The notes beneath the pieces are model-generated. The model did no database searches, was not told the origin of the DNA, and worked only from the letters and a program-made list of their open reading frames with translations. Source: Isosphaeraceae bacterium (lineage in GTDB: Bacteria; Planctomycetota; Planctomycetia; Isosphaerales; Isosphaeraceae). Taken from it: a stretch of DNA of 43,032 nt. Made by a program: the position numbers and the translations under genes. Each line of letters begins with the position of its first letter. The first letter of the stretch is position 1. Positions 1 through 43,032 of this stretch are shown piece by piece. Where the stretch lies: NCBI GenBank assembly GCA_025356475.1, contig JANXSX010000047.1:1-43032 (forward strand), in the 5' to 3' direction.

Positions 1-105
1 CCCAAGACCACTTTCAAACCATTTCGCCCCGTGGTCTCCGAGCCGATCAGCGCGCCGGTCGACCCACCGGTGAGCGACGAAGGCGAGTCTCCTCGCCAGT
101 GTTGA
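1..105 (+). CDS. C-terminal fragment of an unidentified protein
   Basis: Frame 1 is open from the first base of the window to a TGA at 103-105, giving a 34-residue Pro/Val-rich tail that ends SPRQC. Codon third positions in this frame are mostly G or C, as in the other genes here, which favours it over frame 3 (open to 116 but Arg-rich). The 5' part lies outside the window, so no family can be assigned. A frame this short could be open by chance. Confidence 0.4.
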   Translation, partial: PKTTFKPFRPVVSEPISAPVDPPVSDEGESPRQC

Positions 106-411
106 TTCGTTAAACTGTCCCGCTCTTTGACAATTCGGAGAACGACCAAGAGCGATCCAGGGGAATCCCCGCTGGCGAATTGCTGAGCTTGCGTGAAACT
201 TGATCGAGAGCCCCCACCGATTTCAAGTAATTCTTGATGTTGTTTTCCTGAGGTTCCCTCTTCACGATTCGTTAGTTGACGACCGGTCCGAGCTGGATCA
301 TCTCGAGCCCACCTTCGCCGGTCTACCCAAACCTGTCGGACCATGCCATAATCTGTCAAAGTCTGGGCATGTCGGCCCGAAAGTGACGTCGAAAGGGTGG
401 TTAGTCCGGTC
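106..411. other. intergenic region upstream of comB
   Basis: I find no convincing gene here. The 85-codon frame at 200-457 has no family features and runs into comB in another frame. A short GGGGAATCCCC-type palindrome lies near 161. A CATAAT at about 346-351 could be a -10 element for comB, but I see no good -35 partner. Nothing else stands out. Confidence 0.4.
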
Positions 412-1179
412 ATGCCTGAGCGGTCTGAGGTTTTTGTTTATTTGCTCCCAAGCCTGATTCCCGGTGGTGCTCTCGCAGGGGGTGTGGCGGTTGTTGTCGA
501 TGTCCTTCGGGCCACGACCTCAATGGTTCACGCGCTCGCTGCGGGCTGTGAATCGGTCATTCCATGCCTGGAGGTCGATGAGGCTCGCCGCGTGGCTGCC
601 CTCTTTAGTGCGGGTACGGCCCTGCTCGTCGGAGAGCGGAATGGGCTGCCGATCGAAGGGTTCGACCTGGGGAACTCGCCGGGTGCGTTCACTCCCGAAG
701 TCTGCGCTGCGAAGACCGTGGTCATGACGACAACCAATGGTACCAAAGCCATTCTTGCGAGCCAGGAGGCTAGACGCGTCATCGTCGCCGCGTTTGTGAA
801 CCTGCGATCCACGGTCAAACTTCTCGTTGAGGATGGCGGGCCAGTCCACATCGTCTGCGCAGGGACAGATGGCCGGATCAGTCTGGAAGATGCGTTGCTC
901 GCCGGAGCGGTTGTCGAAGCCCTCGAAGATCGGGGCTGGCTGCTCGCGAATGATGAAGCGGAAATAGCCGCAACACTCTGGTATGACACCGATTACCGGA
1001 TCGCTGAAGAGGGCGACCCGCTGACGAACTTTTTAGGTGTCGGTCGAGGAGGTAAGCGGGTTGTCGAGCTTGGCTATAATGCCGACCTCGACGCAGCCGC
1101 TCAGATCGACCACTTCGACTTGACCGCCGAACTCAAGACCGATCCACTTCGGATCGTTCGAGTGGGCTCGCCTGACTGA
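412..1179 (+). CDS. comB: 2-phosphosulfolactate phosphatase family protein (ComB-like)
   Basis: The 255-residue product shows the hallmarks of the ComB family: DVLRATT near residue 25, GERNGLPIEGFDLGNSP in the middle, a TTTNGT motif, and CAGTDGRISLEDALLAGA. In methanogens ComB hydrolyses 2-phosphosulfolactate during coenzyme M synthesis. In bacteria without that pathway the substrate is uncertain. I chose ATG 412 because an AAGGG-type ribosome site lies about 10 nt upstream; a GTG at 397 in the same frame would add five residues. The stop lies inside the first copy of an 18-bp tandem duplication, and glycyl-tRNA synthetase follows 68 nt downstream. The family call is strong; the physiological role is open. 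Confidence 0.88.
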   Translation: MPERSEVFVYLLPSLIPGGALAGGVAVVVDVLRATTSMVHALAAGCESVIPCLEVDEARRVAALFSAGTALLVGERNGLPIEGFDLGNSPGAFTPEVCAAKTVVMTTTNGTKAILASQEARRVIVAAFVNLRSTVKLLVEDGGPVHIVCAGTDGRISLEDALLAGAVVEALEDRGWLLANDEAEIAATLWYDTDYRIAEEGDPLTNFLGVGRGGKRVVELGYNADLDAAAQIDHFDLTAELKTDPLRIVRVGSPD

Positions 1180-1205
1180 TTTTGACAGCCTGACTGATTT
1201 TGACA
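1170..1205 (+). repeat. 18-bp perfect tandem duplication carrying TTGACA
   Basis: An 18-bp unit ending TTTTGACA occurs twice in direct succession (1170-1187 and 1188-1205). The first copy contains the comB stop codon. Each copy carries a consensus -35 hexamer, TTGACA (1182-1187 and 1200-1205). Confidence 0.95.
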
Positions 1206-1226
1206 TAAGTTTAATGCTGACATAGT
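1182..1226 (+). promoter_or_regulatory. putative sigma-70-type promoter(s) for glycyl-tRNA synthetase
   Basis: TTGACA at 1182-1187 is followed 16 nt later by CATAAG (1204-1209). The second TTGACA (1200-1205) is followed 15 nt later by CATAGT (1221-1226). Two perfect -35 hexamers in the 68-nt gap before glyQS make a promoter likely. The -10 matches are only partial, and which pair is used cannot be told from sequence. Confidence 0.45.
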
Positions 1227-1247
1227 CTTGGGGAAGGATCGCAATCG

Positions 1248-2750
1248 ATGGATATGGAAAAGTTGGTCTCGCTCTGCAAGCGTCGGGGTTTCATTTTCCC
1301 TTCGAGTGAGATTTACGGCGGCCTGAACGGCTTCTGGGATTACGGCCCCCTTGGTGTGGAACTCAAACGCAACATCAAAGAGGCCTGGTGGCAGGACAAC
1401 GTTCGTTCGCGTGATGACATGGTCGGGCTCGACTGTTCGATCATCATGAATCCCAAAGTCTGGGAAGCGTCGGGACACGTTGGTGGCTTCTCCGACCCGA
1501 TGGTCGATTGCCGTGAGACCAAGGACCGATACCGGGCCGACCAGCTTTATGTGTTCAAGTTCGAACTCCCGGCCGGCCCACTTATGGTCGCAGTCGCCGG
1601 TGGAACCGCTCAGGATGCCAAGGATTCTCTTGATGAGCGGCTCAGCAAGCTTGGCAACAAGAACGCGCTCCCGATCAAGAAGAAGGATCTCCCTACTCCT
1701 TCGGTGATCACCTATACGGAGCTTCCCGAGGTCGACCGAATCCTCGTAATCGGACCCACGGCGACCTCAGCCGGCTCGCTCACCGAACCTCGCCAGTTCA
1801 ACCTCATGTTCAGCACAAACGTGGGTGCGCTTGCGGACGCATCAAGCAAGGCTTACCTTCGTCCTGAGACAGCGCAAGGCATTTTCGCCAACTTTAAGAA
1901 CGTCTGTGACACCGGCCGAGTCAAGCTCCCATTTGGGATCGCACAGATCGGCAAGAGCTTCCGAAATGAGATCACGCCTCGCAACTTCATCTTTCGGTCG
2001 CGTGAGTTCGAGCAGATGGAGATTGAGTTCTTCTGTCACCCAAGCGAAGCCGCGCAGTGGTACGCATATTGGCGGAAGGCTCGATTCGACTGGTACGTGC
2101 GACACGGTCTCCAATCCGGCCGACTCCGGCTCCGCGATCATGATCCTGATGAACTGGCGTTTTACTCGACGGCAACCGCCGATATTGAGTATGAGTTTCC
2201 GTTCGGAACGAGCGAACTTGAAGGCATCGCTCACCGAGGCGACTACGACCTGAGCCAGCACACCAAGTTCAGCGGCAAGGACCTTTCCTACTTCGATGAA
2301 GAAAAGAAGGAGCGGTACTTACCACACGTGATCGAGCCCTCGGCTGGTGCGGATCGGGCGACCTTGGCGTTCCTCTGCGAAGCCTACCAGGAGGACGAGA
2401 TGGGGGGCGAGACCCGCACCGTCTTGAAGTTCCACCCCAGGCTTGCGCCGATCAAAGCGGCCGTTTTCCCGCTGGTCAAGAAGGACGGGATGCCCGAAAA
2501 GGGTGAGAAGATCTATCGCGACCTCAAGCGTCACTTTAATGTCTTCTTTGATGAAAAGGGGGCGATTGGTCGTCGCTATCGTCGCCAGGATGAGGCGGGG
2601 ACCCCGCTGGGCATCACCATCGACGGTCAGACCCTTGAGGACGACACCGTCACCTTTCGCGACCGCGACACCGGTCGGCAGTGGCGTGTTCCGTCCGCCG
2701 GGGTGGTTCAGGCGGTCCGCGACTTGGTTGAGCCTTCCACTGACGCTTGA
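1248..2750 (+). CDS. glyQS: glycyl-tRNA synthetase, single-chain class II type
   Basis: The 500-residue enzyme charges tRNA-Gly. The N-terminus has the family signature (SLCKRRGFIFPSSEIYGG), then the DCRETKDRYRAD block, motif 2 (SFRNEITPRNFIFRSREFEQME) and motif 3 (PSAGADRATLAFLCEAY), ending in an anticodon-binding domain from about residue 400. Length matches the homodimeric type, not the alpha2/beta2 type. GGGAAGGA at 1231-1238 is spaced 9 nt from ATG 1248; an ATG two codons later is also possible. The stretch between the DCRETK block and SLTEPRQFNLMF (about residues 98-178), where many bacterial enzymes have a CPxCG pair, lacks the cysteines and holds a Lys-rich insert. Confidence 0.97.
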   Translation: MDMEKLVSLCKRRGFIFPSSEIYGGLNGFWDYGPLGVELKRNIKEAWWQDNVRSRDDMVGLDCSIIMNPKVWEASGHVGGFSDPMVDCRETKDRYRADQLYVFKFELPAGPLMVAVAGGTAQDAKDSLDERLSKLGNKNALPIKKKDLPTPSVITYTELPEVDRILVIGPTATSAGSLTEPRQFNLMFSTNVGALADASSKAYLRPETAQGIFANFKNVCDTGRVKLPFGIAQIGKSFRNEITPRNFIFRSREFEQMEIEFFCHPSEAAQWYAYWRKARFDWYVRHGLQSGRLRLRDHDPDELAFYSTATADIEYEFPFGTSELEGIAHRGDYDLSQHTKFSGKDLSYFDEEKKERYLPHVIEPSAGADRATLAFLCEAYQEDEMGGETRTVLKFHPRLAPIKAAVFPLVKKDGMPEKGEKIYRDLKRHFNVFFDEKGAIGRRYRRQDEAGTPLGITIDGQTLEDDTVTFRDRDTGRQWRVPSAGVVQAVRDLVEPSTDA

Positions 2751-2773
2751 TTTCGCAAAGGACTCGTGTGGCA

Positions 2774-3616
2774 ATGAAACCGTGCATCAGCCAGGTCACG
2801 ACCCTCTCGACCCCGTTGGAAGCGGATTTCCAGGCCTACAGCCGGGCCGGCTTTTCGGCTGTAGAACTCTGGCTGACGAAGGTGGAGACATACCTGCAAA
2901 CCGAGTCGATCGGTAAGCTGTCGGAACTCCTGACTCAGAATGGGCTCATTCCTGTTGCAGCAGCATCGCAGGGGGGGCTATTGCTTTCCACGGGCGTTGA
3001 GCGAGCAAGCCACTTGGAGCACTACCTCAAGCGACTCCAGCTCTTACGCGTTCTGGCGGTGCCGACGTTGATCGTTGTCGCCGACTTCCACCGCGACCTA
3101 ACCCCCACCGACTTCAGCCAAGCTGCGACCTCGCTGGGCGAGGCTGCCAAGATGGCTGAGGATCACGGCGTCCGGCTCGCCCTAGAGTTCCGCAAGAATG
3201 CCACCTTTTGCGCGAGCCTCGACACCACTTTGGCTCTGATTGCTGCGACGGGTTCGGCCAATATCGGTGTCTGTTTTGACCTGTTCCATTACTACACCGG
3301 CCCCAGTAAGTTTGAAGATCTGGCCTATCTCGTTCCTGAGAATCTGGCCTGGGTCCAGCTCTGCGACCTTTCGGGGACTCCTCGCGAGTTGGCGGGTGAT
3401 GCCGACCGAATCTTGCCAGGTGAGGGCGATTTTCAGATCAGTCCGATTCTCGAAAAGCTGGTCGAGATTGGTTACGACGGTTACGCATCGCTCGAAGTCC
3501 TGAACCCAGGTCTCTGGGCAATCCCTGCCGACAAAGTTGCCGACATGGGATATCAGGCGATGGTCCGAGTCCTTGGTCAACACAACACCGCCGGCGACCC
3601 TTGGGGAGGGGTCTGA
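2774..3616 (+). CDS. sugar phosphate isomerase/epimerase (xylose isomerase-like TIM barrel)
   Basis: This 280-residue protein has the TIM-barrel pattern of the AP-endonuclease-2/xylose-isomerase-like superfamily. Strand-end motifs that usually bind a divalent metal are visible: LALEFRK near residue 140, CFDLFHYY near 173, WVQLCDLSG near 200 and YASLEVLNPG near 247. Substrates of such proteins are keto- or aldo-sugars or inositols; the exact one cannot be read here. AAAGGA at 2757-2762 could serve GTG 2768 or ATG 2774; I use the ATG. The next gene starts 3 nt after the stop, so the two are probably co-translated. Confidence 0.82.
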   Translation: MKPCISQVTTLSTPLEADFQAYSRAGFSAVELWLTKVETYLQTESIGKLSELLTQNGLIPVAAASQGGLLLSTGVERASHLEHYLKRLQLLRVLAVPTLIVVADFHRDLTPTDFSQAATSLGEAAKMAEDHGVRLALEFRKNATFCASLDTTLALIAATGSANIGVCFDLFHYYTGPSKFEDLAYLVPENLAWVQLCDLSGTPRELAGDADRILPGEGDFQISPILEKLVEIGYDGYASLEVLNPGLWAIPADKVADMGYQAMVRVLGQHNTAGDPWGGV

Positions 3617-3618
3617 TC

Positions 3619-4119
3619 GTGTCGTTCGTCGCGATTCATGCCCCCGTCGTTATCTTCCGCGAAGAGCAAAACTTCGATTGGCGGGTGTACGCGCTCCTCG
3701 GCTTGGTTGTCCTTTCAGGGATTACGGTTCTTGGTCTGATCCCAATCTCAAACACTGCGCGAACCTTGCTGGCCATCTTCGTGGGTATGGTGCCATCCTG
3801 TCTTATCGTCTATCTGCTCAGGATGACCACGGAGATAACCCCCACCGGCATCTTGATCTGGTTCGGCTGGATCCCCTCCTATCGCCGAGTTGTTTCGCTT
3901 GGGGCGATTACCCAGGTTGAAGTTGTTGCTTACCGACCCATCAGGGACTATGGAGGCTGGGGGATCCGCCACTGTCGAGATGGCGAACGATTACTCAGCG
4001 CACGAGGAGACCGAGGGGTTCGTGTCCAGCTAGCCGACGGGTCGCGACTCCTGATTGGCAGCCAGCGCCCTGAGGAACTGGCTCGCGTGATCGAAGAAAC
4101 GTTGCGGCCAGGGGTGTAA
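3619..4119 (+). CDS. small membrane protein, PH-like C-terminal domain suspected
   Basis: The 166-residue product has two hydrophobic segments (about residues 23-42 and 47-68). A soluble part follows, containing WFGWIPSYRRVVSLGAITQVEV and ending in DGSRLLIGSQRPEELARVIEETL. That tail resembles the end of bacterial PH-like (bPH) domains, where a strand pair precedes a terminal helix; this is a resemblance only. GTG 3619 is preceded by a GGGAGGGG ribosome site and lies 3 nt after the upstream stop, suggesting an operon with the TIM-barrel gene. It ends 9 nt from the convergent dehydratase gene. Confidence 0.65.
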   Translation: MSFVAIHAPVVIFREEQNFDWRVYALLGLVVLSGITVLGLIPISNTARTLLAIFVGMVPSCLIVYLLRMTTEITPTGILIWFGWIPSYRRVVSLGAITQVEVVAYRPIRDYGGWGIRHCRDGERLLSARGDRGVRVQLADGSRLLIGSQRPEELARVIEETLRPGV

Positions 4120-4128
4120 ATTCCGGCT

Positions 4129-6198
4129 TCAAGATGACTTTCGCAACCGATCGACAATTGCCGACGTGTCATAGACACATCCACCCCAGGTGCCGCCTCC
4201 CACCGCTTGGAGGGCTGCCCAGAGTCGGGTGTCGTCGGGCAGGTCGGGATCGGGTGCGAGTTCGGGGTGGGGATCACGAGTTGCGAGGTCGACGTCCAGG
4301 ACGTTGATTGAGCCTTCAAGGCTGTTGCGGTCGATCGTGATCGAGATCATATCACCATCGCGGAGTTTGCCGATCGGTCCGCCGGCCAACGCTTCGGGGC
4401 CGATGTGCCCGATACAGGCCCCTGTGGAGACGCCCGAAAATCGGGCATCGGTCAGTACGGCGACATGCTTTCCAAAGGGTAGGAACTTGAGAGCGGCGGT
4501 GATCTGATAGATCTCTTCCATCCCTGCTCCCATCGGCCCTCGACCGATCAGGACGAGCACATCGCCCGCTTGGATTGGATTCGTGGATTGCCCTTTGATG
4601 GCTGCGATCGCGTCACGCTCGCGACAGAAGACCTTGGCAGGGCCCGTCTTACGATAGACTCCATCAGGATCGACAACGCTCGGATCGATCGATGTCGACT
4701 TGATCACCGAGCCCTCGGGCGCGAGGTTCCCGCGTGGGAATGTCACGGTGCTGGTTAACCCCCGAGCCTTCGCCAGGCTCGGAGACATGATCACATCATC
4801 GGGATCGACTCCGTCCTGTTCGGCGAGCCGTTTCCGGAGTGCCGCCCGGCGATCGGAGCCAATCCACCAGTCGAGCGACTTCGCTAAAGGCTCTCCGGTG
4901 ATGGTCAAGACTCGGTCGTCGATCAGTCCGAGGTCGCGAAGATGAAGCATGACTTCTGGAACTCCGCCTGCCAGGAACGCCCGGACTGTCGGGTGATCCG
5001 ATGGACCGTTGGGCAGGACGTTCACAAGCCTGGGAACCCGGACATTCAAGGCATGCCAGTCATCAACAGTGGGTCGACGCAGCCCTGCCGCAAACGCAAT
5101 CGCTGGAATGTGTAAGAGCAAATTCGTCGAACCGCCGAAGGCCGCATGGACTGCCATCGCGTTGCGAATCGATGCATCCGTCATTATGTCTTTGAGAACT
5201 AAACCTCTCTGTGAGAGGTGCATCAGGGCACGGGCCGATCGCCTTGCAAGCTGCTTCCAGATTGGCTGTCCCGAAGGAGCCAGCGCCGCATGAGGGAGGG
5301 TCAGGCCGAGGGCCTCTGCAACCACCTGAGTCGTCGCCGCCGTCCCCAAGAACTGGCAGCCTCCGCCGGGGGTCGCGCAAGCCCGACAGCCCATATCCGC
5401 TGCCTCTTGCAGCGATATGGATCCATGCACATAACGGGCCCCGATCGACTGGATCTTGCCCGCATCTTCCCCATGAGTCGGAGGTAAAGTCACGCCGCCC
5501 GGCACAAAGACAGACGGCAAATGACCGCACCCTGCGAGCGCCATCAGCATTGCCGGGGCCCCTTTATCGCAGGTCGCAATTCCGAGTACTCCCTTTCGAA
5601 GTGGCAAGGACCGGATTAGCCTACGGAACACAATCGCTGCGTCGTTGCGATAGGGGAGGCTGTCCATCATGCCCAAAGTACCTTGGGTCCGACCATCGCA
5701 AGGGTCAGAGACCATCCCCGCAAACGGGACAGCATCGAGCCGCCGGAACTCCTCGGCAGCCTCCTGTACCAGCATCCCGATTTCCCAATGGCCGGTGTGG
5801 TAACCCAGAGCGATCGGTGTTCCATCGGGGTTGCGGAGCCCGCCCATCGTACTGAGGATCAAGAAGGGGTCGCGATCCACCTTCGCAGCTTCCCAGCCCA
5901 TCCCTGCATTCTGGCTCAGCCCAAAGAGGTCGCCCGAAGGCCAATGCCGAAGCATCTCATCGGTCAGGGGGAGTGAGCCACTCGGACCCTCAGCCTTAGT
6001 TGAGACCGCGAAGACCGAAGGATCATCCTCGTGCACGAGAGCATCAAACGCCAAACCTGCCACAAACACCCCCTGGTAATCCCAAGAACCTTGCAAAGCA
6101 GCCGACCCGCACGCACTACTCGTACTACGATCTGACCATGCCCGCCCATCCATCACAAGCCGGCTGACGCTCGGTCCGTGAACCATCCGATCTTGCAT
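4129..6198 (-). CDS. IlvD/Edd-family Fe-S dehydratase, YjhG/YagF (sugar-acid dehydratase) type
   Basis: The 689-residue protein belongs to the dihydroxy-acid dehydratase / 6-phosphogluconate dehydratase family. It resembles the YjhG/YagF branch (about 650 residues), which dehydrates aldonic acids such as D-xylonate to 2-keto-3-deoxy acids. Visible motifs include [17 protein letters not shown], the cluster-binding segments [14 protein letters not shown] and [32 protein letters not shown] and the C-terminal [17 protein letters not shown]. It is unlikely to be branched-chain IlvD because the YjhG-type N-terminus is present and length exceeds 560. The start at ATG 6198 lacks a clear ribosome site; Met5 is possible. 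The GH44 gene lies 81 nt upstream on the same strand. Confidence 0.88.
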
Positions 6199-6279
6199 GC
6201 ATCAGGTGCATCCTGTATGTCACTCCATTCCGCAGGAGTCCCTGAAGCGAGACATCGTGTCTGGCCGATACCTTCAGAT

Positions 6280-7854
6280 CTAGCCGGGCCCCGGCACTTC
6301 CAGCAGCGTCGCCGAGAGAGGAGGCAACCTTAGGGATGTTATGGCTGCGTCAATGGCTTGCTTGCTGAGACTCAGCTTGGGGGGGTTCGACTCGACTCGG
6401 GTCAGGTTCGCCGTCCGAGGACGACTCTGGCCGATGCCGGTCAATTGAACATCGACTTTTGCCTTGATGTCCTTGTTGATCAAGATAAGCGTCGTCGCCT
6501 TATCCAACTTGCGTCTTGCGGCGAAGATGCTGACTCGCTCGGGATCGCTCGATTGGCAGGCGAGGTAGGTCTCACCAAACCCGGGGCCCTTGCCGCGAGG
6601 GTTACGGTATAGCTTCATGGCCAGCTTCTGAACGCCCCCCATTCCCGCCCAGAAGTAGGCATGGTCGACCTGCTCACGGGCAAAGATCCCCAGAACCTCC
6701 GCCTGGGCGATCGCTCCACTAATATCGTCATCCCCTCCCCAGCTATATTCTCCCAGGCAGACACCAAGGCCAGGATTGTAAGCTTCGATCCACTCTCGAC
6801 AGCGTGGGATCAGCTTAATCGGCTCATTGATCCAGCTTTCGTCCTTATAGTTTGGGTCCCAAAGCCCCCTGGTCGAGCGGATTCGCAGAGCCCTCATGGC
6901 ATCACTGGGAGTCTTACCGTTGAAAATCGGCTGGCCATCGGCTTGGCCTTGGGGGTAGATGTGAACATCCAGGAGGTCGATCAAGGGCTTGCCGTCTGCG
7001 GTGGATGCCTTTTGCATCTCGCGGAGGTACCAGGCGGCGAAGGGAAGGCCTTCGTGAGCTCGGTTGTCCGCATGGGTCGCGTAGCGGTCCTTACCTTCAT
7101 CAAGTGCGGAAAAGTTCAGATCCGTCCAGCCCCAAGTCACTGGCCCTGCAACGAGCGCTGATGGGTCGGCCTTCTTGATCGCCCGAGCATAGTCACGTCC
7201 TCGCGTGAAGATCTCGTCATAACCGGATGGGATTGGATGAACATCACGATGGGTATGGCTCCAGAGCATAGGCTCGTTGTCGAGCCCGTAAACTCTGGGC
7301 AGACCCCGCGCTGCCTTGGGGAGGAGCTTGATTCCTTCCGCCTGGAGGACGGGGGTTGACTCGACTGAGGTGTCCCGGGGGTCATTCCCTGTGATGGGGG
7401 TTCCCTCCGGTTTGAGTCCATTGCCCCGGTCGGCGACATAGGGCTCCACCTTCTGCTGAGCCCCGTACTTCGCGACAGAGAAGCCGCTGCCATCGGCCCC
7501 CTTTGCGATCCAAGGCAACATCGGAACCGTCACGTAGCTGGCAATTTTGGCTTTATTCTGTTTCGTGACGTCATCGACCCAGTTGCCGGCCTTCCCGTTC
7601 AGGAAGAACCAATCCGAGCCTGCATTGTCGGCACGACTCTTCCAGTTGTAACGCGAGGTCCGGTTTCCTCCCCATCGAAGCGCAGTAACGCCCGCCTCCA
7701 AGGCGCGATCGACCGGCATCGCCGAGACACCATAAATGTATGGACTGATCGAATGCAGTGGCCGATCGGGCTCAATCGTGATCTTGACGAGATCATCGGC
7801 CCTGGTCGATCCCCCGATGGTTACACCGAATACAAGAGCCCAAACTCGAAACAT
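6280..7854 (-). CDS. secreted glycoside hydrolase family 44 protein
   Basis: The 524-residue product starts with a signal peptide (MFRVWALVFGVTIGGSTRA), so it acts outside the cytoplasm. GH44 features are clear: SISPYIYGVS near residue 35, LRWGGNRTSRYNW near 59, LDNEPMLWSHTHRDVHP with the expected acid/base Glu194, LLDVHIYPQG near 294, and LGEYSWGG with the expected nucleophile Glu369. Family members cleave beta-1,4-glucan or xyloglucan. The frame stays open upstream to 8163, but that part overlaps the divergent cytochrome gene. I therefore start at ATG 7854, where the signal peptide begins; an ATG at 7896 is the alternative. Confidence 0.88.
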   Translation of the reverse strand: MFRVWALVFGVTIGGSTRADDLVKITIEPDRPLHSISPYIYGVSAMPVDRALEAGVTALRWGGNRTSRYNWKSRADNAGSDWFFLNGKAGNWVDDVTKQNKAKIASYVTVPMLPWIAKGADGSGFSVAKYGAQQKVEPYVADRGNGLKPEGTPITGNDPRDTSVESTPVLQAEGIKLLPKAARGLPRVYGLDNEPMLWSHTHRDVHPIPSGYDEIFTRGRDYARAIKKADPSALVAGPVTWGWTDLNFSALDEGKDRYATHADNRAHEGLPFAAWYLREMQKASTADGKPLIDLLDVHIYPQGQADGQPIFNGKTPSDAMRALRIRSTRGLWDPNYKDESWINEPIKLIPRCREWIEAYNPGLGVCLGEYSWGGDDDISGAIAQAEVLGIFAREQVDHAYFWAGMGGVQKLAMKLYRNPRGKGPGFGETYLACQSSDPERVSIFAARRKLDKATTLILINKDIKAKVDVQLTGIGQSRPRTANLTRVESNPPKLSLSKQAIDAAITSLRLPPLSATLLEVPGPG

Positions 7855-8062
7855 GAGAGGCCTCGCAATAGAACCGTTGCCGGTCGAACTAGCCATCAAT
7901 GCTACCGATCGCTGAGCCCCGTTGCGAGTCGGTGCCTCGGCGGCGGATGGGCAAGTCTGGGTCCATTCCCGCTGGTCTCTTGCGATTCTCGGCCAAATGG
8001 ACCTTAATGAAGTGGTGACGTCCGCCCGAGTGCGACGCCAACCTACCTTTGAGGCTCTCTCC

Positions 8063-10654
8063 ATGCAATTCGCTCGCTCACTCGCGGCATCGGCCGCCAT
8101 CCTCGCCTTGGGCTGGGGTGCCTCAGTCGCACAGGCCCAACCGGCTCTCGAACCCAAAGCCAAACCGGCGCGTAAGGCCCAGGCACCCGCGCCGACCCCG
8201 ACCTACCTCGATACTCTCAAAGTCGCGAAGGGCTTCAAGGTCGAGCTGGTTCACATCGTCAACCGCGAGACCGAGGGCTCGTGGGTCAGCCTAACTACTG
8301 ACCCCAAGGGTCGGCTCATCACCTGCGACCAGCAGGGCAAGCTGTTCCGAGTCACGCCCAGTAAGCCTGGTGGATCCCCATCGGAGACGAAGGTTGAAGC
8401 GATCGACGTACCCATCGGCGAAGCTCAAGGCTTGCTTTGGGCGTTCGATAGCCTCTATGTCGTTGTGAACAGAGCCTCGAAGTATGCGAGCGGTCTCTAC
8501 CGCGTGACGGATACCAACGGAGATGACAAACTCGATAAAGTCGAGACCCTGAAACTCATCGAAGGGGGCGGCGAACATGGCCCTCATGCGGTTGTGCTGA
8601 GCCCCGATGGCAAGTCGATTTGTGTGATCGCCGGCAACGCCACCAAGCTTCCCGGCCTGGTCGGCTCCCGAGTGCCCTTGCATTGGGGAGAGGATCACCT
8701 CTTGCCTCGGATGGTCGATGGCAATGGCTTCATGAAGACCGAGATCGCCCCTGGCGGCTTCGTCTGCCAGGTCACCCCCGATGGTAAGGACTGGACCCTG
8801 CTCTCAATGGGCTATAGGAATGCTTACGACTTCGCGTTTAGCAAGGAGGGAGATGCCTTCACATTCGATTCCGACATGGAGTGGGATATGAGCACACCTT
8901 GGTATCGACCAACCCGTGTTTGTGAAGTTGTCAGCGGCTCTGACCTCGGTTATCGCAACGGTTCGGGTAAGTTCCCCACCTACTACTTCGACACGATTCC
9001 ACCGGTTGTCGATATCGGGCCTGGCAGCCCGACCGGGGTTACATTCGGCTATGGTGCGAAGTTCCCTGCTAAATATCAAGATGCGTTTTATGTGTGCGAT
9101 TGGAGCTATGGCAAGCTATTCGCTGTCCATCTCAAGCCGAATGGTGCCGCCTATTCGGCCGATGTCGAAGAGTTCGTCACGGGAACACCTCTTCCGCTTA
9201 CCGACCTGACTGTGCATCAGGACGGCTCGATCTATTTCGCAATCGGCGGGCGGGGGACCGCTTCCGGACTCTACCGCGTTGTCTATGTTGGTGAGGAGTC
9301 GACCGCGCCTAGCACGGTGAAGCTCGCCGGTTCTGAAGCCCGAGCCCGCCGCCATGCTTTAGAAGCCTTCCACGGCAAGGTTGACCCCAAGGCGGTCGCA
9401 GCGGCCTGGCCATCCTTGAGCGATCCAGACCGCTCGATCCGCTACGCCGCCCGGGTCGCGGTGGAGTCACAACCCTATGCTGAATGGTTCGTGAGAGCCG
9501 CGAACGAAACCAACCCCCGTGCCCAGCTTGAGGCACTTCTCGCCCTGACTCGTTCGGCGATCATCGACCCGATTCACCGCAAAGAGAGCGACGCCAAAAC
9601 AGAGGATTGGGTCGTCTACACAATCATGAATAGGCTCACCAAGATCGATCGATCCAAGCTTGATGATCGATCCAAGCTTGATCATACGCGTGCGTTGATG
9701 GTCCTGCTCAACAGGGCAGGGCATCCCGACGAGAAGACCAACGCCGAACTAATCGCCAAGTTCTCACGCGAGTACCCCAGTAAGTCTCGCGAGCTGAATT
9801 CCGACCTCTGCGCACTGCTCGTCTATCTTGAAGACCCAAGCGTTGCCTCCAAAACATTGGCCCTCATTGCCAAGGCTCCAACCCAGGAAGAGCAGATGGA
9901 CCTGGCCAAGTCCCTGCGTACTTTGAAGTCGGGCTGGAATCAAGAGCTCAGGAAGACGTATCTGACCTGGTACGCCGGTAGTGCAGCCGGGTTCAAGGGG
10001 GGACCGAGCTTCAACGGCTTCTTGAAGATGATGAAGGCCGATGCTGTGGCGTCGCTCTATGAAATCGACAAAAAACTGTATCAAGATCTGATCGATGCTC
10101 CGGTGATGGCCGAGAAGCCCATCGCTGCGGCACCTCCCCGGCCATTCAAGAAAGCATGGACCCTTGACGAACTCGTCCCGGTAGTGGATGAGGGCCTCAA
10201 GAACAAGCGAGACCTTGCTCGTGGTCGAGCCCTATTCGCAGCAACAAACTGTTATGGGTGCCACCGGATCGCCAACGAAGGGGGTGCCGTCGGTCCCGAC
10301 CTGACTGCGGTCGCCGGTCGGTATGGGACGAGAGACTTACTCGAATCGATCGTGCATCCCAGCAAGGTCATTAGCGATCAATATCAGGCTGTGACCGTGG
10401 CAACAACGGAGGGTCAAACGGTAACCGGGCGGATCATGAACTTGCATGGTGATGGCATTACCATTAACACGGATATGCTCAACCCATCCAAGCAGGTCAC
10501 GATCAATCGTTCCAAAATTGAAGAGATGAAGCCCGCGACGGTTTCGATGATGCCCGAAGGCCTGCTGAATACGCTGGATAAGGACGAGATCCTCGACCTG
10601 ATCGCCTATCTGCGAAGTGGCATCACCAACCAGGTCACAACCCGGAGCGAATGA
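8063..10654 (+). CDS. membrane-bound dehydrogenase-like protein with PVC-type cytochrome c domain
   Basis: The 863-residue protein begins with a signal peptide (MQFARSLAASAAILALGWGASVAQAQ). A beta-propeller resembling soluble glucose/sorbosone dehydrogenases (about residues 45-430) follows, then a helical repeat region (about 435-640), and a cytochrome c domain with CYGCH at 730-734. The last part (GPDLTAVAGRYGTRDLLESIVHPSKVISDQYQ, split over several blocks) is the PVC-type heme domain seen in many planctomycete proteins thought to oxidise sugars in the periplasm. The frame opens earlier (7922), but the signal peptide fixes ATG 8063. A duplicated 18-bp unit sits inside the gene at 9647-9682. 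Confidence 0.87.
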   Translation: MQFARSLAASAAILALGWGASVAQAQPALEPKAKPARKAQAPAPTPTYLDTLKVAKGFKVELVHIVNRETEGSWVSLTTDPKGRLITCDQQGKLFRVTPSKPGGSPSETKVEAIDVPIGEAQGLLWAFDSLYVVVNRASKYASGLYRVTDTNGDDKLDKVETLKLIEGGGEHGPHAVVLSPDGKSICVIAGNATKLPGLVGSRVPLHWGEDHLLPRMVDGNGFMKTEIAPGGFVCQVTPDGKDWTLLSMGYRNAYDFAFSKEGDAFTFDSDMEWDMSTPWYRPTRVCEVVSGSDLGYRNGSGKFPTYYFDTIPPVVDIGPGSPTGVTFGYGAKFPAKYQDAFYVCDWSYGKLFAVHLKPNGAAYSADVEEFVTGTPLPLTDLTVHQDGSIYFAIGGRGTASGLYRVVYVGEESTAPSTVKLAGSEARARRHALEAFHGKVDPKAVAAAWPSLSDPDRSIRYAARVAVESQPYAEWFVRAANETNPRAQLEALLALTRSAIIDPIHRKESDAKTEDWVVYTIMNRLTKIDRSKLDDRSKLDHTRALMVLLNRAGHPDEKTNAELIAKFSREYPSKSRELNSDLCALLVYLEDPSVASKTLALIAKAPTQEEQMDLAKSLRTLKSGWNQELRKTYLTWYAGSAAGFKGGPSFNGFLKMMKADAVASLYEIDKKLYQDLIDAPVMAEKPIAAAPPRPFKKAWTLDELVPVVDEGLKNKRDLARGRALFAATNCYGCHRIANEGGAVGPDLTAVAGRYGTRDLLESIVHPSKVISDQYQAVTVATTEGQTVTGRIMNLHGDGITINTDMLNPSKQVTINRSKIEEMKPATVSMMPEGLLNTLDKDEILDLIAYLRSGITNQVTTRSE
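9647..9682 (+). repeat. 18-bp in-frame tandem duplication within the cytochrome gene
   Basis: GATCGATCCAAGCTTGAT occurs twice back to back (9647-9664 and 9665-9682). It adds six residues without changing frame, giving the repeated peptide DRSKLDDRSKLD in the helical-repeat region. Confidence 0.95.
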
Positions 10655-10691
10655 GCATATTCGGATCGATGCGTCGTATTTTTGGATCTTG

Positions 10692-10727
10692 GAGCGAACA
10701 CGTTATGTGACGTGTTCGCTCTTTCTT
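10692..10727 (+). terminator. intrinsic terminator after the cytochrome gene
   Basis: A perfect 12-bp stem (GAGCGAACACGT, 10692-10703, with its complement at 10710-10721) encloses a 6-nt loop and is followed by TTTCTT. It lies 37 nt after the stop of the upstream gene and 40 nt before the S9 peptidase start, so it should separate the two transcripts. Confidence 0.85.
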
Positions 10728-10760
10728 ATGTTCAACTAATCGCTCGTTGGAGATTCAACG

Positions 10761-12983
10761 ATGAGAATCTGGCTCGGTCGAGCGATGGCGCTCCTAATCG
10801 GGATTTCTCCCGTAGCATGCTTCGGGCAAGGATCGAAGGCCGAATATGTCCGCGCCGAGACATTGGCGCGAACACGACGCGATACGGTATTCAAATCCAA
10901 GGTAGAGCCTCACTGGGATTCTTCCGGCGACCGATTTTGGTACCGGAACGACTTGTCGCAAGCCTCTTTTGAATATGTTGAAGTATCAGCAACAACCGGT
11001 AAGATTCGGCCTGCATTTGACCATATCGCCTTGGCGGACGCTCTCAGCAACGCTCTGCATCAGACCTTCAACTCCGCAAAACTCTCGTTAACCGCAGTCG
11101 AACCGTTCGATCCTGGTGAGTTCAACTTCCGCATTGATGGGAGAACTTTCCGGTGGGACTTGCAAACTCAGTCGCTGACCACGATTGATCCCCCACCGCC
11201 CAAAATAGCCCCTGAAGTCGGTCAGCGGCGACGCTCTTTGGTCACATCCCCTGATAAGACATACGCTTTGATATTACGCGAATATAACCTTTTCCTTGTT
11301 GACCGAACCGATGGCTCCGAACGGGCTCTGACCAAGGATGGAACCGAAGCTGACCGCTATGAACTGAACAATCTCGCCTGGTCGCCCGACTCATCTCGGC
11401 TCGTCGCAATGCGAACCAAACAAGGTGACAGCCGTAAGGTGAACCTGATCGAATCGTCGCCTCGTGACCAGCTTCAGCCCAAGGTTTCCGACTATAGCTA
11501 CCTCAAGCCGGGCGACCAAGTACCCAGGCCGGTACCTCACCTGTTCAAACTCGAAAATGCCGAAGAGATACCGATCGACACCAAACTCTTCGAGAATCCG
11601 TACAGCCTGGACCATCTGCGCTGGAGTCCCGACTCATCAAGGTTCACATTCCTCTATAATCAGCGTGGGCATCAGGTTCTCAGGATCATCAGCGTCGATG
11701 CCTCGACGGGTTCAACAACGGCGATCGTCGACGAAACTTCGCCGTCGTTTATCGACTATTCCCAGAAGACCGACGTCAGGTTCATTGACAAAACCGATGA
11801 CTTGATCTGGATGTCCGAACGGTCGGGATGGAATCACCTTTACCTGATTGACTCGAAGACGGGCACTGTCAGGAATCCGATCACTCAGGGTGACTGGGTG
11901 GTTCGTTCCATCGAAAGCATCAATGAAGCCGACCGCGTCATCTGGTTCCGAGCCATGGGGATTCGGCCCGGCGAGGACCCCTACCATGTCCATTATGGCC
12001 GAGTCGATTTCGATGGGCGGGGTTTGGTGTTTCTGACCGAAGGTGATGGGACCCATACGGTGAGCTTCTCTCCCGATCGACGATTCTTAATAGATACATA
12101 CTCACGAGTGGACTTGCCCCCAATCACCGAGCTTCGGCGGGCGACTGACGGCAGATTGATTTGTGAGCTTGAGCGGGCCGATGTGTCGATGCTCGAAAAG
12201 ACCGGCTGGAAACCTCCGCAACGATTCGCAGCGAAAGGTCGTGATGGCCAAACGAATATTCATGGAGTTGTCTATCGACCAACAAGCTTCGATCCTTCGC
12301 GTCGCTATCCAGTGATTGAATATATCTACGCAGGTCCGCATGACTTTCATGTTCCCAAGTCGTTCAGTGCAACCCATCGGCCCGAGGGAATGGCCGAACT
12401 TGGCTTCGTGATGGTGCAGATCGACGGGATGGGCACGAACTGGCGGTCACGAGCTTTCCATGACATCTGCTGGAAGAACCTTGCCGACGCAGGATTTCCC
12501 GATCGGATCCTTTGGCTCAAGTCACTGGCCGCTCAAGAGTCCGCCATCGACTTGTCGAAAGTTGGAATCTACGGAGGATCGGCAGGAGGTCAGAATGCGC
12601 TCGGGGCCTTGCTTTTTCATGGAGATTTCTACAAAGCAGCCGTTGCCGACTGCGGCTGCCACGATAATCGGATGGACAAGATCTGGTGGAACGAAGCGTG
12701 GATGGGATGGCCAGTTGGTACGGAATACGCCACAAACTCAAATGTCACAAACGCTCATAAATTGATTGGTAAACTCTTGCTCACCGTCGGCGAACTCGAT
12801 CGGAACGTCGACCCTGCCTCGACCATGCAGGTAGCCAATGCATTGATCAAGGCCGACAAGGATTTTGAATTGATCGTTTTTCCCGGTGGCGGCCATGGGT
12901 CGGGCTCGAGCCCCTATGGGACGCGCCGGATGCGTGATTTCTTCGTTCGTCACTTGCATGGGCTCGAACCCAGAAAACAATAA
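10761..12983 (+). CDS. secreted S9-family (DPP-IV/prolyl oligopeptidase type) serine peptidase
   Basis: The 740-residue protein has an N-terminal signal sequence (to about residue 23) and a propeller region of the DPP-IV type (about 40-470; repeated WSPDSSR blocks at 207 and 288). An alpha/beta hydrolase domain follows. The catalytic triad is visible: Ser607 in YGGSAGG, Asp680 in GELDRNVD and His712 in GGGHG. Such enzymes remove dipeptides or cut short peptides. GGAG at 10749-10752 is spaced 8 nt from ATG 10761. The following cytochrome gene starts one base after the stop, so the two are very likely co-transcribed. Confidence 0.9.
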   Translation: MRIWLGRAMALLIGISPVACFGQGSKAEYVRAETLARTRRDTVFKSKVEPHWDSSGDRFWYRNDLSQASFEYVEVSATTGKIRPAFDHIALADALSNALHQTFNSAKLSLTAVEPFDPGEFNFRIDGRTFRWDLQTQSLTTIDPPPPKIAPEVGQRRRSLVTSPDKTYALILREYNLFLVDRTDGSERALTKDGTEADRYELNNLAWSPDSSRLVAMRTKQGDSRKVNLIESSPRDQLQPKVSDYSYLKPGDQVPRPVPHLFKLENAEEIPIDTKLFENPYSLDHLRWSPDSSRFTFLYNQRGHQVLRIISVDASTGSTTAIVDETSPSFIDYSQKTDVRFIDKTDDLIWMSERSGWNHLYLIDSKTGTVRNPITQGDWVVRSIESINEADRVIWFRAMGIRPGEDPYHVHYGRVDFDGRGLVFLTEGDGTHTVSFSPDRRFLIDTYSRVDLPPITELRRATDGRLICELERADVSMLEKTGWKPPQRFAAKGRDGQTNIHGVVYRPTSFDPSRRYPVIEYIYAGPHDFHVPKSFSATHRPEGMAELGFVMVQIDGMGTNWRSRAFHDICWKNLADAGFPDRILWLKSLAAQESAIDLSKVGIYGGSAGGQNALGALLFHGDFYKAAVADCGCHDNRMDKIWWNEAWMGWPVGTEYATNSNVTNAHKLIGKLLLTVGELDRNVDPASTMQVANALIKADKDFELIVFPGGGHGSGSSPYGTRRMRDFFVRHLHGLEPRKQ

Positions 12984-12984
12984 T

Positions 12985-15900
12985 ATGGAACGAATCGCGA
13001 TCGCTTTCTGCCTGATGATTCTTGGATCAACAGCGCGAGGCCAAACACCACCACTCGATCGGCAACTCGACGCCGAAGACCCGATCGCACTCGCAAGGGA
13101 TGCCAGGCAGAATGGCGACCCGGCGCGTGGAGCACTGATCTACTATCGTCCTCAGCTTGCATGCGTTACCTGTCACGGTCAAGGTCAGAATTTGGCACAA
13201 CTTGGCCCCGACCTGAGTAAGGTCGGCAAAGAGGTCACAGATCAGCACCTGATCGAATCGATCCTTCACCCATCCAAGGTCATCAAGCCCGAGTTCCAGG
13301 CAGTGACGATCGCGACTCTTGACGGTTCAACGACGACTGGGCTCGTTGTTGAGGACAAGAAGGATACCCTGACCCTTCGCGATGGTGCCAATCCCGCGAA
13401 CGTTCACGTCATCACAAAGGCGCAGATCGAGGAGCGTCGTCAGTCTCGCGAATCGCTGATGCCGGTCGGATTGGTGAACGCCTTGGCGAACCATGATGAG
13501 TTCCGCGACCTGCTTTCTTACCTGCGGGCCATTGCCGACGGTGGTCCAGCGCGTGCCTTGGCACTTCGTCCCGATCCGGCCCAGCTTGCCCCTAAGCCAC
13601 TTCCTGCATACGAACACGAGATTGACCACGCCGGTTTAATCGCGCGCCTCGGGGCCAAGAGTCTTGAGCGCGGCGAGGCAATCTATGTCCAGATCTGTGC
13701 AAGTTGTCATGGTACGAAGGAATCGGTCGGGTCGATGCCAACCTCGCTTCGGTTCAGTCTGGGTAAATTTAAGAACGGTTCCGACCCTTATCGACTCTAT
13801 CAGACACTCACTCACGGCTATGCACAGATGGCTGCGCAGGTAAACCTCGTTCCTCGTCAAAAATATGATGTCATTCATTATATTCGTGAGCGAATGCTCA
13901 AGTCGGACAATCTTGACGAATATGTCAAGGTGGATCAAAGCTATCTCGCATCACTCCCAAAAGGAACGCAGATTGGCCCGGAACCGGTTGTGCATCAACC
14001 CTGGTTAGATATGGACTATGGGAATGTCCTCCAAGGGACATTTCAGGTGAGTGAGGAAGGACCAAATATCGCCATTAAGGGGATCGCTGTCCGTCTCGAC
14101 CCAGGTCCTGGTGGTGTGGCCAAGGGAAACGCATGGATGGTTTATGATCATGACACGATGCGAATGGTAGGGGCTTGGACAGGTAAGGGTTTCATCGATT
14201 GGGCAGGGATCAATTTCGACGGTCGGCATGAGTCACACCCGAGGGTCGTGGGTAGGGTGCATGCCTCGACTCCTGACCTACCGGGATGGGCTTACCCGTC
14301 GGATCGTACCCGACCCGACGCTCGGATTCGCGGTCGAGATGGTCGCCTTTATGGTCCGCTTCCTCACGACTGGGTGCGTTATGAAGCTCTAGAACCGAGC
14401 GGCTTGGAACCTACAATCAAGTATTCGGTTGGTGGCGTCTCGATCGTTGAGGTCCCTGGTCTTACCTACGACAAGGATCAGCCCAATCTTCCGATTTTCG
14501 TCCGGCGGCTCACAATCGAGCTACCGACGCGAGAACTCGAGATGAGAGTCTGTGCCGATACACCCAAGATCTCGGTCGCGGTCAGTGATCCAAAGATCCA
14601 AGTGATCCGACGCGACGGCCTTGTGACCGCAATCATTCCCAAGTCTGACGCACGCTTGGACTTTCATATTTCCATAAGTGATCGCGCAACCGGACATCCC
14701 TTGCCCGTGGGATATACTCCCACATCAGGAGATAATGGGGGCGAGCCCAAGATCTCACCTCTCCTTAGAACGGTCATTAGACGCGGACGTGACGACGGCC
14801 CGTTTGCAGTCGATATCCTGACGGCTCCGGAGGGCAACCCATGGAAGTCTCAGCTCCGGTTTAGCGGACTCGACTTCTTTGGCGATGGTCGGTCGATGGC
14901 AATCTGCACTTGGGATGGAGATGTCTGGATCGTGAAGGGGCTCAGCGAGATCGATGGCCAACTCATCTGGAAGCGATTTGCGCAGGGATTGTTCCAACCG
15001 CTTGGTCTTAAGATCGTTCAGGAAAGCGTGTACGTGTGCTGTCGTGATCAGATCGTGAAGCTTGAGGACAAGAATTACGATGGAGTCGCGGACAGTTATG
15101 TATGCTTCAATACAGATCACATCATCACTGAGAGTTTTCACGAATTCGCGATGGACTTGCAGACCGACCGGGACGGAAATTTTTACTACGCCAAAGGGGC
15201 CAGGCACGGTAAGCCGCCGATCGTTCCTCATCACGGAACATTGCTAAAAGTGGCCAAAGATGGGAGTTCGACCGAGATCATCGCGACCGGCTTTCGCGCA
15301 CCAAATGGAGTATCGGTCAACGAAGATGGGACGTTTTTGATGACCGACCAAGAGGGGCACTGGATGCCTAAGAATCGGATAAACTGGGTCAAACCTGGCA
15401 AGTTTTATGGGAATATGTGGGGATTCCACGACATCAAAGAGACGACCGATAGCGCTATGGAGCAACCGATTGTCTGGATCACCAACGCGTTCGATCGATC
15501 TCCATCTCAGATCGTTGCGATCGAGGACAAGAACTGGGGAGTGCTTGATGGGCGAAGGTTAAGCCTCTCTTACGGATACGGCAAAGTGTTTCTCTTGATG
15601 GATGAAATGGTGAGCGGCATCAGGCAGGGGGGGCTCGTCGAATTGCCGATTGACCAGTTCCCGACCGGAGTAATGAGGGCTCGGTTCAATCCGTCTTTTG
15701 GAGACATGTACGCCTGTGGGCTTTTTGGCTGGGCGGGTAATCAGGTTCAGCCTGGTGGACTCTACCGAGTCAGGCGGACCGGAAAGCCACTCCTCATGCC
15801 TACTTACATGGCAACCGAGAAGCACTCGATTATACTCGGTTATAATGACGTCTTAGACCGGGCATCGGCCACCGACGCCTCGCACTACGCCATCACCGCA

Positions 15901-16122
15901 TGGTCGCTTAAACGGTCCGCTAATTATGGATCCAAGCACTATGACGAGCGTTTGATGACCGTCCAGGCTGTTCACTTGAGTGAGGACGGAAAGACCGTTA
16001 GGCTCGACATTCTGGATCTTATTCCGACTCAAGGTTTAGAGATTCGCTACCAGGTCATGACGAGCGTCGGGACCCCAGTGGAGGGAAAGATCCATTCGAC
16101 CATCCACGCGCTCGGCCCTTGA
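12985..16122 (+). CDS. diheme c-type cytochrome with DUF6797-like region and C-terminal propeller
   Basis: The 1045-residue exported protein (signal peptide MERIAIAFCLMILGSTARGQ) has an N-terminal PVC-type cytochrome c domain with CVTCH at 60-64, including LGPDLSKVGKE and ESILHPSKVIKPEFQAVT. A second heme site, CASCH, lies at 238-242. A long central part resembles DUF6797 proteins, and a C-terminal beta-propeller like the sorbosone/glucose dehydrogenase group starts near residue 630. It is probably a periplasmic dehydrogenase with built-in electron transfer; the substrate is unknown. The frame opens at 12886 inside the peptidase gene, but the signal peptide and the one-base gap support ATG 12985. 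Confidence 0.85.
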   Translation: MERIAIAFCLMILGSTARGQTPPLDRQLDAEDPIALARDARQNGDPARGALIYYRPQLACVTCHGQGQNLAQLGPDLSKVGKEVTDQHLIESILHPSKVIKPEFQAVTIATLDGSTTTGLVVEDKKDTLTLRDGANPANVHVITKAQIEERRQSRESLMPVGLVNALANHDEFRDLLSYLRAIADGGPARALALRPDPAQLAPKPLPAYEHEIDHAGLIARLGAKSLERGEAIYVQICASCHGTKESVGSMPTSLRFSLGKFKNGSDPYRLYQTLTHGYAQMAAQVNLVPRQKYDVIHYIRERMLKSDNLDEYVKVDQSYLASLPKGTQIGPEPVVHQPWLDMDYGNVLQGTFQVSEEGPNIAIKGIAVRLDPGPGGVAKGNAWMVYDHDTMRMVGAWTGKGFIDWAGINFDGRHESHPRVVGRVHASTPDLPGWAYPSDRTRPDARIRGRDGRLYGPLPHDWVRYEALEPSGLEPTIKYSVGGVSIVEVPGLTYDKDQPNLPIFVRRLTIELPTRELEMRVCADTPKISVAVSDPKIQVIRRDGLVTAIIPKSDARLDFHISISDRATGHPLPVGYTPTSGDNGGEPKISPLLRTVIRRGRDDGPFAVDILTAPEGNPWKSQLRFSGLDFFGDGRSMAICTWDGDVWIVKGLSEIDGQLIWKRFAQGLFQPLGLKIVQESVYVCCRDQIVKLEDKNYDGVADSYVCFNTDHIITESFHEFAMDLQTDRDGNFYYAKGARHGKPPIVPHHGTLLKVAKDGSSTEIIATGFRAPNGVSVNEDGTFLMTDQEGHWMPKNRINWVKPGKFYGNMWGFHDIKETTDSAMEQPIVWITNAFDRSPSQIVAIEDKNWGVLDGRRLSLSYGYGKVFLLMDEMVSGIRQGGLVELPIDQFPTGVMRARFNPSFGDMYACGLFGWAGNQVQPGGLYRVRRTGKPLLMPTYMATEKHSIILGYNDVLDRASATDASHYAITAWSLKRSANYGSKHYDERLMTVQAVHLSEDGKTVRLDILDLIPTQGLEIRYQVMTSVGTPVEGKIHSTIHALGP

Positions 16123-16136
16123 ACGTTCAGACAGTC

Positions 16137-17573
16137 TCAAGGTTCCCTGTCTTCTTCAGCGTGATCAACTCTTTCGCTGGGAATGTGGACCATTCGATCC
16201 GCCAAGATTTCCTTGGCAGCCTGCATCCGGGTCGTGACTCCAGGCTGCGGGAAGAGGCCACCGCCCAAGATGATTGCAGCGATCGTTAGGACCGCGAAAC
16301 GTTCCCAGAATCCGAGTTGAAGTGAGACCGTCGAGTGGTGCCGTGCCCCGGTAAATAGCAGGAAGTAGGCGCGGAGCACTGCGATCCCGTTGAGGGCTGA
16401 GGCTGCTACGATCCCAATACCAACGTATGGGTTCGCCTCAACAGCGCTCTCCACAAGCAGCTCACTCGAGATAAACCCGAGAGTCAGTGGGAAGCCGATG
16501 CAGGCGAGACCCGTTAGCATGAAGCAGACCGCGAGCGTTGGCGAGTGCTCGTAAAGACCGTGGTGTCGAGTGAGTGAGAGCCGACCAAATCTGCCTTCAA
16601 GAGCTCTCAGCGTGAGGCCAAATCCGCCGAGCGAGAGCATCGTTGAGAACCATAGGCAGAGCGACCCGCAGAGTGAGAGTTGGGTGTGTAACTCAAGTCC
16701 CACCAGGACCATCGACGAGATACTGAGGAACAGATATGCATAGAAGCGACGATCTTCGCGCTGAACGGTGGCCATAGCAGCAGCATATACGGCGGTGATT
16801 AAGGAGAAGATGCCGATACTTTGGAGAACCCAGTCTGGGGCGATCGGCAACACGAGTCGGACAGCGGCGTAAACACCCGTCAGAGGTGATACATTGAGGA
16901 TCGCGATCCCGAACGATGCATGCTCAAACCAGTCGGTGAGCCAACAGTGGGCCGGGACAGTTCCGCAAATCAAGAGGATCGCCAGCAATAGTGGTATTGC
17001 AGCCCACCAGGGGGCTGGGGTGGTCGCTGAGCCCGCCAATTCAACCCCTGCCCCTCCGACAATGAGAAGGACGATGAAGAGCAGCATATGACGGGTATAG
17101 AGACGTGTCGGTCGGTCTCGATTTTTTAGCTCGATATAGGGAGGGACAGTTGACATTACGAGCAGAGCGATGAGAACCCACGGTTCTTTGCAACTGAAGG
17201 TGGCCAGCCGGAGCGTTTCCGAGAATAAGGACCATGTGAATGAGAACCGCCTCATGAGAGTGCGCGGTGTCGCCAGGGCGGTCAGGAAGTGGAGCAGAGC
17301 GATCGTCGGGACGAGGGGAGCGCTCAATTCATCGAGCGAAAAAAGCTGTCTGCCGAACAGAAAGGGCTGGAGACTCCAACGCGTGATCAACACGCTATCC
17401 GTCCCCAGATAGTATGCCAGCCAAGCCATGAAGGAACAGAAAAAAGAGGTCCCTGTGAAGCCTAGACCGAACCGGTGGGCTCTCAGCGGGTCACTCTGGC
17501 GGCTGACCCAGAATGCCCCGATGAACGCGACCAGGATCGAGATATCAAGCCAAGGGAGTGCAAGAACGTTCAT
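16137..17573 (-). CDS. NuoM/NuoN-like membrane subunit of the DAB operon, degenerate
   Basis: The 478-residue protein is almost entirely transmembrane (about 13 hydrophobic segments) and aligns by eye with proton-translocating antiporter-like subunits of complex I. The block [17 protein letters not shown] (207-223) corresponds to the usual KxPxHxWLPDAH segment, but the expected lysine is Thr205. I also see no obvious counterpart of the TM5 glutamate. It overlaps the upstream NuoL-like gene by 4 nt (ATGA, 17570-17573) and closes a three-gene operon headed by dabA. A structural role, or a second, altered ion path in the inorganic-carbon pump, is possible. It converges with the cytochrome gene that ends 14 nt away. 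Confidence 0.75.
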
Positions 17574-18976
17574 GAGAAGTCTTCGATGGTTTCGAGCTGT
17601 GACTTGATCAGGTCCGACTCACGCGACGACTCACCCGAAAGGAAATCGGTCCAGCGCCGTTCTAATCCATCGCACCAGCGGAACGCCTTCACGAATGGAT
17701 TTACGACATAATCGAGCAAGATCGTGTCGAGGGAGCCACGCTCCATCGCAAAGCGATAGATCCACGACTGAGCCTTGCGGGTACCCAGGCTACTGAGTGG
17801 CACCCCGCCCTGGTCGAGATTCTTACCAATCGCATCTTCCAGGGTTCGGTAATCCTGAAGCAAGCTTGGGGCTCGAACGAATTGGAGCGTTCTCAAGAAG
17901 GCATGTCCAAGGATGTGGACGAGTGGAATATAACCCCATTCCGGATCGACAAGTCCGACGCAGCCGATTTCTGCAACAATCAGCCCGACTTGTGATAAGG
18001 ACGCGAAGGATAAGGCGGATTTGATATCCGTCTGAACGGTCCCCACGAGATAGGCGTAAATCGCCGTGAGCAAGCCGACGATGATGATGATCACACAGAG
18101 TGTGGTCGATTGTTGAAGGATCGGGCTGGACCGGAGAAGTAAGAAGGCACCAAGGTGAACACTTAACGCTCCGTAGAAAACAGCGCTCGACGGAGTTGGG
18201 CCTTCCATCGCGCGAGGGAGCCAGCCTGAGAATGGGACGAGAGCCGATTTTCCAGCGGCTGCCACGAGCAATAACAGACCGACCAGGAGAGCTTGTTGAG
18301 AACTCAGAGCGGAGTGTCCGTCCGGCCAGGAGACCGCCAGCAACATCTGGTCGAAGTCACCCTCGCCATTAAAGTGGTGCAAGACAACATCGGCAAGGAG
18401 CAGCGCAGCGTCGGCGAACCGGTAGTTGATCCAAACCCAGAGGCCGTTCCGGGAAGGCGCAGGTCGTTCTTGAAAGAAGCCAACCAGGAGAGCAGATGAG
18501 AGTCCGACGAGTTCCCATCCTGTGAATAGGGTTTCAATCGTGCCGGCCAGAGAGGTAACGATCATTCCCAGAACGAACAGTGAATACAGGACGAAGAATC
18601 GGTTGAACCCCTTCTCCCGGTGCATGTAGCGGCCTGCGAACGCTGCAATTGTGCCTGAGAGGACGAAGGTCAAGATTGCGAATGGGACGGATAATCGATC
18701 GAATACCAACTTGACTGAGAAGTGATAAAGATGAGGGATCATCACCCACTGACCAAGCTCTACTGTGATGTGTCTCGACCCACCGATCAGCATTGACGCT
18801 AGCACGATCAGTGACGCGATCAGGCCGACCCCCGTCGCGAAATAGACAAGCTTCTCGGTCGATCGCTCCTCGAGTTTATACTCAAGCAGTGAAGAAAGTC
18901 CGAGGACGATCGTCAGAATCGTCGGGCAAGCGACGACAACGAATCCGAAGAAGAGGGGTATCTGTTCCGAAAACAT
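17570..18976 (-). CDS. dabB: NuoL-like proton-conducting subunit, DabB homologue
   Basis: The 468-residue membrane protein has the core of NuoL/MrpA-type channels. Glu155 lies in TGWELVGLS and Lys243 in [25 protein letters not shown]; both are residues needed for proton movement in this family. [17 protein letters not shown] segment (near 335) matches the conserved DIKxxLAYSTxSQ. It is shorter than complex I NuoL (about 610) and close to DabB. The position 24 nt downstream of dabA supports the DabB call: in known DAB systems this subunit brings cation flow to the DabA carbonic-anhydrase-like partner. Confidence 0.85.
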
Positions 18977-19000
18977 CGCGAAGGTCTCGATTATTGGCGA

Positions 19001-22000
19001 TCAGGTGGTAACCTGGTTCACGGGGACGATCTGGGCAAACTCGAGGTGTTCCCGCCAGCCCCGGTACCACTCAGCGGAGGAAGAGGCTTGCGGAAGCACG
19101 GTCGCAACGGCCTCGTGCGGTACGAACCCATTGTCGCCAAACAGCGTGAGCGCTCGTGTCTCGGGATGGATTAAGGCGAGCTGAATCCAACGATTGCGAC
19201 AGAGCTGACTGATCCCTGCGTTGCGGTCCATGATCGTGAACATTCGATCTGCAGTTGTCTCGATGATAAACAAAGACCGCAGCGGCTCGTGAACTTCGAC
19301 CATTTGCCAAGGAAGGCCGGTGCGTAAGTCGCTTGCTGCCCCATCCATGACCCCGACCAAAGCCGCCAGGTTGTGAGGGAGTTTTGTCCCCGACCCGAGA
19401 ACGATGTTATCAACGTTGGAAAAGTTGTAGGTGAAGTTGATCCCGGAACAAACTGGGAAGACCGCTGACAAAATTCCAGCGAGAATCGTGGAGTTCTCAT
19501 CGTCCTGGGTCGGGTCGTAAGACGCGAGGAAGGCACGTCGATCGAGGAACAAGCCACGCGACCAGGAGCGTCGTCCCACGATGGTTATCGCGTTGGTGGC
19601 ATGTCCGAGCTCAGGGCGAGTCTGCGCGAGATCTTCGGCTCGTTCTTCAACATGTTCAAGTGCTTCAGAAAAGGAAAGGGTCAGCGGTGCAGACATGAAA
19701 CGACGGCATCTTTCATGTGCATTTCGTTCACATGCGGCTTCGAGGTTGGCCCTTGCCTTGCTGAAGTCAGGTCGATGCGAGTCGCGGATTCGATCAAGGT
19801 CGGAATACTCGATTGTGTCGTTACAAGTGTTGTGACAACCGGAAACGAAAACCGTATCTTCGGGGATGAGCAGACCACGTTTTGCAAGGTTGGCACGGAC
19901 TCTGTTGTCGTTGAGGATTTGGGCCACAGCCCGAGCGTTGGGCCCACCGGCACCACCACCGCAGGCCCCGCAATTATAGGCGGAGTTGTAGGGGTTATTC
20001 TGCGAATTCGAGCCATGTCCCAGGATGATCACGAGTCGAGCGAAGCTTTTGGTGAGCCCCATATCACTGAGTAATCGTTGCCCGATTGAGGTCATCTCAT
20101 CAAGGTTGAATCCGGTGCTCTCTCCTTCTTTTCCCGGAGTGAGCGTCGTTCGTTCCAGGTGAAGATGGGTAATCGGTGGGGTCCGAACAAAGCGGCCCAG
20201 CGAGCTGCGGATTCTTGCGGTAACCCGTGGGAAGAGGATACGTGCCACCAAAGGAAACGAGGCGAAAACGCCGACGGCACCCGTCAACAATGCACCAAGG
20301 GCTACCGAACGGCTACCAAGATGGAATTGATGCGACGCGGTGCCAATCATCCGCCGAGTCTTCGCCCGGAACCGGCTGGCCTTATCGAGTGCGATCCCCG
20401 GCTCTTCGAGAACCCAGTGCTGGGGACGGATCACGACCGGACAGAGCGGAGTGAAGTGAGCGTCCGCCATCCCCTTATAATACATGGCGAGGTTGAAGAA
20501 CCCCGCCACTCCAAGCGTCTCAACGTCAGGTGCGATCTCTTCAAGATGTCGACGGAACGATTCCTCTCGCTCATCGAGACAGAAAACGACCTGGAACCTC
20601 GGCGGAGCGGTTGGAATTTTCTCGAGAGGACTATGGAGCGTGATCGCATCCAATGCGCGGGTCCGGAAGTGCTTCTCATATCCAAGATGAAAAATGCGCC
20701 TTCTTTCCAAACCTGAAAATGTCTCGATCTCACGCATGAGATCGATCCACTGGGCTCGGTCGAGTCGATAGAGCAGGTCTGGGGAAAGCCCCATGATCTG
20801 AGCGATCTGGAAGAGTTGGAATGCTCGTTGTTCGTCGCTCGGGGGCCAATGTGGCTTGATCAAGACGCGCGTTATACTCCTAAGCTCAGCCAACGGTCCG
20901 TTGAAATCGATAAGCTCGTGCGCTTTGAACTTGAGAGCAAATCGATCGAGCAGGAGTCGGATCGCCAGGAACTCAACCAGGCTCCCTGGAGGGACAGGCT
21001 TGACGGCCCGGTCGCCTCGAATTTCCACCTGCCGGACCATCCCCGCCCAGCCCCGTAAGGCCAAGAACGTTGCGGACAGGAATGCTTCACGTTCCTCCGG
21101 CTGGACACCGAGTTGTTCGAGCGAGTCGCGGATCGAGGCCAGGGGGTTAACCTCTTCGCTTTCGAGCCGTCTCAGTTCCGCAGCCAACCCGCGCATCCAG
21201 AGAGCCGGCATCCCACCCGGTTGGCCGTAGAGCGAACAGAACGACTTAAAGAAGCCTTCGTCACGACGAGGGAGGGGCCAGCGAGCGAGTCCCTGGTCGA
21301 GGAAGGCGGAGCAGAAGCGGATCAAGATTCCGTGGACAAGCCGATCAGAATCCGCGCCAGTTGCCTCATGCAACAGGTCACGATGTCGGATGAACATCGG
21401 AGGCGGCGATGTGAATTGAGGGAGGTCGCGAACGCCCGACCTGCAAATCTTCCAGAGGGCTTGAAGGGTAAATTCCTCCCATCTCTCGTCGGCCCAATTC
21501 TCGATCGACGACTCGCCAAAGCGGTCGAGAAGTTCGCCCAGGCCGTTTCCCACACGCTGTTTTCTGACCCCGTCGGGCCCCGTCTCGGTCCAACCTCGGA
21601 GGTCGCGCATCACCCATCGACGAGTCTCGGCGATGAGTCGAGCACGGGCAGTCGAGGACGCATCACTGCGCACTTTTCGTAGCGCGTCGGTCTCTGCAAC
21701 GTACCAGAGCAATTCGGCGGTTGGGCCGGTCTTGGTGGGGTACTCCAACATTGCCAGCCGCAGGTCGAGTCGAGTCCCCCAGCCAGCAACCTGCTCCGAG
21801 GCTCGTCCGCCAAGGTCCTGGGCGAGCACTACTTTCAAGTCGGAAAATCGAATGCGAGCCCGCCCGAGTTCCTCGCGATAGCGATCCTCGCTTAGGTAGG
21901 GCTGACAACCCAGAACCGTTGCCGCCCGTTTCATCCCCTCGTCGAACGGGTGATGCTCGAACGCTTGAAGGATATTCTGCGCGATAAAGACCGTAATAGG

Positions 22001-22117
22001 ACCTTGGGTGGGCAGTACATCCGCGACATGATCGATCATGCGCGAGAGTTGATCCAAGTCGGGATCGGTCACGATGTTCCCCTGCTCCCCTACCACTGGC
22101 AATGTAGTTTCATTCAT
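19001..22117 (-). CDS. dabA: DabA (DUF2309), zinc-dependent inorganic carbon pump subunit
   Basis: The 1038-residue protein has the DUF2309 architecture. The zinc ligands known from Halothiobacillus DabA (Cys, Asp, His, Cys) are present: Cys513 and Asp515 in VVFCLDERE, His701 in IILGHGSNSQNNP and Cys716 in YNCGACGGGAGGPNARA. The 15-residue spacing between the last two is conserved. A related duplicate segment (QNILQAFEHHPF) begins near residue 48, as in the family. In known systems DabA converts CO2 to bicarbonate one way, driven by ion flow through DabB. The operon continues with dabB and a second membrane subunit. The start at ATG 22117 has no strong ribosome site. Confidence 0.92.
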   Translation of the reverse strand: MNETTLPVVGEQGNIVTDPDLDQLSRMIDHVADVLPTQGPITVFIAQNILQAFEHHPFDEGMKRAATVLGCQPYLSEDRYREELGRARIRFSDLKVVLAQDLGGRASEQVAGWGTRLDLRLAMLEYPTKTGPTAELLWYVAETDALRKVRSDASSTARARLIAETRRWVMRDLRGWTETGPDGVRKQRVGNGLGELLDRFGESSIENWADERWEEFTLQALWKICRSGVRDLPQFTSPPPMFIRHRDLLHEATGADSDRLVHGILIRFCSAFLDQGLARWPLPRRDEGFFKSFCSLYGQPGGMPALWMRGLAAELRRLESEEVNPLASIRDSLEQLGVQPEEREAFLSATFLALRGWAGMVRQVEIRGDRAVKPVPPGSLVEFLAIRLLLDRFALKFKAHELIDFNGPLAELRSITRVLIKPHWPPSDEQRAFQLFQIAQIMGLSPDLLYRLDRAQWIDLMREIETFSGLERRRIFHLGYEKHFRTRALDAITLHSPLEKIPTAPPRFQVVFCLDEREESFRRHLEEIAPDVETLGVAGFFNLAMYYKGMADAHFTPLCPVVIRPQHWVLEEPGIALDKASRFRAKTRRMIGTASHQFHLGSRSVALGALLTGAVGVFASFPLVARILFPRVTARIRSSLGRFVRTPPITHLHLERTTLTPGKEGESTGFNLDEMTSIGQRLLSDMGLTKSFARLVIILGHGSNSQNNPYNSAYNCGACGGGAGGPNARAVAQILNDNRVRANLAKRGLLIPEDTVFVSGCHNTCNDTIEYSDLDRIRDSHRPDFSKARANLEAACERNAHERCRRFMSAPLTLSFSEALEHVEERAEDLAQTRPELGHATNAITIVGRRSWSRGLFLDRRAFLASYDPTQDDENSTILAGILSAVFPVCSGINFTYNFSNVDNIVLGSGTKLPHNLAALVGVMDGAASDLRTGLPWQMVEVHEPLRSLFIIETTADRMFTIMDRNAGISQLCRNRWIQLALIHPETRALTLFGDNGFVPHEAVATVLPQASSSAEWYRGWREHLEFAQIVPVNQVTT

Positions 22118-22316
22118 TGTTCGATCAGAATCGTTCTATTTCGATGCTGAGGGTACAGGAACGAAAAGCGTCAATCACGAGACGACAGGCTCACGAAACC
22201 TGAGTTCGGAACGTGTCAATGCTCTCGGCCAAGTAGGCCGCTGAATCAGATGGACAACTCTGGGGGGAGTAGAAGCGGTAGGTGGGAAGCAAGAGTCGCG
22301 ATCATCAACCTCCCAT

Positions 22317-22364
22317 GTAACTCAACCTAGCGACCGAGGGGAAAAGCCCTAGGTGGTGAGTTAC
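22317..22364. repeat. stable hairpin (14 bp, one bulge)
   Basis: The left arm 22317-22330 pairs with 22349-22364, leaving a GG bulge at 22355-22356 and an 18-nt loop. No T-run follows on either strand, so it does not look like an intrinsic terminator. Confidence 0.85.
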
Positions 22365-22390
22365 GACCGAAGCCAAAACAAAGCCTGAAA

Positions 22391-22424
22391 TGATCGCTCG
22401 GTGGGGGAGACAGTCGAGCGATCA
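22391..22424. repeat. stable hairpin (10-bp perfect stem)
   Basis: TGATCGCTCG at 22391-22400 pairs with 22415-22424 around a purine-rich 14-nt loop (GTGGGGGAGACAGT). It lies 27 nt after the previous hairpin. No T-run follows. Confidence 0.85.
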
Positions 22425-22667
22425 AGCGAGAACTAACGGGGCTAGGAGACGAGGAGGTTCCGTGGAAAGAAGTCACTACTCGACCTCAATATCCACCGAT
22501 TCTCCTCAGTTGAGATCAGTATCTTGAAATCACCTTGAGATTACAAGAGCATTGATTTTCCGACGCAGTGAAGGGGCTACCTGAGATCGTCAGAGCAACC
22601 CCCAGTAGGTGAATCCTTCGACTACACAGCCTGGTAATGGACGCCGAAAGTTAAGACATTCGAAGCG

Positions 22668-22702
22668 GCATTGGAGTTGCGGAAATTCCGCAACTCCAAT
22701 GC
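22668..22702. repeat. 17-bp perfect palindrome downstream of tRNA-Gln
   Basis: Bases 22668-22684 are perfectly complementary to 22686-22702 with one base between, so the folded form would have a stem of about 15 bp and a GAAATTC loop. On the minus strand it lies 19 nt after the tRNA 3' end, a terminator-like position, but no T-run follows on either side. It could be a factor-assisted terminator, a recombination site or a small repeat element. Confidence 0.85.
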
Positions 22703-22720
22703 TGACAGAGACATTAAGAA

Positions 22721-22791
22721 CTGGGGAACTAGGATTCGAACCTAGACAAACAGATTCAGAGTCTGTTGTGCTACCGTTACACCATTCCCCA
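22721..22791 (-). tRNA. tRNA-Gln (anticodon CUG)
   Basis: The minus strand folds into a complete 71-nt cloverleaf. The 7-bp acceptor stem is TGGGGAA/TTCCCCA, the D stem is GTGT/GCAC, and the anticodon stem ACAGA/TCTGT has loop CTCTGAA (anticodon CTG). The variable loop has 4 nt, and the T stem CTAGG/CCTAG encloses TTCGAAT. The discriminator base is G and the first base T, both typical of tRNA-Gln. CCA is not encoded. Confidence 0.97.
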
Positions 22792-22913
22792 TCGTCGTGA
22801 GAATCATACCGACTTGGCCAAACGAGATCAACCGGACTTATTGCGAGTTCGGGTTAGACCTCGATAGGACGCTCGGGAATCACGTTTCGAGGCGTTTTTT
22901 CGAGATCAGAAAT
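22792..22913. other. spacer between tRNA-Gln and the IS element
   Basis: I see no gene or structured element here. It should hold the promoter of tRNA-Gln on the minus strand, but I could not single out clear hexamers. Confidence 0.3.
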
Positions 22914-23961
22914 CAGGACTGTCCGGTGAACTCCGAAGGTACTCGTCGGATCTCCCTGTAGTTTCTAGTGTTAGACGTTGCATCATCTGTTTTTGATCTG
23001 AACTCTAGGGTAGCTTTTGAGCCATTTTGCTACGCGTCACAACGACCAGGATTTGGCTCATGCTCAACGACCGCTATGTCTTCTCCCAACTGATGGACTT
23101 CCTCCCCAAGCACGAATTCCACCGTTGTGTGGCGCGCTATCAAGGCAATCAACGGAATTGGATTCCACAACAATCGACCTATGTATGAAGCTCTTTTCGT
23201 GGACGCGATTCCATCGCCGAAAGGGAGCAATCAAACTGCATACGCTCATCGACTTGCGCGGGAATATCCCTTGTTTGTACGGATTACTGACGGTAAGGTA
23301 AACGATGTCAATGTCCTTGATAGCTTGCCGATCGAGGTCGGTGCGTTTTACGTGATGGACCGGGGATACGCTGATTTCGGCCGACTCCGTCGATTTACAT
23401 TGGGCCAGGCGTACTTTGTAACTCGGGCCAAGACCAACCTTGACTTCAGCCGCCGATCGTCTCAACCCATCGACAGGTCTACCGGACTTCGCAGCGATCA
23501 AACGATCATACTCAAGGGTCTTAAGACGTCGAAGCTTCATCCTGAGGCCTTGCGTCGCATCAGCTACTGCGACCCATAGAAGAGCAAGCGGTACGTGTTC
23601 TTGACCAACAACTTCGACCTTCCGTCATTGACAATAGAGAATATCTACAAAAGTCGCTGGCAGATCGAATTATTCTTTCGATGGATCAAGCAAAATTTAA
23701 GGATCAAGTCGTTTTCTGGAACTTCGCCGAACGCTGTGAAGACGGAGGTCTGGATTGCGATCTCCATTTACGTGCTGGTGGCCATCATTCGCAATGAACT
23801 GAATGTGGAACATTCGTTGCACGAAATCTTGCAAATCTTGAGCGTCTCACTTTTCGAGAAAACCCCAATAAACGAGGCTCTTTCGCGCAAAAAACCCATC
23901 AATGGTGAGGAGTGACGCCATAACTACCTCCTAGCAAAGAACTTGCAACCGGACAGTCCTG
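22914..23961 (+). mobile_element. degraded IS4-type insertion sequence with perfect 14-bp terminal inverted repeats
   Basis: CAGGACTGTCCGGT at 22914-22927 is repeated in inverse orientation at 23948-23961. These ends bracket the remains of a transposase gene, giving a 1048-bp element. The flanking bases show no matching target duplication. The element appears internally deleted, because the transposase N-terminal and catalytic regions are joined too closely. With a broken transposase it can only move if helped in trans. Confidence 0.8.
23060..23915 (+). pseudogene. IS4-family transposase, inactivated (DUF4372-type N-terminus)
   Basis: ATG 23060 opens a family-typical N-terminus (VFSQLMDFLPKHEFHRCVARYQGN) that is cut off by an apparent deletion near 23150. 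The sequence continues in another frame with LDSTTIDLCMKLFSWTRFHRRKGAIK and LHTLIDLRGNIP. A frameshift near 23270 leads to ITDGKVNDVNVLD, FYVMDRGYADFGRL and FVTRAKTNLDFSRR. An in-frame TAG at 23577-23579 then interrupts the gene before FLTNNFDLPSLTIENIYKSRW, QIELFFRWIKQNLRIKSFSG and the end at 23915. Catalytic-core pieces (DSTTI, MDRGY, the YKSRWQIE...K signature) remain recognisable. At least three independent lesions show it is dead. Confidence 0.9.
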
Positions 23962-23987
23962 GATTGAGACCTGAATGATCTTTCGAT

Positions 23988-24497
23988 TCAGCCCACCTCG
24001 TTTAATCTCCAGATCGCAAAGTTGAGGAGAGAGGCGAAGGTGACCCAACCCAGGTAGGGGACCAACAGGATCGACGCCAATCGGCTGACGTCCCAGAAGC
24101 TTATAATCGTTGCGAGGATCGCGACCCACATCAGGAGGATTTCAACGAATGCAAGGCCAGGATTCTGATATGAGAAAAACAGGCTCGACCAGGCGAGATT
24201 CAGTGCCAGTTGAAGTGTGAACCAACCCATCGGTGTCTGAAGTTCGTTCAACTTGCGCTCGCGCCAGACGAGCCAAGCGGACACCCCCATCATGGTGTAC
24301 AAGATCATCCAGACCGGGCCAAAGACCCAGTTTGGAGGGTTGAACCAAGGCTTTTGCAAGGACGGATACCAGCTCAAGAGACCGCTCATGGTCATGGCCG
24401 CGCCGGCTCCGGCGATTGTATAGCAGACGGAAAGCCATCCCACGATGCCCATCAATTCCACTTTCCCCGAGTGCGGTCTCTGAGCGGCTTCAGTCAC
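23988..24497 (-). CDS. tspO: TspO/MBR family tryptophan-rich sensory protein
   Basis: The 169-residue protein has five hydrophobic segments and the family's Trp/Pro-rich motifs: WYPSLQKPWFNPPNWVFGPVW (near 43-63, shortened here), YTMMGVSAWLVW and the LNLAWSSLFF block (near 98-107). TspO proteins bind porphyrins and act in the outer or inner membrane in stress and tetrapyrrole handling. GTG 24497 overlaps the stop of the upstream Fae-like gene (GTGA, 4 nt), so translation is probably coupled. An internal ATG at residue 16 is an alternative. The IS element lies just downstream. Confidence 0.92.
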   Translation of the reverse strand: MTEAAQRPHSGKVELMGIVGWLSVCYTIAGAGAAMTMSGLLSWYPSLQKPWFNPPNWVFGPVWMILYTMMGVSAWLVWRERKLNELQTPMGWFTLQLALNLAWSSLFFSYQNPGLAFVEILLMWVAILATIISFWDVSRLASILLVPYLGWVTFASLLNFAIWRLNEVG

Positions 24498-25039
24498 AAT
24501 TGACCGTCCAATCCCTGCTGATGGAAGAAGTGAGTGACTTTGCTTTGATTCTCAAGGAGCCAGTCGATGGTGGGTTCACCTCGCATGGCTTTCCGGATCA
24601 CCTTCACTGTTGCCTCACGATGGACTTCAAATAGGGCCGCATGGTCGACTTCGACATCCACGATGGAAGGGTCCAGCCAAACCGAGTAAATGATCCCGAG
24701 TTCGTGGGCCTGTTCCTTGGGGATGTCACCCGCCCGGACTGCATCCAAGACCCCGTTAGCGATCGCAGCCTGGACAGTTCCCATCAGGATATTGGTGTAT
24801 TTGCTGGACTTGACCGTAACCTTGCTGACCATGATCGTGACCGGTTTGACCTGAATATCGCTATTCAGGATCGCGAAGACACGGCTATGCCCTTTGACCT
24901 GGTCGCCGATCAGATTCGCCAGAGCCGTTCCGACCGGACCGTCAAGTGCCCCGATCACGATCTCCGGCTCAGCGCACAAATAGTCCTTAGCCCCTTCGAC
25001 CAGGGCTTCACCGGTCCGTAAGATAATGCGTTCACTCAT
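24494..25039 (-). CDS. formaldehyde-activating enzyme (Fae) homologue lacking the catalytic His
   Basis: The 181-residue product follows Fae along its length: RTGEALVEG at the start, IVIGALDGPVGTALANLI, KGHSRVFAILN, KPVTIMVSKVTVKS, MGTVQAAIANGVLDAV and a GEPTIDWLLENQ end. Fae joins formaldehyde to tetrahydromethanopterin, a C1 pathway known in some planctomycetes. In true Fae the segment AHIDLxIG carries the catalytic His17. Here it reads AEPEIVIG, with Glu24 in its place, so classical activity is doubtful; it may be a Fae paralogue. The start is ATG 25039; the frame opens further up at 25096. It is coupled to tspO by a 4-nt overlap. Confidence 0.85.
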   Translation of the reverse strand: MSERIILRTGEALVEGAKDYLCAEPEIVIGALDGPVGTALANLIGDQVKGHSRVFAILNSDIQVKPVTIMVSKVTVKSSKYTNILMGTVQAAIANGVLDAVRAGDIPKEQAHELGIIYSVWLDPSIVDVEVDHAALFEVHREATVKVIRKAMRGEPTIDWLLENQSKVTHFFHQQGLDGQL

Positions 25040-25458
25040 GCGTTGCCTTGGTTGGTTGGGTTCGAATTCAGGGTCGGGTGCCAATCGAGCAATCATTATC
25101 TCCTTAGCGACGATCAGGGCAAGTCACGTCCCAGATGCGTCTTCAAACGGAGGAGAATGAGGGATCGATGCCAACGATTTGGATGCCTTTCCGCCGTCTT
25201 TGCCTTACTCTTGCTTCAGATCTCGATCATAATCAGGCGAAAACTCGTGATCCGATCCTCTCTTCTGCGGACAATTGCATCGTTGCCACGCTGTCTGAGT
25301 GGTATTAATTTGACGGTTCTCCAGGTATCGATGCCCATGTTAAAGGTACACTCCTCATGTGGCCGTCATGGGCGAGGCCCGAGATGGAAATCGCATAGAG
25401 AGTCGAGTAAAATCCAGGTTCCGAAGTAAGTTCGCGGGGGAAAGAACTGGGGATTCTA
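25040..25458. other. intergenic region between the Fae-like gene and the HEPN cassette
   Basis: About 420 bases separate these divergent genes. A frame from ATG 25157 preceded by GGAGG (25149-25153) would encode a hydrophobic peptide reading LSAVFALLLLQISIII, but spacing is short and the tail looks random. A second small frame from ATG 25168 ends at 25309. Neither is convincing. A TTGACG at about 25309-25314 could be the -35 element of a promoter for the downstream cassette. Confidence 0.3.
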
Positions 25459-26115
25459 ATGATCGAAAATCGACAACTCTGGACTGTCAGCATCTACGAA
25501 GTCAATGCAGACCCCATGGGGCTAGCCTTCTCATTTGTGCCAAACGACCTGACTTCGGCCCGAATTCTCGGCGAAATACCGAGTCGTGTCCGGGAATACA
25601 TCCTTGACCTAAGGTGGAGTCGCGAGGGCATTGAGTTCGATTGGGGCAGGACGCTTGATGACCCTGGTGAGCGTAAGACGGAGTTTGAGAATGAGGCAAG
25701 ACGGCGTGTCGATGCGAGGCGGGCCTGGATCGGCGGGGTTAACCTGCTCGTCACCAATGTAGAAGAGTGGGCGAGGGAACTCAGTTGGGAGACCCGCCGG
25801 ATTGACAAACGCCTCGACGACTCATATATCGGGAAACATCGCGTAACTGCTCTTCTTATGCAGCAGGAGACATTCCGCGTACTGCTCGAGCCAGTTGGAC
25901 TCTCGGGGCTCGGGGCCGAGGGGATTGTCGATCTCTACCAACTCCCAGCGTACGACGATATCGCTCGGCTCACCTATAAGGATAGCCAGTGGAACTTCCA
26001 CTTTGCCTTTCAAAGCGATAATATTGTTGGAAACAATCGCCTCGTCCAGGGCGTTCCACTCTCAAAAGGAACACTGCGGACCGTACTCGATGAGATGCGG
26101 ATCCATGCCTTATAA
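25459..26115 (+). CDS. unknown protein, first gene of the HEPN cassette
   Basis: The 218-residue soluble protein matches no family I recognise. It has a beta-rich N-terminus (RQLWTVSIYEVNADPMGLAFSF), a charged helical middle (about 70-115, with EFENEARRRVDARRAWIGG and EEWARELSWETRRIDKRLDD) and a mixed C-terminus. Its 3' end overlaps the next gene by 11 nt, so the pair is almost surely co-expressed. By position it could be the antitoxin, sensor or partner of the HEPN protein, but nothing in its sequence proves that. GGGGAT upstream of ATG 25459 is a modest ribosome site. Confidence 0.65.
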   Translation: MIENRQLWTVSIYEVNADPMGLAFSFVPNDLTSARILGEIPSRVREYILDLRWSREGIEFDWGRTLDDPGERKTEFENEARRRVDARRAWIGGVNLLVTNVEEWARELSWETRRIDKRLDDSYIGKHRVTALLMQQETFRVLLEPVGLSGLGAEGIVDLYQLPAYDDIARLTYKDSQWNFHFAFQSDNIVGNNRLVQGVPLSKGTLRTVLDEMRIHAL

Positions 26116-26548
26116 TCACGAATGGCAGACTCGCATAAAATCGGTCGAACGTGAATATCTTGTAATGCGGCAGGCTGCCGATCGTTTTCAGCAACAGTCA
26201 TGGGATGATTCAGCGATTCTTACGAGTCAATTCGGGCACTCCGACATCAACAAGGCCTCTAAGAATCTGGAAAGCACATATGTCATGCGACTGTTCGCTG
26301 AATTCGAATCGGGAGCGAGGCAGTACTGGGAGGAGACTTGGAACACAGAGCCAAGAACGAAAGATCTCCTCGACGGATTAGCTGCCAGGTGCCATATTCC
26401 TGATACTGAAAAGAATAATGGTCATTCGATACGTAAGTATCGGAATAGTTTGGTACATGAACGCGAGGACGATCAAGTAGCAGTGTCGATTATTGTTGTT
26501 CGGCGCTACCTCTGCCGGTTCTTTAGCTTCTTGCCCCAACAGTGGTGA
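26105..26548 (+). CDS. small protein with a HEPN-type R-N-x3-H motif
   Basis: The 147-residue, mainly helical protein contains [13 protein letters not shown], in which Arg113, Asn114 and His118 fit the Rx4-6H signature of HEPN-domain RNases. It lies before a final helix ([20 protein letters not shown]), the usual placement. HEPN proteins are RNA-cutting toxins or effectors in toxin-antitoxin, abortive-infection and CRISPR systems; some are only structural. ATG 26105 lies inside the previous gene (11-nt overlap); the frame is open further upstream, but that part lies in the other gene. Codon third positions look more AT-rich than in neighbours, hinting at transfer. No identity to a named family is claimed. 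Confidence 0.7.
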
Positions 26549-26628
26549 TTCTGACAAAGGGGGGATTGTTTCAGCAGGTCCAGTTCCCTACAACTTCACT
26601 GTCCGATCACACTGAATGGAGAAGAGCG

Positions 26629-27099
26629 ATGATTGAAAAAGCAACCTTCGGTGCAGGCTGTTTCTGGGGAGTTGAAGAGACGTTTCGCCAGGTACCGGGC
26701 GTGGTCGAGACTACGGTCGGCTACTTGGGCGGGTCACTGGTGAACCCGACCTATCACGACATCTGTACCGATACGACAGGGCACGCCGAGGTCGTCGAGG
26801 TCCAATTTGATCCAGAGCAGGTCTCTTTTGATCAGCTTGTGGGCGTGTTCTGGAAGATCCACGACCCGACGACTTTGAATCGACAGGGACCGGATGTCGG
26901 TCGGCAGTATCGATCGGCCATTTTTACGCATTCAGAGGCTCAACGAGCCACCGCCGAGTCGTCCAGATTGGCGGCCCAGCCCGGGTTTCGCAGGCCGATT
27001 GTCACGGAGATCACCCCGACCTCGACATTCTATCGCGCCGAGGAGTACCACCAACGCTACGTCGAGCGGCGGGGCGGGTCGAGTTGCAGCACCCATTGA
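26629..27099 (+). CDS. msrA: peptide-methionine (S)-S-oxide reductase
   Basis: The 156-residue enzyme repairs oxidised methionine. The catalytic Cys lies in [11 protein letters not shown] near residue 10, followed by [28 protein letters not shown] and FWKIHDPTT, all family hallmarks. QYRSAIF and YHQRY occur further on, and the tail GGSSCSTH carries a likely resolving Cys. ATG 26629 starts the conserved N-terminus; the frame is open from 26542 without family residues. The acetyltransferase gene follows 14 nt after the stop. Confidence 0.95.
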
Positions 27100-27113
27100 T
27101 CGACAGGAAAACC

Positions 27114-27533
27114 ATGGCCGGGATCGAATATGCGATTGAACCCACGCTGACTGCTCATGAGTTCCTTGACCTGTTGCGTCGGTCGACCCTGGCGGAACGT
27201 CGCCCGATCGATGAGCCCGAGACGATCGCGGGAATGCTGGCAAATGCAGGGGTCATTGGTACGGCTCGGGCGGAAGGCTTGCTGGTGGGAGTCTCGCGTG
27301 CGATCAGTGACTTCTGTTACTGCACCTATCTTTCGGATCTGGCGGTGGATGTCGCCTTTCAGCGTCATGGGATCGGTCGTAAATTGATCAAGCTCACGCA
27401 CGAAGCGGCAGGTTTGCGAACAACCCTGATCTTGCTCGCCTCCCCGCTCGCTAAGGAGTATTACCCCCACGTAGGAATGGTGCGACACGACTCCTGCTGG
27501 ACGATCGCCCGACGGGCTGATCATGAAATCTAG
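27114..27533 (+). CDS. GNAT-family N-acetyltransferase
   Basis: The 139-residue protein has the GNAT core: strand [29 protein letters not shown], whose QRHGIG part is the acetyl-CoA pyrophosphate loop (Q/RxxGxG/A), then [22 protein letters not shown]. This is the small single-domain type; the substrate is unknown. AGGAAA at 27105-27110 sits just upstream of ATG 27114. It lies 14 nt after msrA and probably shares its transcript. An upstream TTG at 27084 is less likely. Confidence 0.85.
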
Positions 27534-27676
27534 GACCCCTCCAGAGTTGGCCGACAATCCGTCAAATTGAGGAGGGGACGGCCCCGAAAGTTAGGGAGGT
27601 TCGGAATTGACGGTTTTCGCTAAAAACCGTAGATATTGGCTCGTGGGGAGGGAGTTAGGCTGACAAACATGGGCTG
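27534..27676. other. short intergenic region with two inverted repeats
   Basis: CCCCTCC near 27536 is mirrored by GGAGGGG about 31 nt later, and ACGGTTTT at 27610-27617 pairs with AAAACCGT at 27623-27630 around CGCTA. Neither is followed by a T-run. They may be a weak terminator and a binding site before the M1 peptidase gene. Confidence 0.35.
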
Positions 27677-30604
27677 ATGGAGCAGCAAATCCGACCCCTC
27701 TTGTGGATAGTGATTGGACTCTTGCTCAGCGGGACTCTGGGAGCCGACCTCCCAAGAGCGACGCCTCAAGCCTCTCCACAGCAACCACTTAGGCCGATTA
27801 TTCCGCCGGGACTACCTCGATACGACCTGTCGGCGGTCCTCGATATCCCGGGCCGAACGGTCTCAGCGCGCGAGCGGGTGGTCTTCACCAATCGGTCAGA
27901 AATCCCGACCCGCCAACTCGTCTTTCACGTCTATCCTCGCTATAAAGTTCCGCCGAGCGAGGTCCTCAAGGTCTCAAAGACCATGGAGTTCCTCCGTCTC
28001 AGCCCTGCGGAGGCACTTGACGAGGACGGTCGACGCATTGAAATGAGCGAGGTTCGGGTCGGTAAAGACGTTGTGCCTTATACGTTCGACTCTGAAGTCG
28101 ACACCATCATGGTGGTGGAACTCCCTCTGGCGGTCGGGCCTGGCGATACGGTGACTGCGGAAATCGACTTCGTCGTCCAACTTCCCAATAAGTGGGGCAG
28201 GTGGGGGCACGTCCAAAACGTCACGACCCTGGCAAACTGGTACCCTGTTCTTGCCCATCACGACGATCACGGCTGGGCAAAGACTCCGTTTGTGCCGTGG
28301 CACCAGCCCTGGCATCAAGATCCCGGCCACTATCGGGCTTGGATCGACGTTCCAGACGATCAAGTCGTCGCGTCCGCAGGTCAGATCGTCCAAGAACAGC
28401 CCAGTCGAGAAGGGCGGAAACTCGTTTCCATTGAGGCCAGCCCCTCACGTGACTTTACCTTCATCTGTTCGAACCGTTTCCAGGTCTGGGAACGGAGGGT
28501 CAGCAACACGAATGTGCGAGTTGTCGCCTTCCCCGAGCACGCTAAGAACGCCGAACACGCACTTGATTACGCGTGCGAGGTGATCCCAATCTACGAAGCG
28601 TGGTTCGGTCCCGCGCCCATGGAAGAATACGAGATCGTCAGCGCCTTCTTCGGCTGGAACGGCAACGAGTGCGGCGGTCTTGTGATGATTGACGACCGAG
28701 TGATGCGGCTCCCACAAGTTGGTGCTCGCTATCTCGATCACTTGATTACCCATGAAACATGTCACCAGTGGTGGTGGAATTGCGTTGGCACGAACGGGCA
28801 TGCCGAAACGTTCATGGATGAAGGGTTGGTGAGCGCCTTTACCGCGATTCGTCTCGACGCGAAGTATGGGCACAATAGCCCCCTGATCGCCTGGCCCAAA
28901 GGGATCGACTGGCTACCCACCATAGGTCGCGAAGACCTACGGCTCTCGGGTTATTACGGCTGGCGGGCGCGAGGGAACTCGGGGGCGGTGATTCGCGATA
29001 TCGGTACAATGGGCTCGCTCGACACGATCTTTAGCCTTTGCTACGACCGAGGCGGTAAAGTGATCGAGATGGTCAAGAACCGGATGGGTGAAGAGAAGTT
29101 CTTTGCCTATCTGCGAACAATCTATAAAGATTATGCCTGGAAAACGTTCACGTATGACGACCTGAAGCGGACCCTGGTCGCCTACGACGACACGACCGAC
29201 TGGGACGCCTTCCTGACCGCCTGGCTGATTGACGACGTGTCCACCGATTGGTCCGTCCAGAAGGTGGAGTACGCCAAGCGTGACGAAGGCCTTCAGCGTG
29301 CCTCGGTTGAGATCAAACAGTACGGAACCATCAGTGAGCCGACTCGGGTCCGCGTTCGGACGTCCGACGGTGACCTTTTTATTCCGATCTGGCCCGATCG
29401 CCAAGCTTACGACGTCCCTGGCGTCGGGTCCGTCGTCCGAGAACGCGATACGTATGTGATCACGCTCGATAACCCGGGAACCATCAAGCAGGTTGAGGTC
29501 GACCCTGACCATGTCCTGCTCGACCAGAACCCGGATAACAACCGCTGGCGACCTGAAGTCGCATGGCGGTTTACCCCGCTGATGACGCCGCTCGACGAGT
29601 CGAGTACGTTCGCCGCCTACGACCGTATTTCGTTCGTAGCCGGCCCGTTCGTTGATAGTTATGCGCGTGGCGGATTCAAGATCGGTGCCCAGCGAATCGA
29701 GAAGTGGCGGGCGAGTCTCTGGGCAGGGACCGAACCTGCCCTCCGCGAAGCGATTTTTGGTGGACAGGCGGAGTTGCTCAACTTCCCTGGACCCAACTTC
29801 ACAACGGGGGCTTTCTACGAAGAAGGTTTGTACAACTTTTATAATGATAAACGCCACTCGGGAGGCCGTTTCTTCACCCGATATCGACTGCTCCGCTCTT
29901 CGAGTTTCCTGATCGATGACCCTGCCTTTATCGAGGGCTATCTCGGGAAGGGTAACGAATTCTGGGCTGGCGACAACGGTAGGCCGGTAAACGGCAGCCT
30001 CACAGCCGTCGGGCTGCGATTCCGAATGAGCACCCTTGCCCCTTACTGGGATCCTGTCTCGGGTCAACTCTTCGAAGCCACCGCAGAGTATGGCGACAAG
30101 GCACTTGGGTCGAAGTTCAACTACGTGCGAACCAGCGGTGAGTATGGAATTGTCCGCTCCTTGCCCAAAGACCTGGGCTACTGGTCCGACACCCGTGTTG
30201 CGTTTCGACTCTACGGCGGGTTCGGATTCCCGGATACGGAGCCCTACTTCCGGCTCGGGGGCGGTCAAAGACTCCGCGCCCTCGACCTGAGTCAAAACAT
30301 TGGTTCGTCGGTCTGGCTGTCGACGTTTGAATATCGATTCCCGATCTGGAAGGATATCCGCCAAGACTTCGCCGACCACGTGATTAGCGCCAACAACCTC
30401 TACGGCTCTGTGTTCTATGACGTCGGTCAGTCGTATCTCTCAGGAAGGTGGAGCGAGGTCGTTCACGGGGTCGGCTTTGGGATCCGGCTCGACACCACAC
30501 TGTTCGCATTCCTCGAACGAGCCAGCCTCCGGCTCGACATCTCGCAACCGATTGGGCTCAACCGAGGTCCGGTCCTCTGGTTTGGACTCAATCAGGTGTT
30601 CTGA
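27677..30604 (+). CDS. M1-family metallopeptidase fused to an Omp85-like outer-membrane barrel
   Basis: The 975-residue protein starts with a signal sequence (to about 23), then an M1 peptidase of the aminopeptidase type. NECGG (330-334) sits where the GxMEN substrate loop lies, and the zinc site is HETCH (359-363) with Glu382 in ETFMDEGL, the exact HExxH-x18-E spacing. From about residue 625 to the end the sequence changes to alternating aromatic strands: GGRFFTRYRLL, LGGGQRLRALDLSQNIGS, LSTFEYRFPIW, SVFYDVGQSY, GVGFGIRLD, and a last strand ending WFGLNQVF. This matches the C-terminal half of Omp85/surface-antigen barrels, including the terminal Phe. It would anchor the peptidase in the outer membrane. 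Confidence 0.85.
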   Translation: MEQQIRPLLWIVIGLLLSGTLGADLPRATPQASPQQPLRPIIPPGLPRYDLSAVLDIPGRTVSARERVVFTNRSEIPTRQLVFHVYPRYKVPPSEVLKVSKTMEFLRLSPAEALDEDGRRIEMSEVRVGKDVVPYTFDSEVDTIMVVELPLAVGPGDTVTAEIDFVVQLPNKWGRWGHVQNVTTLANWYPVLAHHDDHGWAKTPFVPWHQPWHQDPGHYRAWIDVPDDQVVASAGQIVQEQPSREGRKLVSIEASPSRDFTFICSNRFQVWERRVSNTNVRVVAFPEHAKNAEHALDYACEVIPIYEAWFGPAPMEEYEIVSAFFGWNGNECGGLVMIDDRVMRLPQVGARYLDHLITHETCHQWWWNCVGTNGHAETFMDEGLVSAFTAIRLDAKYGHNSPLIAWPKGIDWLPTIGREDLRLSGYYGWRARGNSGAVIRDIGTMGSLDTIFSLCYDRGGKVIEMVKNRMGEEKFFAYLRTIYKDYAWKTFTYDDLKRTLVAYDDTTDWDAFLTAWLIDDVSTDWSVQKVEYAKRDEGLQRASVEIKQYGTISEPTRVRVRTSDGDLFIPIWPDRQAYDVPGVGSVVRERDTYVITLDNPGTIKQVEVDPDHVLLDQNPDNNRWRPEVAWRFTPLMTPLDESSTFAAYDRISFVAGPFVDSYARGGFKIGAQRIEKWRASLWAGTEPALREAIFGGQAELLNFPGPNFTTGAFYEEGLYNFYNDKRHSGGRFFTRYRLLRSSSFLIDDPAFIEGYLGKGNEFWAGDNGRPVNGSLTAVGLRFRMSTLAPYWDPVSGQLFEATAEYGDKALGSKFNYVRTSGEYGIVRSLPKDLGYWSDTRVAFRLYGGFGFPDTEPYFRLGGGQRLRALDLSQNIGSSVWLSTFEYRFPIWKDIRQDFADHVISANNLYGSVFYDVGQSYLSGRWSEVVHGVGFGIRLDTTLFAFLERASLRLDISQPIGLNRGPVLWFGLNQVF

Positions 30605-31095
30605 CGTGACTCCCCTTTCAACCTTGCCAGCTCGCCGATCTTCCCTTGGGTCGCTCGCAAGTAGTCCGCTGGTTCGAGGATGATCTGAACGCCTCGGACT
30701 CCGGCGGAGACCGAGACTTGGTCGAAGAGTTCGAAGGTCTCGTCGACCCAGACCGGGTAGGCTTTCTTGCAGGCGAGCGCAGTCACCCCACCACGAATGT
30801 AACCGGTCAGGGGCTGAACCTCCTTGAGGGAGACGGTCTCGACCTTGCGATCGCCAGTGGCTTTGGCCGTCGCCTTGAGGTCGAGTTCACAGTTGCCCGG
30901 AACGACGGCCAGGAAGACACCTGACCGATCTCCCCTGGCGACGAGGGTCTTGAATACTTGCTCGACCGGCATTCCGATCTTTTCAGCTACGGACTCCGCC
31001 GCCAGGTCGTTCGGATCAACCTCGTAGGCGCGCAACTCATACGTGATTCCCAAAGTATCGAGGACGCGTACGGCATTCGTCTTGGGGATGGGCAT
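30592..31095 (-). CDS. ybaK: Cys-tRNA(Pro)/aminoacyl-tRNA deacylase, YbaK/EbsC type
   Basis: The 167-residue protein follows YbaK: KTNAVRVLDTLGITYELRAYE at the start, VFKTLVARGD, FLAVVPGNCELDLKATAKATG, then GYIRGGVTALACKKAYPVWVDE and the final SAGVRGVQIILEPADYLRAT. YbaK hydrolyses Cys-tRNA(Pro) made in error by prolyl-tRNA synthetase. The 3' end overlaps the convergent M1 peptidase gene by 13 nt. Confidence 0.93.
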   Translation of the reverse strand: MPIPKTNAVRVLDTLGITYELRAYEVDPNDLAAESVAEKIGMPVEQVFKTLVARGDRSGVFLAVVPGNCELDLKATAKATGDRKVETVSLKEVQPLTGYIRGGVTALACKKAYPVWVDETFELFDQVSVSAGVRGVQIILEPADYLRATQGKIGELARLKGESRQNT

Positions 31096-31202
31096 GGGCG
31101 TGAACCTGGGATAGATCGACTGAGTCTGGACATGATGACACCGGCGAACCGAACAAGTTTCGGTAACGTGCTGTAGATCACTCTCTGCTGGAGATCGGGT
31201 TG

Positions 31203-31919
31203 ATGGCGGAAGTTCCTACATCGTGGCAAGACGCCGAGACGGTCAAGTCCTACCTGGAAGAACGAAGGGCCGCGATTCCGTTCGGTGAGGAGATGTTGAC
31301 GATCGTCGGGCAGCTCATCGGCCTGCTTGCACGTGAGGTGAATCTCTTCGCTGACCTCGGAGCCGGCGATGGCTTTTTTGCCCAACTCGTGCTTGAGCGA
31401 TTCCCCAAAGCCCGGGCAATCCTCATCGATCACTCCCAGCCAATGCTCGCCAAAGCTCGAACGAACCTGGGAACCTACGGCGACCAGGTTTCTTTTGTTG
31501 AGGCCGATCTGGGGAACCCGATCACGAAACTCGTCCCTCCGGGCAGTCTCGACTTGGTGGTGAGCCGGTTCGCAATCCATCACCTCCCCGATGCACGCAA
31601 GTATTCGATCTATCAGGAGGTTTTCCAACTCCTGCGACCGGGAGGGATCTTCCTCCACAATGAACACGTCTCGTCGGCAAGTCGGGAACTGGAGAGTCTG
31701 AGCGACTCGATCTTCATCGCTCGGATCGCCCAACGGACTGGGAGAGAGGTCGCCGTCGTGGAACGCGAGTTCTTCGCCCGTCCCGACCGCCTGGACAACA
31801 AGCTGGCACCGGTGGAAATCCAGGTTGCATGGTTGCGTGATCTTGGATTTGAAGGGGCGGACTGCTACTTCAAATGGCTGGAGCTGGCTGTATTTGGTGG
31901 GCGTAAACCCCAGCAATGA
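31203..31919 (+). CDS. class I SAM-dependent methyltransferase
   Basis: The 238-residue protein carries the SAM-binding motif I (LFADLGAGDGFFAQLV), an acidic strand end (ILIDHSQPML), VEADLG, and post-motif SLDLVVSRFAIHHLPD, followed by LRPGGIFLHNEHV. This is the small-molecule (ubiE-like) type, but the substrate cannot be told. GGAG near 31189 serves ATG 31203; a TTG three bases earlier is possible. It is divergent from ybaK and lies 94 nt before the TetR gene. Confidence 0.88.
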   Translation: MAEVPTSWQDAETVKSYLEERRAAIPFGEEMLTIVGQLIGLLAREVNLFADLGAGDGFFAQLVLERFPKARAILIDHSQPMLAKARTNLGTYGDQVSFVEADLGNPITKLVPPGSLDLVVSRFAIHHLPDARKYSIYQEVFQLLRPGGIFLHNEHVSSASRELESLSDSIFIARIAQRTGREVAVVEREFFARPDRLDNKLAPVEIQVAWLRDLGFEGADCYFKWLELAVFGGRKPQQ

Positions 31920-31960
31920 AGCGGCTTGGGATCCTTCTCCAAGAATAAGGTGGAAATCGC

Positions 31961-31975
31961 TAGACGACTGGTCTA
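31961..31975. promoter_or_regulatory. palindromic operator-like site upstream of the TetR gene
   Basis: TAGAC-GACTG-GTCTA is a perfect 5-bp inverted repeat with a 5-nt spacer, 39 nt before the TetR gene start, with TAATAT (31974-31979) overlapping its end as a possible -10 element. E. coli NemR is known to bind a TAGACC-N4-GGTCTA site, so the half-sites match although the spacing is one base shorter. Auto-repression is the natural reading. Confidence 0.6.
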
Positions 31976-32013
31976 ATATAGTCGTATCAAAGGTTGAATA
32001 TGGAGTTGTGGTC

Positions 32014-32601
32014 ATGAGCAAGGATACGAAAATAACGCTGCTGGATGTGGGACTCAAAACGTTCGTGGAACGGGGTTACAACAACTCGGGCCTCGAAGCA
32101 ATTTTGAGCGTGGCGGGTGTTCCTAAAGGCTCATTTTACCATTACTTCGGCTCGAAAGAGGATTTCGGCCTCCAGGTCATTAACCGGTTTGCCGAAGCCT
32201 ACAGACTGAAGCTGGACGAGAGCCTGAGCGATGAATCGCTTTCTCCGATCGAGAGGCTCCGCACGCATTACGAGCGGGCGATCCTCTGTCTGGAGGAGGA
32301 AGGGTGTCGTCAAGGTTGTCTGATCGGGACTCTCAGCCAGGAGATGGCCGCCCAGTCTGAAGTTTTTCGGACACGGCTTGAGGAGATCTTCGCGGCCTGG
32401 GCAGATCGGCTCGCGATCTGCATGACCCAAGCTCAAGCGGATGGTGAGATTCCGGATTATGTGGACGTCCGTGAACTAGCTGAGTTTTTTGTGATTAGCT
32501 GGCAAGGGGCAATCTTGAGGGCCAAGAATATGCGAAGCACCGCCCCACTGCGAATCTTCTTGAACTCGATGTTTGGCTATGTCTTGCACGCCAGAGTCTA
32601 A
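32014..32601 (+). CDS. TetR-family regulator, NemR-like
   Basis: The 195-residue protein has a TetR DNA-binding domain (GLEAILSVAGVPKGSFYHYFGSKEDFG, in blocks, residues 27-52) and aligns by eye with E. coli NemR over most of its length. Cys102 in RQGCLIGTLSQE matches NemR Cys106, and Lys171 in LRAKNMRS matches NemR Lys175, the pair that forms a reversible bond when bleach oxidises NemR. ATG 32014 begins the conserved part. A NemR-box-like palindrome lies upstream. Nearby genes for an Old Yellow Enzyme and a quinone-oxidoreductase-like protein fit an electrophile or reactive-chlorine response, although a sigma factor gene lies between. Confidence 0.85.
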   Translation: MSKDTKITLLDVGLKTFVERGYNNSGLEAILSVAGVPKGSFYHYFGSKEDFGLQVINRFAEAYRLKLDESLSDESLSPIERLRTHYERAILCLEEEGCRQGCLIGTLSQEMAAQSEVFRTRLEEIFAAWADRLAICMTQAQADGEIPDYVDVRELAEFFVISWQGAILRAKNMRSTAPLRIFLNSMFGYVLHARV

Positions 32602-32714
32602 GCTCCCGACGTGTTCCTTGCTACCGACCCGATGCCGGGGTCTTCCTCGGGCTAATGAAATAACGAAACGGTCCAGCGACCGTAAGAGGACTGAGACAAT
32701 TGAGGAGGTGCCAC

Positions 32715-33683
32715 GTGGTTGCTCGAAACACTGCATTGCTGGAGCGTCCTTCGACCACCCTGGTCCTGAAGAAGCGCAGGGTGGTCCGCGCTGCCAAGAC
32801 CGTCGCTGAGCCTCTGCTCGCGAAGGTCAAGGCCGCCCTACAACCGGCAGTGGTCCCTGTCGACTACATTGGGAATCCGCTATTCGATGAGCGGAATGCT
32901 GCGGACACGATCATGGCGTCGTTACCCGACGCCAAGCCTGCTCGTCAACCGAAGGCACCCGAAGGCTTGCCACCGTATCTCGCCAGCCTGTACGAAGTCG
33001 GGCTGCTGAACCGTGAGCAAGAAGCCCACCTGTTCCGACAGATGAATTTTCTGAGGCACAAAGCCTACTCGCTCCGCACCAAGAAGCGGACGTCCACCAG
33101 CGACCTGACGAAAGCCCAGGAATTGAGCGAGCAGGCGCAACAGATCAAGAATCGCTTGGTCCGTGCGAACCTCCGGCTCGTCGTCTCGATCGCCAAGAAG
33201 CACGTCCGGCCCACCAACGACTTCTTCGAGCTGGTCAGCGATGGCAACATGAGTTTGATCCGTGCCGTTGAGAAGTTCGACTACTCGCGAGGCAACAAGT
33301 TCAGCACGTATGCGAGCTGGGCGATCATGAAGAATTTTGCCCGCACGATACCTGAAGAACATACCCGACGTGACCGGTTCGTTACTGGCCAAGAAGCCAT
33401 GTTCGACGCTGCTGCAGATCGTCGCGGCGACGAAGGAGAAGCGGAAGCGGCCCATAAGCGGATGCGTGATATCGTGGGAGGGATGCTCGGGAAGCTCGAC
33501 CCTCGGGAGCGGCGGATCATCATCAGTAGATATGGGCTTGATGGAAACGTCGAACAGACCTTGGAGCAACTCGGCAACGAACTCGGCGTGACCAAAGAAC
33601 GTGTCCGTCAGCTCGAAACGCGAGCTCAGGCTAAACTCAAGAAATTCGCGACCAGTGAAGCGATGGAAATGCTCGCCAACTGA
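32715..33683 (+). CDS. sigma-70 family RNA polymerase sigma factor, short RpoD-like type
   Basis: The 322-residue protein lacks region 1.1 but has a region 1.2-like part (PPYLASLYEVGLLNREQEAHLF, in blocks, from about 86). Region 2 spans about 146-220 (NLRLVVSIAKKHV, FFELVSDGNMSLIRAVEKFDY, KFSTYASWAIMKNF), and region 4 spans about 259-312 (LDPRERRIIISRYGLDG, TLEQLGNELGVTKERVRQLE). Region 3 is reduced. The basic first 45 residues match nothing I know. GTG 32715 follows a strong GAGGAGGTG ribosome site; the frame opens at 32700. It is likely an alternative primary-like sigma factor, a type that planctomycetes carry in several copies. Confidence 0.9.
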   Translation: MVARNTALLERPSTTLVLKKRRVVRAAKTVAEPLLAKVKAALQPAVVPVDYIGNPLFDERNAADTIMASLPDAKPARQPKAPEGLPPYLASLYEVGLLNREQEAHLFRQMNFLRHKAYSLRTKKRTSTSDLTKAQELSEQAQQIKNRLVRANLRLVVSIAKKHVRPTNDFFELVSDGNMSLIRAVEKFDYSRGNKFSTYASWAIMKNFARTIPEEHTRRDRFVTGQEAMFDAAADRRGDEGEAEAAHKRMRDIVGGMLGKLDPRERRIIISRYGLDGNVEQTLEQLGNELGVTKERVRQLETRAQAKLKKFATSEAMEMLAN

Positions 33684-33694
33684 TCTGACTTCAT

Positions 33695-33719
33695 CGGAGG
33701 GGGGCTCACCCCCCCTCCG
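33695..33719 (+). terminator. GC-rich hairpin after the sigma factor gene
   Basis: CGGAGGGGGG (33695-33704) pairs with CCCCCCTCCG (33710-33719), a 10-bp stem that begins 11 nt after the stop codon. There is no T-run, so termination, if any, would rely on stem strength or a factor. Confidence 0.5.
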
Positions 33720-33792
33720 CAAATCTCTCCCAGATTTGCAGAGCCTGATCGAACTCACAGCAAGTTCGCAGACTCACCCCCAACTCGATGCA

Positions 33793-33835
33793 ATCATGGC
33801 CCCGCCTTACATCGTGTGGCGTGGCGGGCCATGAT
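33793..33835. repeat. 13-bp bulged hairpin between sigma factor and OYE genes
   Basis: ATCATGGCCCCGCC (33793-33806) pairs with GGCGGGCCATGAT (33823-33835) with one bulged base and a 16-nt loop. No T-run follows. It may be an RNA structure or a small palindromic repeat. Confidence 0.7.
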
Positions 33836-33893
33836 TCAAGTCGCGCTGCAACGTGCAGACGACTGGACAGAAGACCCCTGGAGACATTGACCT

Positions 33894-34085
33894 GTGGATG
33901 TTTTGTTCTGGATGGAAGAAGTGCGGAATGCTCGCAAACAGAGGACGATCCGCCACCTGAGACTTGCTGTGTTGACAGTGGCGATGCTGGTTGGAGTCTG
34001 GTCGCTGGTTGGGCCGGCGGAGGCGGGCTCAGCCGTGAGTTGGATCTCATCAACGTTTGAGTTAGATCAATCTCCGCTTTCTTGA
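33894..34085 (+). CDS. small exported protein (uncertain)
   Basis: The 63-residue frame has a basic start (NARKQRTIRHLR), a hydrophobic stretch (LAVLTVAMLVGVWSLVG) and an Ala-x-Ala-type cleavage site (PAEA-GS), leaving a mature part of only about 20 residues. GTG 33894 has GGAG 12 nt upstream; ATG 33912 is the alternative. It ends 38 nt before the OYE start. It may be a real small secreted peptide or a chance frame; no family is recognised. Confidence 0.4.
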   Translation: MDVLFWMEEVRNARKQRTIRHLRLAVLTVAMLVGVWSLVGPAEAGSAVSWISSTFELDQSPLS

Positions 34086-34123
34086 TCGATTTTCAACTGG
34101 ACACCCCAAAGGATCTTCGCTCA

Positions 34124-35218
34124 ATGTCGAACACCCTGAGGTTGCTCGAACCGATCCAGCTCGGTGCTTGGTCTTTGCCCAATCGAATGATCATGGCTCC
34201 CTTGACACGCTGTCGGGCAGGTGCTGGCAACGTAGCTGGTCCGCTGAACGCTCTCTACTATGAACAGAGGTCGACTGCGGGCTTGATCATCTCGGAAGCG
34301 ACCCAGGTCGCCCCTGGCGGACAAGGGTATCCGGGAACTCCTGGGATCCACTCGGCGGAGCAGGTCGAGGGCTGGAAGCTCGTGACCGACGCGGTCCATA
34401 AGGCCGGGGGACGGATCGTGCTCCAACTTTGGCACGTCGGTCGCGTCTCCCACTCCAGCTATCAGACTGACGGTGGTCCGCCATATAGTTCTTCCGCAGT
34501 GGCGGCGACCGGTATTCAGGTCGCCACCCTCTCTGGGATGAAAACGCCCGAGATCCCCCGCGCCATGACGGTCGTCGAGATCCACGATGTCATCGCCCAG
34601 TTCCGCCAAGGGGCGATCAACGCCAAGGCGGCAGGGTTCGACGGCGTCGAGATCCATGGCGCCAATGGATACTTACTCGAACAGTTCTTGCGCGACGGTA
34701 TCAACCACCGAACCGATGAGTGGGGCGGTTCAATCGCCAATCGCTCACGATTTCACTTGGCGATCACCAAAGAAGTCGTCGAGGTCTGGGGTGCAGACCG
34801 GGTTGGAATTAGGCTCTCACCAAGCGGCACGTTCTGCGACTCGCATGACTCCGACCACTTCGCCACATACCATTATCTCGTCAAGCAGCTTGATGCGTTC
34901 AAGCTTGCCTATCTTCACGTGACCCGACCGAGTGAGTCGGATCTCCGCCATGGCTCGCCGAACATTCCGCTCAAGAGTTTTCGCGAGGTCTACCACGGTA
35001 AGGTCATCGGCTGTGGAGAATTCAGCCTTACCACGGGAGAGACTGCCATTGAAGATGGATCGGTCGACTCCGTCGCATTTGGCAGACTCTTTATCGCCAA
35101 TCCCGACTTGGTCGAGAGGGCCAGGGAAGGTGCCTCCCTGAACCCGCCCGACGAACCCTCCTTTTACGCAGGGGGAGAGCACGGGTACACTGATTATCCG
35201 TTCCTTCCGCGCAAATGA
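34124..35218 (+). CDS. Old Yellow Enzyme family alkene reductase (NemA-like)
   Basis: The 364-residue FMN enzyme reduces activated C=C bonds of enones, maleimides or nitro compounds using NAD(P)H. Family signatures are clear: NRMIMAPLTRCRAG near residue 20, LQLWHVGRVSH near 100, FDGVEIHGANGYLLEQFLRDGINHRTDEWGG (in blocks, about 177-207), RVGIRLSPSG and the late VAFGRLFIANPDLVERA. AAAGGA lies about 10 nt before ATG 34124; the upstream TTG at 34082 adds no family residues. The MDR reductase gene follows 13 nt downstream. The NemR-like regulator 1.5 kb upstream may control it. Confidence 0.93.
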   Translation: MSNTLRLLEPIQLGAWSLPNRMIMAPLTRCRAGAGNVAGPLNALYYEQRSTAGLIISEATQVAPGGQGYPGTPGIHSAEQVEGWKLVTDAVHKAGGRIVLQLWHVGRVSHSSYQTDGGPPYSSSAVAATGIQVATLSGMKTPEIPRAMTVVEIHDVIAQFRQGAINAKAAGFDGVEIHGANGYLLEQFLRDGINHRTDEWGGSIANRSRFHLAITKEVVEVWGADRVGIRLSPSGTFCDSHDSDHFATYHYLVKQLDAFKLAYLHVTRPSESDLRHGSPNIPLKSFREVYHGKVIGCGEFSLTTGETAIEDGSVDSVAFGRLFIANPDLVERAREGASLNPPDEPSFYAGGEHGYTDYPFLPRK

Positions 35219-35231
35219 TCGAGGTTCAGAC

Positions 35232-36242
35232 ATGAAGGTCATCGAGATCGCCGGTAGCTTCGGGCTCGACTCACTCCGGCTTACGGAACGGCCAAAACCG
35301 ACTCCGGGGCCGGGTGAGGTGCTGGTCAGGATGAGCGCTGCTTCGCTCAACTATCGAGACCTGATGGTGATCCAGGGCATTTACAATCCCAAGATCCCCC
35401 TGCCGCGCATTCCGCTTTCGGACGGCGTCGGGCAGATTGAAGAAGTGGGGGCGGGAGTCAGCCGAGTCAAAGTTGGCGAACGCGTCGCAGGGCTGCTGGC
35501 TCCAGGTTGGATTGATGGAGCGATCACCAAGGCGAAGGTCGATAAGGGGCTGGGTGGTTCAATCGACGGTGTCCTGGCCGAATACGTCGTCTTGTCCGCT
35601 GAAGGGGTCACCCACGTCCCAACTCATCTCACCGATCTCGAAGCGGCGACTTTGCCGTGCGCAGCGGTAACCGCATGGAACGCACTTGTCACGCGAGGCA
35701 AAGTCAAAGCGGGAGACACGGTACTACTCCAGGGTACGGGCGGGGTCTCCCTCTTTGCTCTCCAGTTCGCCAAACTGCATGGGGCTCGGACGATCATCAC
35801 GTCGTCGAGCGACGCCAAGCTCGACCGCGCCAGGGCTCTCGGTGCCGATGAGCTGATCAACTACAAGACCACCCCTGACTGGGCTGCCAAAGTCGTGGAA
35901 CTCACCGATCGAATTGGAGTCGACCATGTCATTGAGGTCGGTGGTGCAGGCACGCTCCCTCAGTCCTTTAAGGCTGTCCGTGTTGGTGGTTCGATCGCCG
36001 TGATCGGTGTTCTTGCCCAGGGAGCTGGCGATCTGAGCCCGATTCCTATTCTGATGAAATCGATCAATGTCCAAGGAATTTATGTTGGCAATCGTACGAT
36101 GTTTGAAGAGATGAACCGGGCGATCGTCGGCGCGAAGCTCAAGCCAGTGGTCGACCGAGCTTATCCGTTTGATCATGTTGCAGAGGCCCTCAAGCAACTC
36201 CAATCGGCGACCCACTTCGGCAAGATTGTGATCTCATTCTGA
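35232..36242 (+). CDS. MDR-family NAD(P)H:quinone oxidoreductase-like / alcohol dehydrogenase-like protein
   Basis: The 336-residue protein has a GroES-like N-terminal domain (LVRMSAASLNYRDLMVIQG, PLSDGVGQIEEVGAGV) and a Rossmann domain with the nucleotide loop GTGGVSLFALQFAKLHGA (near 164-181). The catalytic zinc Cys/His pattern of true alcohol dehydrogenases is absent at SLNYRDL, so it belongs with zinc-free quinone or enone reductases. It starts 13 nt after the OYE gene and very likely shares its transcript, suggesting a common role in reactive-carbonyl or quinone removal. Confidence 0.88.
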   Translation: MKVIEIAGSFGLDSLRLTERPKPTPGPGEVLVRMSAASLNYRDLMVIQGIYNPKIPLPRIPLSDGVGQIEEVGAGVSRVKVGERVAGLLAPGWIDGAITKAKVDKGLGGSIDGVLAEYVVLSAEGVTHVPTHLTDLEAATLPCAAVTAWNALVTRGKVKAGDTVLLQGTGGVSLFALQFAKLHGARTIITSSSDAKLDRARALGADELINYKTTPDWAAKVVELTDRIGVDHVIEVGGAGTLPQSFKAVRVGGSIAVIGVLAQGAGDLSPIPILMKSINVQGIYVGNRTMFEEMNRAIVGAKLKPVVDRAYPFDHVAEALKQLQSATHFGKIVISF

Positions 36243-36280
36243 GAGCGCCGACCCGACGACCGACCTCGCCTTAACGCAAC

Positions 36281-36314
36281 TGGGGACGCTGAGGTCGATG
36301 CCCCAGCGTCCCCA
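36281..36314. terminator. hairpin between two convergent genes
   Basis: TGGGGACGCTG (36281-36291) pairs perfectly with CAGCGTCCCCA (36304-36314), an 11-bp stem with a 12-nt loop. It lies 38 nt after the MDR gene and 26 nt beyond the end of the isocitrate dehydrogenase gene. It is well placed as a two-way terminator, though T-runs are weak. Confidence 0.6.
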
Positions 36315-36340
36315 TGAAGTTTCAAATTACGCGAAGTCGA

Positions 36341-37798
36341 TCAATCTTCGCCTTGAGCCTTGGTGAAGGCCATCACGCCGTCGAACTCTTGAAGCTTCTC
36401 GATATGCGCCCAGGAGTGCTTGGTGGCGATCCGATTCACCACGTCCATGATCTGGGCATCGGTCACGTTGGCGTCGGGAGCGACCGCGAAACAACGAGCA
36501 CGATACTGGTCGTTGCAGTCGGTGATGTTGCCACCTGCCGGGTAAACGCGAGTTCCCCGGTTGGCGATCAGCTTGAGCTTGAAGCCCGACCCTTCCAGGA
36601 GCGTTTCGACGCTCGGCCCGAGCTGCTCGGGGAAGAGTGGCGATTCCATAAAGACGTCGACTCCGACGACACGCCGGGTCTTGGGAGTGACGAAGACGGG
36701 GTTCTTTGAGACTTGCGGTAGCTTCAATGGCTTATGCTCGCGAACCGACCACTTGGCCGAGAGCTTGCCCAAGTTCGAGATCACTGCGTCGGTGTACTCG
36801 ACGGTGCCGAGTGCCCCGTTATTATCCCCCTTGATATCGCGGGTGATCTTGCCCGACTCCAAGGTGACGAGCACAGCATGCTCAATGGCGTCGGCCTGGG
36901 TGAAGTAGCCCAGGTGACGGAGCATCATCACTCCCGAGAGCAATACCGCTGTCGGGTTGATGACGTTCTTGCCCGCATACTTAGGCGCACTGCCGTGGAC
37001 TGCCTCAAAGATCGCCACATCGTTACCAATGTTGGCCGATGGAGCAAAGCCGAGACCGCCAACGAGGGCGGATGTCAGGTCGCTCATGATGTCACCGTTC
37101 ATGTTTGTCGTGACGATCACGTCAAACTGTTCCGGCTTCTTCACAAGCTGATGGCAGCAGTTGTCAATAATGATATGATATGACTCGATGTCGGGGTATT
37201 CTTTGGCGACCTCCTCGAAGGTTCGCTTGAACATCCCTTCCGTCAACTTCATGATGTTCGACTTGGTCGCGCAGGCGACCGACTTCCGCCCTTCGCTTCG
37301 GGCGAACTCGAACGCCAACCGGCTGATCTTCTCACAGCCCTTGCGGCTAATCAGTTTCAAGCACTGCGCGACCCCCGGGGTCTGCATGTGCTCGATGCCC
37401 GCGTAAAGGTCTTCGACGTTCTCCCGAACGACAACAAGATCGATCCCACGCCCGCTGTAGGGGGTGGTGATTCCCGGCAGTTCCCGAGCGGGTCGAATAT
37501 TCGCGTAGGTCTCGAAGAGCTTCCGCAAGGTAACGTTCGCCGACTTCTCGCCAAAGCCGACCGGGGTTTCGAGCGGCCCCTTTAGCACGCACCTGGTCTT
37601 ATGGATCGACTCGATCGTATCCATGGGGACCCCGGAGGCGACCCCTTGGCGGAACACGCTGGCCCCCGCGTGATGTTCCTCCCACTCGATCGGAGCGCCC
37701 GAGGCTGCAATGATCCGCTTGGTGGCGTCAACGCATTCCGGACCGATCCCGTCGCCCGGGATCACTGTGACCACTTTCTTCGCCGTGGCGCTGCTCAT
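36341..37798 (-). CDS. icd: NADP-dependent isocitrate dehydrogenase, Thermus-like long form
   Basis: The 485-residue enzyme converts isocitrate to 2-oxoglutarate in the TCA cycle. It shows VIPGDGIGPECV near residue 10, the phosphoisocitrate-binding SANVTLRKLFETYANIRPARELPG (in blocks, about 85-110), VVRENVEDLYAGIEH, a TNMNGDIMSDL metal-binding strand and EAVHGSAPKYAGKNVINPTA. After the core (about 335 residues) comes a 150-residue extension, as in the Thermus thermophilus enzyme and unlike the 416-residue E. coli type. ATG 37798 fits the usual N-terminus. Confidence 0.92.
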   Translation of the reverse strand: MSSATAKKVVTVIPGDGIGPECVDATKRIIAASGAPIEWEEHHAGASVFRQGVASGVPMDTIESIHKTRCVLKGPLETPVGFGEKSANVTLRKLFETYANIRPARELPGITTPYSGRGIDLVVVRENVEDLYAGIEHMQTPGVAQCLKLISRKGCEKISRLAFEFARSEGRKSVACATKSNIMKLTEGMFKRTFEEVAKEYPDIESYHIIIDNCCHQLVKKPEQFDVIVTTNMNGDIMSDLTSALVGGLGFAPSANIGNDVAIFEAVHGSAPKYAGKNVINPTAVLLSGVMMLRHLGYFTQADAIEHAVLVTLESGKITRDIKGDNNGALGTVEYTDAVISNLGKLSAKWSVREHKPLKLPQVSKNPVFVTPKTRRVVGVDVFMESPLFPEQLGPSVETLLEGSGFKLKLIANRGTRVYPAGGNITDCNDQYRARCFAVAPDANVTDAQIMDVVNRIATKHSWAHIEKLQEFDGVMAFTKAQGED

Positions 37799-38109
37799 GA
37801 AACCTTCCTTACAGGAAACTCAAACGGAGATGGACCTCTATCGAGCTAGCAGTATAGCGAAGCGGGGCCCAAACGTCATTATGCCGGGGGTTCCCTACTC
37901 CTTCACGGTGACTCGACGCCCAGGCCCCGCCCAGCATGGGCGAAGCCGTTGTGCAATATGATCCGCATCACGTTCAGTCGTATACTGGGTCTCTGGACAG
38001 ACGATCACGTGCGAGTTCGGGCGAACTCCCCCTTGAGACGAGGGTGCCCGATCCTGATGCGTTTTGGAGAGCTGCAACCTGTCGATCGCCGAGTAAATCG
38101 AAGCTCAGG
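37799..38109. other. intergenic region upstream of icd
   Basis: I find no credible gene. The 60-codon minus-strand frame at 37895-38077 lacks any feature. A small GAGTTCG/CGAACTC inverted repeat with a 2-nt gap lies at 38013-38028. The icd promoter should be here, on the minus strand above 37798. Confidence 0.35.
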
Positions 38110-39183
38110 TCATACAGACGGACTTGCGGAGTTACGGCGAGAGGCCGAGCGCCTCGTGAGTCGATACATCAGGAATGCGGCGATAATCACGCCCGTGCCA
38201 ACTCCGGCAATGAGGGCGAATCGCCGATTATCGGTGGGTGGGGCTTTGGGGGTCAACGTTGATGCGACTTTCAAACCGTCCCAATACAGAAAACCCTGCA
38301 ACTTCGTGGGGGACTGCAGGACTCCTGTACCGACCGGGATGTTCATATCCGCGACGGTGAAAACCACAGGATCGACGTAGCTTCCTAACTGGTGGACCTT
38401 GACCGTCAAGTCATCATGCTGGGTCTCGCGATCACCATCCGTTACCCGGTGTCGATAACCTGAGGGAAACCACACCCCCGAGGGTTGGTGTAAGGCATAA
38501 TCCGTCTCGATGGAATGGATCTGCGGTCGACCGCCAGATGCGAAGCGTGTCTCGATTTTGGCAACGACCCATTGACGGTCTGGCAAGATCCAAGACGTAA
38601 TCTGGACACCGTTGGTCCTTGTCTTGGTGGTCACGTAACAGCGTTGACCTTGGTAGGGTTCCTCTCGGCTCTCGGTGGAGACGAGCTTATCCTGGTTGAG
38701 ATAGGAATCCACTGAAGAATGGCGAGCGTTCATCGCGCCGGCTGGATTCAATCCGAGATATCTTGGATCAACACACTTCATGTCAGAAACAGGCTTAAAT
38801 TTATCGAGGCCAATGACATTCATCATAATTTTGTTGCCGATTACATCGGATTGCTCTGTGTAGAAGATATGATCGGTTTCCCCGAAGCAGAGGGTCGTTC
38901 GCCAGGAGTTGCCAGCGTCGAACGACAAATCCAGATCGACGGGACGAAAGATGTCGTTACGGATTTTCTTGCCATCGAAAACGATTCGAATTTTATAAGC
39001 AAATGAGGTTGTTTTCATGTTGCCATCGACCATCCACCCCTCGGACATTACTTCAACATCGCCGCGTTCGACCCGAGATCGCTCGGTGATCGCACGCCGC
39101 TCAATCGATGCAGGGTCGAGTTCGGCCGCGCCGGCCCTAGCGATAGATACAACCACAAGAAGCAACGTCATCCAGCGAGACAT
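38110..39183 (-). CDS. exported protein with C-terminal membrane anchor, unknown function
   Basis: The 357-residue protein has a signal peptide (MSRWMTLLLVVVSIARAGAA) and a C-terminal hydrophobic helix (FALIAGVGTGVIIAAFLMY) followed by a basic tail. It should therefore sit in the inner membrane with its bulk outside. The middle, with strand pairs such as YQGQRCYVTTKTRTNGVQITSWILPDRQWV (in blocks) and SGVWFPSGYRHRV, recalls the half-barrel of LolA/LolB-like or outer-membrane lipoprotein-sorting folds. This is a visual impression only. An AGGAGG-like ribosome site lies just upstream of ATG 39183. Confidence 0.75.
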   Translation of the reverse strand: MSRWMTLLLVVVSIARAGAAELDPASIERRAITERSRVERGDVEVMSEGWMVDGNMKTTSFAYKIRIVFDGKKIRNDIFRPVDLDLSFDAGNSWRTTLCFGETDHIFYTEQSDVIGNKIMMNVIGLDKFKPVSDMKCVDPRYLGLNPAGAMNARHSSVDSYLNQDKLVSTESREEPYQGQRCYVTTKTRTNGVQITSWILPDRQWVVAKIETRFASGGRPQIHSIETDYALHQPSGVWFPSGYRHRVTDGDRETQHDDLTVKVHQLGSYVDPVVFTVADMNIPVGTGVLQSPTKLQGFLYWDGLKVASTLTPKAPPTDNRRFALIAGVGTGVIIAAFLMYRLTRRSASRRNSASPSV

Positions 39184-39240
39184 GGTAATCCTCCTGATTC
39201 GATCGAAGCGATAGTAAGATCATGTAATCGATAGTTGATC

Positions 39241-39275
39241 TGAAAACTGCTCGCGAAACAGGAATTTCGCGAGCA
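39241..39275 (-). terminator. intrinsic terminator after the Cys-rich protein gene
   Basis: CTGCTCGCGAAA and TTTCGCGAGCAG (39246-39257 and 39264-39275) form a perfect 12-bp stem with a 6-nt loop. Read on the minus strand it is followed by TTTTC. It lies about 63 nt after the stop of the minus-strand gene ending at 39338. Confidence 0.8.
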
Positions 39276-39337
39276 GGTCAATGACATCGAAGGGAACTGG
39301 TGGAGCACGATGGACAACAAGTTTATCTCAACGATCA

Positions 39338-39754
39338 TCAGCCCTGCGGTCCACCTGGGTTGCCTTTGCAGTTCACCTCGAGTTTGATCACCTTGGAAAA
39401 AGGTTGTCCTACGACGTTTTCATTAGGTACGCATCCACGATTTGGGTCTTGGAAACAGGTGTATACGATATAGCAAACCGCCATGTATGTTGTGGTCCCT
39501 TGAGGGACTGTTGCTGTCAGACACTGAGTTAAATTGCCGCTATTGTCCTGACAATCCCATGGTGCTGACTTAAGCACGGATCCATTGCCTGTGCAGGGCA
39601 TCGGTGCGCAGACTGGGACCGCATCCGGACATGTGCAATCGATTGGTGTAGACTCTGGACACCCAACACCAGCGTAAACCAACTGATTGACCATGATGGG
39701 CAAGGTCAGTACGGCCAATACGGCTGTACATTGGGCGAGATCGAGAACCTTCAT
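39338..39754 (-). CDS. small Cys-rich exported protein
   Basis: The 138-residue product has a signal peptide (MKVLDLAQCTAVLAVLTLP and a little more, to about residue 28). The mature part of about 110 residues has 11 cysteines (for example STPIDCTCPDAVPVCAPMPC near the start), which suggests several disulfides in the periplasm or outside. No family is recognised. AGGAG is spaced about 9 nt from ATG 39754; an ATG at 39760 is also possible. It follows the DUF1573 gene by 55 nt on the same strand and ends at a strong terminator, so the two form a likely unit. Confidence 0.7.
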   Translation of the reverse strand: MKVLDLAQCTAVLAVLTLPIMVNQLVYAGVGCPESTPIDCTCPDAVPVCAPMPCTGNGSVLKSAPWDCQDNSGNLTQCLTATVPQGTTTYMAVCYIVYTCFQDPNRGCVPNENVVGQPFSKVIKLEVNCKGNPGGPQG

Positions 39755-39809
39755 AATCATTGCTCCTACTAGGATCGACCATTCGTGTCCTCTCGCGATC
39801 CAAAATGGA

Positions 39810-40559
39810 TTACGACGAGACCGTATGGTCACTACCAACCCTCAACGATCGCCGTTCGGCTTCACGACCGCCCGCCGAGGTGGCGAGACCAACGAAGTAC
39901 GTCGGCTCGGCAACACTATTTGTAAGAATCTTCAAGGACAGGTTTCGTGATAAGTTGAGATCTGGGTGCTCGCCAGGTTCATATCGGACTTCGATTGCGT
40001 GGTCGGAAACTATTCGAGATTTGAACATCTTTCCAGGAGAGACCACCTTTAGGAATTTTACATCGGCGAGCCGTCCCGGTTGCAGAGTGAGGACTTGAGT
40101 CGCCTCTTCAACCACGTCAAAAGAGAGATTCGACGGTTCACATGAATAATCCGCAATAACATTTGCCCTTAGCCGGAGCGGCAATTGAACAAATTCGCGC
40201 TGCTGGTCATAACCTACGATGATAACGTTGGTCGAATTGATCCCTCTTTTCGAACGAGTCTCCCAAACGACCTCTACCGTCGCTTTTTCGCCAGGTAGCA
40301 AGGAATTTTTAGAGATCTTGACCGAGGCGCAGTCGCAATCTTTCAACATATTATGGATTGTTATTGTAGTTGGACTCGAATTCTTCACTTCGAATTGCTC
40401 GTTCAGTATCAGCCCTTGGCCAACGTCACCGAGATCCTTGAGCGGCTTAACGCAAACCAGGCCTATATCAAGATGCTCGGTGGTAGAGAGTAAAAGCACA
40501 CAGACCATCGAGGCTAAGATTGAGCCCCCGAGGCAGATAGACATGATAATCCGTCTCAT
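39810..40559 (-). CDS. DUF1573 domain exported protein
   Basis: The 249-residue protein has an N-terminal signal or anchor sequence (SICLGGSILASMVCVLLLS) and an Ig-like DUF1573 domain. LGDVGQGLILNEQFEVKNSSPTTITI (in blocks) leads to the typical CDCASVKISKNSLLPGEKATVEVVW, where the Cys-x-Cys replaces the more common SCGC. A second Ig-like half follows. Planctomycetes have many such proteins, thought to lie on the cell surface; function is unknown. AAGGAG (on the minus strand, plus-strand 40570-40575) precedes ATG 40559 by 10 nt. The leader region carries the (GAAT)10 repeat. Confidence 0.82.
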   Translation of the reverse strand: MRRIIMSICLGGSILASMVCVLLLSTTEHLDIGLVCVKPLKDLGDVGQGLILNEQFEVKNSSPTTITIHNMLKDCDCASVKISKNSLLPGEKATVEVVWETRSKRGINSTNVIIVGYDQQREFVQLPLRLRANVIADYSCEPSNLSFDVVEEATQVLTLQPGRLADVKFLKVVSPGKMFKSRIVSDHAIEVRYEPGEHPDLNLSRNLSLKILTNSVAEPTYFVGLATSAGGREAERRSLRVGSDHTVSS

Positions 40560-40590
40560 TATCTACGCACTCCTTAAGTGACGAGAGCCT

Positions 40591-40632
40591 GAATGAATGA
40601 ATGAATGAATGAATGAATGAATGAATGAATGA
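40591..40632. repeat. tetranucleotide microsatellite (GAAT)10
   Basis: Ten perfect GAAT units plus GA run from 40591 to 40632 in the 224-bp space between the divergent DUF1573 and DUF1559 genes. It starts 32 bp upstream of the DUF1573 start codon, so changes in repeat number would alter its leader or promoter. Confidence 0.97.
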
Positions 40633-40783
40633 TCTCGACGCTAACAGGAAAGGATACGCGACGCAAGTGAAAAAAATAAATTTTTTGAAATTTGGATTGT
40701 TTTATCCTGCGTGTTGCGAATCGTGTTAGATTACAGTCTCCAGATCCTTCAGCGAATCGATGATTTTTGGAAAGGAACTTCCT

Positions 40784-41839
40784 ATGCCGCCTTGTTCGTC
40801 CAAGCAGAATCTGCGACAGAGCAGGGCATTTACCCTGATCGAGCTTATGGTTGTCGTGACAATTCTTGGGATCTTGATCGGATTAATATTGCCGGCCGTC
40901 CAGGCCGCACGTGAAGCGGCCCGGCGCATTCAATGCTCAAACTCGCTGAAACAATTAGGTCTCGCAACGCATTCCTATAACGATCGATGGGGTTGTCTAC
41001 CGATCGGCAACCCCCTTTTTTCCTATCCAGACATGGGTAACCGCGACGGTCAAAGTATTTTTGTGTCGATGTTGTCGGATTTTGAACAAACGAACATATT
41101 CAATAGTATAAATTTTTCACAAAATATCGCTACGCTGTCGAATACGACGACGCTCCAATACGGGATCTCTGTGTTGTGGTGTCCCAGTGACTCAGGGATC
41201 GAGCGTATCGAAAGAATCCCCTATGTCGTTGGTGATCTTGCTCCGAACAGGACAGTCGTGCGTTACACCAGTTATGCCGGGTGCGCAGGGACTTGGTGTA
41301 ACCACCCTCTGTCTTACAATAAGTTAGCGGTTTCGCGGATACCGGCTCTGACAGCGAACGCCAATGGTGCTTTCTTCCTTCGAGGTCGCGTGGATTTTGC
41401 TCAGTTCACAGATGGGTTGAGCAACACCTTCTTAATTGGTGAACGCGCCCATTCCGGGCTCGACACCGAAACGGCCCGAGACTGGCATTGGTGGTTCTCA
41501 AGCTATTGTACTGACACACTCTTTCATACGCTTTACCCGATAAACCCGCTACGAAAGCTGCGTACTCCTCACTCCTCACCATCTTTCCCGAACGCTTACT
41601 GCGACGCTGCGTCCAGCGTCCACCCAGGTGGTGCCAATTTCGGCTTCGCCGACGGCTCGGTCCGTTTCCTCAAAGACAGGATCGACACCTGGCCGTTCGA
41701 TCCGTCGGACGGCCAACCCCTCGGCGTGGTCGGCCAATACAACCTTCCTTACCGTCTCTCGCCCAAGGTGAGGTTGGGTGTTTACCAGGCGCTGTCGACT
41801 CGGGCGGGTGGCGAGGTCGCCAGCGACCTGGGACTGTGA
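40784..41839 (+). CDS. DUF1559 protein with prepilin-type N-terminal signal
   Basis: The 351-residue protein starts with a type IV pilin/pseudopilin motif (RAFTLIELMVVVTILGILIG), followed by the planctomycete DUF1559 signature LPAVQAAREAARRIQCSNSLKQLGLATHSY (in blocks). It ends with the H-X9-DG-type block HPGGANFGFADGSVRFLKD. These are exported, surface-located proteins present in dozens to hundreds of copies per planctomycete genome. AAAGGA (40771-40776) sets the start at ATG 40784 rather than 40760. Confidence 0.93.
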   Translation: MPPCSSKQNLRQSRAFTLIELMVVVTILGILIGLILPAVQAAREAARRIQCSNSLKQLGLATHSYNDRWGCLPIGNPLFSYPDMGNRDGQSIFVSMLSDFEQTNIFNSINFSQNIATLSNTTTLQYGISVLWCPSDSGIERIERIPYVVGDLAPNRTVVRYTSYAGCAGTWCNHPLSYNKLAVSRIPALTANANGAFFLRGRVDFAQFTDGLSNTFLIGERAHSGLDTETARDWHWWFSSYCTDTLFHTLYPINPLRKLRTPHSSPSFPNAYCDAASSVHPGGANFGFADGSVRFLKDRIDTWPFDPSDGQPLGVVGQYNLPYRLSPKVRLGVYQALSTRAGGEVASDLGL

Positions 41840-41900
41840 GAATTCATTCGTCAACTGCTTTTGCGAACATCTGCGGATCACGCAAATAAAGATCGTGTGT

Positions 41901-42596
41901 TCATGACAGCACTCTGCTCCGCTCGCGAGCGAAGTGGGGCTTGGGGACACTTGATGCGGGGGCGATCGCCTCGTTGAGGACGAACGGAGCAAAACCATGA
42001 TGGACGGCTTGAGTTGTTGAGGTCAAACCTGACTGCGTGAAGAGGTCGCGGAAGCGGGCTCGCGAACAGTGATGGACTGCTCCTTCGCGATAGGTCACGC
42101 ACAGGTCATAAATGAACCAACCCCAGAGTCCATCGCGGAAACCATCGATCAGCATCACGCGCCCGCCCGGCTTCAAGACCCTGGTCATCTCGGCGACCGC
42201 TCGGTCCTGATGAGGATAGTGATGGAAGCTATTGGCACAGGTCACCACGTCGAAGGTTCCTGCGCCGAAGGGCAGGCGTTCGCTATCTGCCTGGATCGGC
42301 TGGACGTGGGCAGAGTGGGTTTTCCAGCGGTTCTTGCCTTGCTGGAGCATGCCGGCAACGAGGTCGATGCCCCAGACTTGCGCTGAGGGAAGGGCCTCGC
42401 GAATCCGAGCTGCAAAGACTCCGGTCCCGCATCCCACGTCGAGGATCTTCAGAGGTCGATCACCATAAGTCGTCTTCAAACGGCGGATAATCGCTCGATG
42501 CGATGGACCAAAGAGCAGAGTCTGTAAGATGCACTTGTCGTAGCTCTCGCTCCAACGCGTGAACTCTTCGGTCGCCTGTTCTTTGTCGTAACTCAT
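41901..42596 (-). CDS. class I SAM-dependent methyltransferase
   Basis: The 231-residue protein has motif I (LKILDVGCGTGVFAARI), VWGIDLVAGMLQQGK, QADSERLPFGAGTFDVVTCANSFHHYPHQ (in blocks) and VLKPGGRVMLIDGFRDG, matching the UbiE/Methyltransf_11 group; substrate unknown. It is not closely similar to the other methyltransferase at 31203. GGAGG lies about 8 nt before ATG 42596; the frame opens further up at 42698. It converges with the DUF1559 gene. Confidence 0.9.
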   Translation of the reverse strand: MSYDKEQATEEFTRWSESYDKCILQTLLFGPSHRAIIRRLKTTYGDRPLKILDVGCGTGVFAARIREALPSAQVWGIDLVAGMLQQGKNRWKTHSAHVQPIQADSERLPFGAGTFDVVTCANSFHHYPHQDRAVAEMTRVLKPGGRVMLIDGFRDGLWGWFIYDLCVTYREGAVHHCSRARFRDLFTQSGLTSTTQAVHHGFAPFVLNEAIAPASSVPKPHFARERSRVLS

Positions 42597-42823
42597 GGTG
42601 CCATCCTCCGTGCGTGCATGGTGCAAGATCAAGTGGGGTCCGTCCTCGACGACTTGGTTCATACGGCAAGTTGAGGACTTTGAGAAGATCAATCTCACCA
42701 GGAGGATTGGAGTTCTATGGCGTTTGCCATCAACCCGTTCCCAGGGTGCGCTTCGCGACCCTTCGCTCTGTTGTTAGACACCGTTGGTGTCAAGAGTACA
42801 GGACGGACGGTTGAGCGAGGATT
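42597..42823. other. intergenic region right of the methyltransferase
   Basis: I see no gene here. It should hold the methyltransferase promoter on the minus strand. Short plus-strand frames at 42595-42814 have no family features. Confidence 0.3.
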
Positions 42824-42880
42824 TCATCCCGCAGGGATGACAGCGATTAGACATAATGGCTGGCATCCCTCGGAACGCTG
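42824..42880. repeat. REP-like palindromic repeats
   Basis: TCATCCC-GCA-GGGATGA is a perfect 7-bp hairpin (42824-42840). GGGATGACAG within it also pairs, with one mismatch, with CTGGCATCCC at 42861-42870. This nested palindrome abuts the 125-bp inverted-repeat element. Confidence 0.6.
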
Positions 42881-42996
42881 ACGAAATAACCTCCCGATTT
42901 CTCGCCCATTCACGAATGACTCTGCCTTACGAATCACGTACCAAAACTCGTGAGCAGATCGGCTCAAAAAGAGGGAGGTTATTTCGTCAGCGTTCC
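42872..42996. mobile_element. miniature inverted-repeat element (MITE-like), 125 bp
   Basis: Bases 42872-42895 (beginning GGAACGCTGACGAAATAA) are a perfect 24-bp inverted match to 42973-42996. Between them lies a 77-bp core with no convincing open frame. Long perfect ends around a short non-coding core are typical of MITEs, though a large hairpin of other function is possible. No flanking target duplication is obvious. Confidence 0.65.
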
Positions 42997-43032
42997 CCGG
43001 GAGAGGTCGATCGCGGAGCAATCGGGTGAAGG

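What the first reader, a model, noticed from the sequence alone, without database searches (positions are those of the whole stretch)
25459..26548. Overlapping two-gene cassette with a HEPN-motif protein: candidate undescribed toxin-antitoxin or defence module
Seen: a 218-residue protein of no recognised family overlaps by 11 nt a 147-residue helical protein carrying R113-N114-x3-H118 before a last helix. Known: HEPN RNases use an Rx4-6H motif and are often the toxin of two-gene operons. The pair stands alone between a divergent operon and msrA, its codon third positions look more AT-rich than in neighbours, and an IS remnant lies 1.5 kb away. Inferred: the first protein may be the antidote or sensor. 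The partner's novelty is what makes this interesting.
Basis: partly seen in the sequence, partly recalled or inferred. Interest (0 to 1): 0.7.

Follow-up and report, generated by a model that had tools for sequence, protein, structure and literature searches.

The report
New toxin-antitoxin pair with RNA-cutting toxin
Two overlapping bacterial genes form a previously unnamed, widely scattered pair that looks like a poison that cuts RNA (a HEPN-fold protein) made together with its own unusual antidote; distant versions occur in prophage-like DNA and on tiny Klebsiella plasmids.

Summary
ORF A (25459-26115, 218 aa) and ORF B (26105-26548, 147 aa) overlap by 11 nt, and B carries R113-N114-x3-H118 (an Rx4H motif). 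B is a HEPN protein by predicted fold (pLDDT 93; the best solved matches are HepT-type toxins), and R110, R113, N114 and H118 are invariant in all 52 intact homologues compared. A belongs to no Pfam, NCBIfam, PADLOC or PHROGs family, and its predicted fold has no confident match. It shows no sign of being the MNT nucleotidyltransferase that partners classical HepT.

The pair is a real conserved module. In planctomycetes it is sporadic and multi-copy, almost always A then B, usually with stop and start overlapping. Distant versions occur in ten IMG/VR contigs (10 of 10 with A directly upstream of a HEPN 'RHWLAHGRY'-type protein) and on 18 Klebsiella/Raoultella plasmid records, many only about 4.6 kb.

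Across 76 planctomycete loci, 14 have A intact with B broken or lost, and none has the reverse, as expected if B is toxic and A its antidote.

I call it a new HEPN toxin-antitoxin variant with an undescribed antidote family. Toxicity, RNase activity and neutralisation are inferred, not shown. No defence-island context was found.

The parts
25459..26115 (+). Gene A: proposed antidote, 218 aa. Core of about 135 aa (residues ~82-217) is conserved; residues 1-80 are an extra N-terminal beta domain shared with only some homologues.
   Evidence: ORF; homologues in 24 of 99 relatives; alignment A1; AlphaFold2 model pLDDT 88, long helix 70-107, six strands, C-terminal helix
25702..26112 (+). Conserved core of A; W110, P145, P163, W178 (almost) invariant, G152 and D158 nearly so
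26105..26548 (+). Gene B: proposed HEPN RNase toxin, 147 aa
   Evidence: ORF; AlphaFold2 pLDDT 93; HepT-type fold matches
26105..26115 (+). 11-nt overlap of the end of A and the start of B (likely translational coupling)
   Evidence: 27 of 29 homologous pairs overlap by 4-20 nt
26432..26458 (+). Codons for R110-K-Y-R113-N114-S-L-V-H118 of B, the predicted RNase active-site motif
   Evidence: R110, R113, N114, H118 in 52 of 52 intact homologues; motif R..RN...H in all 52
26306..26308 (+). Codon for E68 of B, conserved acidic residue in helix 2
   Evidence: 51 of 52

Best explanation
A and B form a two-gene toxin-antitoxin operon. B is a HEPN-fold endoribonuclease toxin (R113/H118 active site, with N114, R110 and E68 in support). 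A is made first and neutralises B, most likely by direct protein-protein binding that covers or distorts the active site of B. Coupled translation across the overlap keeps A ahead of B. When A is lost or titrated (plasmid or locus loss, stress or infection), B would cut cellular RNA and arrest growth. Shown here: gene order, overlap, conserved linkage, HEPN fold (predicted), invariant motif, B-first decay, and distant copies in prophage-like contigs and on plasmids. Inferred: RNase activity, toxicity, binding, and the trigger.
For: HEPN fold: VIA Z 11.6, 3.7 A over 124 residues to HepT SO_3166, and the top 16 rows are HepT toxins or HEPN/nucleotidyltransferase-partner homologues; Foldseek probability 0.97-0.99 for HepT chains. 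Sub-threshold Pfam matches of the family are mostly to HEPN families: DUF4145, HEPN_Swt1, HepT-like, RiboL-PSP. R110, R113, N114, H118 in 52 of 52. Pair linkage and order. Decay asymmetry: of 76 loci, 54 both intact, 14 A intact with B broken or lost, 0 A broken with B intact, 5 both decayed, 3 cut by contig ends (binomial two-sided p about 1e-4). A and B distances co-vary: Mantel r 0.57 against a maximum of 0.25 in 2000 permutations. Ten of 10 IMG/VR loci keep the pair; 18 plasmid records carry both genes. In several type II TA dyads the antitoxin gene is 5' of the toxin gene (PMC3710099), as A is here.
Against: No experiment exists. A has no recognisable fold match, so its mode of neutralisation is unknown. 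Some B breaks in draft genomes may be sequencing errors, although errors should hit A as often. Permutation of the distance matrices does not remove shared ancestry. A alone was seen on one Aneurinibacillus plasmid, which fits an orphan antidote but also another role. B is linked to the phage/plasmid HEPN proteins less strongly than A is (hhalign E 3e-8 against 9e-20).
Confidence: 0.8

Rival explanations
1. A is a sensor or activator, and the pair is an abortive-infection defence system in which A detects a phage cue and switches B on, rather than a simple antidote.
For: A has variable N-terminal parts (none, an ~80-aa beta domain, or a different one), which could sense different cues; distant pairs lie in prophage-like contigs (L158 has an integrase, L157 an RdgC gene). 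HEPN proteins serve in many Abi systems (PMC3710099).
Against: If A only activated B, B without A would be harmless and loss of A should be seen; none of 76 loci shows it while 14 show the reverse. No defence enrichment next to planctomycete copies. Most A proteins are a bare core.
Confidence: 0.12
2. The roles are reversed: A is the toxin and B a non-catalytic HEPN antidote.
For: Some HEPN domains are non-catalytic (PMC3710099); A is the novel protein.
Against: The active-site motif in B is invariant in 52 of 52, unlike non-catalytic HEPNs; B decays while A stays intact in 14 loci, which would leave an unopposed toxin; A is the 5' gene.
Confidence: 0.03
3. The pair is an ordinary heteromeric RNA-processing or regulatory enzyme with no conflict role.
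For: Neighbours are housekeeping genes; no toxicity data.
Against: Sporadic and multi-copy (present in 55-60 of 397 class members, up to 4 copies in one genome), often decayed, and distant copies are the main cargo of small non-mobilizable Col plasmids; this is not the pattern of a core enzyme.
Confidence: 0.05

Closest known systems
HepT/MntA (HEPN/MNT, type VII toxin-antitoxin)
   Same: HEPN toxin with Rx4H motif of similar size and predicted fold (VIA Z 11.6 to SO_3166); two-gene operon with the antidote 5'.
   Different: A has neither a nucleotidyltransferase family match nor an MNT-like fold match; B lacks the AMP-accepting Tyr of RX4HXY (H118 is followed by E119-R120; residue H+2 is never Y in 52 homologues). 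The same genome holds two ordinary HepT-like genes elsewhere.
RnlA/RnlB (LsoA/LsoB) HEPN toxin-antitoxin
   Same: HEPN RNase toxin; the N-terminal domain of the window's A weakly resembles the RnlA N-terminal domain (VIA Z 4.4-4.5, about 3.3 A over 64-65 residues).
   Different: In RnlA that domain is on the toxin itself; here it is on the partner and only in some members. The similarity is weak and may be chance.
MAE_18760 HEPN with ParA/Soj ATPase dyad (Anantharaman et al. 2013)
   Same: A two-gene HEPN dyad with a non-MNT partner, proposed as TA (PMC3710099).
   Different: The partner there is an ATPase; A has no ATPase match in the window member.
DUF4145 (PF13643) HEPN proteins
   Same: Commonest sub-threshold Pfam match of the B family (12 of 29 members, best E 4e-4).
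   Different: Window B is below the curated cut-off (12.5 against 23.1 bits); known DUF4145 contexts are R-M, Ter and McrBC systems (PMC3710099).

Membership tests
HEPN superfamily (B) | Helical bundle of HEPN fold | tested here: met
   AlphaFold2 pLDDT 93; Foldseek probability up to 0.99 and VIA Z 11.6 to HepT chains, top rows overwhelmingly HEPN. Predicted, not solved.
HEPN superfamily (B) | Rx4-6H motif with a polar residue after R | tested here: met
   R113 N114 ... H118, invariant in 52 of 52
HEPN superfamily (B) | RNase activity | not testable with these tools
   Needs an in vitro assay
HEPN/MNT type VII toxin-antitoxin | RX4HXY with an AMPylated Tyr in the toxin | tested here: not met
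   No Y two residues after H118 in the window or in 52 homologues; definition from PMC7641770
HEPN/MNT type VII toxin-antitoxin | Partner is an MNT nucleotidyltransferase by sequence (GSX10DXD) | tested here: not met
   A has no Pfam/NCBIfam match and no such conserved motif in alignment A1
HEPN/MNT type VII toxin-antitoxin | Partner has the MNT fold | tested here: inconclusive
   No MNT chain among the fold matches of A, but absence from the list does not exclude it
Type II toxin-antitoxin module | Two small adjacent co-directional genes, antidote 5', overlapping | tested here: met
   27 of 29 pairs overlap by 4-20 nt; order constant
Type II toxin-antitoxin module | Sporadic distribution, several copies, mobile replicons | tested here: met
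   sporadic, multi-copy; distant members on prophage-like contigs and plasmids
Type II toxin-antitoxin module | Toxicity of one gene and neutralisation by direct binding of the other | not testable with these tools
   Indirect support only: decay asymmetry 14:0
Anti-phage defence system | Neighbouring known defence genes | tested here: not met
   100 near and 100 distant neighbour genes scanned against PADLOC: near hits shown are mainly one kinase and generic methyltransferases
Anti-phage defence system | Protection against phage | not testable with these tools
   Needs a phage challenge

The most novel reading that the evidence does not exclude
A founds a new antitoxin fold family that neutralises HEPN RNases by a mechanism distinct from MNT AMPylation, and its interchangeable N-terminal domains tune toxin release to different cues in planctomycetes, in prophages and on small plasmids.
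Probability: 0.4. Interest if true: 0.7.

Novelty: new variant of a known kind. Interest (0 to 1): 0.56.

Why it matters
HEPN toxins are among the most common toxin-antitoxin effectors, and their best known antidote is an enzyme (MNT). This module pairs a HEPN toxin with an unrelated, unannotated protein family, is spread over planctomycete chromosomes, prophage-like contigs and cryptic Klebsiella Col plasmids, and was not recognised by Pfam, NCBIfam, PADLOC or PHROGs. It would give a testable role to many 'hypothetical proteins', and the plasmid versions offer an easy laboratory model.

Tried and rejected
Direct family look-up: no Pfam, NCBIfam, PADLOC or PHROGs family for A; only sub-threshold HEPN-type hits for B. 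Sequence search of the PDB with both profiles: nothing useful. Foldseek with A: no match better than E 0.1; VIA matches of the core to Mediator and CapZ subunits (Z up to 8.2) are at the level the tool gives for unrelated models and were not used. Close homologues on plasmids, in phages and in IMG/VR with the window sequences or profile: none; relatives there appeared only through the distant family. E. coli genomes with the Klebsiella pair DNA: none. Defence-island hypothesis: not supported. Apparent exceptions to A-B linkage (L140 B without A; L119, L129 A truncated) proved on inspection to be intact pairs with divergent A. No convincing operator repeat or promoter upstream of A. Literature searches for HEPN in planctomycetes and for non-MNT HEPN partners found no description of this pair; subscription papers are mostly not held, so an earlier description cannot be excluded.

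Full report
Observation. B contains R113, N114 and H118. They sit between a divergent TspO/Fae pair and msrA plus a GNAT gene. A broken DDE transposase lies 1.5 kb upstream. The codon remark holds for B (GC3 0.50, lowest of 22 genes measured) but not for A (0.61).

It is a conserved pair. A protein search of 99 relatives found B in 21 genomes and A in 24, nearly always as neighbours in the order A-B, with up to four copies per genome. The named database loci of close relatives are nearly all planctomycetes. A class-wide profile search of 397 genomes found B in 55 and A in 60. In 27 of 29 pairs examined in detail A and B overlap by 4, 8, 11, 14 or 20 nt. This suggests translational coupling.

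B is a HEPN protein. In the alignment of 29 homologues T58, E68, R110, R113, N114 and H118 are invariant. In the larger set of 52 intact pairs R110, R113, N114 and H118 are 52 of 52, and E68 is 51 of 52. AlphaFold2 gives a confident helical bundle (pLDDT 93). Its best solved matches are HepT toxins (Foldseek probability 0.97-0.99; VIA Z 11.6, 3.7 A over 124 residues to SO_3166). For helical bundles a Z under about 13 can be generic, but here the top of the list consists almost entirely of HEPN proteins. Sub-threshold Pfam matches across the family are mostly HEPN families.

A is a new family. No library recognises it. AlphaFold2 (pLDDT 88) shows an N-terminal beta domain (1-61), a long helix (70-107), a six-stranded sheet and a C-terminal helix. 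Only the part from residue ~82 on is shared by all members. The N-terminus is absent in most, an ~80-aa domain in the window and four relatives (L041, L051, L053, L055), and something else in L048, L052 and L054. The N-terminal domain has a weak likeness to the RnlA N-terminal domain (Z 4.4), which is a lead only. The core has no trustworthy fold match.

Which gene is the harmful one? I scored intactness at 76 close-family loci by profile hits and by reading the frames. In 54 both genes are intact. In 14 A is intact and B is frameshifted, stopped, internally deleted or gone (L060, L064, L076, L077, L094, L106, L124, L125, L132, L134, L136, L138, L143, L144). None has A broken with B intact. 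Five have both decayed (L069, L070, L073, L074, L145) and three are cut by contig ends (L075, L141, L142). Random errors in draft genomes should hit both genes about equally; 14 to 0 has p about 1e-4. Loss of B first is what is expected if B without A is harmful. It also argues against A being the toxin, and against A being merely an activator. A and B distance matrices co-vary (Mantel r 0.57, permutation maximum 0.25), as expected for genes that travel together.

Wider family. Distant A proteins found elsewhere in the phylum (L082-L088) are followed, in six of seven, by a HEPN-like ORF with RHWLAHGR(Y), RDWLAHGR or RNWVAHGK. Profile comparison links them to the window family (A: probability 99.2, E 9e-20; B: probability 95, E 3e-8). 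A scan of IMG/VR with the distant B profile gave ten loci, all ten with an A-family protein directly upstream. L158 also carries an integrase. Relatives of both genes occur on 18 Klebsiella/Raoultella plasmid records, many about 4.6-kb ColRNAI plasmids on which the pair, with 8-nt overlap, is the main cargo; all are annotated 'hypothetical protein'. The Klebsiella A matches the distant A profile at E 1e-21 and its B the distant B profile at E 4e-19. An Aneurinibacillus plasmid has A without B.

Context. Scanning 100 nearest and 100 more distant neighbour genes showed no defence enrichment; neighbours are mostly housekeeping genes. The planctomycete copies therefore look like stand-alone cassettes.

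Mechanism. The most likely reading is a toxin-antitoxin module: B a HEPN RNase, A its antidote, produced first and coupled to B translation. Classical HepT is switched off by AMPylation of the Tyr in RX4HXY by MNT (PMC7641770). Window B has no such Tyr (H118-E-R; never Y at that place in 52 homologues) and A shows no sign of being a nucleotidyltransferase, so I expect direct binding. Toxicity, RNase activity and binding are inferred.

Verdict. A new variant of a known kind: a HEPN toxin-antitoxin module with an undescribed antidote family that reaches from planctomycetes to prophage-like contigs and Klebsiella plasmids.

Noticed in passing
window 19001-22117 (-): A full-length DabA inorganic-carbon transporter subunit (PF10070, E 2e-233), with two further minus-strand ORFs (16137-17573, 17570-18976) that may be its partners.
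   Followed up: partly
window 24494-25096 (-): A formaldehyde-activating enzyme (Fae) gene, overlapping by 4 nt a TspO/MBR gene at 23988-24497.
   Followed up: no
L094:5847-6116 and L143:8007-8290: Two B genes share nearly the same in-frame internal deletion, keeping the start and the catalytic RNxxxH helix but losing roughly residues 13-84. Recurrent decay or a real short form; unexplained.
   Followed up: partly
L073: Remnants of A (6123-6389) and B (12595-12885) lie about 6 kb apart, as if something had inserted between them.
   Followed up: no
own genome G000, contig C102: Two conventional HepT-like genes (PF01934) close together on another contig of the same genome.
   Followed up: no
L174 (Klebsiella quasipneumoniae plasmid p1B6885, NZ_CP072469): The small-plasmid block carrying the distant pair also occurs inside a 135-kb IncFIB plasmid, with an IS26 about 4 kb away, suggesting cointegration.
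   Followed up: no
L175 (Aneurinibacillus plasmid NZ_CP116888): An A-family gene without a B neighbour, next to a DUF262 gene: a possible orphan antidote.
   Followed up: partly
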